Source: Microcystis viridis FACHB-1342
Lineage (GTDB): Bacteria; Cyanobacteriota; Cyanobacteriia; Cyanobacteriales; Microcystaceae
Assembly: GCF_014698335.1 (NCBI RefSeq)
Contig: NZ_JACJSV010000028.1
Location: forward strand, 1 to 54,823
Length of the DNA stretch: 54,823 nt
Direction of reading: 5' to 3'
Position numbers and translations under genes: made by a program. The notes under the pieces were generated by a model, which saw nothing but the letters and a program-made list of their open reading frames with translations, made no database searches and was not told the origin of the DNA. This document shows, piece by piece, positions 1 through 54,823 of the stretch; the first letter of the stretch is position 1, and every line of letters begins with the position of its first letter.

Positions 1-2
1 AA

Positions 3-1163
3 GAAGCTATTCGATTGAAACCTGATGATGAAGCCGCTTGGCTTGGTAAAGGTAATCAACTAGCGAATTTAGGAAGATATGAAGAGGCGCTATCTGCTTA
101 CGAGGAAGCTATTCGATTGAAACCTGATTATACATCTGCAATCGACAGTAGAAATTTGGTTATTAATAAAACTTACTCAATTCGGAAAAGGTTAAATTTT
201 TATGAAAATGAATTATCCAAGTTAAAAAATGGTAATGATAAAAACTTGATTATTTTAGTTATTGACTATTTGGAGTTGTCAAAAATATCTAAATATGAAT
301 TAGATAACGATATCTTATCATATCAGTTGCTTTATAAAGCTTATCAATTATCAAGTCTAAATAATCTGCCTGTTGTTGAGCGTTGTTCTGCTCTGCTTAA
401 AAAAGTTTATCTTTACCCATCCTTACTAATCAGCTTGGCTCGATATAAAGAAGCAGACGAGTATATAAAAAATTGGTTACCAATTTTTCAAGACTCTAAT
501 GATAGAGAAGGAATGGATGCAATGTTAGATCCCCAAACAGTTCAAAGCTCTAGTTCTTTACTCAATATAGGCAATGAATTGGGCGATTTAGGGCGTTATG
601 AAGAGGCGCTGTCTGCTTACGAGGAAGCCATTCGATTGAAACCTGATTATGAGGCCGCTTGGTATAGTAAAGGCGCTTGTCTAGGAAATTTAGGAAGGTA
701 TGAAGAAGCGATCGCCGCCTATGATGAAGCAATTAAGCTTAAAGCGGACTACATTGAAGCAATCTTCAATAAAGCAATACTTTTAAAAAAATTAGGTCAT
801 CAAGATATTGTAAACCAGCAATTCCATTTAATTGTTGAAACTTGTCAGCAGTATAAAAACAAAGACAATCAAACAATTGATTTTTGGAATGTCTATGCCG
901 CTTCTCTAACTTGCTTAGGACAATATGAGGAAGTAGAACAAATTTTACAAAAAGCCCTAGCCATTAATCCAAACCACCCTAATACAAACTACAACCTAGC
1001 CTGCTACTACGCTATTCAGGATAATATTCCTTTAGCGGTCGAATATCTCGCCAAGGCGATTCAATTAAGACCCAGTGATAGAGAACAGGCGAAAAAAGAT
1101 TCTGACTTCGATAAAATTCGTCAAGACCCCCGATTTATCGAGCTTATTTCGGATAATTTCTAA
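3..1163 (+). CDS. TPR-repeat protein, 5' end outside window
   Basis: Tetratricopeptide repeat protein, a likely protein-protein interaction scaffold. The reading frame is open from base 3 and the first bases already encode the end of a TPR helix (EAIRLKPD), so the gene begins before the window; the TTG at 15 is an internal leucine, not a start. Clear TPR units of the form LGRYEEALSAYEEAIRLKPDY lie at both ends of the visible part. They are separated by a stretch of about 130 residues without obvious TPR consensus. Two near-identical DNA copies of the TPR unit (around 60-130 and 590-650) suggest recent repeat duplication. The C-terminus (DSDFDKIRQDPRFIELI) is typical of cyanobacterial TPR proteins. 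The gene converges on the nuclease-tail array, its stop lying 4 nt from that array. The specific partner is unknown. Confidence 0.85.
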   Translation, partial: EAIRLKPDDEAAWLGKGNQLANLGRYEEALSAYEEAIRLKPDYTSAIDSRNLVINKTYSIRKRLNFYENELSKLKNGNDKNLIILVIDYLELSKISKYELDNDILSYQLLYKAYQLSSLNNLPVVERCSALLKKVYLYPSLLISLARYKEADEYIKNWLPIFQDSNDREGMDAMLDPQTVQSSSSLLNIGNELGDLGRYEEALSAYEEAIRLKPDYEAAWYSKGACLGNLGRYEEAIAAYDEAIKLKADYIEAIFNKAILLKKLGHQDIVNQQFHLIVETCQQYKNKDNQTIDFWNVYAASLTCLGQYEEVEQILQKALAINPNHPNTNYNLACYYAIQDNIPLAVEYLAKAIQLRPSDREQAKKDSDFDKIRQDPRFIELISDNF

Positions 1164-1167
1164 ATTG

Positions 1168-1224
1168 TCAACCTTCTCGCTCATTTTCTTCGAGAATTTC
1201 TTGATAGATGACGGATTCTCCCAT
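1168..1224 (-). pseudogene. Truncated third copy of Rpn C-terminal tail (18 aa)
   Basis: This is a short ORF, MGESVIYQEILEENEREG then TGA. It matches the first 18 residues of the tail domain encoded at 1229-1438 and at the end of the nuclease gene 1443-2252. It has the same GGAG, 7 nt, ATG ribosome-binding layout (GGAG complement at 1232-1235, ATG complement at 1222-1224). It stops 4 nt from the convergent TPR gene stop. It may be a decayed copy or a very short product; I favour a remnant. Confidence 0.5.
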
Positions 1225-1228
1225 AATC

Positions 1229-1438
1229 CTACTCCGAAAGATATTTCTGATCTTCTCTCGGTTGTAATTGCTCGATCGCGTCGGGGGATAAATCGGTAAA
1301 TTGGGCGATTTCTGGGACAGGAAACCCAGCAGATAGCATTTTTAGGGCAATTTGTCGAGCTTTTTCGTCTTTGCCCTTTTGTAGTCCTTTTTCCTCGCCT
1401 TCCTCTAAAATATCTTGATAGATGACGGATTCTCTCAT
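1229..1438 (-). CDS. Free-standing Rpn C-terminal tail protein (69 aa)
   Basis: A 69-aa ORF corresponding to the C-terminal domain of the nuclease encoded just upstream (1443-2252). Both begin MRESVIYQDILEEG, pass through a charged E/G/K-rich coiled segment, and end in a helical motif, ARQIALKMLSAGF then PEIAQFTDLSP, that looks helix-turn-helix-like. The free copy lacks one REEG unit and differs at a few residues. A good Shine-Dalgarno (GGAG, complement of 1446-1449) lies 7 nt before the ATG, and the start is 4 nt after the stop of the nuclease gene, so translation is plausible. The catalytic D and ExQ residues are absent, so it cannot be a nuclease. By analogy with the C-terminal small forms reported for E. 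coli Rpn proteins it could inhibit the full-length enzyme. That role is inference; a passive duplication remnant is the alternative. Confidence 0.6.
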   Translation of the reverse strand: MRESVIYQDILEEGEEKGLQKGKDEKARQIALKMLSAGFPVPEIAQFTDLSPDAIEQLQPREDQKYLSE

Positions 1439-1442
1439 AATG

Positions 1443-2252
1443 TCACTCCGAAGGATTTTTTTTATCGTCTCTCGATTGTAATTCCTCGATAGTTGCGGGG
1501 GATAAATCGGTAAATTGGGCGATTTCTGGGATAGAAAAGCCAGCAGATAGCATTTTTAGGGCAATTTGTCGAGCTTTTTCCTCTTTACCTTTTTGTAGTC
1601 CCTTTTCTTCCCCTTCCTCTCTGCCTTCCTCTAAAATATCTTGATAGATGACGGATTCTCTCATAATGTCACTCCGAAGGATTTTTTTAATCGTCTCTCG
1701 ATTTAATACTAACCCGGCGAGAATGCTGGTAGCGGCAGCGAGATTGCTTTGCACCTGTTTTTGGGAGATAGTTTCTAAAGAACGGGACACCAGACTTAAC
1801 ACCTGTTCAGGGTCATCGGTATTGCTGAGGACGGCAAAGGGTAATAAACCGGGATGATGGAAAAATTGTGGTGTATTTTCTTCCCAAAGACGGATGACTT
1901 GGAAGGAATGAAAGGTTTCCCCCAGACGGAAGGTATTTTCTTGTACTAGGGGGGAATCACTGCGTCGCAGATAAATTACCACTTGACGCATTTGTTTTTG
2001 GGGATGACGACGATAGACGCGAATGCGATAATCAAGCATTCGGAAAGGAATTTTGGAGTCGGGATCGGTTTGAAATTCGGTATGGAGAATTAAATGCTCT
2101 GACTGCAAAAAAATCAGAGAATCGGCACGAATGGGGTCTAATTGTAATTCCGTCGGGTCGAGGACGGTTAAGGAGAGGGGAGAACCCAACAACCAAGTGG
2201 CTAGATCATCGGAGAAGTTTTCGGCGATAAATTTACAAATATTATCAAACAT
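1443..2252 (-). CDS. Rpn-family PD-(D/E)XK nuclease (transposase-like)
   Basis: A 269-aa protein of the Rpn/DUF4351-like superfamily of PD-(D/E)XK nucleases, implicated in DNA cleavage, recombination and, in E. coli, phage defence. The N-terminal catalytic part carries the D...ExQ signature: D44 in RADSLIFL, then E59-F-Q61 in HTEFQ. A helical region follows (about 90-190), then an acidic EEGREEGEEKG linker and the tail ARQIALKMLSAGF / PEIAQFTDLSP (about 197-269). The ATG overlaps the end of the upstream frameshifted DUF2887 gene by 8 nt with no strong Shine-Dalgarno, suggesting translational coupling. Met197 is preceded by GGAG at 7 nt, so the tail may also be made alone. The tail is repeated downstream as separate ORFs. 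Family assignment is good; the biological role is not established. Confidence 0.8.
   Translation of the reverse strand: MFDNICKFIAENFSDDLATWLLGSPLSLTVLDPTELQLDPIRADSLIFLQSEHLILHTEFQTDPDSKIPFRMLDYRIRVYRRHPQKQMRQVVIYLRRSDSPLVQENTFRLGETFHSFQVIRLWEENTPQFFHHPGLLPFAVLSNTDDPEQVLSLVSRSLETISQKQVQSNLAAATSILAGLVLNRETIKKILRSDIMRESVIYQDILEEGREEGEEKGLQKGKEEKARQIALKMLSAGFSIPEIAQFTDLSPATIEELQSRDDKKNPSE
1662..1675 (-). promoter_or_regulatory. Internal Shine-Dalgarno and ATG inside nuclease gene
   Basis: On the minus strand, GGAG (complement of 1672-1675) is followed by 7 nt and an in-frame ATG (complement of 1662-1664) at codon 197 of the nuclease. The same 26-nt context recurs at 1436-1449, where it drives the free tail ORF and also encodes the last residues of the nuclease in another frame. 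A product from this site would be the 73-aa tail. The site is read directly from the sequence; its use is inferred. Confidence 0.5.
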
Positions 2253-3146
2253 CGTGAGCGTTTTGTCTTTGTAATTGCTCGATAGTTGCGGGGGATAAAT
2301 CGGTAAATCGGGCGATTTCTGGGACAGGAAAGCCAGCAGATAGCATTTTTAGGGCAATTTGTCGAGCTTTTTCGTCTTTGCCTTCCTCTTTACCTTCTTC
2401 TTTGCCTTCCTCTCGGCCTTCCTCTAAAGCTTCTTGATAGACTTTAGTTTCTCTTAAATCACTTAAACTAAACATTTTTTCTATCTCCTTACGGTTTAAT
2501 TTGGGCAATTTATAAATGAGAATTGTCTCAATTAATTCTAGAATGTCCTGTCTTTTTAAAGACTCCTGGAATTGTTGTCTAACTTGTTGAATCAGTTGTT
2601 TTCCTTGAGCTAAGGTATTTTGTTCCGATTCCACAATTAATTGTAACACTTTTACCCCCAGAGAATCCCCCTCATCTAACTGATTCAGATAATAACAGTT
2701 AACCCGTCCTGACTCAAAGAATTCTTGATAACGAGATTTGGGACTATTTTCAATTTCCCGATGGGGATAAATGATCACCCCTTGCCAATTCTGGCTTAAC
2801 TCGCTTTGATGAAAATAGAGAAATATTTCACTAAAAAAGCGCGAGTAAAACCGTTCATCTTTTTGAAATTGTACCTCAACAAAGTAAATCGGGTCATTGA
2901 GGTTATCGGGAAGAAAAACCCCATCTAAACGAAAAGCTAGTTGTTTAACTTCTAGGGAGGAAAATTGATAATGATTGACTGTTTCTGGGGGAAGATTGAG
3001 CAAATCAAAGAAACTTTCGGGAAAAGTCTGAAAGAGACGGAGGAAAATTGATAATGATTGACTGTTTCTGGGGGAAGATTGAGCAAATCAAAGAAACTTT
3101 CGGGAAAAGTCTGAAAGAGATGATAGAAAATACTGTCCGTTTTCAC
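2245..3146 (-). pseudogene. DUF2887 Rpn-like nuclease, frameshifted by 83-bp duplication
   Basis: This is a second DUF2887-type PD-(D/E)XK nuclease. Its GTG start (complement of 3144-3146) and first 36 residues (MKTDSIFYHLFQ...) match the intact paralogue at 3230-4087, but an 83-bp direct duplication shifts the frame. Without the extra unit the gene would be 819 nt, 272 aa, in frame. The rest (from 3003 down) is open and keeps the catalytic D and E-V-Q residues, but its only early start is a TTG without Shine-Dalgarno. The C-terminus is the ARQIALKMLSAGF / PEIARFTDLSP tail shared with the downstream genes, not the tail of its paralogue. An internal ATG at 2475 has AAGGAG 9 nt upstream and would give a 76-aa tail protein. 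Its stop overlaps the next gene by 8 nt. Confidence 0.8.
2956..3121 (-). repeat. 83-bp tandem direct duplication
   Basis: Units 2956-3038 and 3039-3121 are the same sequence (start GGAGGAAAATTG on the plus strand) except at the very end, with a period of exactly 83 bp. As 83 is not a multiple of three, this disrupts the DUF2887 frame. The paralogue at 3230-4087 has a single unit, so the single-copy state is ancestral. Confidence 0.9.
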
Positions 3147-3242
3147 TCAATTTTGTCCTTCAATGACTTGTGCTACTTGTTCAATCTCTAAGTCTAAAGT
3201 TTGGGCAATTTGTTCTATAGTTAATACTATTAATTTAACCAT
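3147..3242 (-). pseudogene. Small tail fragment (31 aa), type C
   Basis: A 31-aa ORF from ATG 3242 ending IEQIAQTLDLEIEQVAQVIE then GQN and TGA, immediately before the GTG of the frameshifted DUF2887 gene. The IEQIAQ...LEIEQVAQV pattern is a tail motif commonly found at the ends of Rpn-like proteins. Here it stands alone, overlapping the 3' end of the upstream nuclease gene by 13 nt. A second copy, interrupted by a small element, lies at about 4087-4245. It is probably a leftover of a third nuclease or a spare tail. Whether it is translated is unknown. Confidence 0.45.
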
Positions 3243-4087
3243 TGTTGCAAATCTTCCAAATCCGAAAAGTCCAATAAAGCAAGAGCTAAATTATCCAGTT
3301 GATTAGGATTTAACTGTTTAATTTTTTGTTCTACCTTTAAAGGAATAGAACCTAGTTTTAAATTTAGCTGACGCAAAATTAGGCTTTTTTTAGCAGATAA
3401 TTCTCCTTCTTCTCTGCCTTCCTCTCTGCCTTCCTCTCGCCCTTCCTCTAAAGCTTCTTGATAGACTTTAGTTTCTCTTAAATCACTTAAACTAAACATT
3501 TTTTCTATCTCCTTACGGTTTAATTTGGGCAATTTATAAATGAGAATTGTCTCAATTAATTCTAGAATGTCCTGTCTTTTTAAAGACTCCTGGAATTGTT
3601 GTCTAACTTGTTGAATCAGTTGTTTTCCTTGAGCTAAGGTATTTTGTTCCGATTCCACAATTAATTGTAACACTTTTACCCCCAGAGAATCCCCCTCATC
3701 TAACTGATTCAGATAATAACAGTTAACCCGTCCTGACTCAAAGAATTCTTGATAACGAGATTTGGGACTATTTTCAATTTCCCGATGGGGATAAATGATC
3801 ACCCCTTGCCAATTCTGGCTTAACTCGCTTTGATGAAAATAGAGAAATATTTCACTAAAAAAGCGCGAGTAAAACCGTTCATCTTTTTGAAATTGTACCT
3901 CAACAAAGTAAATCGGGTCATTGAGGTTATCGGGAAGAAAAACCCCATCTAAACGAAAAGCTAGTTGTTTAACTTCTAGGGAGGAAAATTGATAATGATT
4001 GACTGTTTCTGGGGGAAGATTGAGCAAATCAAAGAAACTTTCGGGAAAAGTCTGAAAGAGACGATAGAAAATACTGTCCGTTTTCAC
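3230..4087 (-). CDS. DUF2887 Rpn-like PD-(D/E)XK nuclease
   Basis: An intact 285-aa member of the DUF2887 family (cyanobacterial Rpn-like nucleases). It starts at GTG 4087; a GAGGG about 10 nt upstream may serve as ribosome site. The nuclease core shows D47 (FRLDGVFLP) and E63-V-Q65 (YFVEVQFQ), followed by conserved FFSEIFLYF and WQGVIIYP segments. A linker of EEGR repeats (around 205-217) leads to a DUF4351-type C-terminus (RQLNLKLGSIP ... LDNLALALLDFSDLEDLQQWL). Nucleotide sequence over about 600 bp looks identical by eye to the adjacent paralogue (2245-3146), but the tails differ. An internal AAGGAG, 9 nt, ATG at 3499 could express the 89-aa tail separately. The function is inferred from the family; the DNA target is unknown. 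Confidence 0.8.
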   Translation of the reverse strand: MKTDSIFYRLFQTFPESFFDLLNLPPETVNHYQFSSLEVKQLAFRLDGVFLPDNLNDPIYFVEVQFQKDERFYSRFFSEIFLYFHQSELSQNWQGVIIYPHREIENSPKSRYQEFFESGRVNCYYLNQLDEGDSLGVKVLQLIVESEQNTLAQGKQLIQQVRQQFQESLKRQDILELIETILIYKLPKLNRKEIEKMFSLSDLRETKVYQEALEEGREEGREEGREEGELSAKKSLILRQLNLKLGSIPLKVEQKIKQLNPNQLDNLALALLDFSDLEDLQQWLN

Positions 4088-4113
4088 TCAATTTTGTCCC
4101 TCAATGACTTGTG

Positions 4114-4220
4114 GTAAGTACCTAAGCAAAATTAATTACACATTTCGATAAAGCTTTTGCCTCTTGCCTATTGCCTCTTGCCTGTCTTCACTAGGAAATT
4201 TATTTTGCATGACTACTTAC
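4114..4220. mobile_element. 107-bp MITE-like insertion
   Basis: Compared with the uninterrupted tail fragment at 3147-3242, 107 bp are inserted here. It begins GTAAGTACCTAAG and ends GACTACTTAC, so the termini are short inverted repeats (GTAAGTA). The core holds four 7-bp units of the GCCTCTT/GCCTATT type. It codes for nothing. The ends resemble those of the larger elements at 38800 and 52934. Confidence 0.6.
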
Positions 4221-4341
4221 TTGTTCAATCTCTAAGTCTAAAGTTTGGGTATAGGAAAGCCAGCAGATAGCATTTTTAGGGCAATTTGTCGAGATTTCTC
4301 TTCTTTGCCCTTTTCCTCTCCTTCCTCTCAAATATCTCGAT
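4221..4341 (-). pseudogene. Decayed Rpn tail debris downstream of dapB
   Basis: On the minus strand, 4250-4341 can be read as EEGEEKGKEEKSRQIALKML then SAGFPIP, clearly the type A tail, with a lost T before GAGAGG and no start. It then joins at CCCAAACTTTAGACTTAGAG to the type C tail motif. It is a recombination scar between two tail types. It lies directly after the dapB stop. Confidence 0.6.
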
Positions 4342-5172
4342 TTAGAGGATTTTTTCTAAACCGTAAATGAGGGATTGCAGCTGAGTAACTTTGCGGATAG
4401 AAAGGAGAACCCCCGGCATATAACAGGAGCGATCGCTGGTATCATGACGAAGGGTATAGATTTCCCCGGGGGAACCGAAAATTACTTCCTGGTGAGCAAT
4501 TAAACCGGGTAAACGGACGCTATGAATACGGATGTTCTCGGCAGTTAAACCGCCTCTAGCGCCGGGGATGGTTTCTTTTTCGGAAACTTGAGCAGGATTA
4601 AAGATTTTACCCAATTCTGCCAGTAATTCGGCGGTTTTAATCGCTGTGCCACTGGGTGCGTCTGCTTTTTGATTGTGATGCAGTTCGATAATTTCTACAT
4701 GATCAAAGTAGCGAGATGCTTGCACGGCAGCCTGTTGTAGTAAAACCATGCCAATGGAAAAATTGGGGATAACTAAACAGCCGGTGCTGGCTTTTTCGGC
4801 AAATTCGGCTAAATCTTGCAGTTGTGCCGCCGATAATCCCGTAGTTCCCACCACCGGACGCACTCCATAGGCGATCGCACTGCGGGTATTGTCATAAACA
4901 CCGTCGGGATGGGTAAAATCCACCATCACCCCCTGCACTTTTTCCTGAGTTGCCAGGACTAAAACACTCTGTAAATCGTCGAGAATCGGCACTTCTAGGG
5001 GTTCACAACCGGCCACTTCTCCCACATCCTGACCTCGAAAAGCTGGATTTCGATCCACTGCACCCACTAGGATCATATCGTCGGCACGAGCAACGGCTTT
5101 AATGACTTCCCGTCCCATTTTGCCGGCTGCACCGTTGACAACCACGGGAATCGGGTTTCTATTTTCGGTCAT
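4342..5172 (-). CDS. dapB: 4-hydroxy-tetrahydrodipicolinate reductase
   Basis: DapB reduces 4-hydroxy-tetrahydrodipicolinate with NAD(P)H in the diaminopimelate/lysine pathway, in the cytosol. The 276-aa length is usual. The N-terminal Rossmann motif [12 protein letters not shown] (residues 12-23) binds the cofactor. [16 protein letters not shown], the catalytic segment [15 protein letters not shown] (around 162-176) and the C-terminal [17 protein letters not shown] are all present. It starts at ATG with AAGGAGAATAATT upstream. It is transcribed alone on the minus strand, and its 3' end abuts nuclease-tail debris. Confidence is high. Confidence 0.97.
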
Positions 5173-5263
5173 AGTTAATTATTCTCCTTATGTATGGCGA
5201 TTATAGATTGTAAATGGGTAATAACGTTTTTTAGGGAAAAAAATCAAGATATAAATACTGCCC

Positions 5264-5297
5264 TAACACACCAAAAAGAAAAGTTTTTGATGTGTTA
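5264..5297. terminator. Inverted repeat between asparaginase and dapB
   Basis: TAACACACCAAAAAG and GTTTTTGATGTGTTA form a stem of 13-14 bp with one wobble around a 4-nt loop. It lies 20 nt after the asparaginase stop and 92 nt before dapB, as expected for a terminator of the asparaginase gene. The T tract is inside the stem rather than after it, so confidence is moderate. Confidence 0.5.
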
Positions 5298-5316
5298 CCC
5301 TTGGTCAACCCACTAC

Positions 5317-6270
5317 TTATAATAAAGCCATTTCTCCCACCACTTCCAAGCGGGTATAACTGCCGATTTTGAGGAATTTTTCCGAGAGAGATTCGGCCAC
5401 ATTGGGAGTAATCCAGCCTAACTGTTTGAGAATTTGCAAAGCGGCGGCATATTTAGCCCGTTTGGAACCATCTAAAGCTTTTATTGCTAATCCTAAACCT
5501 TCACCGACGCGCCCAATACATTGAATCCCTTCAGCCCCGGCTTTGCTGACGATTTCCCCTTGGCTAACCTGCATTAATTCCGTATCAAAAGCCCCTTCTC
5601 CTGCTACCATGCGGGGATGATAGGTCATCGCCCGGACGATTCTTTCTAAGTCTAAACGGTTGCCAGAGGCTAACTGGGCGTAGAGATGGGCCATTTGCCC
5701 CAACTGCATTGAATAGGTGGGCGCACCGCAGTCATCGTGGGCGCTGATTAATTCATCTCCCGGCATCCCCAATAATTCGGCAATTTTGCTTAAAATTAGC
5801 TTCTGTATCTGACTAGAACGCCGCAGATAGCTATTTAACGGCCAGCCACGCTGTTGACACACCGCTAACATCCCGGCGTGTTTACCAGAACAATTGTACT
5901 GAAGGCGACTGGGTTTACCGGACGGGAGGGGACATTGCAGAGCGTTGGGATCGATATCGGCACGCCAGAGAATATTAAAGACTTGACGGGCGTGTTCCAC
6001 TGTGCCTTGGTGAGAACTACAGATAATGGCTAGATCCTTATCGTTGAGATCGTAGCGTTCGAGGGTGCCGGTACTGATGACAGCCAGTGCTTGAAAAGGT
6101 TTTAGGGCCGAACGAATAAAGGCGCTAGTTTCGGCACTGCCGGCGGTGGATAATACCCGGCCGCGGTCATCGCAAATAGCGGCCTCGACATGATGGACCG
6201 ATTCAATAATGCCTTCCCGGAGGAGATGAATTTCTAAGCGGTGGGTTGGTGAACGTTTTACCCTATTCAT
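5317..6270 (-). CDS. Asparaginase (asparaginase II / PF06089 family)
   Basis: A 317-aa protein of the thermolabile, Rhizobium etli type asparaginase family, which hydrolyses asparagine to aspartate and ammonia. Family motifs seen: TSAFIRSALKPFQA (near 49-61), CSSHQGTVEHA (near 85), YNCSGKHAGMLAVC (near 125-138), SAHDDCGAPTYSM (near 175-187) and MVAGEGAFDTELM (near 216-228). The invariant S-G-K-H and D-C-G residues are present. It is separated from CGLD27 upstream by only 22 nt, so it is likely the last gene of the yqeK-rsfS-CGLD27 cluster. The substrate is inferred from the family. Confidence 0.9.
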   Translation of the reverse strand: MNRVKRSPTHRLEIHLLREGIIESVHHVEAAICDDRGRVLSTAGSAETSAFIRSALKPFQALAVISTGTLERYDLNDKDLAIICSSHQGTVEHARQVFNILWRADIDPNALQCPLPSGKPSRLQYNCSGKHAGMLAVCQQRGWPLNSYLRRSSQIQKLILSKIAELLGMPGDELISAHDDCGAPTYSMQLGQMAHLYAQLASGNRLDLERIVRAMTYHPRMVAGEGAFDTELMQVSQGEIVSKAGAEGIQCIGRVGEGLGLAIKALDGSKRAKYAAALQILKQLGWITPNVAESLSEKFLKIGSYTRLEVVGEMALL

Positions 6271-6292
6271 TCAGATTGGTGATTGGTTGCGG

Positions 6293-6796
6293 TTAGTGAG
6301 TGAAAAATAGCCAGAAAAGACCACTGATAGCGACAATTGCCCCTAAAATCAGGGCGGTTTTTTGTAAACGGCGGAGAATGGGCTGGATTTGATAGGAGAC
6401 GATTAAACGATCGCGGGTTAAAATAGCGGCGGTTTTTGTCCAGATTTGGCCATCATACCAGCCCGACTCCTCATAAAATACTTTCTCCGATTGCAAGCGG
6501 TCATAGACGTAGATCCAGCCTAAATACAAGCGCAATAACACCAATCCTACCAAAATTGTCGAGCCAAAAATCCCCGCGCAGAAGAAGAGAAAAGGGGCCT
6601 TTTTGAGGGGAAAACTAGCGGCGGCAATCGGTCCGACAATTAACCATGTCCACAACCATAACCAGAGAAATTTTTTTGTATAAGAAGCTACATCTAGCCT
6701 CGCCCAACGGAAAAACCAAGATTCTTTTAACTGTTCGTACTCGTTAACCGGCTGCTGTTCTTCCGGGACGGGACAGAAATCAAGGGAGGATTTCAT
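6293..6796 (-). CDS. CGLD27 family (DUF1230) membrane protein
   Basis: A 167-aa protein of the CGLD27/DUF1230 family, conserved in cyanobacteria, algae and plant plastids; a green-lineage photosynthetic role is proposed but the molecular function is unknown. Three hydrophobic segments are visible (about 44-62, 69-91 and 146-164). The family hallmark VFYEESGWYDGQIWTK sits before the last one. It starts 5 nt after rsfS ends, an operon arrangement widespread in cyanobacteria. Confidence 0.85.
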   Translation of the reverse strand: MKSSLDFCPVPEEQQPVNEYEQLKESWFFRWARLDVASYTKKFLWLWLWTWLIVGPIAAASFPLKKAPFLFFCAGIFGSTILVGLVLLRLYLGWIYVYDRLQSEKVFYEESGWYDGQIWTKTAAILTRDRLIVSYQIQPILRRLQKTALILGAIVAISGLFWLFFTH

Positions 6797-6801
6797 GGAT
6801 T

Positions 6802-7206
6802 CTACTCCTCCAAATGGTCGCTAGGTAGAGGAATCCGTTGAGCATGACCCCAAAATGCTTCTAAATTATAAAATTCTCGCTCTTTTGGTAAAAAGATATG
6901 GACAATGATATCGCCATAATCCATCAGTATCCAGCTACCCTCGCTTTTTCCTTCCACTTGTCGGGGGGATTGTTGCCATTCTAGTTCCATAGCGGCTTCG
7001 ATCGCATCCTCGATCGCTCGCACTTGAGTGGTAGAATAGCCGGTAATAATCAGAAAATAATCGGTTAAATAACAGATATCGGCGACTTTCAGGATGGCGA
7101 TGTCCCCTGCTTTCTTGTCTTCGGCAGCGGTAACAATTGTCTCTAGAAAATTTTCGGTCTTGAGATTTTCGGCGACGGGGGTAATAATTCCAGTGGGATT
7201 GGTCAT
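6802..7206 (-). CDS. rsfS: Ribosome silencing factor RsfS (Iojap)
   Basis: A 134-aa RsfS/Iojap protein, which binds ribosomal protein uL14 on the large subunit and blocks subunit joining under starvation. Motifs seen: KAGDIAILKVADICYLTDYFLI (around 32-53), ITGYSTTQVRAIEDAIE, and the C-terminal WILMDYGDIIVHIFLPKEREFYNLE followed by WG. It lies 55 nt downstream of yqeK, the classic pairing seen across bacteria, and 5 nt before CGLD27. Confidence 0.95.
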   Translation of the reverse strand: MTNPTGIITPVAENLKTENFLETIVTAAEDKKAGDIAILKVADICYLTDYFLIITGYSTTQVRAIEDAIEAAMELEWQQSPRQVEGKSEGSWILMDYGDIIVHIFLPKEREFYNLEAFWGHAQRIPLPSDHLEE

Positions 7207-7261
7207 TCAGGTTGTGGTTATCCTTTGGCTGAGGTGGTTGTAAGGGAGTCTTGAGATTATG

Positions 7262-7858
7262 TTAATCAATGGTTTTAGTTTCCGTTAGTTGTTCTTTAAC
7301 AATTTGTAACGCCCAGTTGCGGGTTAGCACGGTGCGGGGATGAATGGGACAATGGCTACTTAAAAGATATTTTAGGGAATAATCGCAGGTTTGTTGAACG
7401 CTTTTATGGAGATTTTGATAGCTGAGTTGTCGTAGGGCGTTTAATTCGGGTGTATCGCCGCGATTGGGTTCCAAGGCATCGGCAATAAAGACTATACAGC
7501 TAAGATCGCTCATATTGGGTTTACCGAGGGTATGATTGCGAATCGCTTCGAGAATTTCCTCATCGGTAATGTTAAATTCTTTTTGGGCGACAATTGCGCT
7601 CACGTCGGCGTGGAGTAAGTGGGGATGGGATAAACAGATATTATCCACCTCTATTCCCGCCGATTCTGCCATTTTTAGCAGTTTTTTGGGCTTGAAAAAT
7701 TTAGCCAGATCGTGTAACAACCCAGCTTGCCCTGCTTGGACGGGATCGAGATCGTGATGACGAGCTAAATCAATACACATGGTCTCCACACCGAGAATAT
7801 GTCGCAGACGGTGTTCGTTGACGTTTTCTTTTAACCAGTCGATAACTTGCTGTCGCAT
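7262..7858 (-). CDS. yqeK: HD-domain hydrolase YqeK (symmetrical Ap4A hydrolase)
   Basis: YqeK proteins are HD-superfamily phosphohydrolases that cleave diadenosine tetraphosphate symmetrically. The HD metal site is visible as RLRHILGVETM ... GLLHDLAKFF, then LSHPHLLHADVSA, EAIRNHTLG and IVFIADALEPNR. I chose ATG 7858 (198 aa), giving MRQQVIDWLKENV, the usual family N-terminus. A longer frame reaches 7945 but overlaps the upstream GTPase gene and adds a non-conserved leader. Upstream spacing to the GTPase is 80 nt, and rsfS follows 55 nt downstream. Confidence 0.92.
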   Translation of the reverse strand: MRQQVIDWLKENVNEHRLRHILGVETMCIDLARHHDLDPVQAGQAGLLHDLAKFFKPKKLLKMAESAGIEVDNICLSHPHLLHADVSAIVAQKEFNITDEEILEAIRNHTLGKPNMSDLSCIVFIADALEPNRGDTPELNALRQLSYQNLHKSVQQTCDYSLKYLLSSHCPIHPRTVLTRNWALQIVKEQLTETKTID

Positions 7859-7938
7859 CTTTTTTTTGCCCTTGTGGAACCCCAAAACGATTGTAACAAT
7901 TACTATACAATTTTGCCTATCGCTCCCGGGTTCGATCT

Positions 7939-9507
7939 TTACCAATCATCCTCGCAACTAGCTTCTAAAACTTCTTCTTGCTGCCAATCATCCTGAAAAG
8001 GTTGTACCACTTTACCGATCGCATCGGCCACAAAAGACTTAATAAATTCTTCCTTGCGACTGAGTTGAAATTGTCTTTGTACCACTTCCGTCATACCACC
8101 GTCACCCCAGTCTTGATCCTGACGGAAATATTCAATAAAACTTTTGCCAGCAATGCGGGTTAAATAGGCGGCACTGACCCCTTGAATTGCCTTACCGACT
8201 ATATAGGTAGTAAAATTTAATTGTAGGATTCTGGCTAATAATTCTACTGCTCCTTTCACTACTCCCAAACTAACTAGAGTTTTACCCAAAGATAGAGCCA
8301 ATTCCTTGCCTCGATCGCTGTTAATTTCACAGCCATAAACTTGACCAATTTCTCTGACCATTTGAGCATTAACCGCCGCCGTTGCTAACAGATCGAACAC
8401 TGGTAAGGGAGTCACGGCAATCACTCCCGCACCGATCCACTGATAGCGATCAATAATTTTATCAGCTTGGCGACGACGTTGGCGATCGATAATTTTCCTA
8501 GCTTCTTCTCCTAATCGTTGGGATTGTAAGAGGATATTATCCGCCACTAAATCCTCCCCTTCGGCCCGTAAAACTGAAGCCAAACGTTTAATTAAAGCTA
8601 AAATATCTGGTTCTGGTGTGATCATTTGTCCACTGGTTAACTGTACTGGTTGGGGATTAGCGGTAACAGCAATAATATCGGCGGAAAGGATCACTCCTTT
8701 TAGACGTTCTCGTAATTGTTTTAAAATAATGTCTCGATCTTCGTCGCTATAGAGATCGATTTTATTAAAGACTAAGAGAGAACGTTTACCAATATCAATT
8801 AAACCCAATAAAGGGCCGTATTCCGATTGTCGAATATCGTTATCGATGACAAATAAAAGTAAATCTGCTTCCGTGGCTAATTGTCGCGCTAACTGTTCCC
8901 TTTGACCTCCAGCTGCACCAATTTCAAGAATGCCGGGAGTGTCGGTAATTTGAATTTCCCGATTCACACCTTTCATTTTTAAACTATAGGTTTCCCCTTT
9001 TTCCGTGGTTCCCATGGTTGCCTCCACATTGCCCACCATTTGACCGATGAGGGCGTTAATTAGGGAGGTTTTTCCCGCCGATCCTGTGCCGAAAACAATG
9101 ATTTTAACTTCTTTTCTGGCTAAACTTCGCTCAATTTCTTGGGAACGATTAATAAAAACCTGTTGGGTTACTTTATCTTGAATTTGCTCCACTTGTTGCC
9201 GGATAGCTTTTAAGGTTTCCCCGGCGGCCTCGGTTTTTTCTACTGGTAATTTTAGGGGTGGACGGGAGGAAGAACGCAACCCGCGGCGACTTTTTTGCTG
9301 CTGGGGCAGCAGATAAAAGTAGTACAAAAGAATGTAGATCAGCAAGCCCAGCAGTCCGATAATCAGTAAAAGCAGAATATTGGCTAGTAGGGGAGCGAGA
9401 AAAACGATATCTCTGTAAAGACGATAGATAGAGTTGACTAACCACAACATTAATCCGAAAATAAAGCTCAGACCAATGATTAAAGCGGCAAGACGGGGTA
9501 ATTTCAT
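7939..9507 (-). CDS. Membrane-anchored GTPase with DUF697 domain
   Basis: A 522-aa Era-like GTP-binding protein. Two N-terminal membrane segments (about 8-30 and 37-70) precede a G domain: P-loop FGTGSAGKTSLINALIG (near 138-154), G3 DTPG (near 190), G4 NKID (near 250). The C-terminal half is DUF697-like, with a hydrophobic stretch near 355-380. Such proteins are conserved in cyanobacteria and thought to act at membranes; no precise role is known. The start is the ATG at 9507, giving MKLPRLAAL. A TnpB element lies immediately upstream of this start, so the native promoter or leader is probably displaced. Confidence 0.85.
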   Translation of the reverse strand: MKLPRLAALIIGLSFIFGLMLWLVNSIYRLYRDIVFLAPLLANILLLLIIGLLGLLIYILLYYFYLLPQQQKSRRGLRSSSRPPLKLPVEKTEAAGETLKAIRQQVEQIQDKVTQQVFINRSQEIERSLARKEVKIIVFGTGSAGKTSLINALIGQMVGNVEATMGTTEKGETYSLKMKGVNREIQITDTPGILEIGAAGGQREQLARQLATEADLLLFVIDNDIRQSEYGPLLGLIDIGKRSLLVFNKIDLYSDEDRDIILKQLRERLKGVILSADIIAVTANPQPVQLTSGQMITPEPDILALIKRLASVLRAEGEDLVADNILLQSQRLGEEARKIIDRQRRRQADKIIDRYQWIGAGVIAVTPLPVFDLLATAAVNAQMVREIGQVYGCEINSDRGKELALSLGKTLVSLGVVKGAVELLARILQLNFTTYIVGKAIQGVSAAYLTRIAGKSFIEYFRQDQDWGDGGMTEVVQRQFQLSRKEEFIKSFVADAIGKVVQPFQDDWQQEEVLEASCEDDW

Positions 9508-9525
9508 CGAAAATTGGGTCTGAAA

Positions 9526-10830
9526 CCCCGCCGTTTTACGGCGGCTTTACCGTTAAATACTAGCGCATTTAGACGATATATTCTAGAATGTGAGGCATGG
9601 AAAAAGCCTATTCGTTTCGATTTTACCCGACACCAGAACAAGAGTCGCTATTGCGGCGCACATTGGGCTGTGTAAGATTAGTTTACAATAAAGCTCTCCA
9701 CGAACGAACACAAGCATGGTATGAAAGACAAGAAAGAGTAGGATATGCTGAAACTTCTTCAATGCTAACCGATTGGAAAAAACAAGAAGAATTAGAGTTT
9801 TTAAACGAAGTTAGCTGTGTACCTTTACAACAAGGGTTAAGACATTTACAAACAGCTTTCACTAATTTCTTTGCTGGTCGTACTAAGTATCCTAACTTTA
9901 AGAAAAAACATCAAGGAGGAAGTGCCGAATTTACCAAATCTGCTTTTAAATTTAAAGACAGACAAATCTATTTAGCTAAATGCACAGAACTTTTACCTAT
10001 TCGATGGTCAAGACAAATACCAGAAAGCTGTGAACCAAGCACAGTAACAGTCAGATTACATCCATCAGGACGTTGGCATATCTCAATAAGATTTGATGAC
10101 CCAACGATTAAGCCATTACCCCCAACCGATAAAGCCATCGGAATTGACTTAGGAATTAGTAGCCTTGTGATTACCAGCGATGGTGACAAAGTATCTAATC
10201 CCAAGCATTTTAACAAGCATTATCGGAGACTGCGAAGAGCATCTAAAAGCCTTTCTAGAAAACAGAAAGGGTCAAAAAATCGGGAAAAAGCAAGAATCAA
10301 AGTAGCCAAGATTCACGCTCAAATGACCGATAGCAGAAAAGACCATTTACATAAGCTAACCACTCAATTAGTTCGTGAAAACCAAACGATTGTGGTTGAG
10401 AATTTAGCCGTCAAGAATATGGTCAAAAACCCGAAATTATCTCAGGCAATATCTGACGTTAGTTGGGGAGAAATCACTCGACAATTAGCCTATAAATGCC
10501 GTTGGTATGGCAGAAATTACATCGAAATAGATAGATGGTTTCCCAGTTCTAAAAGGTGTAGTAATTGCGGGTATATTGCTGAGAAAATGCCGTTAAATGT
10601 TCGAGAATGGGACTGTCCAGACTGTGGAACACACCATGACCGAGATGTTAACGCTAGTAAAAATATTTTGGCCGCAGGGCTTGCGGTGTCAGTCTGTCGA
10701 GCGACCATAAGACCAGAACAGAGTAAATCTGTTAAGGCAGGTGCGGAACCCCGCAAGGGAAAGAAGCAGAAACCTAAATCGTGAGGTTTGGGAATCGCCG
10801 TCCGTTTACGGCGGTGAGGATGTCAAAATT
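9526..10830 (+). mobile_element. Solo TnpB element (IS200/IS605-like, no TnpA)
   Basis: An intact tnpB is flanked by subterminal hairpins. The left one is CCGCCGT-TTT-ACGGCGG (9528-9544). The right one is CGCCGT-CCGTTT-ACGGCG (10796-10813), 12 nt after the stop. No TnpA transposase is present. The layout (left hairpin, tnpB, right hairpin overlapping the expected guide-RNA region) matches IS605/IS1341-type elements. Exact ends are uncertain by some tens of bases. Confidence 0.75.
9597..10784 (+). CDS. tnpB: TnpB RNA-guided endonuclease
   Basis: A 395-aa TnpB, the compact RNA-guided nuclease of IS605-type transposons and ancestor of Cas12. The N-terminal helix-turn-helix part (SFRFYPTPEQESLLRRTLGC) leads to a RuvC-like core with all three catalytic residues in place: D184 (GIDLGIS), E268 (VVENLAVKNM) and D350 (DRDVNASKNI). 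A four-cysteine zinc finger (CSNCGY ... CPDCG) lies between the last two. It starts at ATG 9597 (MEKAYSFRFYP), as in homologues. No stop or frameshift is visible, so it is probably active. The guide (omega) RNA would be expected from the 3' end of the gene into the right hairpin. Known TnpB proteins cut DNA at the empty donor site. Confidence 0.93.
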   Translation: MEKAYSFRFYPTPEQESLLRRTLGCVRLVYNKALHERTQAWYERQERVGYAETSSMLTDWKKQEELEFLNEVSCVPLQQGLRHLQTAFTNFFAGRTKYPNFKKKHQGGSAEFTKSAFKFKDRQIYLAKCTELLPIRWSRQIPESCEPSTVTVRLHPSGRWHISIRFDDPTIKPLPPTDKAIGIDLGISSLVITSDGDKVSNPKHFNKHYRRLRRASKSLSRKQKGSKNREKARIKVAKIHAQMTDSRKDHLHKLTTQLVRENQTIVVENLAVKNMVKNPKLSQAISDVSWGEITRQLAYKCRWYGRNYIEIDRWFPSSKRCSNCGYIAEKMPLNVREWDCPDCGTHHDRDVNASKNILAAGLAVSVCRATIRPEQSKSVKAGAEPRKGKKQKPKS

Positions 10831-10864
10831 GTTTTTATTCATCAGTAGGGAGGCAAAATTATTT

Positions 10865-10929
10865 GTAGGATGGGTTAGCGGTAGCGTAACATAATCGGGC
10901 GTTGGGTTTCATGCTTCAACCCAACCTAC
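10865..10929. repeat. Inverted-repeat element GTAGGATGGGTT/AACCCAACCTAC
   Basis: Ends GTAGGATGGGTT (10865-10876) and AACCCAACCTAC (10918-10929) are inverted with one mismatch, and an inner TTGGGTT/AACCCA hairpin lies at the right. This is a non-coding, MITE-like dispersed repeat type common in cyanobacteria. A related GGTGGGTT/AACCCACC element lies at 13514-13576. Confidence 0.6.
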
Positions 10930-10934
10930 GTTCT

Positions 10935-10977
10935 TCCCCACTTCCCCACCTCCCCACTTCCCCACTTCCCCACTTCC
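10935..10977. repeat. CCCCACTT 8-bp tandem repeat
   Basis: About five units of CCCCACTT (one CCCCACCT) lie in the tnpB-pdhB spacer. The rest of this 269-bp spacer (10785-11053) holds the inverted repeat at 10865 and the pdhB leader. Confidence 0.8.
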
Positions 10978-11053
10978 TATTCCCTCGGACCAGAAAAGGG
11001 GTAAGATAATAAGTTTAGTGATAAGATGACCGAATTGTAAGCGGGGACTTGAT

Positions 11054-12037
11054 ATGGCAGAAACCCTATTATTTAATGCTTTGCGACAGGCGATCGATGA
11101 GGAAATGGGCCGGGACCAGACAGTATTTGTTTTGGGTGAAGATGTGGGTCATTACGGCGGTTCCTACAAAGTTACCAAAGATCTCTACAAAAAATATGGC
11201 GATTTAAGGGTTTTAGATACTCCCATCGCTGAAAATAGTTTTACGGGCATGGCAGTGGGGGCAGCCATGACGGGATTACGTCCGATTATTGAAGGCATGA
11301 ATATGGGTTTTCTTCTGCTTGCCTTTAACCAAATTGCCAACAATGCCGGGATGTTACGTTATACTTCCGGCGGTAATTTTAAAATCCCCATGGTTATCCG
11401 CGGTCCGGGGGGTGTAGGGAGACAATTAGGTGCGGAACATTCCCAACGTTTAGAGGCCTATTTTCACGCGGTACCCGGTCTAAAAATTGTCGCTTGTTCC
11501 ACTCCCTACAATGCCAAAGGTTTATTAAAATCGGCGATTAGAGATAATAACCCCGTGCTTTTCTTTGAACACGTTCTTCTCTATAATCTCAAGGAAAATT
11601 TACCTGATAGCGAGTATCTTTTACCCCTCGATAAGGCGGAAATCGTTCGCAAGGGAGAAGATATAACTATTCTCACCTATTCGCGTATGCGTCATCACTG
11701 TTTACAGGCATTAAAACAGTTAGAAAAAGATGGCTATGATCCAGAAATTATCGATTTAATTTCTCTGAAACCCTTTGATATGGAGACGATTGCCGCTTCG
11801 ATTCGCAAGACTCATAGGGTGATTATCGTGGAAGAATGTATGAAAACGGCGGGAATTGCTTCCGAGTTAATTGCTTTAATTAACGAGCAGTTATTCGATG
11901 AATTAGATGCCCCCGTGTTAAGATTATCTTCCCAAGATATACCGACACCTTATAACGGTAATCTAGAAAGATTGACGATTATTCAACCTAATCAAATTGT
12001 CGAAGCTGTCCAAAAAATGGTCGGCGATCGCATTTAA
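11054..12037 (+). CDS. pdhB: Pyruvate dehydrogenase E1 subunit beta
   Basis: The beta subunit of the thiamine-diphosphate E1 component of pyruvate dehydrogenase, which with E1 alpha converts pyruvate to a hydroxyethyl group for E2. The 327-aa length is typical. Motifs: [19 protein letters not shown] (18-36), [18 protein letters not shown] with the cofactor-activating glutamate (E61), and [22 protein letters not shown] (near 118-139). The C-terminal transketolase domain includes [11 protein letters not shown]. It starts at ATG 11054. secD follows after 26 nt on the same strand, which could be co-transcription. The alpha subunit is not in the window, as in cyanobacteria where pdhA and pdhB are often apart. 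Confidence 0.95.
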
Positions 12038-12063
12038 CAAATTCTCCTTTTGATACTGAAGTT

Positions 12064-13470
12064 ATGCAGAGACAAAATTGGTTATTGTTACTGATCGTCG
12101 GCCTAGTTGTTGCCTCGATCTTTATCCTGATTAAGTTACCCCTACAATTAGGTTTAGACCTGCGCGGGGGTAGTCAATTAACCATTCAGGTTAAACCCAC
12201 TGAAACCGTGACAACCATTCAACCTAATGATTTAAAAGCCGTACAAAATGTGATTGAAAATCGCGTTAATGCCCTCGGTGTTTCTGAATCATTAGTGCAG
12301 ACTGTGGACAGTAAAAATCAGGTAATCGTGCAACTACCCGGGGTCACAGATCCCAAAGAAGCTGAGAGAAACTTAAATGTTCAGGCCCAATTAGAATTTC
12401 GTCAGCAAAAACAAGGTACAGAAGGAGAATTTCGGGCTGAATATTCAATTTTTCAACAAAAAAAAGCGGAATTAGCCGCCCTCAAAGCCGAGAATAAACC
12501 CGAAAATGCCGCTAAAATTGCCGAACTAGAACAATCTCTCCAGAAATCTAAAGAGGCAATTTTAAATTTATTTGAATCGGTGGACTTAACTGGAAAAAAT
12601 CTGCAAAATGCCACTATTAGTTCCACCCAAGGCACTAACTGGGAAGTGGCCATTACTTTCGACTCGGAAGGGGGCAGTAAATTCGCCGAACTGACTAAAG
12701 CGATCGCTGGTACTGGTCGCAGTATTGGGATTTTCCTCGATAATGAATTAATTAGCGCCCCTGTGGTTGATGTGCAGTTTGCCCAAACGGGAATTACAGG
12801 GGGCCGGGCCGTGATTACTGGTAATTTTACCGCCGAAACTGCCAACGATCTAGCGATTCAATTGCGCGGTGGTTCCCTACCTTTTCCCGTCAAAGTGGAA
12901 GAAATTCGCACTGTCGGGGCAACTTTAGGCCAGGATAGCATCCGTCGTAGTATCTACGCCGGTTTAGTGGGTTTACTGTTAGTTTTAATCTTCATGGCGG
13001 TTTATTACCGTTTACCCGGGATTATTGCCGATGTTTCCCTGATTATCTATACTATTCTCTCTCTGGGGGCTTTTGCCCTAGTGGGAGTCACGATGACGTT
13101 ACCCGGTATTGCCGGATTTATCCTCAGTATCGGCATGGCAGTTGATGCAAATGTACTGATTTTTGAGCGTACCAGGGAGGAATTAAGGGCCGGAAAATCC
13201 CTATTTCGGGCGGTGGAGTCGGGATTTTACCGGGCTTTTTCCAGTATTCTTGATAGTAATGTCACTACTTTAATCGCCTGTGCTGCCCTATTTTGGTTGG
13301 GTTCGGGATTAGTCAAGGGTTTTGCTTTAACTTTAGCCATTGGGGTAGCTGTGAGTATGTTTACCGCTTTAACCTGTAGTCGTACTCTCCTGTTAATCAC
13401 TGTGTTAAGCGTCCCTAGCATTCGCCAAAAACCCCAACTTTTCTGCCCTAATTTACCGGCAAACCAATAA
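12064..13470 (+). CDS. secD: Protein translocase subunit SecD
   Basis: SecD works with SecF and SecYEG, using the proton gradient to help pull proteins across the membrane. The 468-aa protein has an N-terminal membrane helix (8-27), then the signature LGLDLRGGSQLTIQVKP (30-46) and a periplasmic P1 region. The P1 region has a K/E/A-rich coiled part near 125-170. Five more helices from about 300 follow GGSLPFPVKVEEIRTVGATLG; the GMAVDANVLIFER motif (near 363) is intact. The secF gene follows after 174 nt of repeats, so the pair remains in order but not tightly spaced. Confidence 0.96.
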   Translation: MQRQNWLLLLIVGLVVASIFILIKLPLQLGLDLRGGSQLTIQVKPTETVTTIQPNDLKAVQNVIENRVNALGVSESLVQTVDSKNQVIVQLPGVTDPKEAERNLNVQAQLEFRQQKQGTEGEFRAEYSIFQQKKAELAALKAENKPENAAKIAELEQSLQKSKEAILNLFESVDLTGKNLQNATISSTQGTNWEVAITFDSEGGSKFAELTKAIAGTGRSIGIFLDNELISAPVVDVQFAQTGITGGRAVITGNFTAETANDLAIQLRGGSLPFPVKVEEIRTVGATLGQDSIRRSIYAGLVGLLLVLIFMAVYYRLPGIIADVSLIIYTILSLGAFALVGVTMTLPGIAGFILSIGMAVDANVLIFERTREELRAGKSLFRAVESGFYRAFSSILDSNVTTLIACAALFWLGSGLVKGFALTLAIGVAVSMFTALTCSRTLLLITVLSVPSIRQKPQLFCPNLPANQ

Positions 13471-13472
13471 TT

Positions 13473-13510
13473 CAGTTATCAGTTATCAGTTACCAGTTAC
13501 CAGTTATCAG
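13473..13510. repeat. CAGTTAT heptamer array
   Basis: About five 7-bp units (CAGTTAT, with CAGTTAC variants) follow the secD stop. The same heptamer recurs at 16944, 23469, 24813, 37196 and 51179. Confidence 0.85.
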
Positions 13511-13513
13511 TAG

Positions 13514-13576
13514 GGTGGGTTAGGCGACGATAAGTTATGCTGTTGACCAATAATTTCTGATTCGCCGTAACCCACC
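13514..13576. repeat. Inverted-repeat element between secD and secF
   Basis: GGTGGGTTAGGCGA (13514-13527) and TCGCCGTAACCCACC (13562-13576) are inverted with a one-base bulge. It is related to the element at 10865. A CCTTTTTT pyrimidine tandem (13602-13640) follows up to the secF start. Confidence 0.6.
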
Positions 13577-13644
13577 GATTACCATAACCCACTCCCCAAA
13601 TCCCTTTTTTCCTTTTTTCCTTTTTTCCTTTTTCCTTTAAAAAT

Positions 13645-14577
13645 ATGGCATTTAACGTTACAAAACAGCGTAATTTTTGGTGGACAGTCTCGGCCCTGCT
13701 GACGATTGGTAGTATTTTGGCCATGGTAATTTCTTGGTTCACTATTCAAGCGCCTTTGCGACCGAGTTTAGATTTTGTTGGTGGCACGAGAATTCAGATA
13801 GAATTAGCTTGTGCCAAAAAGAATACCTGTGAGAAACCTTTAACTACTGCCGAAGTGCAAGGGATTTTAGACGAGGAGGGATTGGGTAACAGTAGTGTGC
13901 AGGTGTTGGATAAATATACTTTATCGGTGCGGACGAAAACCCTGGCAGAAGAACAGAGAACAAAATTACTCGACACCTTAAACCAGAAAATCGGAGCCTT
14001 TGACCCCGAAACCAGTCAAATCGATACAGTTGGTCCCACCATCGGTCAAGAATTATTTAGGTCGGGATTTTTAGCTTTATTAGTTTCCTTTTTTGGCATT
14101 GCTGTCTATCTAAGCTTCCGTTTTCAACGGGATTACGCTTTTTTTGCCATTGTCGCCCTGCTGCACGACGTTTTGATCACTTTAGGGGTCTTTGCGGTTT
14201 TAGGCTTAATTGCGGGGGTAGAAGTGGATAGTTTATTTTTGGTTTCCCTCTTGACAATTGTGGGCTTTTCTGTTAATGACACAGTGGTAATTTATGATCG
14301 CGTGCGGGAAAATTTTGCTAATACCCCCGAATTATCCGTGGATGAAATTGTCGATAATGCGGTGAGTCAAACCCTAACTCGTTCAATTAATACCACCCTG
14401 ACTACTTTATTGCCTCTGGTGGCGATTTTTCTCTTTGGTGGCACGACCTTAAAATATTTTGCCCTAGCTTTAATTATTGGTTTTGTAGCGGGGGCCTATT
14501 CGAGTATTTTTATCGCTAGTACCCTACTAGCTTGGTGGCGCGGTCGTTCCCATCGACCCACACTCAATTACAGTTAG
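13645..14577 (+). CDS. secF: Protein translocase subunit SecF
   Basis: SecF is the partner of SecD. The 310-aa protein shows the first membrane helix (about 14-32), the SecF signature [16 protein letters not shown] (near 38-53) and [13 protein letters not shown] before the second helix. The [18 protein letters not shown] motif (near 208-225) and a closing pair of helices ending in [10 protein letters not shown] follow. The ATG start ([13 protein letters not shown]) is typical. Its stop overlaps the stop of the convergent antitoxin gene by 4 nt. Confidence 0.96.
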
Positions 14578-14897
14578 GATGCCATTGGTGAAGAATCAGT
14601 GGTTCTTGGATGGGTCGTAATAGTAATTTCAACCTGTTGATTGAGACGACCCAAAATTGATATCAAACGGTCAATAGTAAAGCGTCCCAAATTAGCACGG
14701 CGAATCTGGACAAATTCACTGTGATTAATTCCAGTTCGCACTTGAGCATCGCGGGTTGATAAGTCTTCCTTCTCCAGAACCTTGATAATTTCAGCAGCAA
14801 GCAGTGCTTTCGCTTGTCGCACGTCCGCATCTACATCGCCAAAATCGCGGTACACATTCCCGCTACCTTGTACCAGTTCAAATTGTTCTTCACTCAT
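14574..14897 (-). CDS. HTH antitoxin (HTH_37-type, HigA-like)
   Basis: A 107-aa DNA-binding antitoxin. A helix-turn-helix domain is visible at about 45-80 ([22 protein letters not shown]), followed by [19 protein letters not shown], the pattern of PF13744 (HTH_37) proteins that pair with Gp49-like toxins. The ATG overlaps the toxin stop (ATGA, 4 nt), so the two are translationally coupled, with the toxin first. It would neutralise the toxin and repress the pair. The assignment rests on the paired domains and order. Confidence 0.85.
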
Positions 14898-15238
14898 GAG
14901 AGTTCCTCCTTCAATCGCTTGAGCCGTGCTTTGATAACTTCGACTTCTTGCTGTGGTGTTTTGATCCCTTTTGGGGATTTTTTCTGGAAGGCATGAATCA
15001 CCCAGATAGCCTCACCTAACTGGACAGCATAAATAGTTCGATAGGCATCCCCCTTGAAAGGTAGAGCAATCTCGAACACACCAGAACCTATCCCCTTAAA
15101 AGGCTTGGTTAGGGATGATTTTGCCCCTTCTGCTGCAATAGTTAAAGCGTCAAGTACAATTTCTTGGGCTTCCTTGGGAAACTTTTGAAAATCTTTCCGT
15201 GCCGCTTTAATCCAAGATATAGGACGGGTATTACGCAT
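14894..15238 (-). CDS. Gp49-like / RelE-superfamily toxin (HigB-like)
   Basis: A 114-aa toxin of the phage-derived Gp49-like family (PF05973), a RelE-type mRNA interferase fold acting on the ribosome. Family signatures: WIKAARKDFQKFPKEAQE, TKPFKGIGSGVFEIALPFKGDAYRTIYAVQ (conserved E and R) and IWVIHAFQKKSPKGIKTPQ (conserved F-K-K). The frame is open up to 15280, but I prefer ATG 15238 (MRNTRPISW), the usual start in homologues; neither has a strong Shine-Dalgarno. It sits upstream of its antitoxin, between secF and ruvC. Confidence 0.85.
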   Translation of the reverse strand: MRNTRPISWIKAARKDFQKFPKEAQEIVLDALTIAAEGAKSSLTKPFKGIGSGVFEIALPFKGDAYRTIYAVQLGEAIWVIHAFQKKSPKGIKTPQQEVEVIKARLKRLKEELS

Positions 15239-15346
15239 TCGCTTATGGTGATATAACTGATACCACCTGTCAAGCCCCATTATACTAAATCCAAAGATGG
15301 CTTTTAGTTGTCAGCTAAATTTTTGCGCCAATTTCGTCAAATTGCT

Positions 15347-15832
15347 TCAAGAGATTTGATTGCGAACGCCACTGAAAGCAGCGTATGCGATCGCTATAGC
15401 ATCTACAGCATCATTAATAGGCATTTTTGTCAATCCGAATAAATACTTAATTTGTTCAGCCACCTCAGCTTTAGTGGCTTTACCATGGCCGAGATGACAT
15501 TTCCAACTAGCTTGATGGAGGAAAATCGGTTCAATTCCTCCATCGCGACAGCTAACCAGATTGATAATTCCCAATGCTTGCAGGACTCCACCGGCTGCCT
15601 TGATTTGCCGGTTAAAAAAGGGCATTTCCACGGCAATTTCCCCCGGTTTATATTCTGCGATTAACTCCTTTAAATCCCGTTCAATTTCGATCAAACGCTG
15701 GGCAGTAGAAAGATTTTTAGAAGTTTCGATCGTGCCGTAATCGACTAAGATCGGCACTAACTCACTATTATCCCGGAGAATAGCCCAACCGACAATCGCT
15801 AATCCGGGGTCGATACCCAACCAAGTAGTCAT
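15347..15832 (-). CDS. ruvC: Holliday junction endonuclease RuvC
   Basis: RuvC cuts Holliday junctions symmetrically with RuvAB during recombination repair. The 161-aa length is usual. The RNase H-fold acidic residues are visible: D8 (GIDPG), E69 (AVEMPFF) and the C-terminal DAVDAIAIAY pair (near 139-142). The catalytic loop is present but the basic region around HLGHGKATKAEV is cyanobacteria-like. It lies 3 nt after wecB on the same strand, so the two are likely co-transcribed. Confidence 0.93.
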   Translation of the reverse strand: MTTWLGIDPGLAIVGWAILRDNSELVPILVDYGTIETSKNLSTAQRLIEIERDLKELIAEYKPGEIAVEMPFFNRQIKAAGGVLQALGIINLVSCRDGGIEPIFLHQASWKCHLGHGKATKAEVAEQIKYLFGLTKMPINDAVDAIAIAYAAFSGVRNQIS

Positions 15833-15835
15833 AGA

Positions 15836-16939
15836 TTAAGCCAAAAAATCTTGGACGATTTGGAGGATTCTTTGGGATGCTTGTCCATCTCCAAAAGGAT
15901 TAATGGCATTAGCCATACGATCATAGGCGATTTTATCCCTTAATAATTCTCCCGCTGCGGCTAAAATTTGCTCCGGATTAGTCCCAATTAATTTCGCTGT
16001 TCCCGCTTGCACTGCTTCCGGTCTTTCTGTGGTTTCTCGCAATACTAAAACCGGTTTTCCTAAACTCGGTGCTTCTTCTTGAATGCCTCCAGAATCAGTT
16101 AATAATAAATAACAGCGTTGAATCGCCCCCACTAACTCGGCATAATCGAGAGGTTCAGTTAAAAATACCCTGGGATGATTGCCCAAAGCGGACTGTATTG
16201 GTTCTCGGACGGTGGGATTGCGATGGAGGGGTAATAATAGGGCTGTATCGGTATATTTTTCTAACAACAAAGTGAATCCTTTGATAATATCCTGTAAGGG
16301 TTCGCCCCAATTTTCCCGGCGGTGAACCGTGGCTAATAAAACCCGATAATCTGACCAATTTAAGCCCGCAATTTGACATTCTGGGGCGGTTTTGGCTACG
16401 GTTAATAAAGCATCAATAACTGTATTACCGGTGTGGTGAATATTTCCTGTCACCCCAGATTTTTGTAAATTTTCCACGGCTAAAGTAGTGGGAGCAAAAT
16501 GTAGGGTAGTCAGTTGAGAAATTAGGCGGCGATTAGCTTCTTCGGGATAGGGATTATAGATATCATTAGTTCTTAATCCTGCTTCCACATGAGCGATAGG
16601 AATTTGTTGATAAAAAGCCGCTAAAGCAGCAGCAAAAGCAGTAGTAGTATCACCTTGCACAATAATTAAATCTGGTTTTATGCGCTCAAAGACCGTTTCT
16701 AAACCGCGTAAACTGCGGCAAGTAATATCAGTTAAGGTTTGACGGGTTTGCATAATATCGAGATTTTCATCTGCTTTTAAAGCAAATAATTCCATCACCT
16801 GCGCTACCATTTCTTTATGCTGTCCCGTCAGAATTACATGGGTTTGAAACTGTTCCGATTCTTGAAAAGCACGAATAACGGGAGCTAATTTAATCGCTTC
16901 GGGACGAGTTCCAAGAGTAATACAAATTGATTTCGACAT
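15836..16939 (-). CDS. wecB: UDP-N-acetylglucosamine 2-epimerase (non-hydrolysing)
   Basis: Interconverts UDP-GlcNAc and UDP-ManNAc for surface polysaccharides. The 367-aa protein shows GTRPEAIKLAPVIRAF (9-24), GQHKEMV (near 40), VQGDTTTAFAAALAAFYQQIPIAHVEAGLRT (near 94-124) and YPEEANRRLIS. HRRENWGEP (near 207), the catalytic region DSGGIQEEAPSLGKPVLVLRETTERPEA (near 281-308) and GTAKLIG are also present. An ATG start follows a heptamer-repeat spacer. Confidence is high. Confidence 0.95.
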   Translation of the reverse strand: MSKSICITLGTRPEAIKLAPVIRAFQESEQFQTHVILTGQHKEMVAQVMELFALKADENLDIMQTRQTLTDITCRSLRGLETVFERIKPDLIIVQGDTTTAFAAALAAFYQQIPIAHVEAGLRTNDIYNPYPEEANRRLISQLTTLHFAPTTLAVENLQKSGVTGNIHHTGNTVIDALLTVAKTAPECQIAGLNWSDYRVLLATVHRRENWGEPLQDIIKGFTLLLEKYTDTALLLPLHRNPTVREPIQSALGNHPRVFLTEPLDYAELVGAIQRCYLLLTDSGGIQEEAPSLGKPVLVLRETTERPEAVQAGTAKLIGTNPEQILAAAGELLRDKIAYDRMANAINPFGDGQASQRILQIVQDFLA

Positions 16940-16943
16940 ATTA

Positions 16944-16979
16944 TTATCAGTTATCAGTTATCAGTTATCAGTTATCAGA
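16944..16979. repeat. TTATCAG heptamer array upstream of wecB
   Basis: Five consecutive 7-bp TTATCAG units lie within a few bases of the wecB start codon, so they occupy the leader of the gene. Confidence 0.85.
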
Positions 16980-17046
16980 TGTGAGTTTTCAGTTCACTGA
17001 TTACTGTTGAATGATCCATGAAAATCTATTGAATTGTGCTGTTTTG

Positions 17047-18381
17047 TCATTTTTCACCGGTGGGGGTTTGTTGAACAATAACTTGGGGATAGAGTTGCAT
17101 TTGCTGAGGATTTAAAGAAGGTCGAGAGATGGTCAAAACTTTTTGTTTGGCTAACTCTTGAGTCATGGTATCTAAAGTTTGAGCGATACGCAAATTATAT
17201 TCTAATTGTTCCCCAGAAGAAAGCAAATTACTTAAGCCATCGATTAAACGTCTTAAATTCTCGCGAAATTGGGGATCACCGATTAACTCATCGATATCGG
17301 AGGTGATTTTTTGAGTATTTTCAAAAGTCACCCTAGCGGATTCGAGAGTTTTTTGCAGCAGGACTATTGTAGCAGGATCGTTAATAGTTTTAGTAATTTC
17401 TCGTAAATTATTCGATGTCTCCACCGCATTATTCAAAATCGTCTCGATATTTTGCATGACTTGTTTAGTATCAATTTCATCTAAACCAGCATTCAACCTC
17501 AGGGCGGTATTATTGAGATTATTAGCGAGACTGCCAATACCTAAACTAGCTTGATTAATATTATCGAGAGTATTAACAATTTGTCCCCGATTTTCGCTGA
17601 GAACAGCATTGAGATTAGCGACTAATTGGGAGGATTGTTGAAAAGTCCTGCTGATTTGACTGCGATTTTCCTGAACGGTATTATCTAAAGTATTGACAAA
17701 ACGGGAGGCATTATTAGCCGTATTAGTGACCGAGCGACTGGTGGTAGCTAATTCCAAAGATAGACGAGAGATTTCTCTTTGGGCATTACGGATAGTCTGA
17801 GAGGTATCATCGGATAAACGGGCGATTTTTTGAGCTGCTATAGCGGTATTTTTGGTGACATCATTGAGATTACCCACAAATTCAGGACTGGTAAAAGTAT
17901 CCACTAAACGACCAACACTAGACATTAATTGTGTTCCTGTTGTCCCCTGTAAACGAGTATTATTACAGAGAATTAACTGTTGATCACAGTCGGGACCCAG
18001 AGGGTCGAGATTTTTGGCCTCAGCACTTAAAGAAACTAAGGGAGTGATATCGATGGCTGCCTCCCCAATTAATCCGGAAAGATTGGTAGTAACAGTTACC
18101 TTCCTAGGCATAACTAAAGTAGCAGAAGCGATTTCGGCAATAACTTCCACTTGATTGCTTCCCGGGATAAAACTCGTAATTCTTCCCACTCTCACCCCGC
18201 GAAAACGCACCGGCGCCCCGACTTGTAACCCTTCCACGTCGGCAAACTCGAAGATTAATTGATAGGTTCTTTGACCAAATCCCCCCCCGCGAACCCAGAT
18301 AGCGAGCACCCCAAAGACCAATAATCCGCCTAGGGCAAACAAACCTAGTCTTCCTTCCCGTAAAGCTCGCGAACTCTGCAT
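17047..18381 (-). CDS. MCE/MlaD-family substrate-binding protein
   Basis: A 444-aa MCE-domain protein, the lipid-binding component of an Mla/TGD-type ABC transporter at the inner membrane facing the periplasm. One N-terminal membrane helix (about 12-29) is followed by the MCE domain: FEFADVEGLQVGAPVRFRGVRVGRI (near 45-69), then VTTNLSGLIGEAAIDITPL. A long coiled-coil part rich in N, Q and T follows (about 175-400), as in cyanobacterial homologues related to plastid TGD2. The ATPase gene lies 46 nt upstream on the same strand. No permease gene is adjacent. Confidence 0.88.
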   Translation of the reverse strand: MQSSRALREGRLGLFALGGLLVFGVLAIWVRGGGFGQRTYQLIFEFADVEGLQVGAPVRFRGVRVGRITSFIPGSNQVEVIAEIASATLVMPRKVTVTTNLSGLIGEAAIDITPLVSLSAEAKNLDPLGPDCDQQLILCNNTRLQGTTGTQLMSSVGRLVDTFTSPEFVGNLNDVTKNTAIAAQKIARLSDDTSQTIRNAQREISRLSLELATTSRSVTNTANNASRFVNTLDNTVQENRSQISRTFQQSSQLVANLNAVLSENRGQIVNTLDNINQASLGIGSLANNLNNTALRLNAGLDEIDTKQVMQNIETILNNAVETSNNLREITKTINDPATIVLLQKTLESARVTFENTQKITSDIDELIGDPQFRENLRRLIDGLSNLLSSGEQLEYNLRIAQTLDTMTQELAKQKVLTISRPSLNPQQMQLYPQVIVQQTPTGEK

Positions 18382-18427
18382 GATTTTTCTCTCATTCTCG
18401 ATAGTTCTTAATTTAGCTTAATCTAGC

Positions 18428-19210
18428 TTAAACGATTGTCCTAATCGGGCCTTCAATGCTGGCGCTAAAAAATTGCCGGATCATGGGATGATCGGTACGA
18501 TCGATATCTGCCACTAATCCCTGCCATTGCACTTTTCCCTGATAGAGAAATACTACTCGATCGGCGGTGCGTCGGATGGTGCTTTGTTGGTGAGAAACCA
18601 TCACATAAGTGTTCGCAGACCCCGATTTTTCATGGAGAGTCCGCACTAGATCCTCGATAATTGTAGAAGCTATTGGGTCTAATCCGGCGGTAGGTTCATC
18701 ATACAGCAGTAATTCAGGATTATCAGCCGGATTATCGGGATTAGTGATAATAGCGCGGGCAAAAGCCACCCGTTTACGCATTCCCCCCGATAGTTCCGAG
18801 GGATAAAGGTCACTAATTCCCTGTAAACCGACCATTTCCAAGCTTTTTTCCACTAATTCCCTAATTATGGCTTTTTTTAAGTTAGTTTGTTCGTAGAGAT
18901 AAAAACCGACATTTTCCCCGACGGTGAGAGAATCAAACAGGGCTGTTTGTTGAAAAACTAAGGAAGTTCGCATCGCTTCTCGACCATCTTCTAGCAATCC
19001 CTGACGCAATTGGCCTTTAATACGAATTTCTCCCGCATTTATCCCCGTTAATCCCGCAATTAACCGTAAAACCGTTGATTTTCCCGTCCCCGACGGCCCG
19101 ATAATTACCAGGGCCTCCCCTCGATAAATGGTTAAATCTAATCCGTCGAGAATAACGTTATCCCCGAATCTTTTCGATACTCCTCTCAATTCAATTAACG
19201 GTTCTTTCAT
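18428..19210 (-). CDS. ABC transporter ATPase (MlaF/TGD3-like)
   Basis: A 260-aa ABC ATPase. Walker A GPSGTGKST (near 38-46), the Q-loop in SLVFQQTALFDSLTVGENV (near 83-101), signature LSGGMRKR (near 140) and Walker B LLLYDEPTAGLDPIAS (near 167) are intact, with H-loop VMVSHQQ. Sequence style and the adjacent MCE gene point to the lipid-transport (Mla/TGD) class. It would supply energy for phospholipid or glycolipid trafficking. A terminal permease must be encoded elsewhere. Confidence 0.9.
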   Translation of the reverse strand: MKEPLIELRGVSKRFGDNVILDGLDLTIYRGEALVIIGPSGTGKSTVLRLIAGLTGINAGEIRIKGQLRQGLLEDGREAMRTSLVFQQTALFDSLTVGENVGFYLYEQTNLKKAIIRELVEKSLEMVGLQGISDLYPSELSGGMRKRVAFARAIITNPDNPADNPELLLYDEPTAGLDPIASTIIEDLVRTLHEKSGSANTYVMVSHQQSTIRRTADRVVFLYQGKVQWQGLVADIDRTDHPMIRQFFSASIEGPIRTIV

Positions 19211-19251
19211 CGTCGCTTAATTATCTTATAACCTCTGGAATTTTAGGGAGA

Positions 19252-19393
19252 TGGGGAAGTGGGGTGTGGGGTGTGGGGTGTGGGGTGTGGGGTGTGGGGA
19301 AGTGGGGTGTGGGGAGAATAAAGCTGCCTCCTATCTCCTGTCTCCTATCTCCTATCTCCTGTCTCCTGAATACTGACTCCTGAATACTGACTC
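19252..19393. repeat. Heptamer arrays GGGGTGT and TCTCCTG/A
   Basis: A (GGGGTGT)n block at about 19252-19316 is followed by a block of TCTCCTA/TCTCCTG and CTGACTCCTGAATA units (about 19328-19393). Both have a period of 7 or its multiples. The spacer separates the divergent ABC ATPase and radical SAM genes. Confidence 0.8.
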
Positions 19394-19452
19394 GATTCTG
19401 GCTGCTATAGTAGAAAAGCACCCATTGCTGACGATATCTGAGGTAGATTGCC

Positions 19453-22023
19453 GTGACTATTGCTTTAGACCAACTGCTTACCCCCGACATTTTTCGACCA
19501 GCGCGTTATTTGGGCAACGAGTTAGGTGCTAAACATAAAGAATGGGCAAGTGCGGTGGTTCGTTGGGTGTTAACCTATCCGGAAGTGTACGAAGTGGGGG
19601 CATCTAACCTCGGCCATATTATCCTCTACAATATCCTCAATGCACAACCCCGCCAACTCTGCGATCGCACTTATTTACCCGCACCGGATTTAGCCCAAAA
19701 ACTCAAACAGACAAAAACCCCCTTATTTGCCCTAGAATCCCGTCGTTACCTCACAGATTTTGATATTCTGGGTTTTAGTCTCAGTTATGAGCTAGGAGCC
19801 ACCAATATTTTAGAAATGCTCGACCTAGCGGCAATTCCCTTGACTTGGAGAGCAAGAGATGCGGGTAACTATCCGCTAATTTTTGCCGGGGGACAAACTG
19901 CCACCTCTAACCCCGAACCCTACGCCGACTTTTTTGATTTTATCGCCCTTGGTGATGGCGAAGAATTATTGCCAGAAATCGGTTTAATTTTAGAAGAAGG
20001 TAAACTAGCTAATCTAAGCAAAGAAGAACTATTGCTAGATTTAGCCCAAATTCCGGGGGTATATGTGCCGCGTTTCTACGATGTCACCCCAATCGGTGCA
20101 GTTATCCCCAATCGTGACGATGTACCGCAAAGAATTTTACGCCGGGTAGCCACTCCTATCCCAGCCTATTCTATCGGTTTAGTTCCCTTCGTGGAAACGG
20201 TTCACGATCGCCTAGTGGTGGAAATTCGTCGCGGTTGCACTCGGGGATGTCGTTTTTGTCAACCGGGGATGTTAACCCGTCCTGCGCGGGATGTGCAACC
20301 GGAAGCAGTCATCGAATCGATTGAAAAAGGAATGCGAGCGACGGGATATAACGAATTTTCTCTATTATCTCTCAGTTGCTCCGATTATCTAGCTTTACCT
20401 GCCGTGGGTATGGAGATTAAAAACCGTCTCCAGAATGAGAATATATCTCTATCCTTACCCAGTCAAAGAGTCGATCGCTTTGACGAAAATATTGCTAACA
20501 TAATTGGGGGCAATCGTCAATCGGGTTTAACCTTTGCACCGGAAGCGGGAACCCAACGAATGCGCGATGTGATTAACAAAGGGTTAACCAACGAAGAATT
20601 ACTCAGAGGGATAAAAACTGCCGTCGAACAGGGTTGGGATAAGGTCAAACTCTATTTTATGATCGGTTTGCCGGGGGAAACCGATGTGGATGTCATCGGT
20701 ATCGTGGAAACGGTGCGCTGGTTGCGTCGGGAATGTCGTTTACCGAAGCGGAAACCCCTCGATTTTACCCTAACTATCTCGAATTTTACCCCTAAACCCC
20801 ATACCCCCTTCCAGTGGCATTCCGTCTCCACGGCCGAATTTATCCGCAAACAGGAGTTATTAAGACAGGAATTCCAAGGCATGAGAGGGGTAAAAGTCAA
20901 TTATACCGATGTCCGCATCTCGGCTATGGAAGATTTTATCGGTCGCGGTGACAGAAGTTTAGGGAAAGTGGTGCTGCGCGCTTGGCAATTGGGAGCCGGG
21001 ATGGATGCTTGGTGGGATAATACGGAAAAAGCCTATCAAGCATGGTCACAGGCGATCGAAGAATCCGGTTTAACCTGGAAATATCGTCAGATAGAACAGG
21101 GAGAATGGAATATTTTTGCCGATACAGACAAAGATATTTTAGAGCGTCCTTTGCCCTGGGATCATCTGGATACCGGTATCGATAAAAAATGGCTAGAGGA
21201 GGACTTAAAACGCGCTCTAGACGCGGCAACGGTTCCCGATTGTTCTTTTGAGGGTTGTTCCCATTGTGGCGTTTGTAGCGTCGATTTTGGTCATAATATC
21301 GTCATTGAAGCGCCCCCGATTCCCGCTTTTGCCGGACATTTTCAACCCAATCAAGAACGCACCCAAAGAATTCGGGTTTGGTTTGGCAAAATTGGCGAAA
21401 TGGCTCTAGTTAGCCACTTGGATCTGGTGCGTTTATTTGATCGCGTCGTCCGTCGGGCTGCTATTCCCATTTCCTTTACTGGTGGATTTCACCCCGGTCC
21501 GCGCATTTCGATCGCCAATGCTTTATCCTTGGGAGCAACCAGTAGCGGTGAGATTGTCGATTTTGAATTGACAAAAGTGATGGATTTAGAGACGTTTAAA
21601 CAGCAGTTAACCGCACAATTACCCGCAGATTTGCCGGTTTATCAGGTGGAAGAAATTCCCTTAAATGCTCCTGCTGCCACCCGTGTGTTAGAAAAAGCCG
21701 AGTATTTGCTCACTTTTAATAGCGAGGGAATTGACTGCCAACAGTGGCAAAATTGGATCGAGGCAATTAAACAAGCAACGGTGATGGAACGGGAAAAAAC
21801 CACCAAATCCGGCAAAAAAGTCACGATTAATCTGCGAGAACAATTATATGAATTAGAGTTAAAAACTGTTGACAAACAAGCCGTTTTGTGCTATGTGGGC
21901 AGTTGTCGCAATGATGGCACTTTACTACAGCCCGATCATATCGTCGAGATGTTAGAAAGGGTTTCTGGCCAAGAGATTTCGCTGCTTAATTTTCATCGTC
22001 AGCGCTTGATTTTAGGAGCTTAA
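19453..22023 (+). CDS. TIGR03960-family radical SAM protein with DUF2344
   Basis: An 856-aa protein, B12-binding-like N-terminus plus radical SAM core plus C-terminal TIGR03936/DUF2344 domain, widespread in cyanobacteria and Gram-positives; function unknown, with a link to RNA or ribosome modification only guessed. The 4Fe-4S motif C262-x3-C266-x2-C269 is in GCTRGCRFCQPGM. FAPEAGTQRMRDVINKG and KLYFMIGLPGET follow. A cysteine group CSFEGCSHCGVCSVDFG (near 598) may bind a second cluster. The C-terminal part begins RIRVWFGKIGEMALVSHLDLVR. GTG 19453 is the start (MTIALDQLLTPDIF). Confidence 0.9.
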   Translation: MTIALDQLLTPDIFRPARYLGNELGAKHKEWASAVVRWVLTYPEVYEVGASNLGHIILYNILNAQPRQLCDRTYLPAPDLAQKLKQTKTPLFALESRRYLTDFDILGFSLSYELGATNILEMLDLAAIPLTWRARDAGNYPLIFAGGQTATSNPEPYADFFDFIALGDGEELLPEIGLILEEGKLANLSKEELLLDLAQIPGVYVPRFYDVTPIGAVIPNRDDVPQRILRRVATPIPAYSIGLVPFVETVHDRLVVEIRRGCTRGCRFCQPGMLTRPARDVQPEAVIESIEKGMRATGYNEFSLLSLSCSDYLALPAVGMEIKNRLQNENISLSLPSQRVDRFDENIANIIGGNRQSGLTFAPEAGTQRMRDVINKGLTNEELLRGIKTAVEQGWDKVKLYFMIGLPGETDVDVIGIVETVRWLRRECRLPKRKPLDFTLTISNFTPKPHTPFQWHSVSTAEFIRKQELLRQEFQGMRGVKVNYTDVRISAMEDFIGRGDRSLGKVVLRAWQLGAGMDAWWDNTEKAYQAWSQAIEESGLTWKYRQIEQGEWNIFADTDKDILERPLPWDHLDTGIDKKWLEEDLKRALDAATVPDCSFEGCSHCGVCSVDFGHNIVIEAPPIPAFAGHFQPNQERTQRIRVWFGKIGEMALVSHLDLVRLFDRVVRRAAIPISFTGGFHPGPRISIANALSLGATSSGEIVDFELTKVMDLETFKQQLTAQLPADLPVYQVEEIPLNAPAATRVLEKAEYLLTFNSEGIDCQQWQNWIEAIKQATVMEREKTTKSGKKVTINLREQLYELELKTVDKQAVLCYVGSCRNDGTLLQPDHIVEMLERVSGQEISLLNFHRQRLILGA

Positions 22024-22243
22024 CCATCGTAAATTGTTCCCTTTATGCTCTAACCCCAGAAAGTCAGCTAATCTTGATCGACTAATTCCAAGGAATCATC
22101 AACCAAAGCTGGCCGGTAATTTTGAACAACCAAAAGTTTCCTAAGAGACAGATTCACCTAATCAAATAAAAGGAGATGAAAATTAAAATCTGGTTGATTT
22201 CAGGCTACCGGCAATAGTCACTGATAACTGATCACTGATAAAC

Positions 22244-23458
22244 TTATTGCAAGGCGTCGAAGACTTTAAACATGGGTAGGTACATAGACACAAGAATAGT
22301 TCCCACCATCACCCCAATAGCAACCATCATCAAGGGTTCAATGATACTGGTTAAAGCTTTAACGGCCTGTTCCACCTCATCTTCGTAGAAATCCGCCACT
22401 TTCATCATCATGGTATCTAATTCTCCTGTTTCTTCACCAATACTAATCATTTGAATGGCCAAAGGTGGGAAAACATTGGCTTTTTGTAGGGACAAACTCA
22501 TCATTCCCCCCTGCTGAATTTCCTTCTTAGCACTAGCGATCGTATTAGCAATTACCTGATTACCCACCGTATTAGAAACTATATCAAGGGAATTCAAAAT
22601 CGGGACACCAGAACGCGTCAGAGTCCCAAAAACCCGGCAAAATCTAGCCACAGCCGATTTTTTATTCAAATCGCCAAAAAGGGGCATTTTAAGGAAAAAC
22701 CAGTCAATTTGCAGACGACCTATCGGGGTTTTGTAATAGCGACGCAGCAAAAAAACCGTGGCAGCAATGGTGACAATCGGAATTAAAATCAACCAACTAC
22801 GCATCACACCACTTAAAAAGAGCATAAATTGCGTTAAAGCTGGTAGTGGCACCTTCAAATCGGTGAAAATTTTCGCAAACACGGGAATTAAAAAGATGGT
22901 CATCCCGAAAAACACAATTATCGCCAAAATTCCCACCGCTACCGGATAGGTCATCGCTGATTTAATCTGGTTTTTCAAGCGGGCCATATCTTCCAAAAGT
23001 TTCGAGAGACGGAGCAGCACTTCATCGAGTACCCCCCCCGTCTCTCCAGCTTCGATCATACTGACATAAAGTTCATCAAAACATTCGGTATGTTTGGCCA
23101 TCGCTTCCGATAACGGACTCCCTTGCTGTACGTCGGTGCTAATCGCTTGTAGTGCTTTTCTCATCTTGGGATTACTGGATTGATCCCCCAAAACTCCCAA
23201 ACATCTCATAATCGGCACACCAGCATTAATCATTACCGAAAATTGACGGGAAAAAACCGCTTTATCTTTGATGGAAATCTTGGCAAATATCAACTCTAAA
23301 CTAGAAAGATCGATCTCTCCTCCCGCTTTTTTGACTTTACCGACGGCGGCATATTTTGCCTTCAGTATCATTCGAGCATGATCGGGAGACATAGCTTCAA
23401 CTTTCTCTTGGAAAACTTTTCCAGAGCTGCTTTTAACTTGTGCGACAAAAGTAGGCAT
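22244..23458 (-). CDS. pilC: Type IV pilus platform protein PilC
   Basis: The inner-membrane platform of type IV pili, coupling PilB/PilT ATPases to pilin assembly. The 404-aa protein has two T2SSF domains: FSRQFSVMINAGVPIMRCLGVL (near 70-91) and FCRVFGTLTRSGVPILNSLDIV (near 275-296), each followed by GETGG/GEETGEL motifs. Membrane helices lie near 170-195, 217-240 and 372-395. It is last in the pilB-pilT-pilC order, 141 nt after pilT. It is needed for twitching and natural competence in cyanobacteria. Confidence 0.96.
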   Translation of the reverse strand: MPTFVAQVKSSSGKVFQEKVEAMSPDHARMILKAKYAAVGKVKKAGGEIDLSSLELIFAKISIKDKAVFSRQFSVMINAGVPIMRCLGVLGDQSSNPKMRKALQAISTDVQQGSPLSEAMAKHTECFDELYVSMIEAGETGGVLDEVLLRLSKLLEDMARLKNQIKSAMTYPVAVGILAIIVFFGMTIFLIPVFAKIFTDLKVPLPALTQFMLFLSGVMRSWLILIPIVTIAATVFLLRRYYKTPIGRLQIDWFFLKMPLFGDLNKKSAVARFCRVFGTLTRSGVPILNSLDIVSNTVGNQVIANTIASAKKEIQQGGMMSLSLQKANVFPPLAIQMISIGEETGELDTMMMKVADFYEDEVEQAVKALTSIIEPLMMVAIGVMVGTILVSMYLPMFKVFDALQ

Positions 23459-23468
23459 AGGACAAATT

Positions 23469-23492
23469 AGTTATCAGTTATCAGTTATCAGT
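23469..23492. repeat. Heptamer array between pilT and pilC
   Basis: About three and a half TTATCAG units lie 10 nt upstream of pilC, followed by further imperfect copies. Confidence 0.8.
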
Positions 23493-23599
23493 TTTTTAGC
23501 TGTTAGCTGTTAGCCATCAGGAGTCAGGAGATTATTTTTATTTATTGTCCCTGCTTCGGTACTCCCCAATCTCCTATGCCTTTTAAACAGTATTTATCA

Positions 23600-24706
23600 T
23601 TAGAAACGGGTTTTAGTTTTGGCGTTAGCAACGGACCCAGCGACCAGACGTTGTAATTCATCGGGTTTACTACTTTTAGAAATTGCCTCTTCAAAGGATA
23701 TAACACCGCTAACAACTAAATTAGCTAATCCCTGTTCCATAGTTTGCATTCCTAGCTTCATTCCCGTTTGAATTGCCGAGTAAACTTGGGGGGCTTTTCC
23801 TTCGCGAATTAGGTTAGCGATCGCTGGAGTTACCACCATGATTTCCTGTACCATTGCCCGGCCAAATTCCCCCGGTTTGGGATTTTTTTTCTTGACTAGG
23901 TTTTGACTAAAAACTGCTAGTAAAGAATTGGATAACATGGCGCGAATTTGTGCCTGTTGGTTAGCGGGGAAAACGTCAATAATCCGATCCACTGTTCCCG
24001 CTGCCGAGCTAGTGTGTAGGGTTCCGAAGACTAAGTGACCGGTTTCCGCGGCCGTAATTGCCAAACTAATTGTTTCTAAATCCCGCATTTCTCCCACAAG
24101 GATAATATCAGGGTCTTCTCGTAAAGCTGCTCTTAGTGCGTTAGCAAAACTCTTGGTATCTTCTCCTTTTTGTCGTTGGTGAAACAGGCTTTTTATATTA
24201 GGAAAAACGTATTCAATTGGGTCTTCTACAGTTAAAATATGTTCAGACCTAGTCCGATTAATTAAGTCTAAAATTGCCGCTAAAGTGGTAGTTTTACCTG
24301 AACCTGTTTGGCCAGTTACGAGAATTAATCCCCTCGGTCTTTCCGATAATTCTCGGATCACTTCTGGTAAATTTAATTGTTCAAAGTTAGGCATTTTAGA
24401 GGACAAAGCGCGTAAACAAGCTGCATAGGCTCCCCTTTCTTTATAAACATTGATCCTAAATCTTGCTAATCCTTTCACCCCGTAGGAACAGTCTAATTCC
24501 CAATTCTGCTCTAACTCTTTTCTTTGGGTATTATTGAGCATACTAAAAATCAATTTCTGACAATCTTGCGGGGTTAAAGATTCTTCATTAATCGGGGACA
24601 GTTTGCCACTAATGCGAAAATAGACCGGCGCCCCAGACTGAATGTGCATATCGGAACCGCCCATCTCGACCAATTGTTCCATTAAATCTTCGATCATTAA
24701 TTCCAT
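23600..24706 (-). CDS. pilT: Type IV pilus retraction ATPase PilT
   Basis: A hexameric ATPase that powers pilus retraction. The 368-aa protein has an N-terminal PAS-like half (GGSDMHIQSGAPVYFRISGKL), Walker A VTGQTGSGKTTT (near 130-141) and the Asp box EDPIEYVF. Walker B DPDIILVGEMRD (near 195-206), the His box ETGHLVFGTLHTSSA and a C-terminal AIANLIREGK close to the AIRNLIRE retraction motif are also present. Its start is ATG 24706. Upstream pilB is 145 nt away across a repeat. Confidence 0.96.
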   Translation of the reverse strand: MELMIEDLMEQLVEMGGSDMHIQSGAPVYFRISGKLSPINEESLTPQDCQKLIFSMLNNTQRKELEQNWELDCSYGVKGLARFRINVYKERGAYAACLRALSSKMPNFEQLNLPEVIRELSERPRGLILVTGQTGSGKTTTLAAILDLINRTRSEHILTVEDPIEYVFPNIKSLFHQRQKGEDTKSFANALRAALREDPDIILVGEMRDLETISLAITAAETGHLVFGTLHTSSAAGTVDRIIDVFPANQQAQIRAMLSNSLLAVFSQNLVKKKNPKPGEFGRAMVQEIMVVTPAIANLIREGKAPQVYSAIQTGMKLGMQTMEQGLANLVVSGVISFEEAISKSSKPDELQRLVAGSVANAKTKTRF

Positions 24707-24812
24707 AAGTTAAACCCCATCTATAAGGTAAAATCAGTGAACAGTGAAAAGACATTGGGAAAGTGCTATTTAAGACTACTCACTTAATACTCCTTACTTA
24801 AAACTCAAATCT

Positions 24813-24842
24813 CATAACTGATAACTGATAACTGATAACTGA
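24813..24842. repeat. TAACTGA heptamer array between pilB and pilT
   Basis: Four or more TAACTGA units (the reverse complement of the CAGTTAT family) lie just after the pilB stop. Confidence 0.8.
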
Positions 24843-24851
24843 AAAACTGTC

Positions 24852-26867
24852 TTAATAACTAAATCGCGGTGTCATACAATAGGGACAATCGAGCCATTCT
24901 GGTTGTAGTTCAGCGCGACAACCACTACAGATTAAACCGCTTTTCCGTTTGGCTTTTAATTCCGCTTCTAGACCAGAATCGGTCAGTGTCACCCGTTCTA
25001 CTTCTTCGAGGGTGGTGTAACCCTCGCGCACCAGATTTAAACTATAGGCTAGGAGTGTCACCATGCCCTCATCAACGGCCGCCTCCTTAATGCGATCGGT
25101 TGTCGCCCCTTGGTTAATTAACTGCTGTATTCGTTCACTATTCTGCATTACCTCATAGACACCGATGCGATCTTTGTAACCGCTGCCAGCACACTTAAGG
25201 CAGAGATTGCCCTGTTTTCGCGCTTGTTGAATTTCCTCCATAGTTAGGGTATTAGCCTTATAAAAAGTCACTTCCTGTTCATTGGCAGCGGAAAGACCAA
25301 AACGGGCTAATTCCTCTTGACTAGGGTGATAGGCGACCCGACACTGGGTACAGACGCGCCGCACGAGACGCTGGGCCAAGATTCCCAACAGAGAACCAGA
25401 AATCATGAACGGTTCAATCCCCATCTTATCAAGACGAACGATCGCACCTGCGGCATCGTTGGTGTGTAGGGTAGTTAAGACCAAGTGACCGGTTAAGGCG
25501 GCCTCGATCACCGTTTTAGCCGTTTCCCTATCCCTAGTTTCTCCCACCAGAATCACATCCGGGTCTTGTCGCAGGAATGCCCGCAGAATCGAGGCGAAAT
25601 CCATGCCTTTTTCGCGAATTATCTGCACCTGGGTGATGCCTGGCAGAGAATATTCGATCGGGTCTTCGGCCGTACTAATATTGACCCCAGGGTGATTTCT
25701 TTCCGCTAACACCGAGTATAAAGTGGTGGATTTCCCTGAACCGGTGGGGCCTGTCACCAGCAACAGACCAAAGGGACGACTAGCCATGTCTCGGACGATT
25801 TGCAGAGTATTTCGATCAGTGATTAGTTTATCTAAACCCAACTGGGTAGCCGAGTTATCGAGAATCCTTAAACAGACTTTTTCCCCGTAGCGACTGGGCA
25901 GGGTATTAACCCGAAAATCTACTTTTCGTCCTTGATACATCCGCCGAATTTTACCATCCTGGGGAAGACGACGTTCGGAAATATCGAGATCGGCCATGAT
26001 TTTAAACCGGGCTGTGACCGCCGGGGCAATTTTTTTCGGCAGTGGCTCAAAAGCTTGATGAAGAACTCCATCTTTGCGAAAGCGAATTTTCAGGAATTCT
26101 TCTTGGGGTTCGATGTGAATATCGGAGGATCCTTCCTGTAGAGCTTTAGCTATAATTTTATTGACAAGGTTGATGACGGGGGCTTGATTAGCATCCCCTT
26201 CTCCGAGATCATCGGCCACTTCATCGTTAGCAACACCAGAGGTCAAATCAAGACTGCCGACAATATCGGTCAGATCCGAGAGTTTTTCCAGTTCTTTTTC
26301 TTTTTGCAGTCGGGCTTTCTCCCGTTCTAGTTCCGATTGAGCCGAGTGGAATTTTTCCAGTAATCTTTCATAATCTTCCCCGGCAATCACCAAACGCTGT
26401 AAACCTAAATCCCTGGGGCGGAGGATACGATTGATATCGTCAGTAGCCTCGAGGTTGTCAGGATCGACCATGGCTATCAAAATCGCGGCTGGCTCTCCTT
26501 CGATTCGACGCAGGGGGATGAGACGATAGCGACGACAAAGATCGATCGGAATCAAAGAATCGATCAGCCTGGCTATTTCCAGTCCATCCACATCGCTCAA
26601 TTCTGGGTCGAGCGATTCGACTCCGTAGAGGATTTTTAGTTCAAATAACTGGTTTTTCTTATACTGTCGCTGTAAATCCGGGGGCAAAGGCCGCCCGGTT
26701 AGTTTTTGCAATATTTCTACTAGCGATCGTCCCGATTTCCGCGTTTCTACCAGGGCCTGTTGCATTTGCTCGGCACCGATATAGCCCGACTGCACTAACT
26801 TGTTACCAAAGGGGGAAAAGTAATTGCGTAGGGCGACAGCACGGGTTTTCTTGGAAGAAAATGTCAT
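24852..26867 (-). CDS. pilB: Type IV pilus assembly ATPase PilB
   Basis: The extension ATPase of type IV pili. The 671-aa protein has a T2SE N-terminal domain (about 20-190), a charged coiled segment (SELEREKARLQKEKELEKL) and the ATPase core. Walker A GPTGSGKST (near 374), DPDVILVGETRD and TGHLVLTTLHTNDA are intact. Two CxxC pairs (CTQCRVAY and CLKCAGSGYKDR) form the family zinc site. An extra C-terminal zinc ribbon, CSGCRAELQPEWLDCPYC, is present. It is divergent from grpE with a 240-bp spacer and first in pilB-pilT-pilC. Confidence 0.96.
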   Translation of the reverse strand: MTFSSKKTRAVALRNYFSPFGNKLVQSGYIGAEQMQQALVETRKSGRSLVEILQKLTGRPLPPDLQRQYKKNQLFELKILYGVESLDPELSDVDGLEIARLIDSLIPIDLCRRYRLIPLRRIEGEPAAILIAMVDPDNLEATDDINRILRPRDLGLQRLVIAGEDYERLLEKFHSAQSELEREKARLQKEKELEKLSDLTDIVGSLDLTSGVANDEVADDLGEGDANQAPVINLVNKIIAKALQEGSSDIHIEPQEEFLKIRFRKDGVLHQAFEPLPKKIAPAVTARFKIMADLDISERRLPQDGKIRRMYQGRKVDFRVNTLPSRYGEKVCLRILDNSATQLGLDKLITDRNTLQIVRDMASRPFGLLLVTGPTGSGKSTTLYSVLAERNHPGVNISTAEDPIEYSLPGITQVQIIREKGMDFASILRAFLRQDPDVILVGETRDRETAKTVIEAALTGHLVLTTLHTNDAAGAIVRLDKMGIEPFMISGSLLGILAQRLVRRVCTQCRVAYHPSQEELARFGLSAANEQEVTFYKANTLTMEEIQQARKQGNLCLKCAGSGYKDRIGVYEVMQNSERIQQLINQGATTDRIKEAAVDEGMVTLLAYSLNLVREGYTTLEEVERVTLTDSGLEAELKAKRKSGLICSGCRAELQPEWLDCPYCMTPRFSY

Positions 26868-27107
26868 AGACGATTCCTAACCTCTTCACTACCCTTTAAT
26901 CTTCCCAATTTTACTGAGAAAACTGCATTCTAGCAAAAATTTTTCTAGATCACTGATTATCGATCGGGGCCGCTTATATCTGGTTACGGATCTTGTCCAC
27001 AAAATGTTACATTAAGGGTTAAACCTTGATTATTAGCTGGTACTTAAAGACCAAAATCAGCATTAAATGGTCATATATTGCCAAATTCCCCACTAAAATC
27101 CTATACC

Positions 27108-27830
27108 ATGAGTGCAGAACCAAATACCTCGGCAATTTTCGACGAAAACCAAGAATCCTCTTCTAATTCCCCTGAATCTCCTACAAACGAATCAGAAGCC
27201 AGTGTCACCGATGAAGCCAAAACGGTGACGGACAAGGCCGCCTCTAGCGAGGAATTTTCCTTTCTAGGTGGAATGACTATCGATACTCTACAAGAGGAAA
27301 TTGATACTCTCAAACAGCAGTTAGAGGAACAAACCCAACAGGTTGATGCCTATAAGAAACGCTATATCACTCTAGCAGCCGAGTTCGACAATTTTCGCAA
27401 ACGCACGGCCAAGGAAAAAGAGGAACTGGAAACAAAAATCAAGGGCAAAACCCTGATGGAAATTCTTGGTGTGGTGGATAATTTTGAGCGCGCTCGTACT
27501 CAAATTAAACCAGCTAACGATGGCGAGATGGGTATTCACAAGAGTTACCAAGGGGTCTATAAAACCTTAGTGGACAGTCTCAAGCGTTTGGGCGTTTCCC
27601 CCATGCGTCCGGAAGGTCAACCCTTTGATCCTAGCTACCACGAAGCGATGATGCGGGAGTACACCGATGAACATCCCGAAGGCACGGTAGTCGAGCAGCT
27701 AGTGCGAGGATACACTCTCGGAGAAGATGTTTTGCGTCATGCTTTGGTAAAAGTGGCCGCCCCCAAAGAGACAGATCCTAACGCTGATCAGTCCGAATCT
27801 CCTTCCATTCCATCCCAGGAATCTCTCTAA
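27108..27830 (+). CDS. grpE: Nucleotide exchange factor GrpE
   Basis: GrpE releases ADP from DnaK in the chaperone cycle. I take ATG 27108 ([11 protein letters not shown], 240 aa); an upstream in-frame TTG at 27078 is less likely. An acidic, low-complexity N-terminus (to about 55) precedes a long coiled coil ([27 protein letters not shown]) and the core signature [18 protein letters not shown]. The beta domain ends with [21 protein letters not shown] and [23 protein letters not shown]. dnaK and dnaJ are not adjacent, and no CIRCE element was seen upstream. Confidence 0.95.
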
Positions 27831-27924
27831 CACCTCCACATCAAAAAGTGTTCAGATATTTTGGTTTTGGGGATATGTGTTTCCTCCCTATCCCCTCTTC
27901 CCACTGAAAGACTTTTTCTCGCTT

Positions 27925-28566
27925 TTATCTTTTAATTAAAAACGCTTCTATACCCAAGGCTTTTGCTCCTTGGTAATCTTCTTTTTTACTATCGCCAATA
28001 TGCCAAGCTTGTGCGGGGGGACAATCATGTTTTTGCAGGGCAATTTGAAAAATTTCCCGATCGGGTTTAGCTGCTCCTGTCTGGGAAGAAATCGTGATCG
28101 ATCGAAAAAAATATTCTAAGCCTAATTCGGCCAAAACTTGGTAGATACGACTATCAAAATTAGAAATAATGCCCAACTCGATCCCCTGAATCTGCCAGAG
28201 TCTTAAAGCGGGAATGACATCCTCGTACAGCACCCAAGGCTCGGCCGTGGCAAAATGATGATAAAGTTCGCCAAAAAAAGCCTCAAAATCGGGAAATCTT
28301 CCCAGATAACCTAAATTATTAAAAACTGCCCCAGTCAGCGATCGCCACCAGCGATACTCTAACTCAGGAATTTGTGCCGGTTCAACCTTAGGAAAAGCTA
28401 GGGGGGGAGAAGTGGGGAAAATAGCCAAGAAAGACTGTTCTAGACTCTCGGCCGCCACCTCTACCCCAAAATCCGCCGCTATTTGACTATAAATTCCTCC
28501 GACACTGCCTTTTACCCCAAAAAGGGTTCCCACAGCATCGAGAAAAATAACTTGCGGTTTCTGCAT
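27925..28566 (-). CDS. HAD-superfamily hydrolase
   Basis: A 213-aa haloacid-dehalogenase-like phosphatase, DREG-2/HAD-IA type. Motif I is FLDAVGTLFG (D10; the second Asp of DxD is replaced by V12, so D-x-V). Motif II is GIISNFDSR, with the NFD typical of this subgroup. Motif III lysine is in GAAKPDREIF, and motif IV is HIGDSKKEDYQGA. The missing second motif I aspartate is usual for some dehalogenase-like members but suggests altered phosphatase chemistry. The substrate is unknown. It is transcribed alone, convergent with grpE. Confidence 0.85.
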   Translation of the reverse strand: MQKPQVIFLDAVGTLFGVKGSVGGIYSQIAADFGVEVAAESLEQSFLAIFPTSPPLAFPKVEPAQIPELEYRWWRSLTGAVFNNLGYLGRFPDFEAFFGELYHHFATAEPWVLYEDVIPALRLWQIQGIELGIISNFDSRIYQVLAELGLEYFFRSITISSQTGAAKPDREIFQIALQKHDCPPAQAWHIGDSKKEDYQGAKALGIEAFLIKR

Positions 28567-28656
28567 AAGAGTTTTGTCTTTAACGGTCTAACTGAGGTTT
28601 TTAGGGTCGGTCTTTTGGGGGGTTTAACACACCTAACCATTGCTTATTTTAAAGGA

Positions 28657-30621
28657 TTATGGCCGAAATTCTTGGATCCCTTGCCAAACCCTTAATACCT
28701 CTGCCACCGTCCATGCTTGGGCAAAAGCACCCCTAGGAGTAAAAGGAGCATTACCATCGAAAATTTCACTTAAATTACCGATACAGCTATCCCGAAGATG
28801 GTCAATCATCGGTGTTAAAAAACTCTGGGCTAGGATGGGATCGCGATAGACTTTTAGATGGGCTTCGATAAATGCCCCTAATAACCATCCCCAGACTGTC
28901 CCCTGATGGTAGGCACTATCTCTTTTTAAGCGATCGCCACTGTAAACGCCAAGGTAATCAGGATGATCCACATCTAGCGATCGCAAACCGCGAGAAGTCA
29001 AAAGTTTTAAAGCACAAATATCGAGAATGGCCTTTTTCTGTGGGGAATTTAATAACTCCTCCACCGACAAAGACAGGGCAAAAAGTTGATTCGGTCGTAA
29101 ACTGGCATCATTACCCTTGTCCGTATCTAAAACATCGTAACAGTACCCTAGAGAATCGTCCCAGAAGCGAGAAAACCCTTTTAAGGTCATTTCTCTCATT
29201 TTTTCGTAATCAGTGGCATCCATGCCCAAATAATGGGCAAATTGAACCATAATTTTTAGGGCATTGAACCAAAGGGCATTAATTTCTACGGGTTTGCCGA
29301 TGCGGGGAGTAATCACCAGATCATCAACTTTGGCATCCATCCAAGTTAACTGTACTCCCGTTTCGCCGGCATAGATCAAACCATCGTCATCTAGGTGAAT
29401 ATTGTAGCGAGTACCGCGACGAAACCAAGCGATCACTTCCGTTAAAGCGGGATAAATAGTTTTGAGAAACTCAAAATCTTGGCTTTGGTTAAAATAGGAA
29501 CGAATGGCTTCAAAATACCAAAGAATAGCATCGACAGCGTTATATTCGGGCATTTCTCCGCCATCGGGCAGTAAATTGGGCAATAAACCCCGGTCTAGAT
29601 AACGGGAAAAAGTTAGTAAAATCTGACGGGCGATCGCAGATCTGCCTGTAGTCAAAGTTAATCCTCTTAGGGAGATCATCGTATCGCGACCCCAATCACC
29701 AAACCAAGGATAACCCGCGATTATCGTTTTGCCATCCGGTTGATCCCGGAGAGGACGACTAACGATAAACTGGTCGGCAGCGAGGGTAAGTTGTTGAATC
29801 CATGGCGGCTGCTGGGGATTAATCAGACTATTTTCGTAGCGATAGCGAGACTCTAGAGAAGATTGACCGTCTAAACTGGGATCGGGACGGGTACTAGCGG
29901 CAATTGTCACCGATTCTCCCACTTTAAGAGTAGCCGAAAAACTGGCGGCATGGAGATGATTTTCCCGATCGATTAAACCACGATAACGTTCCACAGCCAA
30001 ATCAAAGCGATAATACCAGATATGAGCGGGAAAAACCTCTCCTTGACTGATTAATAGATAAAAAGGTACAGCATTGTCATAGGCAATCACTCTTACTCCT
30101 TTTTCTAGGGGACTAATAGCCATTTGCCAGTTAAAACCCTGGGTATTGCCGTGAAAATCACGATAATTGACAAAAGCAGTCAGATTCAGGGTTAAAGGAG
30201 AATTGCCGCGAAGGTAGGTATAGCGGGTATAGGTGGTATTTTCTCCCTGTTCCATCCAGATACGCTTTTCTAGTAAGGCATCCCCACAGATAAAAGTCCA
30301 GACGGGAATTGTCCCTTCCAGATGAAAACTTTCGATATTAATATAGCCTTGTGGTTCGATCGTAGCACCTAACCAGCGATTGCTGGCCAGATGATAGAGT
30401 TTCTGGTTATATTGTACCGATTCATCGATTTTAGTCACTAGAAGTGTTCTTTTCGTCGGTGGAGCCAAAGCAGCGATCAACAGGCCATGATAACAGCGCG
30501 TTAGCAATCCGGCCACAGTTCCCGCGGCAAAACCCCCAATACCATTAGTGACTAACCATTCGCGCTTTTCAGCCACCGGGAGACAATTACAGATATCTCG
30601 ACCAAAACGGAGCTTGACCAT
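28657..30621 (-). CDS. Amylo-alpha-1,6-glucosidase (glycogen debranching type)
   Basis: A 654-aa GH133-like debranching glucosidase acting on glycogen side chains. The N-terminal domain begins EWLVTNGIGGFAAGTVAGLLTRCYHGLLIAA. The C-terminal (alpha/alpha)6 domain has GYPWFGDWGRDTMISLRGLTL (near 310-330), LLPDGGEMPEYNAVDAILWYFEAI, LTWMDAKVDDLVITPRIGKPVEINALW and YHQGTVWGWLLGAF. I use ATG 30621 (MVKLRFGRD), the first ATG; a TTG further up at 30657 is possible but would run through the rpmH promoter. It is divergent from rpmH. Confidence 0.92.
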   Translation of the reverse strand: MVKLRFGRDICNCLPVAEKREWLVTNGIGGFAAGTVAGLLTRCYHGLLIAALAPPTKRTLLVTKIDESVQYNQKLYHLASNRWLGATIEPQGYINIESFHLEGTIPVWTFICGDALLEKRIWMEQGENTTYTRYTYLRGNSPLTLNLTAFVNYRDFHGNTQGFNWQMAISPLEKGVRVIAYDNAVPFYLLISQGEVFPAHIWYYRFDLAVERYRGLIDRENHLHAASFSATLKVGESVTIAASTRPDPSLDGQSSLESRYRYENSLINPQQPPWIQQLTLAADQFIVSRPLRDQPDGKTIIAGYPWFGDWGRDTMISLRGLTLTTGRSAIARQILLTFSRYLDRGLLPNLLPDGGEMPEYNAVDAILWYFEAIRSYFNQSQDFEFLKTIYPALTEVIAWFRRGTRYNIHLDDDGLIYAGETGVQLTWMDAKVDDLVITPRIGKPVEINALWFNALKIMVQFAHYLGMDATDYEKMREMTLKGFSRFWDDSLGYCYDVLDTDKGNDASLRPNQLFALSLSVEELLNSPQKKAILDICALKLLTSRGLRSLDVDHPDYLGVYSGDRLKRDSAYHQGTVWGWLLGAFIEAHLKVYRDPILAQSFLTPMIDHLRDSCIGNLSEIFDGNAPFTPRGAFAQAWTVAEVLRVWQGIQEFRP

Positions 30622-30629
30622 AGGCTTCC

Positions 30630-30654
30630 AAATTCCTAGGAATTTTGTTATAAT
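30630..30654 (+). promoter_or_regulatory. rpmH promoter with palindrome
   Basis: TATAAT at 30649-30654 is a perfect -10, about 60 nt before the rpmH start. Immediately upstream lies a perfect 16-bp palindrome, AAATTCCTAGGAATTT (30630-30645), at the spacer between -10 and -35. It could be an operator and also lies in the leader of the divergent debranching gene. No good -35 was found at 17 bp (TTCCAA). Confidence 0.45.
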
Positions 30655-30712
30655 CAAAAATTGTGTCTTTAATATCTATAGACTAACTCTATCTTAAGGA
30701 GAAAAATCAGCA

Positions 30713-30850
30713 GTGAGTAAACGTACTTTAGAAGGAACCACGCGCAAACAGAAGCGCACTTCCGGATTTAGAGCGAGAATGCGTAGCGTCAACGGACGTA
30801 AAGTGATTAAAGCTCGTCGGAAAAGAGGACGCTATCGTTTAAGTGTTTAG
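30713..30850 (+). CDS. rpmH: 50S ribosomal protein L34
   Basis: A 45-aa bL34, read directly from the sequence: GTG start, then [19 protein letters not shown] and [20 protein letters not shown], ending YRLSV. AAGGAG lies 11 nt before the GTG. L34 is a small basic protein of the large ribosomal subunit. It opens the conserved rpmH-rnpA-PH-yidC-jag operon, with rnpA starting 26 nt later. Confidence 0.97.
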
Positions 30851-30876
30851 GTTATTCTGGGAACCGACTAATTTTC

Positions 30877-31239
30877 GTGGGATTACCCCAAGTTCATCGC
30901 TTAAAACATCGACAGGATTTTCAAGCTGTCTATGGAACAGGGAAGCGTTATCACGGTTCCCACTTAACCTTAATTAGTTTAGAGGATTCTGGCCCGGATA
31001 AGCCTCTTCCCAGTCGTTTTGGCATCTCGATTAGCAAGAAAGTTAGTAAAAAAGCGGTGGTTCGTAATCGACTAAAAAGGCAAATAAGAGCGGTAATTCG
31101 GCAGTTATTGCCAGAAATAGCGACAGGATGGCGAGGAATAATCATTATCCGTCCCGGGGCGATCGAGTGCAATTATGAACATTTTTTGCGAGAATTAAAG
31201 CAGTTGTTAGTGAAGGCCAATATAATTCATGGGCATTAA
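30877..31239 (+). CDS. rnpA: Ribonuclease P protein component
   Basis: RnpA, the protein subunit that assists the RNase P RNA in maturing tRNA 5' ends. The 120-aa protein starts at GTG 30877 ([27 protein letters not shown]). The basic RNR motif [25 protein letters not shown] (near 50-74) and the C-terminal [23 protein letters not shown] are diagnostic. It overlaps the following PH-domain gene by 11 nt. Confidence 0.95.
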
Positions 31240-31624
31240 AGAAGAAACTTTTTATGAAGGCGGTCCGCACATCGGCGACCTAATCATCAATATACTGCTA
31301 GGATTTACAGTGATTTGTTTACCTTTAACCGTTGGGGCAGTGGTGCGGGCAATCTGGTTAAGATATAAGATAACCGATCGGCGGATTTCAATCACTGGGG
31401 GTTGGATGGGACGCGATCGCACAGATATTATCTATTCAGAAGTGGCAAAAGTGGCAAAAATGCCGAGAGGAATTGGTATTTGGGGAGACATTGTCGTAAC
31501 TCTCAAGGATAGAAGTCGTTTAGAAATGCGCGCGATGCCGAAATTCCGGGAAATTCATGACTACATTGCCGAAAGAGTCGCCGATAAAACCGGTCGTCCC
31601 CTAGAATCGATCATCAGTCAATAA
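31229..31624 (+). CDS. Bacterial PH-domain membrane protein
   Basis: A 131-aa membrane protein with a bacterial pleckstrin-homology (bPH2/YdbS-like) domain. One long hydrophobic segment (about 16-45, with [23 protein letters not shown]) is followed by [30 protein letters not shown], the typical start of the PH part, and by [22 protein letters not shown]. It is conserved between rnpA and yidC in cyanobacteria, so a link to membrane protein insertion is often assumed; no function is established. Confidence 0.85.
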
Positions 31625-31708
31625 AACAAAATAATCGATCGCCGCGATTCGATAAATTAGATTTGTCAAAGTGAACCCCCATTAAACGAGAAGGCATAGA
31701 TTAAAGCC

Positions 31709-32857
31709 ATGGATTTTGGAGTCGGATTTATTTCCACAAATATCATGTTGCCAATCCTAGATTTTTTCTTTCGGATTGTGCATAGTTACGGTTTCGCCAT
31801 CATTGCTTTAACGCTGGTGGTCAGATTTGCCGTCTTTCCCCTCAGCGCCGGCCAGATTCGCAATATGAGAAAAATGCGAATCACTCAACCCTTGATGAAG
31901 GAAAGACAGGCAGAAATTCAACAACGCTACAAAAATGACCCCCAAAAACAACAGGAGGAAATGGGCAAATTAATGCAGGAGTTGGGCAATCCCTTGGCCG
32001 GTTGTTTACCCCTGTTATTACAAATGCCGATTCTTTTGGCTTTATTTGCGACGCTGCGGGGTTCCCCCTTCTCGGATATTAACTACACCGTCGATTTACA
32101 GGTGTTACCGAGCGAACAAATCGCCCTCGTCCAGCGCCAACCCTATGGCACCAAACCCCAAAACGTTTATATTGACGAGTCTCTCCACTATCCCATCACT
32201 GCTTTTTTACCCCAAGGCAATAAAATCGCCCCGGGAGAACAGGTAAAAATCGACCTGCAAAACGACCAGGGCAAGTCTTTAAGCCAATTAGCCACGGAAG
32301 CACCCGAAAATAACCTAAAACCCACCTACGAGGTGGTTAAAGGTCAAGAACTGGTGCAAGTTAATGAAGACGGTTCTATCGTCGCTTTAGCCCCCGGAGA
32401 TGCCAGTATTAAAGTTATCGTGCCGGGGATTGCCGCTAATACGGGTTTTCTCTTTATTGAGGCCCTGGGAAGAATTGGGGCAACCGGTGCCAATGGTGAA
32501 ATTCACTGGGATATCTTGGCGATGGTGATCGCTTTCGGTATTAGTATCTATGTTAACCAAGAGTTATCCGGCGCCGGCGCTCCTTCGGGGGGAGCAGCCC
32601 AACAACAGCAAACGGTGAATAAAATCACCCCGATAATTTTTAGTATGATGTTCCTGTTTTTCCCCTTACCGGCGGGGGTATTGATGTATATCTTAACTGC
32701 GAACATCTTCCAAACTATTCAAACGGTGATTTTGATGCGGGAACCTTTACCGGAAAACCTGCAAAAATTGGTAGCGGAACAGGAAAAAACGGAAAAATCC
32801 CGCGATGCTCTCCCCTTTGAAAAACGTTCTAGCAAGAAAAAGGAAAAAACATCGTAA
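31709..32857 (+). CDS. yidC: Membrane insertase YidC/Oxa1/Alb3
   Basis: An insertase that places proteins, including thylakoid proteins, into membranes with or without SecYEG. The 382-aa protein has conserved helices: [20 protein letters not shown] (near 19-38), [33 protein letters not shown] (the cytosolic loop) and [25 protein letters not shown] large insertion (about 120-265) carries a bacterial Ig-like ([14 protein letters not shown]) piece. The last helices lie near 272-345. Its TAA overlaps the ATG of jag by one base. Confidence 0.95.
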
Positions 32858-33351
32858 TGAGTATATGGGAGCAAAATAGCGAGAAAGCTAAACAATGGCT
32901 GGAAAAACTGCTAAAGTTGATGGCCATGCCCGCAGATGTCCAGATTGGAGTGCAGGAATTGGGAACTGGACCTTCCTCCTGTTGGTTAATTATTGATAGC
33001 AGTCAATTGAGTCCCCAACAAGTGGAACTTCTCCTCGCTAACAAGGGTGAGGGACTGGATGCGATTCAATCCCTAGCTAATACGATTCTGAATATTGATG
33101 TCGAGTCGGCAGAACATCAGTTCTATATTGTCGAAATCAATGGCTATCGTCAACAAAGACAGTCAGAACTTTTCGACTGGGTTAATCAAGCGGCGACGCA
33201 AGTGCGGCAAACAGGACAGGAAATAGAATTAAAAGCCCTATCTTCGGCGGAACGTCGCCAAATCCATGCCTTTTTTCAGGAAGAAAACGATTTAACCACG
33301 GAAAGTCGCGGCGTGGAACCCGATCGCCGGTTAGTAATTCGTTTAAAATAA
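32857..33351 (+). CDS. jag: Jag/KhpB-like RNA-binding protein (KH and R3H)
   Basis: A 164-aa single-stranded nucleic acid-binding protein of the Jag/KhpB family. A KH-like fold with NKGEGLDAIQSLANTIL (near 63-79) is followed by an R3H domain, LKALSSAERRQIHAFFQEENDLTTESRGVEPDRRLVI (near 125-161). The N-terminal Jag_N part is absent or short. It is coupled to yidC by a TAATG overlap. In other bacteria it influences cell elongation and RNA-based control; its cyanobacterial role is unclear. Confidence 0.9.
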   Translation: MSIWEQNSEKAKQWLEKLLKLMAMPADVQIGVQELGTGPSSCWLIIDSSQLSPQQVELLLANKGEGLDAIQSLANTILNIDVESAEHQFYIVEINGYRQQRQSELFDWVNQAATQVRQTGQEIELKALSSAERRQIHAFFQEENDLTTESRGVEPDRRLVIRLK

Positions 33352-33357
33352 GATCAA

Positions 33358-33390
33358 AGGGTGGGGTAAAACCTGCCCTCTTTTTTATTT
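33358..33390 (+). terminator. Intrinsic terminator of the rpmH-jag operon
   Basis: AGGGTGGG (33358-33365) pairs with CCTGCCCT (33372-33379), with two wobble pairs and a 6-nt loop, and is followed by CTTTTTTATTTT. It lies 6 nt after the jag stop. This is a textbook Rho-independent terminator. Confidence 0.85.
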
Positions 33391-33457
33391 TAGGCTTTAG
33401 CCTTCTTGCTCACTCTAAAATTGAGTTGAGAATTACCACAGCCAGGGAGATATAAAA

Positions 33458-33856
33458 TTAGAAAATCCGACCACCTCGACGATTGGGGGCTAAACCACGA
33501 TTACTGGGTGTAAAGCAGTAGGCATCGCGATTGATTCGTCGAATATTCTCTTGTAAAAATCGATCACAATTGCCCTCTGGAACGATAATTGTTTGATAGA
33601 GCGATTTTCCCGATAGATTACTATAGTAAGGAATCCAAAGAATACCCAGATTTTGAAATCCATATTTGAAGTGTAGTTCTTCCCCGCGTTTCTTTGCTTC
33701 GTATTCGGTCTTCCAAGCTGACTCGGCAATTACTCGCAGACCTTCAAAATCGGCACTGTGCCAGTCAAGACGTGGAGCAGCGAAAACCTCACCGAAAAAT
33801 GTACTCGAAAATGCCATGCACATCATCAATAAAGTGATTTCTTGTCTGATATTCAT
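33458..33856 (-). CDS. Hypothetical secreted protein
   Basis: A 132-aa protein with a probable signal peptide: basic start MNIRQE, hydrophobic core LLMMCMAFSSTFFGEVF, and AxA-like site VFAAP near residue 27. The mature part is WHSADFEGLRVIAESAWKTEYEAKKRGE and a C-terminal half with two cysteines (NCDRFLQENIRRINRDAYCF) that could form a disulphide. I do not recognise a family. It is transcribed alone, convergent with the rpmH operon. Confidence 0.65.
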   Translation of the reverse strand: MNIRQEITLLMMCMAFSSTFFGEVFAAPRLDWHSADFEGLRVIAESAWKTEYEAKKRGEELHFKYGFQNLGILWIPYYSNLSGKSLYQTIIVPEGNCDRFLQENIRRINRDAYCFTPSNRGLAPNRRGGRIF

Positions 33857-34161
33857 GAAAAATTGATAACTGAAATATTTTTTATTTTAACCTCAGTTCA
33901 AGATAAGCCGAAACCCTAATTTTACCTTAGCCAGTCAGTCCTATTCTTTCCTGAAAGTCATGGCAAAATCTGCCTAACCCGAACTGACGTTATTTTAGCC
34001 AGATATCTCCTTTCTCTTCTGTCTTTTCGCCTGTTTTTGCTCTCAAAGCTCTGGCAGCCAAAATTTTGTCATCGATTGACGTTGTTAATAGTGGGATTAA
34101 CTCCCTATTCAACTTTAAAAACACCCCACACCCACGCAAAACTTTTTGCCGCAAACCCTAG
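33857..34161. other. Non-coding spacer, nothing recognised
   Basis: About 305 bp between two minus-strand genes. It contains short AT-rich and pyrimidine-rich stretches. I see no open frame with a credible start, no RNA gene and no strong hairpin. Confidence 0.6.
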
Positions 34162-34371
34162 TTAATAACTTAACTTCAGAGCATTTACTGGTACATCATC
34201 CCAAGATTCTACGGTTCTTAAAACTGCCACCCACCCCGCTTGTTTTTGTTCGTCCGTAAGACTGGTTAACCAACTTTGATGACAATCTTTTGCCGCTTGT
34301 TCGTCTTGACAGGCAATACAAGCTTGTACTAAACCACAGGGATCAATCTGTTCATTTACCCAAATAATCAT
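34162..34371 (-). CDS. Small cysteine-rich protein (69 aa)
   Basis: A 69-aa protein, MIIWVNEQIDPCGLVQACIA and so on. Four cysteines (C12, C18, C21, C30; spacing C-x5-C-x2-C-x8-C) lie in the first half, followed by a helical part ending in ESWDDVPVNALKLSY. The spacing could hold a metal ion or Fe-S cluster, but I recognise no family. It starts at ATG 34371 and lies 12 nt from the end of the glycosyltransferase gene on the same strand, so it may be co-transcribed. Confidence 0.6.
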   Translation of the reverse strand: MIIWVNEQIDPCGLVQACIACQDEQAAKDCHQSWLTSLTDEQKQAGWVAVLRTVESWDDVPVNALKLSY

Positions 34372-34382
34372 AGTTAATAGCC

Positions 34383-36080
34383 CTACTTAACTTTATTATT
34401 ATAATCCATCGATCGCCCACAGAGAAACTTTTGATATTGATAACCTGTTACATAATTGGAGGACAACTCTGAAGGTTGACAGTCCGATAAATCTATTGAA
34501 GAATGGAAATTGATTAACCATAATTCAAAAGGGGGAGAAGATGACCGATTAAAATTTGGCTTTTCTTCTGGGTTAACTAAGATAAACTTAGGGTTTTTAT
34601 CGGGAAATCTTTGGTTAAATTCCCAAGCAATTCCCATCATTTCTCCCACCTGCACCAAACTCCTATAGCTAGTGGCAATTACTAACGGATAACGGCTATT
34701 ATTTTCGATAGTGGTAACTAATTTATCTGGGCGATAATACTTACGATAGCCTAAATTAAAAGTCACACTTAGGGAACTAACTAAAGCCATGATAATTACA
34801 ATAATTACTATTCTTTTCTGCTGCCTTTGCCAACAATTGTCTAATAAAATTGCCAGAATTAAAATTACCGAGGGAAAGTAAACAAAACTATATCTAGCTC
34901 CCCGGGTAATATCGATCGAAAGCAGATAAGTGATGACAAAGAAAATGGCAATTGAACTGAGAAAAAATGCCGAGAGAATGCCTAATTCTGGTTTATAGGA
35001 GTCTAGCCATGCTGTTTTTAATTGTGGGATAATCCAGAGAAAAAAACCGATCATTATTGCCCCAGAAATCAAGATAATTATTAAAGATTCTGATTCAACG
35101 GGGAGCAGGGAAAGCATAGTTATTAATGTTCCCAGTAACTGAAAAAGGGGGCTAATTACGGCTAAAAAACTATCATTGTCTCTCTGAATCCAACCAGTCA
35201 TCTGATTGCCATAATCTTTGGGTACAAAGCTGATAAACCAAATAATAATAAAGCTCAAGTTACCTAAAAAAACTAAACTTAAACGCCACCAATTAGTTAT
35301 CCAAAAGTTTTTTTGTTTGATTTGATTGAATAAAATCCATAATAAAGTTAGCACTTCCGCTAGGATAGTTAAACTAAAAAAATAGTGGACTAATAACCCT
35401 AGACAGTTGACAATTAACCAGAAAAAAACCAAAGTATGGGATATTCTCTTATGGTCGATAATTTTGCTGCTTGCCCTCAGAAAACAGCCTAAAGATATGA
35501 GGACAAATACAACCGCTAAAGTATAATGACGCGCTTCTTGGGAGATAAAAACCGCGTAGGGAGAAACCGCCATTAAAATCGCCGACAGAAAAGCGATCGA
35601 GCCAGATTTAAAGACCAATTTACTGATAAAATAAATTAGAGGAATCGAAATAACTCCCCAAAATACTGCCAGCGATCGCATTCCTGCTAAGGATACATAT
35701 TCTCCCCGATCAAAGAATAATTTATTCCAGAAATAGGCGAAAATAAAATATAAAGGTGGATGATTGTCCTCCTGAATAACTAATTTAATTACATCGGCAA
35801 TAGTTGCCTGATGGTTGCTCTGGAGAGGTGCTAATAAAGTGTCTAGGGAAATTATTTGATTTAACGGCACTATCTGGTAATTATTGCCAATACTAAAAAC
35901 CATAGTGGCAAATTCATCCGTCCAGGGAGGTTTGCTCGTTAATTGTGTTAACCTAATAACCAGTCCCAAAATTATTACTAATCCTAACCCAAAAAAATCA
36001 GACCAAGCTAACCGCTCCTTGCCTTTTTGTTGTAGATTAGAAATGACTGTAGATAAATTCAATTTAATTGTTATCTCCAA
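34383..36080 (-). CDS. GT39-like polytopic glycosyltransferase
   Basis: A 565-aa membrane protein of the PMT/ArnT (GT-C) superfamily, which uses lipid-linked sugars to glycosylate lipids or proteins at the outer face of the plasma membrane. The key acidic pair is in the first periplasmic loop, KPPWTDEFATMVF (near 51-63), followed by NHPPLYFIFAYFWNKLFF (near 107-124). Around eleven to thirteen hydrophobic helices are visible, and a soluble C-terminal domain begins near 460. It overlaps the 3' end of the upstream secreted-protein gene by 17 nt. The acceptor is unknown. Confidence 0.8.
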   Translation of the reverse strand: MEITIKLNLSTVISNLQQKGKERLAWSDFFGLGLVIILGLVIRLTQLTSKPPWTDEFATMVFSIGNNYQIVPLNQIISLDTLLAPLQSNHQATIADVIKLVIQEDNHPPLYFIFAYFWNKLFFDRGEYVSLAGMRSLAVFWGVISIPLIYFISKLVFKSGSIAFLSAILMAVSPYAVFISQEARHYTLAVVFVLISLGCFLRASSKIIDHKRISHTLVFFWLIVNCLGLLVHYFFSLTILAEVLTLLWILFNQIKQKNFWITNWWRLSLVFLGNLSFIIIWFISFVPKDYGNQMTGWIQRDNDSFLAVISPLFQLLGTLITMLSLLPVESESLIIILISGAIMIGFFLWIIPQLKTAWLDSYKPELGILSAFFLSSIAIFFVITYLLSIDITRGARYSFVYFPSVILILAILLDNCWQRQQKRIVIIVIIMALVSSLSVTFNLGYRKYYRPDKLVTTIENNSRYPLVIATSYRSLVQVGEMMGIAWEFNQRFPDKNPKFILVNPEEKPNFNRSSSPPFELWLINFHSSIDLSDCQPSELSSNYVTGYQYQKFLCGRSMDYNNKVK

Positions 36081-36618
36081 AAGATTCGATTATTTTAACC
36101 GCTTCCGATGGGGAAATATCTTGACGGCAATTAGGATAATCATACTCCTCCCGGGCAATTAATGCCCCACTGAGACGATAAAAATATTCTCCCATTTTCA
36201 TCCAATCGGAATACAAATCGGGTTCGGGAAATTGTTGCCTTAATTCCGAGTCTTTGGGTGTACCATAATTAAGCCAGTATCCTTCTCCAAATAGTGGGGA
36301 ATTGAGCGCTAGGGTTCCCTCTAATTCTAAACCATCATCGCCCCTGGCGTTTTCGATTCCTTCCACCAAAAAACAGCTATTCTCGGCATTTTCAAAGAGG
36401 ACTGCGTATCCTTTCCCCTCTTCTGCGAGGATTTTAATCTCGCTGGCCCGAAATCCAGGAGGGATATAGTTAGGTAAAATAATCTTAGCATCTAGCGATC
36501 GCAGTTGTTGGCGTTGACTGGCGCTCAAAGTTACCGTTTCTGCTCTCAAATATTGCCCATTGTCAATAATAACAATAGATAATCCTAAAACTAAAGGCCA
36601 GAAAAATTTTATGGTCAT
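36064..36618 (-). CDS. Hypothetical periplasmic protein
   Basis: A 184-aa protein starting at ATG 36618 (MTIKFFWPLVLGLSIVII), a probable signal peptide with a cleavage region near YLRAE. The mature part carries LPNYIPPGFRASEIKIL and ENSCFLVEGIENARG, and ends CRQDISPSEAVKIIESFG. Two cysteines could pair. I see similar layout in cyanobacterial hypothetical proteins but no named domain. Longer starts at 36639 (ATG) or 36669 (TTG) lack a signal-like N-terminus. It overlaps the downstream glycosyltransferase gene by 17 nt, implying coupling. Confidence 0.65.
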   Translation of the reverse strand: MTIKFFWPLVLGLSIVIIDNGQYLRAETVTLSASQRQQLRSLDAKIILPNYIPPGFRASEIKILAEEGKGYAVLFENAENSCFLVEGIENARGDDGLELEGTLALNSPLFGEGYWLNYGTPKDSELRQQFPEPDLYSDWMKMGEYFYRLSGALIAREEYDYPNCRQDISPSEAVKIIESFGDNN

Positions 36619-36875
36619 AATCGCGGTTTCTAAGGTCATATTCTGGAGAATATCTGAGTTTTTAGGCAATTTACTGATTATTTAACCAGATTAATGACGA
36701 ATATTGCCCTTTTCCTGTTCCCGATTCCCTATCTACCGATTCTAATCGACAAAAAATCATAGCTTGTCTGTGGATTCCACTTTTTTCCACTTCTGTCACC
36801 CGGAATTATGGGACTGACATCACCCCAAACCCTCTCGTATTCTAAGGTTATCGACAGGAAAGAGAGGTAACAACC

Positions 36876-37070
36876 ATGTTAGTCAGCCACCAAAATCCAA
36901 CTTTTGTCCGTAACTACTTAATCGCAGTTATCTCCGTGGTGATGATGGGTGTGGGAGTTGCCGATCTCGTCAATAATCCCTCTCGAATCGCTCAACAAAA
37001 CCGTCTTGATGGTTATGGTCGCTATGTTAGCGCTGGTTTGGTTAGCGGTGCGGTCAATAATATGCGTTAA
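36876..37070 (+). CDS. Small single-helix membrane protein (64 aa)
   Basis: A 64-aa ORF with a good ribosome site (GAGAGG about 8 nt before ATG). An N-terminal soluble stretch (MLVSHQNPTFVRN) precedes one hydrophobic helix, YLIAVISVVMMGVGVADLV (about 14-32). A polar C-terminus with GYGRYVSAGLVSGAVNNMR follows. No family is recognised. It is flanked by spacer on both sides and appears monocistronic. Confidence 0.55.
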   Translation: MLVSHQNPTFVRNYLIAVISVVMMGVGVADLVNNPSRIAQQNRLDGYGRYVSAGLVSGAVNNMR

Positions 37071-37114
37071 TTTGCCTCTGATTCTCAATCCTGTTTAAAA
37101 GGTGTGAGTAATTA

Positions 37115-37240
<126 letters not shown>

Positions 37241-38770
37241 TTAAACCCAAGAATGGAGAGCGCGTAATTGGGGCGTTTTTTTAGCTTGGTGGGTCTGCAT
37301 TCTTTGTAAAACATCATCGAGAATTGTCACCGCTTCGCGGATATATTTCCCCTTATTCAGCATGACACATTCGGCCCTTTCGGCCATAGCGGCATCGGTA
37401 ATCTCGGCCCGGGAGGGAATACTTTTCTTGACCAGATTTTCTAGGACTTGGGTAGCCCAAATTACCGGAATATGGGCCGCTTCGCATAACCAGAGAATTT
37501 CCTCTTGAATTTCTGCTAATCTTTGATAGCCAATTTCTACGGCCAAATCACCCCGGGCAATCATCACGCCAAAAGGTTGTTTACCGGCGGCATGGATGAT
37601 TAATTCCGGTAGATTTTTCACGGCTAAAGGTGTTTCTATTTTGGCCACAATTGCTTTTTGTCGCCAAGCATCCCCCAAACGACTTTGTAACTCTAGCTGT
37701 AGTGTCTCGATATCGCTGGCTTTTTGTACAAAAGAGTAACCGATAATATCGGCATTTTCGGCAATAAAATCTAAATCTTGCCGGTCTTTTGCGGTCAAAG
37801 GATCGATATTTAAGACGGTATCGGGGAAATTTAGTCCCTTATCTGCTTTGAGTTTTTCCCCTTTCTCCCTGGCGTGGGTAATTTTTAGTAAAAGACCTTC
37901 CGGCATTATGGCAATAACTTCAGCCCCAATATGACCATCATCAATCCAAACTTTCGCCCCGACGGGAATTTGGGGAATAATTTCCGGTTGGGAACAATTA
38001 GCCTGAAAATACTGAGGATGAGCAGTGTGGGGCGGTTGGGTGGTTAAGAGGAGAAAATCCCCTTGATATAGTCTGGTTTGGGACTGGGGAGCTAAAATCT
38101 GTTCTAAACGGATTTTTGGACCGGCTAAGTCCATATAAACTTTACAGGTATGTCCATTGACTAAATTTTCGGGATTTTTGACCGCCTCGCGCAGATTTTC
38201 GATCATTCCCTGCCACTCTTTGGGTCCATCATGGGCGCAATTAATGCGAATACAGTCCATCCCGCAACGCAGTAATTGAGCGATAAAATCGGGGTCGGTT
38301 GCCGCCTCCGTCGGCATTGTCACCATAATTCGCACCCGACGCCGGGGGGAAGGCAGACCGAAAACTTCCGCGCTATGGGAGGCTAAAAGTTGATCTCCTT
38401 GGAAAAATGCCTCTAAAGGGGGATGTTTGGGTAATAATGAGGCTTCTTGATGACAAACCGCCCCTAAAGTGGCAATTACCGCATCGAGAGTCGGTAAAAC
38501 TTTCGATTCAATCCGGCCTAGGGAAGATAATCCCCAGGGCATTAAAGCTAATTGTAAATCCCGGATATCTTCTTGTCTCAGGGCGAGATAATAGGCTAAA
38601 TTACGGGTGCTAGGTTGAAAATTATCCTTTTCAATCAGGTTTTTCCACTGCTGCAATTTCTCCTCTCCTTCTACTGTTACAAAATGCCGTAACTTTTGCA
38701 GATGATGGAGGAGAGTTTGAGGGTAGGATAATTGTTCTCGTTTGAGTTGTTCTGAGAGAGTTAAAGACAT
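37241..38770 (-). CDS. pyk: Pyruvate kinase
   Basis: Converts phosphoenolpyruvate and ADP to pyruvate and ATP. I use ATG 38770 (MSLTLSEQLKREQ, 509 aa); the frame stays open to 38899 but that part is translated MITE sequence. An unusual N-terminal region (1-140) precedes the TIM barrel: VRIMVTMPTEAATDPDFIAQLLRCGMDCIRINCAHDG, YMDLAGPKIRLEQ, KVWIDDGHIGAEV, TAKDRQDLDFIAENADIIGYSFVQ and VAKIETPLAVKNLPELI. GVMIARGDLAVEIGYQRLAEIQEEIL and IPVIWATQVLENLVKK complete it. The usual C-terminal allosteric domain is missing, ending at MLNKGKYIREAV. This is an alternative, cyanobacterial pyruvate kinase type. Confidence 0.88.
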   Translation of the reverse strand: MSLTLSEQLKREQLSYPQTLLHHLQKLRHFVTVEGEEKLQQWKNLIEKDNFQPSTRNLAYYLALRQEDIRDLQLALMPWGLSSLGRIESKVLPTLDAVIATLGAVCHQEASLLPKHPPLEAFFQGDQLLASHSAEVFGLPSPRRRVRIMVTMPTEAATDPDFIAQLLRCGMDCIRINCAHDGPKEWQGMIENLREAVKNPENLVNGHTCKVYMDLAGPKIRLEQILAPQSQTRLYQGDFLLLTTQPPHTAHPQYFQANCSQPEIIPQIPVGAKVWIDDGHIGAEVIAIMPEGLLLKITHAREKGEKLKADKGLNFPDTVLNIDPLTAKDRQDLDFIAENADIIGYSFVQKASDIETLQLELQSRLGDAWRQKAIVAKIETPLAVKNLPELIIHAAGKQPFGVMIARGDLAVEIGYQRLAEIQEEILWLCEAAHIPVIWATQVLENLVKKSIPSRAEITDAAMAERAECVMLNKGKYIREAVTILDDVLQRMQTHQAKKTPQLRALHSWV

Positions 38771-38799
38771 AAAATCAAGTGAAAAGTAAAAATCGTCAA

Positions 38800-38921
38800 T
38801 TAAGTAAGTGGTTTCAATTAAATTGAAGATAGATTTTAGGTTCGATCCCCCCTGCCCCCCTTGATAAGGGGGGTGCCGATAGGCGGGGGGATCTGACAAC
38901 TTTTAACGCCTACCTACTTAA
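38800..38921. mobile_element. MITE A upstream of pyk
   Basis: A non-coding element of about 122 bp. Its ends are TTAAGTAAGTGG and CCTACCTACTTAA, which are imperfect inverted repeats. The core is GATCCCCCCTGCCCCCC then TTGATAAGGGGGGTGCCGAT, itself a strong hairpin. It shares its right terminus with MITE B. Confidence 0.7.
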
Positions 38922-39041
38922 GTAAGTGGTTTCAATTAAATAGATTTTGTCCTTGATCCCCCCTGCCCCCCTTGATAAGGGGGGTGCCGATCCCCCCTTA
39001 ATAAGGGAGGTATCTGACAATTTTTAACATCCACCTACTTA
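38918..39041. mobile_element. MITE B, tandem with MITE A
   Basis: A second copy of the same family begins in the overlap TTAAGTAAGTGG (38918) and ends CACCTACTTA (39041). It is about 124 bp, differing from A by a shorter left region and one internal CCCCCCTTAATAAGGGAGG. The two copies are head to tail and share a terminus. Confidence 0.7.
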
Positions 39042-39484
39042 CTAAGGCAATATTTGCCTAGAAAATGCTCACTTTCGCCGCTTATATTGCTTTTGTCCGG
39101 CTATGGGGTCAGTTCTTGGACATAATCTCTCTGTTTCTATACTAAGCGAATATCCCGCCTCTAGAAGTTAATTTTTGCTACGATTTATGTCGGTTATCTT
39201 CATGGTGAGTTGGGAAGTTTTCTTTTTCGGGAGTCGGTGGTCGATACTAAAAAAGCTAGGTTTATCGGTGAAAAATTATCGATAAGCTTCCCTGTCTTAT
39301 ACCTTTGATATTATTAAAATAATGGCGGACATTGGTTGAATAAATTATCTTTTTTGAGCTATATTAAAGGTGCATAAAGTTATTAGTAACTACAGTATTA
39401 AGTTTTATGAAGGGAGGGAATGATCCAGAATCGCGACTATAATGATTAAACAGATCATTCCTGTGTCGGCGAGAGCGAGAAAAT
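39042..39484. other. gatB leader region
   Basis: About 440 bp between the MITEs and gatB. No credible gene was seen. It is AT-rich, so the gatB promoter probably lies here, but I cannot assign -35/-10 boxes with confidence. Confidence 0.5.
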
Positions 39485-40957
39485 ATGTCTGCCACTGAAT
39501 ACGAAGCAATTATCGGTTTAGAAACCCACTGTCAACTGAACACCAGAAGCAAGATATTTTGTTCCTGTCCCACCAACTTCGATAGTCCCCCCAATACTAA
39601 CGTCTGTCCCATCTGTTTGGGTTATCCGGGGGTATTACCCGTCCTTAACCAAGAAGTCCTGGCCAGTGCCGTTAAACTGGGATTAGCTATCGATGGTAAA
39701 ATCACACCTCATAGCAAATTCGATCGCAAACAGTATTTTTATCCCGACCTGCCGAAAAATTATCAAATTTCCCAGTATGATCTCCCTATTGTCGAACAGG
39801 GTCAACTAGAAATCGAGATCGTCGATAAAAAAACTAAGGAAGTTAGCCGCAAAATTATCGGCATTACCCGTCTGCACATGGAAGAAGACGCGGGAAAACT
39901 GGTTCATGCTGGCAGCGAACGTCTCTCCGGTTCCACCCATTCCCTCGTGGATTTTAATCGTACAGGTGTACCATTATTGGAGATCGTCTCGGAACCGGAT
40001 TTACGCACCGGGGCCGAAGCGGCGGAATATGCCCAAGAATTACGGCGTTTAGTGCGTTATCTCGGCATCAGTGACGGTAATATGCAGGAAGGTTCCCTGC
40101 GCTGCGATGTCAATATTTCTGTTCGCAAAAAAGGCACTAAAAAGTTCGGGACTAAGGTAGAAATTAAAAATATGAACTCCTTTAGTGCTATCCAAAAAGC
40201 CATAGAATACGAGATTGATCGACAAATTGAAGCGATCGAAAATGGCGAACTAATTGTACAGGAAACCCGTCTTTGGGAAGAAGCTACTCAACGGACGATT
40301 AGTATGCGGAAAAAAGAAGGTTCTAGCGATTATCGCTATTTTCCCGAACCGGATTTACCCCCCCTAGAAGTCTCCCCCGAACAGTTAAAAGCTTGGGCAG
40401 AAGAATTACCGGAATTACCCGCTCGTAAACGTCGTCGTTATGAAGAAGAATTTGGTCTTTCCCCCTACGATGCCAGGGTTTTGACCGATGATCGCACCGT
40501 GGCCGAATATTTTGAAACTGCCGTAATTGCGGGGGCCAATGCGAAATTAGTCGCTAACTGGATCAGTCAAGATATCGCCGCTTATTTGAATAATAATAAG
40601 CTGATGATCACGGAAATTGCCCTGCAAGCGTCAGACTTAGCTGAATTAGTTAAACTGATTGAAACGGGAACAATTAGTGGTAAAATTGCTAAGGAAATTT
40701 TACCCGAACTTCTCACCCAGGGCGGTTCACCCAAAGCGCTGGTGGAAAAGAAAGGATTAATACAAATTTCTGACACTTCTGCCATCGAAAAACTGATCGA
40801 GGAAATTATCGCTGCCCATCCAAGCGAGTTAGAAAAATTCCGGGCGGGTAAAACCAATCTTAAGGGATTTTTTGTCGGTCAAGTCATGAAAAAAAGCGGC
40901 GGTAAAGCCGATCCTAAATTAACTAGCCAAATCTTAGATCAAAAACTTTCTGGTTAG
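39485..40957 (+). CDS. gatB: Asp/Glu-tRNA amidotransferase subunit B
   Basis: GatB is the kinase/transamidase subunit of GatCAB, which converts Glu-tRNA(Gln) and Asp-tRNA(Asn) to the amides. The 490-aa length is typical. Motifs: IGLETHCQLNT (10-20), CPICLGYPGVLPVLN, FDRKQYFYPDLPKNYQISQYD (near 80-100), MEEDAGKLVHAG, DFNRTGVPLLEIVSEPD and GSLRCDVNISVR. DYRYFPEPDLPPL and the tail domain ending IAAHPSELEKFRAGKTNLKGFFVGQVMK complete the family features. It starts at ATG 39485 (MSATEYEAIIG). Confidence 0.97.
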   Translation: MSATEYEAIIGLETHCQLNTRSKIFCSCPTNFDSPPNTNVCPICLGYPGVLPVLNQEVLASAVKLGLAIDGKITPHSKFDRKQYFYPDLPKNYQISQYDLPIVEQGQLEIEIVDKKTKEVSRKIIGITRLHMEEDAGKLVHAGSERLSGSTHSLVDFNRTGVPLLEIVSEPDLRTGAEAAEYAQELRRLVRYLGISDGNMQEGSLRCDVNISVRKKGTKKFGTKVEIKNMNSFSAIQKAIEYEIDRQIEAIENGELIVQETRLWEEATQRTISMRKKEGSSDYRYFPEPDLPPLEVSPEQLKAWAEELPELPARKRRRYEEEFGLSPYDARVLTDDRTVAEYFETAVIAGANAKLVANWISQDIAAYLNNNKLMITEIALQASDLAELVKLIETGTISGKIAKEILPELLTQGGSPKALVEKKGLIQISDTSAIEKLIEEIIAAHPSELEKFRAGKTNLKGFFVGQVMKKSGGKADPKLTSQILDQKLSG

Positions 40958-40985
40958 TTATATTCAGTGATCAGTAATCAGTAGA

Positions 40986-41104
<119 letters not shown>

Positions 41105-41106
41105 AA

Positions 41107-41772
41107 ATGCCAAATTCCCCAACAACCTCGCAATTAAAGCCTAATAGCCCAAAAATTCTCGCTGTTGTCAACGGTAAAGGTGGTGTGGGTAAAACCACCA
41201 CTGCGGTTAATTTAGCGGCAATTTGGGGACAGAATCAGCGTGTTTTGCTGGTGGATGCGGATCCCCAGGGTTCCTCCACTTGGTGGGTAGAAAGAAATCA
41301 AGCGGGTATGGTATTTGATTTAGCCAAACAAATTAATACAGAGAAATTAGGAGAATTGCGTCAAATTATCGAGTATGATCTGATCGTGATTGACACACCA
41401 CCAGCTTTGCGCTCCGAATTACTGACGGCAGTAATAGCAGAATCAGATTATTTAATTTTACCGACTCCTCCCGCACCGATGGATTTAATGGCTTTAATTG
41501 ACACGGTACGCACGGCAGTTAAACCCCTAGGAATTGCCTATCGGGTTTTATTAACAAAAGTGGATTCCCGTAGTCTTAAGGAAACTTTAGAAGCACAAAA
41601 TACTCTATTAGAATTAGGTATTCCTGCTTGTCATGCTTTTGTCAGAAATTATAAGGCCCACGAAAAAGCCGTTTTAGACGGGGTTGCTATTACCAATTGG
41701 CGCGGTAAAAATGCCCAAGAAGCCAGCGCCGATTATCGTCGTGTGGCCGAAGAATTAGAACGGGATTGGTAG
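41107..41772 (+). CDS. ParA-like Walker-type ATPase (orphan)
   Basis: A 221-aa ParA/MinD-family deviant-Walker ATPase, likely positioning a cargo such as a plasmid, carboxysome or other complex. P-loop [14 protein letters not shown] (near 24-37), with the signature lysine K24, then [11 protein letters not shown] (near 47) and [13 protein letters not shown] (near 95). No ParB, centromere-like or McdB-like partner is adjacent, so its cargo is unknown. The 15-residue N-terminal [15 protein letters not shown] leader is low-complexity. A length of 221 aa is short but complete for the family. Confidence 0.88.
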
Positions 41773-41789
41773 ATTTATCGACAGGTTTT

Positions 41790-42242
41790 CTAAGGACAAT
41801 ATTTTTGCAGTAAAGAAATCACTAAATCTAGACCATCGGGCTGAACTTGAACAGTATAGGCTTCGGCTTCAATTTGTCTGCTAAAACCCTGATAATTCAT
41901 AAAAAATCTTCTGGTCATTGCTGGGGGTTCTATGCCTAAATTAAGAGCTTTAACTGTTTTGCCTCCATGACAAAGTTGAGCGGCATGGACAGCTTCATGA
42001 ATTAATGTTGGTCGGGCAATACCTAAGTCAAAAACCAGAGGATGAATCCAAATAATTCTAGTTTTACTATCAAATAAACCGTAGGCTCCTCGTGCTGGTG
42101 GCGGGGCAATTTTGACGATGAAATTGTGTTTTTCTAAAGCTTTCTGCAGCTGGAGAAAATCAGGGTTTGCCGCCGATAAATTTTCTCCTGTGGCTAATTG
42201 CATCCCTAGAAAAACAGCAGCGATTGTGTAATAAATGCCCAT
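41790..42242 (-). CDS. Secreted HExxH protein (putative metallopeptidase)
   Basis: I take ATG 42242 (MGIYYTIAAVFLGMQLATG, 150 aa), giving a signal-like N-terminus; the open frame extends to 42308 with an extra 22 polar residues. The conserved region is FDLGIARPTLIHEAVHAAQLC, with an HEAVH zinc-binding motif (near 89) as in gluzincin-type peptidases. A downstream E (EAEAYTVQVQPDGLDL) could be the third ligand. I know of no named family. It converges with the ParA gene, 17 nt apart. Confidence 0.6.
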   Translation of the reverse strand: MGIYYTIAAVFLGMQLATGENLSAANPDFLQLQKALEKHNFIVKIAPPPARGAYGLFDSKTRIIWIHPLVFDLGIARPTLIHEAVHAAQLCHGGKTVKALNLGIEPPAMTRRFFMNYQGFSRQIEAEAYTVQVQPDGLDLVISLLQKYCP

Positions 42243-42485
42243 CAGGTGATAGTTCCTATTAAAGAAAAATGGCTCTTCGTTACTTGTTATGGTTCGATAG
42301 GGGGGCATAAATCAACAAAATCTTTATCTGGTAAGGGATTTAATTGATTAGTTTGCTTTAGATAAAAAACAATTGACAAAAATCGCCCAATGTCTTTCTC
42401 TATAAGGGTTCCATCCCTTATAACTCCCGTCTATTGCATAAGACAAACCGAAGAACCAGAAAAATCAAAATTAGCAGGAGGTTAT

Positions 42486-43268
42486 TCATTGATGAATCGA
42501 ACCATCGGGGAGAATTGTTCCTGTTAAAATTGCCCCGGTTAATTTCACCATAATACGCTTACCAAAGCCAATTTTTGCCCCGCGTAAATCCGCCGCCGAC
42601 AGATCCGCCCCGCTTAAATCCGCCCCGATGAGATTGGCTTCCTGTAAATTTGCGCCTTTAAGGTTCGCTTCGAGGAGATTGGCGCGAAAAAGATTAGCTT
42701 TGTACAGATTAGCTTTTTCTAGGTTAATTTTGTGCAGGAAACTATCGCTTAAGTCGGCATGGCTTAAATCAGCCCCGATGAGACTGCGACTAGAGAGATC
42801 TTTTTCTTTCAGGTTAGCTCCCTGTAAATCGGCTCCGTTTAAATCCCGATAGTGAGGGCGCCAGGCGCCATGATTGTGAACCTGATGGTTATTCTGGGAG
42901 TGGCTGTGTTGACTATGGGTTTGTTGACTGTGGGTTTTATGACTGTGGGTTTGGGAATTTTGGCCGGGTTGGCTAGGGTGAGGCTGATAGGGAGAAGCAG
43001 TTTTATAGGCGTGGGCGGGCTGTGTTTCAGTTTTAGGGGCGGAATTGGAGCGTTTAGGAGAATTTTGATGAATTTGCCGCAATTGTTCCCTAGCTTGGTT
43101 AATTTCTTGCAGTTTAGCGGTGGCTTTTTCCAAAAGACGCTGATTATCTTTGGGAATGCGATCGGGATGCCAAATAAACACCAAATCTTTGTAGGCTTGA
43201 TTGATCTCGTCGAGAGATGCCCCGTGATCTAACCCTAAAACTTTATAGTATCGCTCCAATTCTTTCAT
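42486..43268 (-). CDS. J-domain protein with pentapeptide repeats
   Basis: A 260-aa fusion. The N-terminal J domain (MKELERYYKVLGLDHGASLDEINQAYKDLVFIWHPDRIPKD, 1-41) keeps the HPD motif needed to stimulate a DnaK ATPase. A linker of about 70 residues is very rich in H, S, Q and N (HSHKTHSQQTHSQHSHSQNN). The C-terminal part (about 142-235) is pentapeptide repeats of A(D/N)LxxA, forming a right-handed beta helix. J-domain plus pentapeptide proteins occur in cyanobacteria; the client is unknown. The histidine-rich linker might bind metal. Confidence 0.85.
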   Translation of the reverse strand: MKELERYYKVLGLDHGASLDEINQAYKDLVFIWHPDRIPKDNQRLLEKATAKLQEINQAREQLRQIHQNSPKRSNSAPKTETQPAHAYKTASPYQPHPSQPGQNSQTHSHKTHSQQTHSQHSHSQNNHQVHNHGAWRPHYRDLNGADLQGANLKEKDLSSRSLIGADLSHADLSDSFLHKINLEKANLYKANLFRANLLEANLKGANLQEANLIGADLSGADLSAADLRGAKIGFGKRIMVKLTGAILTGTILPDGSIHQ

Positions 43269-43969
43269 TATCGAAGTCCTAATACAAGGATAAAAGCATT
43301 AATGGCTACAATTTCTCTGAGTCTTGTCGGATTTTCTAGGAGAGGATTTCTTTCAGGATAATTTGACTCTGGGAGAGTTGCCATAAAATTTGAGAAAATG
43401 TCTGGTAATTAAGAAAATCTCGTTTTTCTATCCTGTTTTGATGCGTAACTGTATAGCACATAACAGCAAAATTAGCAAGTTTTTGATACAAAACTTAATT
43501 TGTGCTGTTGGGGGTTAGGGAGAGAGAAGTGGGGAAGCGAGCAGGGTGAAAGCGTCTCAAACGCTATTGACAATTGGCCAATTTTGTGATCCGCGTGGGA
43601 CTTTCAAGTGATACCAGTCGATTAGAATAGTTAGGAAATCGACCCATTTGGTCTATTTTTGCTTAACAATTGAGATGGTAAATTCTACTCAAATATGCTT
43701 GAATCGTCCTCTGGGTAAGCAACTCACATAAAGTTCATTTTGTCAAGGATTGTTAAGATGCGCTTACCCCGACATTGATATTCTCAATCTTGGCTCTCCC
43801 AGCTTTGGTGGGTAAAATGTATTCTAAGATACATTTCTCAAGAGCGAGGGGGTGGAACGAACCACAAAGACACAAAGGACACAAAGATCGATCGATCATT
43901 ATGTCAATTAAACTTATCACACAGAACCTAGAAGAGCCCAATCTTAATTGAAATGACTATATTAACCTC
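43269..43969. other. Long spacer with small hairpins
   Basis: About 700 bp between the J-domain gene and the end of the mrp operon. I see a 12-bp palindrome AATTGGCCAATT (43571-43582), and a hairpin AAATGTAT/ATACATTT (43815-43836) that may be a weak terminator for the mrp operon. A 62-aa ORF at 43753-43941 looks spurious. Confidence 0.5.
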
Positions 43970-44632
43970 TCACAATAAACCGCGATAACGGATAAAAACG
44001 AGGATTACTGCCCAAGAACCTAAAGCTACTTTAACGGCGACTAAAATGTTTAGTATCGGTAAAATACCCCCACTAAATAGCGCCCCTAATTCCCCGTGGG
44101 GTAACTCAAATCCTGAGAGAGTAATGGCGGCTAAAACAATAAAAACTAAGACGGAAATTTTCTCCCATGTTGCCGCTTGCCAACGGCGATAAATTGCTTG
44201 CATCCATTCGGGAGACGAGGTAATTGCTATTAAGCCAATTGCCGTACCTCCGGCGACTCCAGCGGCAAAACCTCCCCCCGGACTTAAATGTCCGCGGATA
44301 GCTAATTCAATGCCCACTAAAGCGGCAATTGTTGACCCTAAACGGGCTAAAATAATTGAAGGTTGGTCGGTAAATTGATGGATTTTACTGGCGGGTTTTT
44401 CGGTGGCTAAAAGAAAATTCGCCCCCATAATGGCAATGGTAAAAACAACCACTTCATAGATGGTATCGTAGAGACGATTACGAAAAATAACCACCGAAAC
44501 CGCATTAGGAACACCGCCATCGCGCACCAGGGATTCAACAATTTCTAAGGATGATATAGAGGAAGCAGTATTGGGAATAATTACCATTTTGACAGCGAAG
44601 GCAATAGCGGCTAGAGTATAAATCCATTTCAT
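43970..44632 (-). CDS. mrpB: Mrp antiporter subunit B-like (MnhB domain)
   Basis: A 220-aa membrane protein, with an N-terminal extension and MnhB-type C-terminus, part of the Mrp/Mnh multisubunit cation/proton antiporter. Helices are visible near 6-22, 60-74, 94-108 and others. The MnhB region shows RGHLSPGGGFAAGVAGGTAIGL (near 112-133). Its start codon overlaps the upstream DUF4040 stop by one base. It is the last gene of the cluster. Confidence 0.85.
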   Translation of the reverse strand: MKWIYTLAAIAFAVKMVIIPNTASSISSLEIVESLVRDGGVPNAVSVVIFRNRLYDTIYEVVVFTIAIMGANFLLATEKPASKIHQFTDQPSIILARLGSTIAALVGIELAIRGHLSPGGGFAAGVAGGTAIGLIAITSSPEWMQAIYRRWQAATWEKISVLVFIVLAAITLSGFELPHGELGALFSGGILPILNILVAVKVALGSWAVILVFIRYRGLL

Positions 44633-45174
44633 TAGTGTTTCTCCTCTAATTTTGGGGTTTCAATACAAGTTAAAATCGTGTTGGCTGCCGTTAATTCATT
44701 TTTAAAAATATCGTAGAGATAGGGTAATCTAATTGTGGTTTCGTAGGGGATGGTTTCTGGATTGTCTTGACGGATACAGACGGCATGAATATCCTTATCT
44801 ATAAGTGCCTGTTGCAAAGCTTGTTTATCACTGTAGGCAACTAATTCTAAACGCATAAAACGTTTACTTAAAACCGTTTGTAGTTGAGTTTTTAACTGTT
44901 CTAAAACTGTATCGGTTTCCTCGGCAATTACTCCTAAACGCATCACTAAAGAGGAACGAATCGCCACCGCGTAGAGAGTTACGGCTAACATGGTTCCCAT
45001 CAAAGCTTCGGTTAAAGATACATCTGCTGCCCCTAATAAAGCATAAACTAAAGCGGCTATTGCCCCTAAAACCCCGCGAATTACTAAAGCTTGGTAGGGA
45101 TTAGATTGTAACATCACCATCGCCGCAGTTAAAGGCAAGAGGGCAACAATAACATAGAGATAACTTTCATTCAT
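44632..45174 (-). CDS. DUF4040 (MbhD-like) subunit, MrpA C-terminal part
   Basis: A 180-aa protein. The N-terminal membrane part (about 1-78) matches the DUF4040/MbhD domain, equivalent to the C-terminal part of MrpA in other bacteria: GVLGAIAALVYALLGAADVSLTEALMGTML. A soluble extension (about 85-180) is cyanobacteria-type and unassigned. No long MrpA/NuoL-like subunit is present in the window, so this antiporter lacks the classical large A subunit. It is 8 nt after mrpG. Confidence 0.8.
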   Translation of the reverse strand: MNESYLYVIVALLPLTAAMVMLQSNPYQALVIRGVLGAIAALVYALLGAADVSLTEALMGTMLAVTLYAVAIRSSLVMRLGVIAEETDTVLEQLKTQLQTVLSKRFMRLELVAYSDKQALQQALIDKDIHAVCIRQDNPETIPYETTIRLPYLYDIFKNELTAANTILTCIETPKLEEKH

Positions 45175-45182
45175 CTTTAATT

Positions 45183-45452
45183 CTACTCTCGATCGCTAGA
45201 AGTATAAGCTAAAACGTAGCCTAACATGGTGTTCCAAATTGCTAGGGAAATTATTGCCAATAATAATAAAGGCCAATTATGGGGAACTTTCAAAAGTAGC
45301 CCGAAAATAATCGCCATCGAACCCAAAGTATCAGCGACAGATAGACCATGTAATTTATATAATACCGAGCGCTTGTCTAAAAGATGCGCCGTTCCCCAAA
45401 ACCAGAAAAAAACTCCGATAGCGATGCAGATATAACTGAAAATGTCAATCAT
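45183..45452 (-). CDS. mrpG: Mrp antiporter subunit G
   Basis: An 89-aa, three-helix MnhG/PhaG subunit: MIDIFSYICIAIGVFFWFWG (1-20), RSVLYKLHGLSVADTLGSMAIIFGLLL (the RxxLxKLHxxSxADTLG signature), then the last helix with NTMLGYVLAY. It overlaps mrpF by 4 nt (ATGA). Confidence 0.9.
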   Translation of the reverse strand: MIDIFSYICIAIGVFFWFWGTAHLLDKRSVLYKLHGLSVADTLGSMAIIFGLLLKVPHNWPLLLLAIISLAIWNTMLGYVLAYTSSDRE

Positions 45453-45700
45453 GATTCGTTCAATCGTTTAAGAATTTGTGCTAATAACATAAAACCGGCA
45501 TTACCAACACTGAGAATAATCACTCCTACCACTCCAATCATCCAATCATCCCGCAGAACCGACACCACTAGAATAATAATCGATGATTTACTGGAAGCAC
45601 TGGCAAAGGCGGCCATTTTTTGCCAGATGTCATCATTTTTTGCCACTTCATAAAGGGGAATTAATAGGGCGACAATCATGGCAATGAGAACAATATTCAT
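45449..45700 (-). CDS. mrpF: Mrp antiporter subunit F
   Basis: An 83-aa, three-helix MnhF/PhaF-type protein. Helices are visible at about 3-18, 40-48 and 53-76. It lies in the F position between mrpE and mrpG, with ATGA overlaps on both sides. Its own motifs are weak, so the assignment leans on operon position. Confidence 0.8.
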   Translation of the reverse strand: MNIVLIAMIVALLIPLYEVAKNDDIWQKMAAFASASSKSSIIILVVSVLRDDWMIGVVGVIILSVGNAGFMLLAQILKRLNES

Positions 45701-46080
45701 CCCTGGGTACTCCGTTTAATTACATGAACTTCATAACCCTCATTTTCCTTGTATTCGGTGACGATAGTTTTCGGGGTAAAGGTAATGAGAAATATATCCC
45801 AAAAAGCCAGTCTGGGTGAACGTTTACCCGAAATTCTCTCGAAAATAATTTCTTCTTCCTTGTGGGGACGAAAGATAATTTCAAACGCTTCTTTATAAGC
45901 TTGGGGAATAGCCATAAAGACTTTAATTATTACCTTTAACCAATCGCCTAAAGTTTCGCTAGAGGCGAAATTACGGGGCAAAAGAAAAGCAATAGCCACC
46001 CCGATCATAATATTAGCGGGGGTAAAATTAGCGGTGAGTAAAAACCACATAGTTAAACGCAGAATTATATGTCCGATCAT
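45697..46080 (-). CDS. mrpE: Mrp antiporter subunit E
   Basis: A 127-aa MnhE subunit. Helices lie near 4-18 (MIGHIILRLTMWFLLT) and 22-36 (FTPANIMIGVAIAFLLP), followed by a cytosolic part. I prefer ATG 46080, which overlaps the mrpD stop as ATGA, like its neighbours. A longer start at 46095 would add MDGFS. Confidence 0.88.
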   Translation of the reverse strand: MIGHIILRLTMWFLLTANFTPANIMIGVAIAFLLPRNFASSETLGDWLKVIIKVFMAIPQAYKEAFEIIFRPHKEEEIIFERISGKRSPRLAFWDIFLITFTPKTIVTEYKENEGYEVHVIKRSTQG

Positions 46081-47513
46081 GCTAAAACCATCCAAAACAA
46101 TAGAACTAACATTATACTCATCATACCGATGAGATTATCAAATTGTTCCCATGCCCGTGATAATTTTAGGGATAACTTTTTGAAAACTCCCAGATATAAC
46201 CACCACCCGGCACCAATGACAGCTAAAGCTTTGATAATATTGGGGATATTATAAGCTTCAACATAGACGGCATTGGATAAAAATAGGGCGGCAAGGAGCA
46301 GAATTATTGCTATCCAGAAACCGATAGTTAGCTTCTGTTTACTTTCGCCACCCGCGTGGGGTAAAAAGATAAATTTAGCAAAGGAAATCGCCGTCCCCAC
46401 CGCCACAAGATTGATCATAATCTCTTGCCAGGGGACTAAATTTTTCATCGTTAACGCTTTCGCTCCAAAACCGGATAATAGGGGGAATCCAGAGATGGAA
46501 AAACTGGCGATAACAATAGCAATCCAGAGGGAATTAGGGATCGATTGTTGCTGTAATTCTTTAAAATTGCGACTGGGTAAAACTCCCGCTAATAGAAATA
46601 GGGAAGATTTAACTAAACCGTGGGTAAGGGTATAAAAACCACTGACTACCGGGGCGGCTAAAATAAAACCCAGCTGCACGATCGTGCTAAAGGCTAACAT
46701 CCGCTTGCTATCCTTTTCAAAAATCATATAGGGTACACCAAAAATCGCCGTTAGCACCCCGAAAAGCCGAATTAGTCCATCCAAATCCTCTAGGATTAAA
46801 GCACAGCGCAGGAGGGGAAAAATGCCCGCTTTTACCACCACCCCTGACATCAGCGCCGAGACGGAGGTTTCCGATTCCGAGTGTGTCATCGGTAGCCATA
46901 ATCCCGAGACAAAGATTCCCCCTTTGACTAATAATCCCATGAAGATTAAAGCCAAGGCTTCGGGAGGTGCGTCCTTTAAACCAGCAAAAGCAAAGGAATT
47001 ATTGGCTTTATAGACTAAAACTGCGCCAATAAGGTAAAATAACATCGCCACATTGCTGATAAACAGATAACGCAGGGCAACCCAGAGAGAGCGATCGCTG
47101 CGAGGATAGGCAATCACCAGAAAAGCGGCAATACTAATTACTTCTAAGGCAACGTAAACGCTAATAAAATCTTCACAGACGAAGACAGAATTAATGCTGC
47201 CGTGGAGAATGATAGCTTGGGCGTAAAAAAAGGCGGTTTTGCTACTTTCCCAGTTATAAAGGATCACCGCCATCGTCACGAGGGCATTGGTGAGGATAAA
47301 ATAGGCACTTAACTGATCGGCTACCAGTTTCACGCCATAATTATCCAGTAGGTTGAGGGTTATGGGGGCGGATTGGCTAAATAGAAGGAGAGAATAGGCG
47401 AGAGAGATAATAGTGGCGGCGAGAGCAAGATATTTGTCTAATCGCGGCAATAAATAGATGATAAAGCCGATCAAAAAGGGTAAACTTATCCAAGCGATCG
47501 TTAAAGTATTCAT
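46077..47513 (-). CDS. mrpD: Mrp antiporter subunit D (copy 1)
   Basis: A 478-aa proton-translocating NuoN/MrpD-type subunit (called NdhD5/NdhD6-like in cyanobacteria), with about 14 membrane helices. Features: FVCEDFISVYVALEVISIAAFLVIAYP with the conserved Glu (near 118-133), GLLVKGGIFVSGLWLPMTHSESETSVSALMSGVVVKAGIFPLLR (the proton-channel Lys near 191 and 221) and YTLTHGLVKSSLFLLAGVL. It starts at ATG 47513, overlapping mrpC by 4 nt, with MNTLTIAWISLPFLIG. Bases 46441-47410 are near-identical to the second copy, while the ends are clearly diverged. Confidence 0.93.
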   Translation of the reverse strand: MNTLTIAWISLPFLIGFIIYLLPRLDKYLALAATIISLAYSLLLFSQSAPITLNLLDNYGVKLVADQLSAYFILTNALVTMAVILYNWESSKTAFFYAQAIILHGSINSVFVCEDFISVYVALEVISIAAFLVIAYPRSDRSLWVALRYLFISNVAMLFYLIGAVLVYKANNSFAFAGLKDAPPEALALIFMGLLVKGGIFVSGLWLPMTHSESETSVSALMSGVVVKAGIFPLLRCALILEDLDGLIRLFGVLTAIFGVPYMIFEKDSKRMLAFSTIVQLGFILAAPVVSGFYTLTHGLVKSSLFLLAGVLPSRNFKELQQQSIPNSLWIAIVIASFSISGFPLLSGFGAKALTMKNLVPWQEIMINLVAVGTAISFAKFIFLPHAGGESKQKLTIGFWIAIILLLAALFLSNAVYVEAYNIPNIIKALAVIGAGWWLYLGVFKKLSLKLSRAWEQFDNLIGMMSIMLVLLFWMVLA

Positions 47514-47857
47514 GGTGTGTTATTTTTTTCTATCTCGCTGCTGTCGAGGGTGGGGTTATCTTTGGCTAATTTCATCACTCCCACCAGCATTAACGCCTGA
47601 ATGGAAAAACCGATGACGATCGCTGTTAAAATCACTGCTTGGGGTACAGGATCGGCGTAATTTTGCTGTTTAACTGTACCGAGGATGGGAGTAAATAAAC
47701 CGTCACGGGAAGAAATCACCACATAGTAGGCGATAACGCCCGTACTCATGACATCCATGGCGATAATCTTCATGATTAAGTTTTTTTTCAGGAATGTTCC
47801 TAAAAATCCGCACAAAACGGTGGCGAATACAAACAACTCTAGCAGGGGAATCGTCAC
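47510..47857 (-). CDS. mrpC: Mrp antiporter subunit C
   Basis: A 115-aa NuoK-like MnhC subunit with three helices. LLELFVFATVLCGFLGTFLKKNLIMKIIAMDVMSTGVIAYYVVI (near 4-47) is followed by DPVPQAVILTAIVIGFSIQALMLVGVMKL (near 73-101), with the DPxPQAxVLTAIVIG signature of MrpC. The stop overlaps the mrpD ATG as ATGA. Its last 25 codons resemble the N-terminus of copy 2 of mrpD. Confidence 0.92.
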   Translation of the reverse strand: MTIPLLELFVFATVLCGFLGTFLKKNLIMKIIAMDVMSTGVIAYYVVISSRDGLFTPILGTVKQQNYADPVPQAVILTAIVIGFSIQALMLVGVMKLAKDNPTLDSSEIEKNNTP

Positions 47858-47900
47858 TGGGCTTCTTGATTAGATTTGGTTATGAGTCAAAATACTTTTT

Positions 47901-47928
47901 CTAATTATCCTCGATCGAGTCCCAATTG
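47901..47928. repeat. 28-bp leader repeat, copy near mrpC
   Basis: CTAATTATCCTCGATCGAGT then CCCAATTG recurs exactly at 49554-49581, just upstream of mrpD copy 2. Flanking bases are similar too (TTCTCAGG and TTTTCAGG). This shows that the leader upstream of mrpC was duplicated along with mrpD. Confidence 0.75.
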
Positions 47929-48000
47929 ATCAAAAAATTCTCAGGCTTTGCCGCTTCTTCCTTGAATCATCGGTGAATTGGTGAAGATCTATAGTTACTA

Positions 48001-49542
48001 TTAGCTAAAAGCTAGGAATGAGGGAGCTAATTGGGCTAGAATTGAAAGGAACAACAGCATTAATATAACAGCCATCATACCGACGAGATTATCAAATTGT
48101 TCCCAAGCTGTTGATAATTGTAAGGACAGCTTTTTAAATATCCCTAGATACAACCCCCAACCGATAGCAATAATCCCTAAAGCTTTGCTGATATTTCCCA
48201 GATTGTAGGCATCGAAATAGACAGCATTGGCTACAAATAAGGCAGTTAACAATAGTATTATTCCTAACCAACCACTCAAGGTTAACTTTCTCCCAGTGGT
48301 AACTTTTGCGTGGGGTAAAAAGATAAATTTGGCAGTGGCGATCGCTGTACCTACGGCTGCTAAATTGATGGCTACCTCTTGCCAAGGTAATAAATTTTTC
48401 ATCGTTAACGCTTTCGCCCCAAAACCAGATAATAAGGGGAATCCAGAGATGGAAAAACTGGCGATAACAATAGCAATCCAGAGGGAATTAGGGATCGATT
48501 GTTGCTGTAATTCTTTAAAATTGCGACTGGGTAAAACTCCCGCTAATAGAAATAGGGAAGATTTAACTAAACCGTGGGTAAGGGTATAAAAACCACTGAC
48601 TACCGGGGCGGCTAAAATAAAACCCAGCTGCACGATCGTGCTAAAGGCTAACATCCGCTTGCTATCCTTTTCAAAAATCATATAGGGTACACCAAAAATC
48701 GCCGTTAGCACCCCGAAAAGCCGAATTAGTCCATCCAAATCCTCTAGGATTAAAGCACAGCGCAGGAGGGGAAAAATGCCCGCTTTTACCACCACCCCTG
48801 ACATCAGCGCCGAGACGGAGGTTTCCGATTCCGAGTGTGTCATCGGTAGCCATAATCCCGAGACAAAGATTCCCCCTTTGACTAATAATCCCATGAAGAT
48901 TAAAGCCAAGGCTTCGGGAGGTGCGTCCTTTAAACCAGCAAAAGCAAAGGAATTATTGGCTTTATAGACTAAAACTGCGCCAATAAGGTAAAATAACATC
49001 GCCACATTGCTGATAAACAGATAACGCAGGGCAACCCAGAGAGAGCGATCGCTGCGAGGATAGGCAATCACCAGAAAAGCGGCAATACTAATTACTTCTA
49101 AGGCAACGTAAACGCTAATAAAATCCTCACAGACGAAGACAGAATTAATGCTGCCGTGGAGAATGATAGCTTGGGCGTAAAAAAAGGCGGTTTTGCTACT
49201 TTCCCAGTTATAAAGGATCACCGCCATCGTCACGAGGGCATTAGTGAGGATAAAATAGGCACTTAACTGATCGGCTACCAGTTTCACGCCATAATTATCC
49301 AGTAGGTTGAGGGTTATGGGGGCGGATTGGCTAAATAGAAGGAGAGAATAGGCGAGAGAGATAACAGAAGTAATTAAGGACAGATATTTAGCCCAGCGAG
49401 ACAGTAAATAGCCAATAAAGCCGCTCAAAAAGGGAACGACTATCCAAGCGATCGTTAGAGTATTGATGGTGTAGGATTTTCTGATCTTTACTTTGTCTAG
49501 GGCAGGGTTTTCCTGGACTAATCTGCTCAATTTCACCAGCAA
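48001..49542 (-). CDS. mrpD: Mrp antiporter subunit D (copy 2), fused to mrpC-like tail
   Basis: A second MrpD of up to 513 aa, first gene of the operon. Residues from about 26 on align throughout with copy 1 and are near-identical in the centre (bases 48395-49364). The ancestral start codon is ATC (INTLTIAW where copy 1 has MNTLTIAW), so it cannot start there. Upstream is an in-frame peptide, MLVKLSRLVQENPALDKVK, that resembles the end of MrpC (MLVGVMKLAKDNPTLDSSE). Its first start is TTG 49542 with no Shine-Dalgarno; GTG codons follow. It is possibly translated poorly, or is a decaying duplicate; the core is intact, with no stop. Confidence 0.8.
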   Translation of the reverse strand: MLVKLSRLVQENPALDKVKIRKSYTINTLTIAWIVVPFLSGFIGYLLSRWAKYLSLITSVISLAYSLLLFSQSAPITLNLLDNYGVKLVADQLSAYFILTNALVTMAVILYNWESSKTAFFYAQAIILHGSINSVFVCEDFISVYVALEVISIAAFLVIAYPRSDRSLWVALRYLFISNVAMLFYLIGAVLVYKANNSFAFAGLKDAPPEALALIFMGLLVKGGIFVSGLWLPMTHSESETSVSALMSGVVVKAGIFPLLRCALILEDLDGLIRLFGVLTAIFGVPYMIFEKDSKRMLAFSTIVQLGFILAAPVVSGFYTLTHGLVKSSLFLLAGVLPSRNFKELQQQSIPNSLWIAIVIASFSISGFPLLSGFGAKALTMKNLLPWQEVAINLAAVGTAIATAKFIFLPHAKVTTGRKLTLSGWLGIILLLTALFVANAVYFDAYNLGNISKALGIIAIGWGLYLGIFKKLSLQLSTAWEQFDNLVGMMAVILMLLFLSILAQLAPSFLAFS

Positions 49543-50129
49543 AGATACTTTCTCTAATTATCCTCGATCGAGTCCCAATTGCTCAAGATTTTTCAGGTGG
49601 CCAATAGATTGTTTTGGTTCTATAATAGACTTCTTGTATGATTTTTTTATGGTATAATGGAAAGTCTTGCTTTTTTCTCGATTTTTAGATAGAAGTGGAA
49701 AAAAGAATAAAATGTGATGTGATCTTAGGTCAAGAAATTATCCATACTTTTGCTATGTTTATTAGCAAAAATATGGATTAAGCTGTTCGTAATTTAAATT
49801 GCTTGTTGAGACGAGGCAAGAGGCAAGAGTCAAAAGGCAACAGTAAAGGGATTGGGGAAGGTTCGGCTAATCTAAGAATAAGCGTTTTAAATGCGTCTTA
49901 GCTTATCAAAACTTAAAGGAGCGCGAAAGTGTGATTACTTCAACCAATTATATCTCTCTACCCTTTTTTCTCCCAGTTCCTCTGCTACTAGCTTTCACCC
50001 ACTTATGTCAAGCAGTCAGGCTTATCGGTTAAACAACTTTGATAACTTTAGGCGAAGAGTCCTCCTAAATTGGCGTTTTGTTACTAATCGATCCTACTCA
50101 GTCTAGGAGAGCCATTAATTCTTTTTTCA
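49543..50129. other. AT-rich spacer upstream of the mrp operon
   Basis: About 590 bp. It carries the leader repeat copy (49554-49581), probably the mrp promoter (A/T-rich TATAAT-like sequences near 49620-49660), and the hairpin at 49740-49778. A 71-aa ORF at 49891-50106 has no homology that I recognise and is treated as spurious. Confidence 0.5.
49740..49778. other. 16-bp stem inverted repeat
   Basis: ATCCATACTTTTGCTA (49740-49755) pairs with TAGCAAAAATATGGAT (49763-49778) with a single C-A mismatch around a 7-nt loop. It lies in the spacer upstream of the mrp operon. It could be a regulatory hairpin, a MITE core or an operator. Confidence 0.6.
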
Positions 50130-50639
50130 TTACTTTTTAGGTTCTGGGGTTTGCTGTTTGGAAGCTGCCGCAATCGCTTGATTTAAACGAGTTAATTCTT
50201 CTTTAAACTTCGGTTCTTGGGGATAATTTTTGACTAATTTTTCTAGGAGACTTTTCGCTCCAGAAACGTCTTGAGTTTGTAATCTTGTTCCATAAAGAAC
50301 CAGCATAACTTCCAGATTGTTGGGATATTTTTGATATAACTTTTCTAAAGGTTCTCTAGCTCCGATAAAATCTTTTAACTGTAGGCGAGCTTGGGCCAGT
50401 CCTTGCAAAGCAGTGGGGTTATCTGGTTCGCGTTCAAGAATTTTCTCGTAACCTTTGACCATTTCTTGTAATTTTTCGGGGGCAATAGTTGCCTCTTGCC
50501 CGGGTTGACTGCCTTGGGGGGAATTAGAATTATTATTTTTCCATAAACCTAAAGTTGGCACCACCATTAAAGCCAAAAATACTAAACCAGAGGAAACAAT
50601 TAAGACTCGTTTGAGGGTATCGTTATTTTTTTTGGGCAT
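50130..50639 (-). CDS. TPR protein with N-terminal membrane anchor
   Basis: A 169-aa protein: short basic N-terminus (MPKKNNDTLKR), one membrane helix (about 12-31, VLIVSSGLVFLALMVVPTLGL), a low-complexity linker (NNNSNSPQGSQPGQ), then two to three TPR-like units (VKGYEKILEREPDNPTALQGLAQARLQLKDFIGA; REPLEKLYQKYPNNLEV). It probably scaffolds an assembly at the membrane. It lies 24 nt after the next minus-strand gene, so the pair is likely co-transcribed. Confidence 0.75.
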   Translation of the reverse strand: MPKKNNDTLKRVLIVSSGLVFLALMVVPTLGLWKNNNSNSPQGSQPGQEATIAPEKLQEMVKGYEKILEREPDNPTALQGLAQARLQLKDFIGAREPLEKLYQKYPNNLEVMLVLYGTRLQTQDVSGAKSLLEKLVKNYPQEPKFKEELTRLNQAIAAASKQQTPEPKK

Positions 50640-50663
50640 ACTTTTTCAAGATTAGAGATAAGA

Positions 50664-51176
50664 TTAATCAGTAGTAACTTGATGAAATTCGTGACCCCAA
50701 AGATTATAAGCCCAAATTCCCAAGCTAAAACTACCTAAGCAGAGAATGGTGATCGTCAGGAAAACTTGCCACCTATTGTAACCCGCTTCCTGAAGTTCTA
50801 GACGACCGAGGATAGCAGCAGCTAACAGAATTAAAGCTCGAGTAAATACCGCCCACTTGTGGAAGATAAAGACTACCGCCAAGGACCAGCCAAGAATTGA
50901 TAATACAGCGCTAATATCATTTTTAAACCAACTGCGGAAAAATAGCGGCATTAAGTTACTAAACAGAGTTAATCCTAGGGCAATTGAGAGGATAACCCCT
51001 ACCGCTAGGATATAGATGATGATTTCTAGCCATTCGCTAGTGAGAGTCCAATTCATCTCATCACCGCGGGCAAGTAACCAATCACTCCATGATAAACGCT
51101 CCTGGGCGATCGACCAGCCAAACAGCCCATAGACCGATGGTATTAGAAAAGTAAGTAGTATAATGCGCCAAAACAT
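50664..51176 (-). CDS. Hypothetical polytopic membrane protein
   Basis: A 170-aa protein with about four to five hydrophobic helices (about 4-22, 50-72, 86-105, 112-122 and 137-155). N-terminal MFWRIILLTFLIPSVYGLFGW looks like a signal anchor. The loop DEMNWTLTSEWLEIIIYIL is notable. No family is recognised. It is followed by the TPR gene and preceded by heptamer repeats. Confidence 0.65.
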   Translation of the reverse strand: MFWRIILLTFLIPSVYGLFGWSIAQERLSWSDWLLARGDEMNWTLTSEWLEIIIYILAVGVILSIALGLTLFSNLMPLFFRSWFKNDISAVLSILGWSLAVVFIFHKWAVFTRALILLAAAILGRLELQEAGYNRWQVFLTITILCLGSFSLGIWAYNLWGHEFHQVTTD

Positions 51177-51178
51177 AA

Positions 51179-51212
51179 TCAGTTATCAGTTATCAGTTAT
51201 CAGTTATCAGTT
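51179..51212. repeat. TATCAGT heptamer array
   Basis: Four or more TATCAGT units lie immediately upstream of the membrane protein gene start. Dispersed ACTGATTACTG-like motifs continue to about 51325. Confidence 0.8.
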
Positions 51213-51336
51213 TTGAGTATTAAGTGAGCAGTATGTATTAAGTGAGCCTGATCAAATGCCAGTTTACTACTGTCTTTTCACTGATTACTGTTTACTGCTT
51301 ACTGATCACTGTTTACTGATCACTGAAAAAAGTCAA

Positions 51337-51384
51337 GCCTGAACCCTGAAAGAGGGGAGAATTGCCCCTTTTCAGACTTCAGGC
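51337..51384 (-). terminator. Intrinsic terminator of apcD
   Basis: GCCTGAA (51337-51343) pairs with TTCAGGC (51378-51384), and an inner CTGAAA-AGGGG/CCCCTTTTCAG arm closes the stem. On the minus strand the stem is followed by CTTGACTTTTTTC. It lies 21 nt after the apcD stop, a strong terminator as expected for a highly expressed phycobilisome gene. Confidence 0.85.
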
Positions 51385-51405
51385 CTCTGGGATTGTCCCG
51401 ATCGC

Positions 51406-51891
51406 TTAGGACATATACTGGATGATAAAGTCGAAGTAGGGGGCTGCTGCCACGGCATCTTCTTGAGTCAAAAGACCTAAAGCGGCCTCTTTGAGACAAC
51501 GAATCGCCTCCACCATGCCGGGGACGGGAACATTAAGAGAGTTATACATCTCTTTGACCCCGATCAGGCCGGTTTGTTCGATCGGACCCTTATCTCCGGC
51601 TAATACCCCATAGGTAACTAGACGCAGATACCAACCATAATCGCGCAAGCATTGATTATATTGACGCTGACCGTAGGCATTACCCCCCGGCGCTCTATAA
51701 TCGGGACGTTTCTTGAACAGTTGTTTTTGAGCCTGATCGACGATTTTTTTCTCATTTTCAGCGAGAGTCTCGGCAATGCGAATTCTCTGCTCACCGGTTT
51801 TTAAAAATTGCCCGATACCCTGTAGTTCACCACTACTAGGATAACGAAGTTCGTCGTCGGCTTTGAGGATGACTTGGCTAACTACGCTCAT
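51406..51891 (-). CDS. apcD: Allophycocyanin-B alpha subunit
   Basis: ApcD is a minor core subunit of the phycobilisome that acts as terminal emitter, passing energy mainly to photosystem I. It is 161 aa as usual. [20 protein letters not shown] matches ApcD better than ApcA. The chromophore cysteine is in [22 protein letters not shown] (C80-82 region). The end [18 protein letters not shown] fits the ApcD C-terminus. It is monocistronic, with its own terminator. The 220-bp spacer upstream should hold the promoter, but I could not assign boxes. Confidence 0.96.
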
Positions 51892-52123
51892 AATATCAAG
51901 GTAAATTCTGATAACATTCTGTAGTTTATCTCAGGTCGGGGTCTGGAAGTCGAGTCATCCCTGCTGGGTGGGCAATTCCTAAAAATTGTAATATTTCGTT
52001 ATGAGTTTCCCCGACAGCCCGGTTACTGTCTAGAATGAATGTATTAGTGGTCAGGAGCGAGGAGATGGCAATTGAGATGTCACCGCACACTGATTAACTT
52101 GAACCCGATAAGTGGTAATTAAT

Positions 52124-52876
52124 ATGGAATTTCTAGCACCCTTGCTGTTGATAGCGGGCATTCTGGGGTTAAATGGCTTTAAAATCGATCGAGAATACCA
52201 GCGTGGTGTTATCTTTCGCCTAGGTCGTTATCAAGACACCAAAGGCCCCGGACTGTACTGGATCATTCCCCTAGTTGACCAAAAAATGCAGCTGGATATT
52301 CGCACCAAAACCGTCGATATTGCCCCGCAAGAAACTGTCACCGCCGATAATGTCACAATTAAGGTTAATGCGGTTCTCTACTATCGCATTATCGATCCTA
52401 GCAAAGCGATTAATAAAGTCGAATCCTATCCTGCGGCCGTTTATCAAGCGGCCATGACCACTTTAAGAAATGTCGTCGGTCAAAATCATCTCGATGATGT
52501 CTTGCAAAAACGAGACAAAATTAATCAAGCGGTTCAACAAATTGTCGATGAAATTAGCGAACCTTGGGGCATCGATATCGAACGGGTGGAGATGAAAGAT
52601 GTGGAAATTCCCACTGGTATGCAGCGAGCTATGGCCAAGGAAGCGGAAGCATTGCGAGAAAAACGGGCCCGTTTGATTAAAGCTGCCGCAGAACAGGAAG
52701 CTTCGCTAAAATTAGCGGAAGCTTCCCGATTAATCATGGAAAATCCCGCCGCTTTGGAATTACGCCGCCTACAAATGTTAACGGAAATTGGAGCGGAAAA
52801 TAACACCAGTACCGTGATTATGCTCCCCTCCGATATCTTAAATCTCGCTCAAAAATTAACTGAAAAAAAATCATAA
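52124..52876 (+). CDS. Slipin/stomatin-like SPFH protein
   Basis: A 250-aa SPFH/band-7 membrane scaffold of the slipin/stomatin group, forming oligomers at membranes. ATG 52124 (MEFLAPLLLIAGILGLNG) gives an N-terminal hydrophobic anchor; a GTG at 52112 is also in frame. Core: REYQRGVIFRLGRYQDTKGPGLYWIIPLVDQ, MQLDIRTKTVDIAPQETVTADNVTIKVNAV and EISEPWGIDIERVEMKDVEIPTGMQRAMAKEAEALREKRARLIKAAAEQEAS. A C-terminal ILNLAQKL follows. No NfeD partner is adjacent. Confidence 0.92.
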   Translation: MEFLAPLLLIAGILGLNGFKIDREYQRGVIFRLGRYQDTKGPGLYWIIPLVDQKMQLDIRTKTVDIAPQETVTADNVTIKVNAVLYYRIIDPSKAINKVESYPAAVYQAAMTTLRNVVGQNHLDDVLQKRDKINQAVQQIVDEISEPWGIDIERVEMKDVEIPTGMQRAMAKEAEALREKRARLIKAAAEQEASLKLAEASRLIMENPAALELRRLQMLTEIGAENNTSTVIMLPSDILNLAQKLTEKKS

Positions 52877-52933
52877 AATGGCTCAGTTGTCAATAGCCAA
52901 AAAGGTTAATTTTCTCTGGTGTGTTAGGTTGGT

Positions 52934-53137
52934 TTAAGTAAGTGGTTATAATTAAATTGAAGATAGATTTTGTCTTTGATCCCCCCTGCCCCCCTTGATA
53001 AGGGGGGTGTCGATAGGCGGGGGGATCCCCCCTTAATCCCCCCTTGATAAGGGGGGTGTCGATAGGCGGGGGGATCCCCCCTTAATCCCCCCTTGATAAG
53101 GGGGGTGTCTGATAATTTTTAACGCCTACCTACTTAA
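52934..53137. mobile_element. MITE C with 49-bp internal tandem repeat
   Basis: The same family as MITEs A and B: ends TTAAGTAAGTGG (52934) and CCTACTTAA (53137), core GATCCCCCCTGCCCCCC. The core unit (CTTGATAAGGGGGGTGTC ... CCTTAATCCCCC) is repeated with exact 49-bp period (starts 52994, 53043, 53092), making the element about 204 bp. It ends directly at the gor stop codon, with TTAA doubled there. Confidence 0.75.
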
Positions 53138-54490
53138 TTAACGCATGGTGACAAATTCCTCGGCAGCACTGGGATGAATGCCGACAGTGGCATCAAAATC
53201 GGCTTTTGTCGCCCCCATTTTTACGGCAATGGCTACTCCTTGAATAATTTCGGCGGCGTGATCTCCCACCATGTGCGCCCCAAGGATTTTACCACTTTCC
53301 TGATGGACAACTAATTTCATCAAAGTTTTGTCCTCTCGGCCTGGTAAAACATTGTAACCAGGGCGGAATTTAGACCGATAAACTTTAATTACCGTGTCAC
53401 CATATTGTTTTTTTGCTTGCAATTCTGTTAATCCCACCGTCGCCGCTTCAGGAGTAGAAAATACTGCCGAAGGAACGTTTTCATAACTCATTAACCGGGG
53501 TTTATTACCAAAGACTGTATCGGCAAAAGCTCGCCCCTCATTAATCGCCACGGGAGTTAAATTAATTTTATCGGTACAATCACCCACGGCATAGATATTA
53601 TCTTCACTGGTTTGGCTATACTCGTTGACGACAATTGCCCGATTTTTTACCTCGACATTGACATTCTCTAAGCCTAATTTTTCCAGCTTAGGAATTCTGC
53701 CAGTAGCGGCTAAACCTAGAGCATCAACAAATAAGATTTCTGAGGTTTCTTTACCCTGAATATGTACCTTTAACCCTTCCTCAGTTTTCTCGATCGAAGT
53801 GGGGAAAGTTTCGGGCATAATTTTAATTCCCTGACGGATCATTTCCGCTTGAATCTCATCGCGGATATCCTCATCAAACCCTCTTAAAATCTTGTCTTTA
53901 CGGATTAACTGCACCACTTCTGTCCCCAATCCGTGCATAATACCGGCAAATTCTACCCCAATATATCCCGCTCCTAAAACTATAATTCTTTTCGGTTGTT
54001 CTGGCAGTTGAAACATGGCATCAGAAACTACCGTATGTTCGATCCCTGGAATATCGGGTTTAACCGGATGTCCCCCCACGGCAATTAAAATTTTATCGGC
54101 AGTAATTTTCTCCTCTCCCACCTCTAGGGTATGGCTATCAAGAAACTTGGCATAATTAGGAAAAATCGTCACTTGAGAATTATCGAGCATCTTTTGATAA
54201 ATGCCATTTAAACGGATAGTTTCCTGATTAAGCGCGCTAATTAATTTTTGCCAATTTAACTGACTCTCTACCGGACTCCAACCGTAACCTTCCGCATCCT
54301 TAAATAGTTGCGGAAAACGACTAGAATAAACCATTAATTTTTTAGGAATACAACCGCGATTAACACAGGTTCCTCCCAAGCGATCATATTCTGCTAATCC
54401 CACTTTTGCCCCGTATTCGGCTGCCCGTCTAGCGGTGGCAATACCCCCAGAACCACCACCAATCACGAATAAATCAAAATCATAACTCAT
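53138..54490 (-). CDS. gor: Glutathione reductase (NADPH)
   Basis: Reduces glutathione disulphide with NADPH. I take ATG 54490 (MSYDFDLFVIGGGSGG, 450 aa), which has CGAGGA about 8 nt upstream; a longer frame to 54547 is less likely. The FAD-binding GGGSGG (11-16), redox pair C42/C47 in GGTCVNRGCIPKK, second dinucleotide motif GAGYIGVEFAG and GDCTD FAD motif are intact. The C-terminal catalytic His is in VGIHPSAAEEFVTMR. MITE C abuts the 3' end. Confidence is high. Confidence 0.95.
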   Translation of the reverse strand: MSYDFDLFVIGGGSGGIATARRAAEYGAKVGLAEYDRLGGTCVNRGCIPKKLMVYSSRFPQLFKDAEGYGWSPVESQLNWQKLISALNQETIRLNGIYQKMLDNSQVTIFPNYAKFLDSHTLEVGEEKITADKILIAVGGHPVKPDIPGIEHTVVSDAMFQLPEQPKRIIVLGAGYIGVEFAGIMHGLGTEVVQLIRKDKILRGFDEDIRDEIQAEMIRQGIKIMPETFPTSIEKTEEGLKVHIQGKETSEILFVDALGLAATGRIPKLEKLGLENVNVEVKNRAIVVNEYSQTSEDNIYAVGDCTDKINLTPVAINEGRAFADTVFGNKPRLMSYENVPSAVFSTPEAATVGLTELQAKKQYGDTVIKVYRSKFRPGYNVLPGREDKTLMKLVVHQESGKILGAHMVGDHAAEIIQGVAIAVKMGATKADFDATVGIHPSAAEEFVTMR

Positions 54491-54646
54491 AAAAATATCC
54501 TCGCGAATGTATAGAAATTTGACGGAATCAAAAAACTTTCTGGGCAAAAAGGGGAGCGAATATCTCGGATCAATCCCTAACTGAATCTATCGAGTAACTA
54601 GCACAATATAGTCACTAATGCTGCTAAATTAGAGCCAATTTATTTA

Positions 54647-54713
54647 CTAAGTAGCTGGTTATAATTAAATTGAAGATAGATTTTGTCTTTGATCCCCCCT
54701 GCCCCCCTTATTA
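54647..54713. mobile_element. MITE D, truncated
   Basis: A left part of the same MITE family: CTAAGTAGCTGGTTATAATT onward, then TGAAGATAGATTTTGTCTTT and GATCCCCCCTGCCCCCC. It breaks off at CTTATTAAGC and lacks the right terminus, so it is a degenerate copy. The rest of 54548-54823 has no gene that I can support. Confidence 0.6.
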
Positions 54714-54823
54714 AGCTATCCATTAGTCACATCTTTCTTAACATAAAATTTGACAAAAAGAGAAAAGTGTGCAAGATGGCTCAAGGGGGTTCTATGGGGG
54801 GACTAATTTGATGAGATAGTTTC

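Follow-up and report, generated by a model that had tools for sequence, protein, structure and literature searches.

Layout of the Rpn locus

The window analyzed here is a 54,823-nt stretch of Microcystis viridis FACHB-1342 (contig NZ_JACJSV010000028.1, positions 1 to 54,823), which comes from a draft assembly of 138 contigs in which misassembly of repeats is possible. Near its beginning, the minus strand carries a 269-aa gene, a 69-aa ORF and an 18-aa frame, all three present as listed in the initial annotation, together with two DUF2887 genes. The features are as follows.

1443..2252, minus strand: Rpn-family nuclease gene (RpnL-like, 269 aa), with a PD-(D/E)XK-type head and a repeat-bearing tail (TIGR01784 match)
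1443..1664, minus strand: 73-aa RpnS-like tail ORF within the gene, beginning at codon 197 and bearing three four-residue repeats (ORF list and repeat count)
1672..1675, minus strand: ribosome-binding motif (GGAG) preceding the internal ATG at 1664 by 7 nt (synonymous constraint in homologues)
1229..1438, minus strand: 69-aa free-standing tail gene with two four-residue repeats (ORF, repeat count and match to PDB 7TH0)
1446..1449, minus strand: GGAG of the free tail, also within the last codons of the upstream 269-aa gene (sequence)
1168..1224, minus strand: truncated 18-aa tail remnant with a diverged leader (ORF and leader comparison)
2245..3003, minus strand: DUF2887 Rpn-like gene, a head-tail chimera whose C-terminus is the tail type of 1443–2252 (internal AAGGAG-N9-ATG at 2475)
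3230..4087, minus strand: DUF2887 Rpn-like paralogue, with a head near-identical to that of 2245–3003 and a DUF4351 tail (domain profiles; internal AAGGAG-N9-ATG at 3499)

The start of 1443–2252 is overlapped by 2245–3003 across 8 nt, and the free-tail ATG at 1438 lies 4 nt past the stop of the 269-aa gene; from this spacing, the DUF2887 genes, the 269-aa gene and the 69-aa ORF read like one operon. The Rpn-like set adjoins 4342–5172, which we take to be dapB, and the dapB-linked site is common to three Microcystis loci (L039, L040 and L042). A degenerate tail copy with four stops is found at 4184–4357, where the dapB-like gene ends, on the far side of the DUF2887 genes.

The 269-aa protein was assigned to the Rpn family (TIGR01784/COG5464) by a TIGR01784 score of 118.2 bits against the curated cutoff of 52.1; the Pfam profiles Transposase_31 and DUF2887 match it only below their own cutoffs. 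Regarding the "putative transposase" annotation, transposition has been argued against by Zhong et al. (PMC10327210). D44, E59 and Q61 are conserved in 37/37, 36/37 and 37/37 aligned sequences, respectively, a pattern that is PD-(D/E)XK-type by motif. By the same motif, these residues resemble D63, E82 and Q84 in E. coli RpnA, which loses activities when they are mutated (PMC5350276).

The ATGs at 1664, 1438 and 1224 are each preceded by GGAG seven bases upstream, and their spacings of 226 and 214 nt agree with those first noted. The sequence at the internal start of the 269-aa gene is TTAAATCGAGAGACGATTAAAAAAATCCTTCGGAGTGACATTATG, and the 3' end of the gene is TTACAATCGAGAGACGATAAAAAAAATCCTTCGGAGTGACATTATG, the ATG of which is the start of the free tail. 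The internal and free copies are identical over the 24 nt upstream of the ATG and the 42 nt from its A on, so the recurrence of a 26-nt context, claimed for all three copies, holds for these two; the 18-aa copy has diverged, and its exact run common to either other copy is the ATG plus the 3 nt before it. The repeats listed within 800–2600 include two 214-nt copies with 84% identity. The free tail is an inexact copy with one 12-nt, four-residue repeat fewer (226 vs 214 nt).

Judged from these alignments, the free tail arose by tandem duplication of a segment that begins shortly upstream of the internal start and extends almost to the gene end. The copies were joined out of frame, and as a result of this join the last residues of the first copy are now encoded by the duplicated leader. 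Duplication of this 3' portion would have taken place at the short homology AATCGAGAGACG and brought the internal ribosome site and ATG with it. The junction recurs at other Microcystis loci. Among the 23 intragenic Microcystis tails catalogued, 14 end in QSRDD, 6 in QRQQHN and 1 in QRRNTHDV, the last of which overlaps a second nuclease gene, and 2 (in the window and at L044 5288) are a few residues longer. The 18-aa frame was considered as a third inhibitor copy and rejected as a remnant, its leader being diverged and its frame truncated. The "string" of free tails initially described thus comes down to one intact tail of 69 aa and one decayed remnant.

The similarity of the tail to known antitoxin tails was evaluated using structure chains and profiles. 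Residues 17–55 of the free tail align to residues 6–44 of crystallised E. coli RpnA-S (PDB 7TH0) with E = 0.0027; in the same comparison, the repetitive chain 8vd6 outscored 7TH0 overall (E 2.1e-6), via five individually weak stretches. The tail also matches TIGR01784 positions 215–273 (E 5.3e-11, 42.8 bits, under the whole-protein cutoff of 52.1). By these two matches, to 7TH0 and to the end of TIGR01784, the tail was classed as homologous to RpnS. Zhong et al. 2023 described variable four-residue repeats in Rpn tails (PMC10327210), and the number of such repeats varies from one to seven among the Microcystis tails.

The two DUF2887 genes share 99.5% identity over 201 residues of their heads and differ in their tails, which is of the DUF4351 type in 3230–4087 and of the same type as the 269-aa gene in 2245–3003. 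The repeat-rich region would be a natural exchange point for tails. The motif AAGGAG-N9-ATG at 2475 and 3499, before repeat-bearing tails, suggests that the DUF2887 family may also make a separate tail. In 2245–3003, a short tandem duplication near the N-terminus seems to part the usual start (frame 2952–3146) from the rest; this copy may be truncated, and the listed ORF begins at an internal TTG.

Synonymous codon constraint at the internal start (codon 197)

A perfect GGAG-N7-ATG was reported in frame at codon 197 of 1443–2252, with a predicted 73-aa C-terminal product from the ATG at 1664, and the sequence confirms it. This motif was rejected as stand-alone evidence: it occurs 11 times in the window on both strands, compared with approximately 5.6 expected under a first-order Markov model. 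The case for the internal start comes from a comparison of homologues, not from this count. Homologues of the full-length gene were collected in one genome scan, in which 80 of 127 loci were kept; the internal Met motif was present in 75 frames, which were reduced to 40 representatives at ≤85% identity.

A ribosome-binding motif at the proper distance before the internal Met was found in 72/75 homologues and 37/40 representatives. When synonymous codons were resampled with the peptide fixed, 4.4 of 40 were expected on average, with a maximum of 11 in 500 trials. Ahead of other internal Met codons, used as a control, the motif occurred in 10/150. The Arg four codons before the internal Met is encoded by AGG or CGG in 35 of the 38 representatives with Arg there, compared with approximately 19% elsewhere in the genes. 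The codon routes to the motif differ between clades, e.g., GGAG at 7 nt or GAGG at 9 nt.

Something other than translation might preserve the motif, for instance the encoded peptide or a signal at the DNA or RNA level, and the peptide flanking the internal Met is itself conserved. We regard this as very improbable, because the excess (37 observed vs 4.4 expected) persists with the peptide fixed and the motif is built from different nucleotides in different clades. The internal start is under synonymous constraint across cyanobacteria, which supports translation initiation there. As in the RpnL/RpnS systems, the gene has an internal in-frame start with a ribosome-binding site that, by its sequence, would yield a C-terminal tail.

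Free tails and their repeat numbers

The search of related genomes for free tails beside Rpn genes, which had been proposed as a check, found them in 9 Microcystis pairs, 4 other cyanobacterial loci and E. coli. A-type free tails are present in 7/12 Microcystis genomes, and 3 more have hybrid free tails only, several of these genomes being fragmentary. Eleven Microcystis tails were initially taken as free, and 9 were counted; two in L048 were removed as they follow head remnants in broken genes. L048 is a Microcystis Rpn array with several heads far from tails, long stretches between them and apparently interrupted genes. Hybrid free tails (L038, L042, L043, L044, L048, L050, L051 and L053) lack the shared core and were kept outside the repeat count. 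Those at L038 9619 and 13752, L042 6596, L051 4712 and L053 445 combine an MRESVIYQ start with a different C-terminus; the hybrids look like a sign of further tail shuffling.

The open frame, ATG and GGAG are retained in all 9 counted A-type free tails. The pN/pS of the tail core was 0.46 (bootstrap 0.21–0.89) for the 11 tails classed free, including the two later reclassified to broken genes, and 0.35 (0.16–0.65) for 22 unique intragenic tails. These values suggest purifying selection on both free and intragenic tails, with wide intervals, that of the free tails reaching nearly 0.9, and with the caveat that gene conversion from intragenic tails could keep the free tails tidy.

Among the 80 homologue loci, complete free tails occur at Microcystis loci only; L112 has one degenerate tail, and L122 looks like a frameshifted gene. 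A wider search gave a tail match in 69/195 genomes, and among 20 regions examined from it, a nuclease frame with an adjacent free tail was found in 4 (L166–L169), the nuclease frame of L168 being without its N-terminal part. L170–L172, where the second tail lies in another, longer or more distant frame, were excluded from the count, and L173–L185, with one tail motif or none, were outside it. Short-frame tails with no second tail motif within the examined region were seen at L176, L177 and L178, and may be solitary tails or remnants. Three other cyanobacterial families and E. coli also have separate tails beside Rpn genes.

The repeat numbers of free tails and adjacent nucleases were then compared. 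In the window, the nuclease tail has 3 repeats and the free tail 2. The numbers are equal in 1/9 A-type Microcystis pairs (L044, 4 and 4). None of the four other cyanobacterial loci matched, with lengths that differ by 1, 8, 12 and 4 residues; the difference of one residue, in L166, is not a four-residue unit. In E. coli, 19 rpnE loci were read, 14 of which have a free tail, and 0/14 matched; the 18 loci beyond K-12 were hand-picked from 60 listed, favouring different lengths, and the repeats in the free tail of L146, where the landmark is altered, were counted by eye. For rpnC, 0/8 matched, with 7 distinct length pairs and differences of 6, 8, 10, 14 and 20, not all multiples of four; these loci were chosen from 15 listed (H105–H119) for an apparent second copy. 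Since 4/9 Microcystis pairs come from two-contig genomes (G002, G009 and G011), misassembly is unlikely as a general cause of mismatch.

Under random pairing, 1.44 matches would be expected in Microcystis and 1 was observed, and 0 vs 0.62 was obtained for eight rpnE haplotypes, a grouping of the 14 loci made in this analysis (7 distinct number pairs). As matches stand at the level of random pairing in both sets, active avoidance of matching as a selected trait is unsupported, and the counts reject only the expectation that tails are always matched. An exact repeat block common to a free tail and a nuclease tail in the set was found for 2/9 Microcystis free tails, the window's included, and the other 7 are without one; the block of the window's free tail recurs unchanged in nuclease tails from three other Microcystis genomes.

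One extra repeat on RpnC-S abolishes its inhibition according to Zhong et al. 2023 (PMC10327210). Being one repeat short under this rule, the 69-aa tail is predicted not to neutralise its neighbour, but it might still bind the adjacent RpnL, as the rule was tested by Zhong et al. with RpnC. The proposal that free copies supply extra, dedicated doses of inhibitor for the adjacent nuclease is accordingly doubtful, and we consider it unlikely. It is favoured by the identical leader and start of the free and internal copies, the matched pair in L044 and the expression of the E. coli standalone YpaA/RpnE-S, detected as a protein in K-12 (Zhong et al., PMC10327210). Against it stand the RpnC-S result and the mismatch in 8/9 Microcystis, 4/4 other cyanobacterial, 14/14 rpnE and 8/8 rpnC pairs. 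For rpnE, mismatches may reflect relaxed selection, given that K-12 RpnE was inactive in the assays of Kingston 2017 and RpnC was not (PMC5350276); inactivity alone fails to explain mismatch, because RpnC is unmatched as well. In the text seen of Zhong et al. 2023, a mismatch between the repeat numbers of free tails and their neighbours was not found (PMC10327210).

The free tails could also be neutral debris of an unstable array recombining between tail repeats, with no selected role. The 18-aa remnant, the degenerate tail with four stops at 4184–4357, the hybrid tails and head-tail chimeras, and the random level of repeat matching are all in keeping with this. The intact frames, ATGs and GGAGs of the 9 counted free tails, the pN/pS below 1 and the recurrence of separate tails in other families and E. 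coli speak against it, and we hold it to be possible at a good deal less than even odds.

A standalone RpnS and its relation to known systems

In summary, we read the locus as a toxin–antitoxin locus of the RpnL/RpnS type in which the 69-aa ORF is a divergent standalone RpnS rather than an extra cognate dose, with a probability of roughly 0.7. Sequence analysis established how the locus is built, that part of the gene was duplicated, that the internal start is under synonymous constraint, that the tail resembles RpnA-S and that the repeat numbers differ; for the inhibitory action of tails, and for repeat number as what decides pairing, we draw on Zhong et al. In this bloom-forming cyanobacterium, the 269-aa protein is predicted to be the nuclease toxin, a putative DNA-cutting defence protein, and the internal start at codon 197 to give a matched C-terminal antitoxin RpnS, so that the tail protein encoded within the nuclease gene probably restrains the nuclease. 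The downstream 69-aa ORF would be a standalone rpnS gene, with reinitiation or coupling, 4 nt past the stop of the 269-aa gene, as its probable mode of translation. Its product has one repeat unit fewer and for this reason is predicted to pair with itself or with other tail alleles and not with the adjacent nuclease. On this analysis, the free tail is to be seen as a standalone RpnS of different specificity, or as a spare or neutral cassette.

Free tails may instead act as donors that recombine into the nuclease gene, switching its C-terminus and built-in antitoxin at once. Consistent with such cassettes, the ypaA-type C-terminus is fused to the nuclease in 5/5 examined rpnE loci without a free tail, as fusion predicts; a single tail type is found on two distinct nuclease heads within the window; and exact repeat blocks are common to free and nuclease tails of different strains in 2/9 cases. 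However, the direction of change is not polarised, within-lineage switching was not observed, and such a fusion may be mere deletion, fusion and loss of rpnS having already been noted by Zhong et al. 2023 (PMC10327210). We therefore entertain this explanation as a minority possibility.

More broadly, free Rpn tails in cyanobacteria and E. coli may be non-cognate as a rule, giving immunity to the Rpn alleles of other strains or forming a recombining tail store, with matched copies disfavoured as nuclease-silencing. We put this forward tentatively, as rather less probable than not; the identity of the window's free repeat block to the nuclease tails of three other Microcystis genomes fits it. 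Spare tails are probably not simple extra antitoxin doses, as in the cases examined they are almost never of the neighbour's length. The usual non-matching of free tails to the adjacent nuclease, in the loci examined, is a general, testable oddity.

These results extend the gene-within-gene antitoxin to cyanobacteria via a comparative, experiment-free test of the internal start, and show that unrelated Rpn loci repeatedly have separate tails. That a separate rpnS supplies its neighbour with a second antitoxin is an assumption which the mismatch turns into a testable question, for which E. coli K-12 is directly suited, RpnE and YpaA being one repeat apart.

The arrangement had been presented as undescribed, and here the literature decides otherwise. 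Zhong et al. 2023 reported that RpnS is made from inside rpn genes and inhibits its own RpnL, and that E. coli has separate rpnS genes downstream of rpnE (ypaA) and, in some of its strains, of rpnC (PMC10327210). No further report of separate Rpn tails was found in the titles and abstract openings of the open-access papers that the literature searches listed.

One close likeness is to E. coli rpnE-ypaA, where a nuclease gene with an internal start is followed by its stop codon, a duplicated ribosome site, an ATG and a free tail. The E. coli junction, a stop codon and then AAAAGGAGAGATTAATG and the free tail, has the same anatomy as that of Microcystis, and the free tail likewise differs in repeat number (in K-12 it has one extra, KLEG), whereas the head and junction sequence differ. 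The rpnE loci examined have one free copy where there is any, whereas in Microcystis several heads, tails and chimeras are arrayed together. In 13 of the 14 records with an rpnE-linked free tail (L138–L151, K-12 included), the annotation calls it a pseudogene or incomplete.

E. coli rpnC with its separate rpnC-S also has a free-standing tail downstream of the nuclease, with unmatched repeat blocks in 8/8 loci. Unlike the Microcystis tail, rpnC-S has its own leader and an annotated start about nine residues further upstream; in L158, the gap to the nuclease stop is 68 nt. RpnA-L/RpnA-S (YhgA; PDB 7TH0) is similar in the tail alignment and in the D...ExQ residues of the head, but the sequence similarity is weak; no mention of a separate rpnA-S copy was found in the part of the text of Zhong et al. 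2023 at hand (PMC10327210).

Within the window, the DUF2887/DUF4351 Rpn-like proteins are encoded by adjacent genes that likewise have an internal AAGGAG-N9-ATG and repeat-bearing tails, and differ in head family (PF11103) and, in 3230–4087, in tail domain (PF14261). The locus is a further example of the known RpnL/RpnS type, with separate free tails of the kind already known from E. coli.
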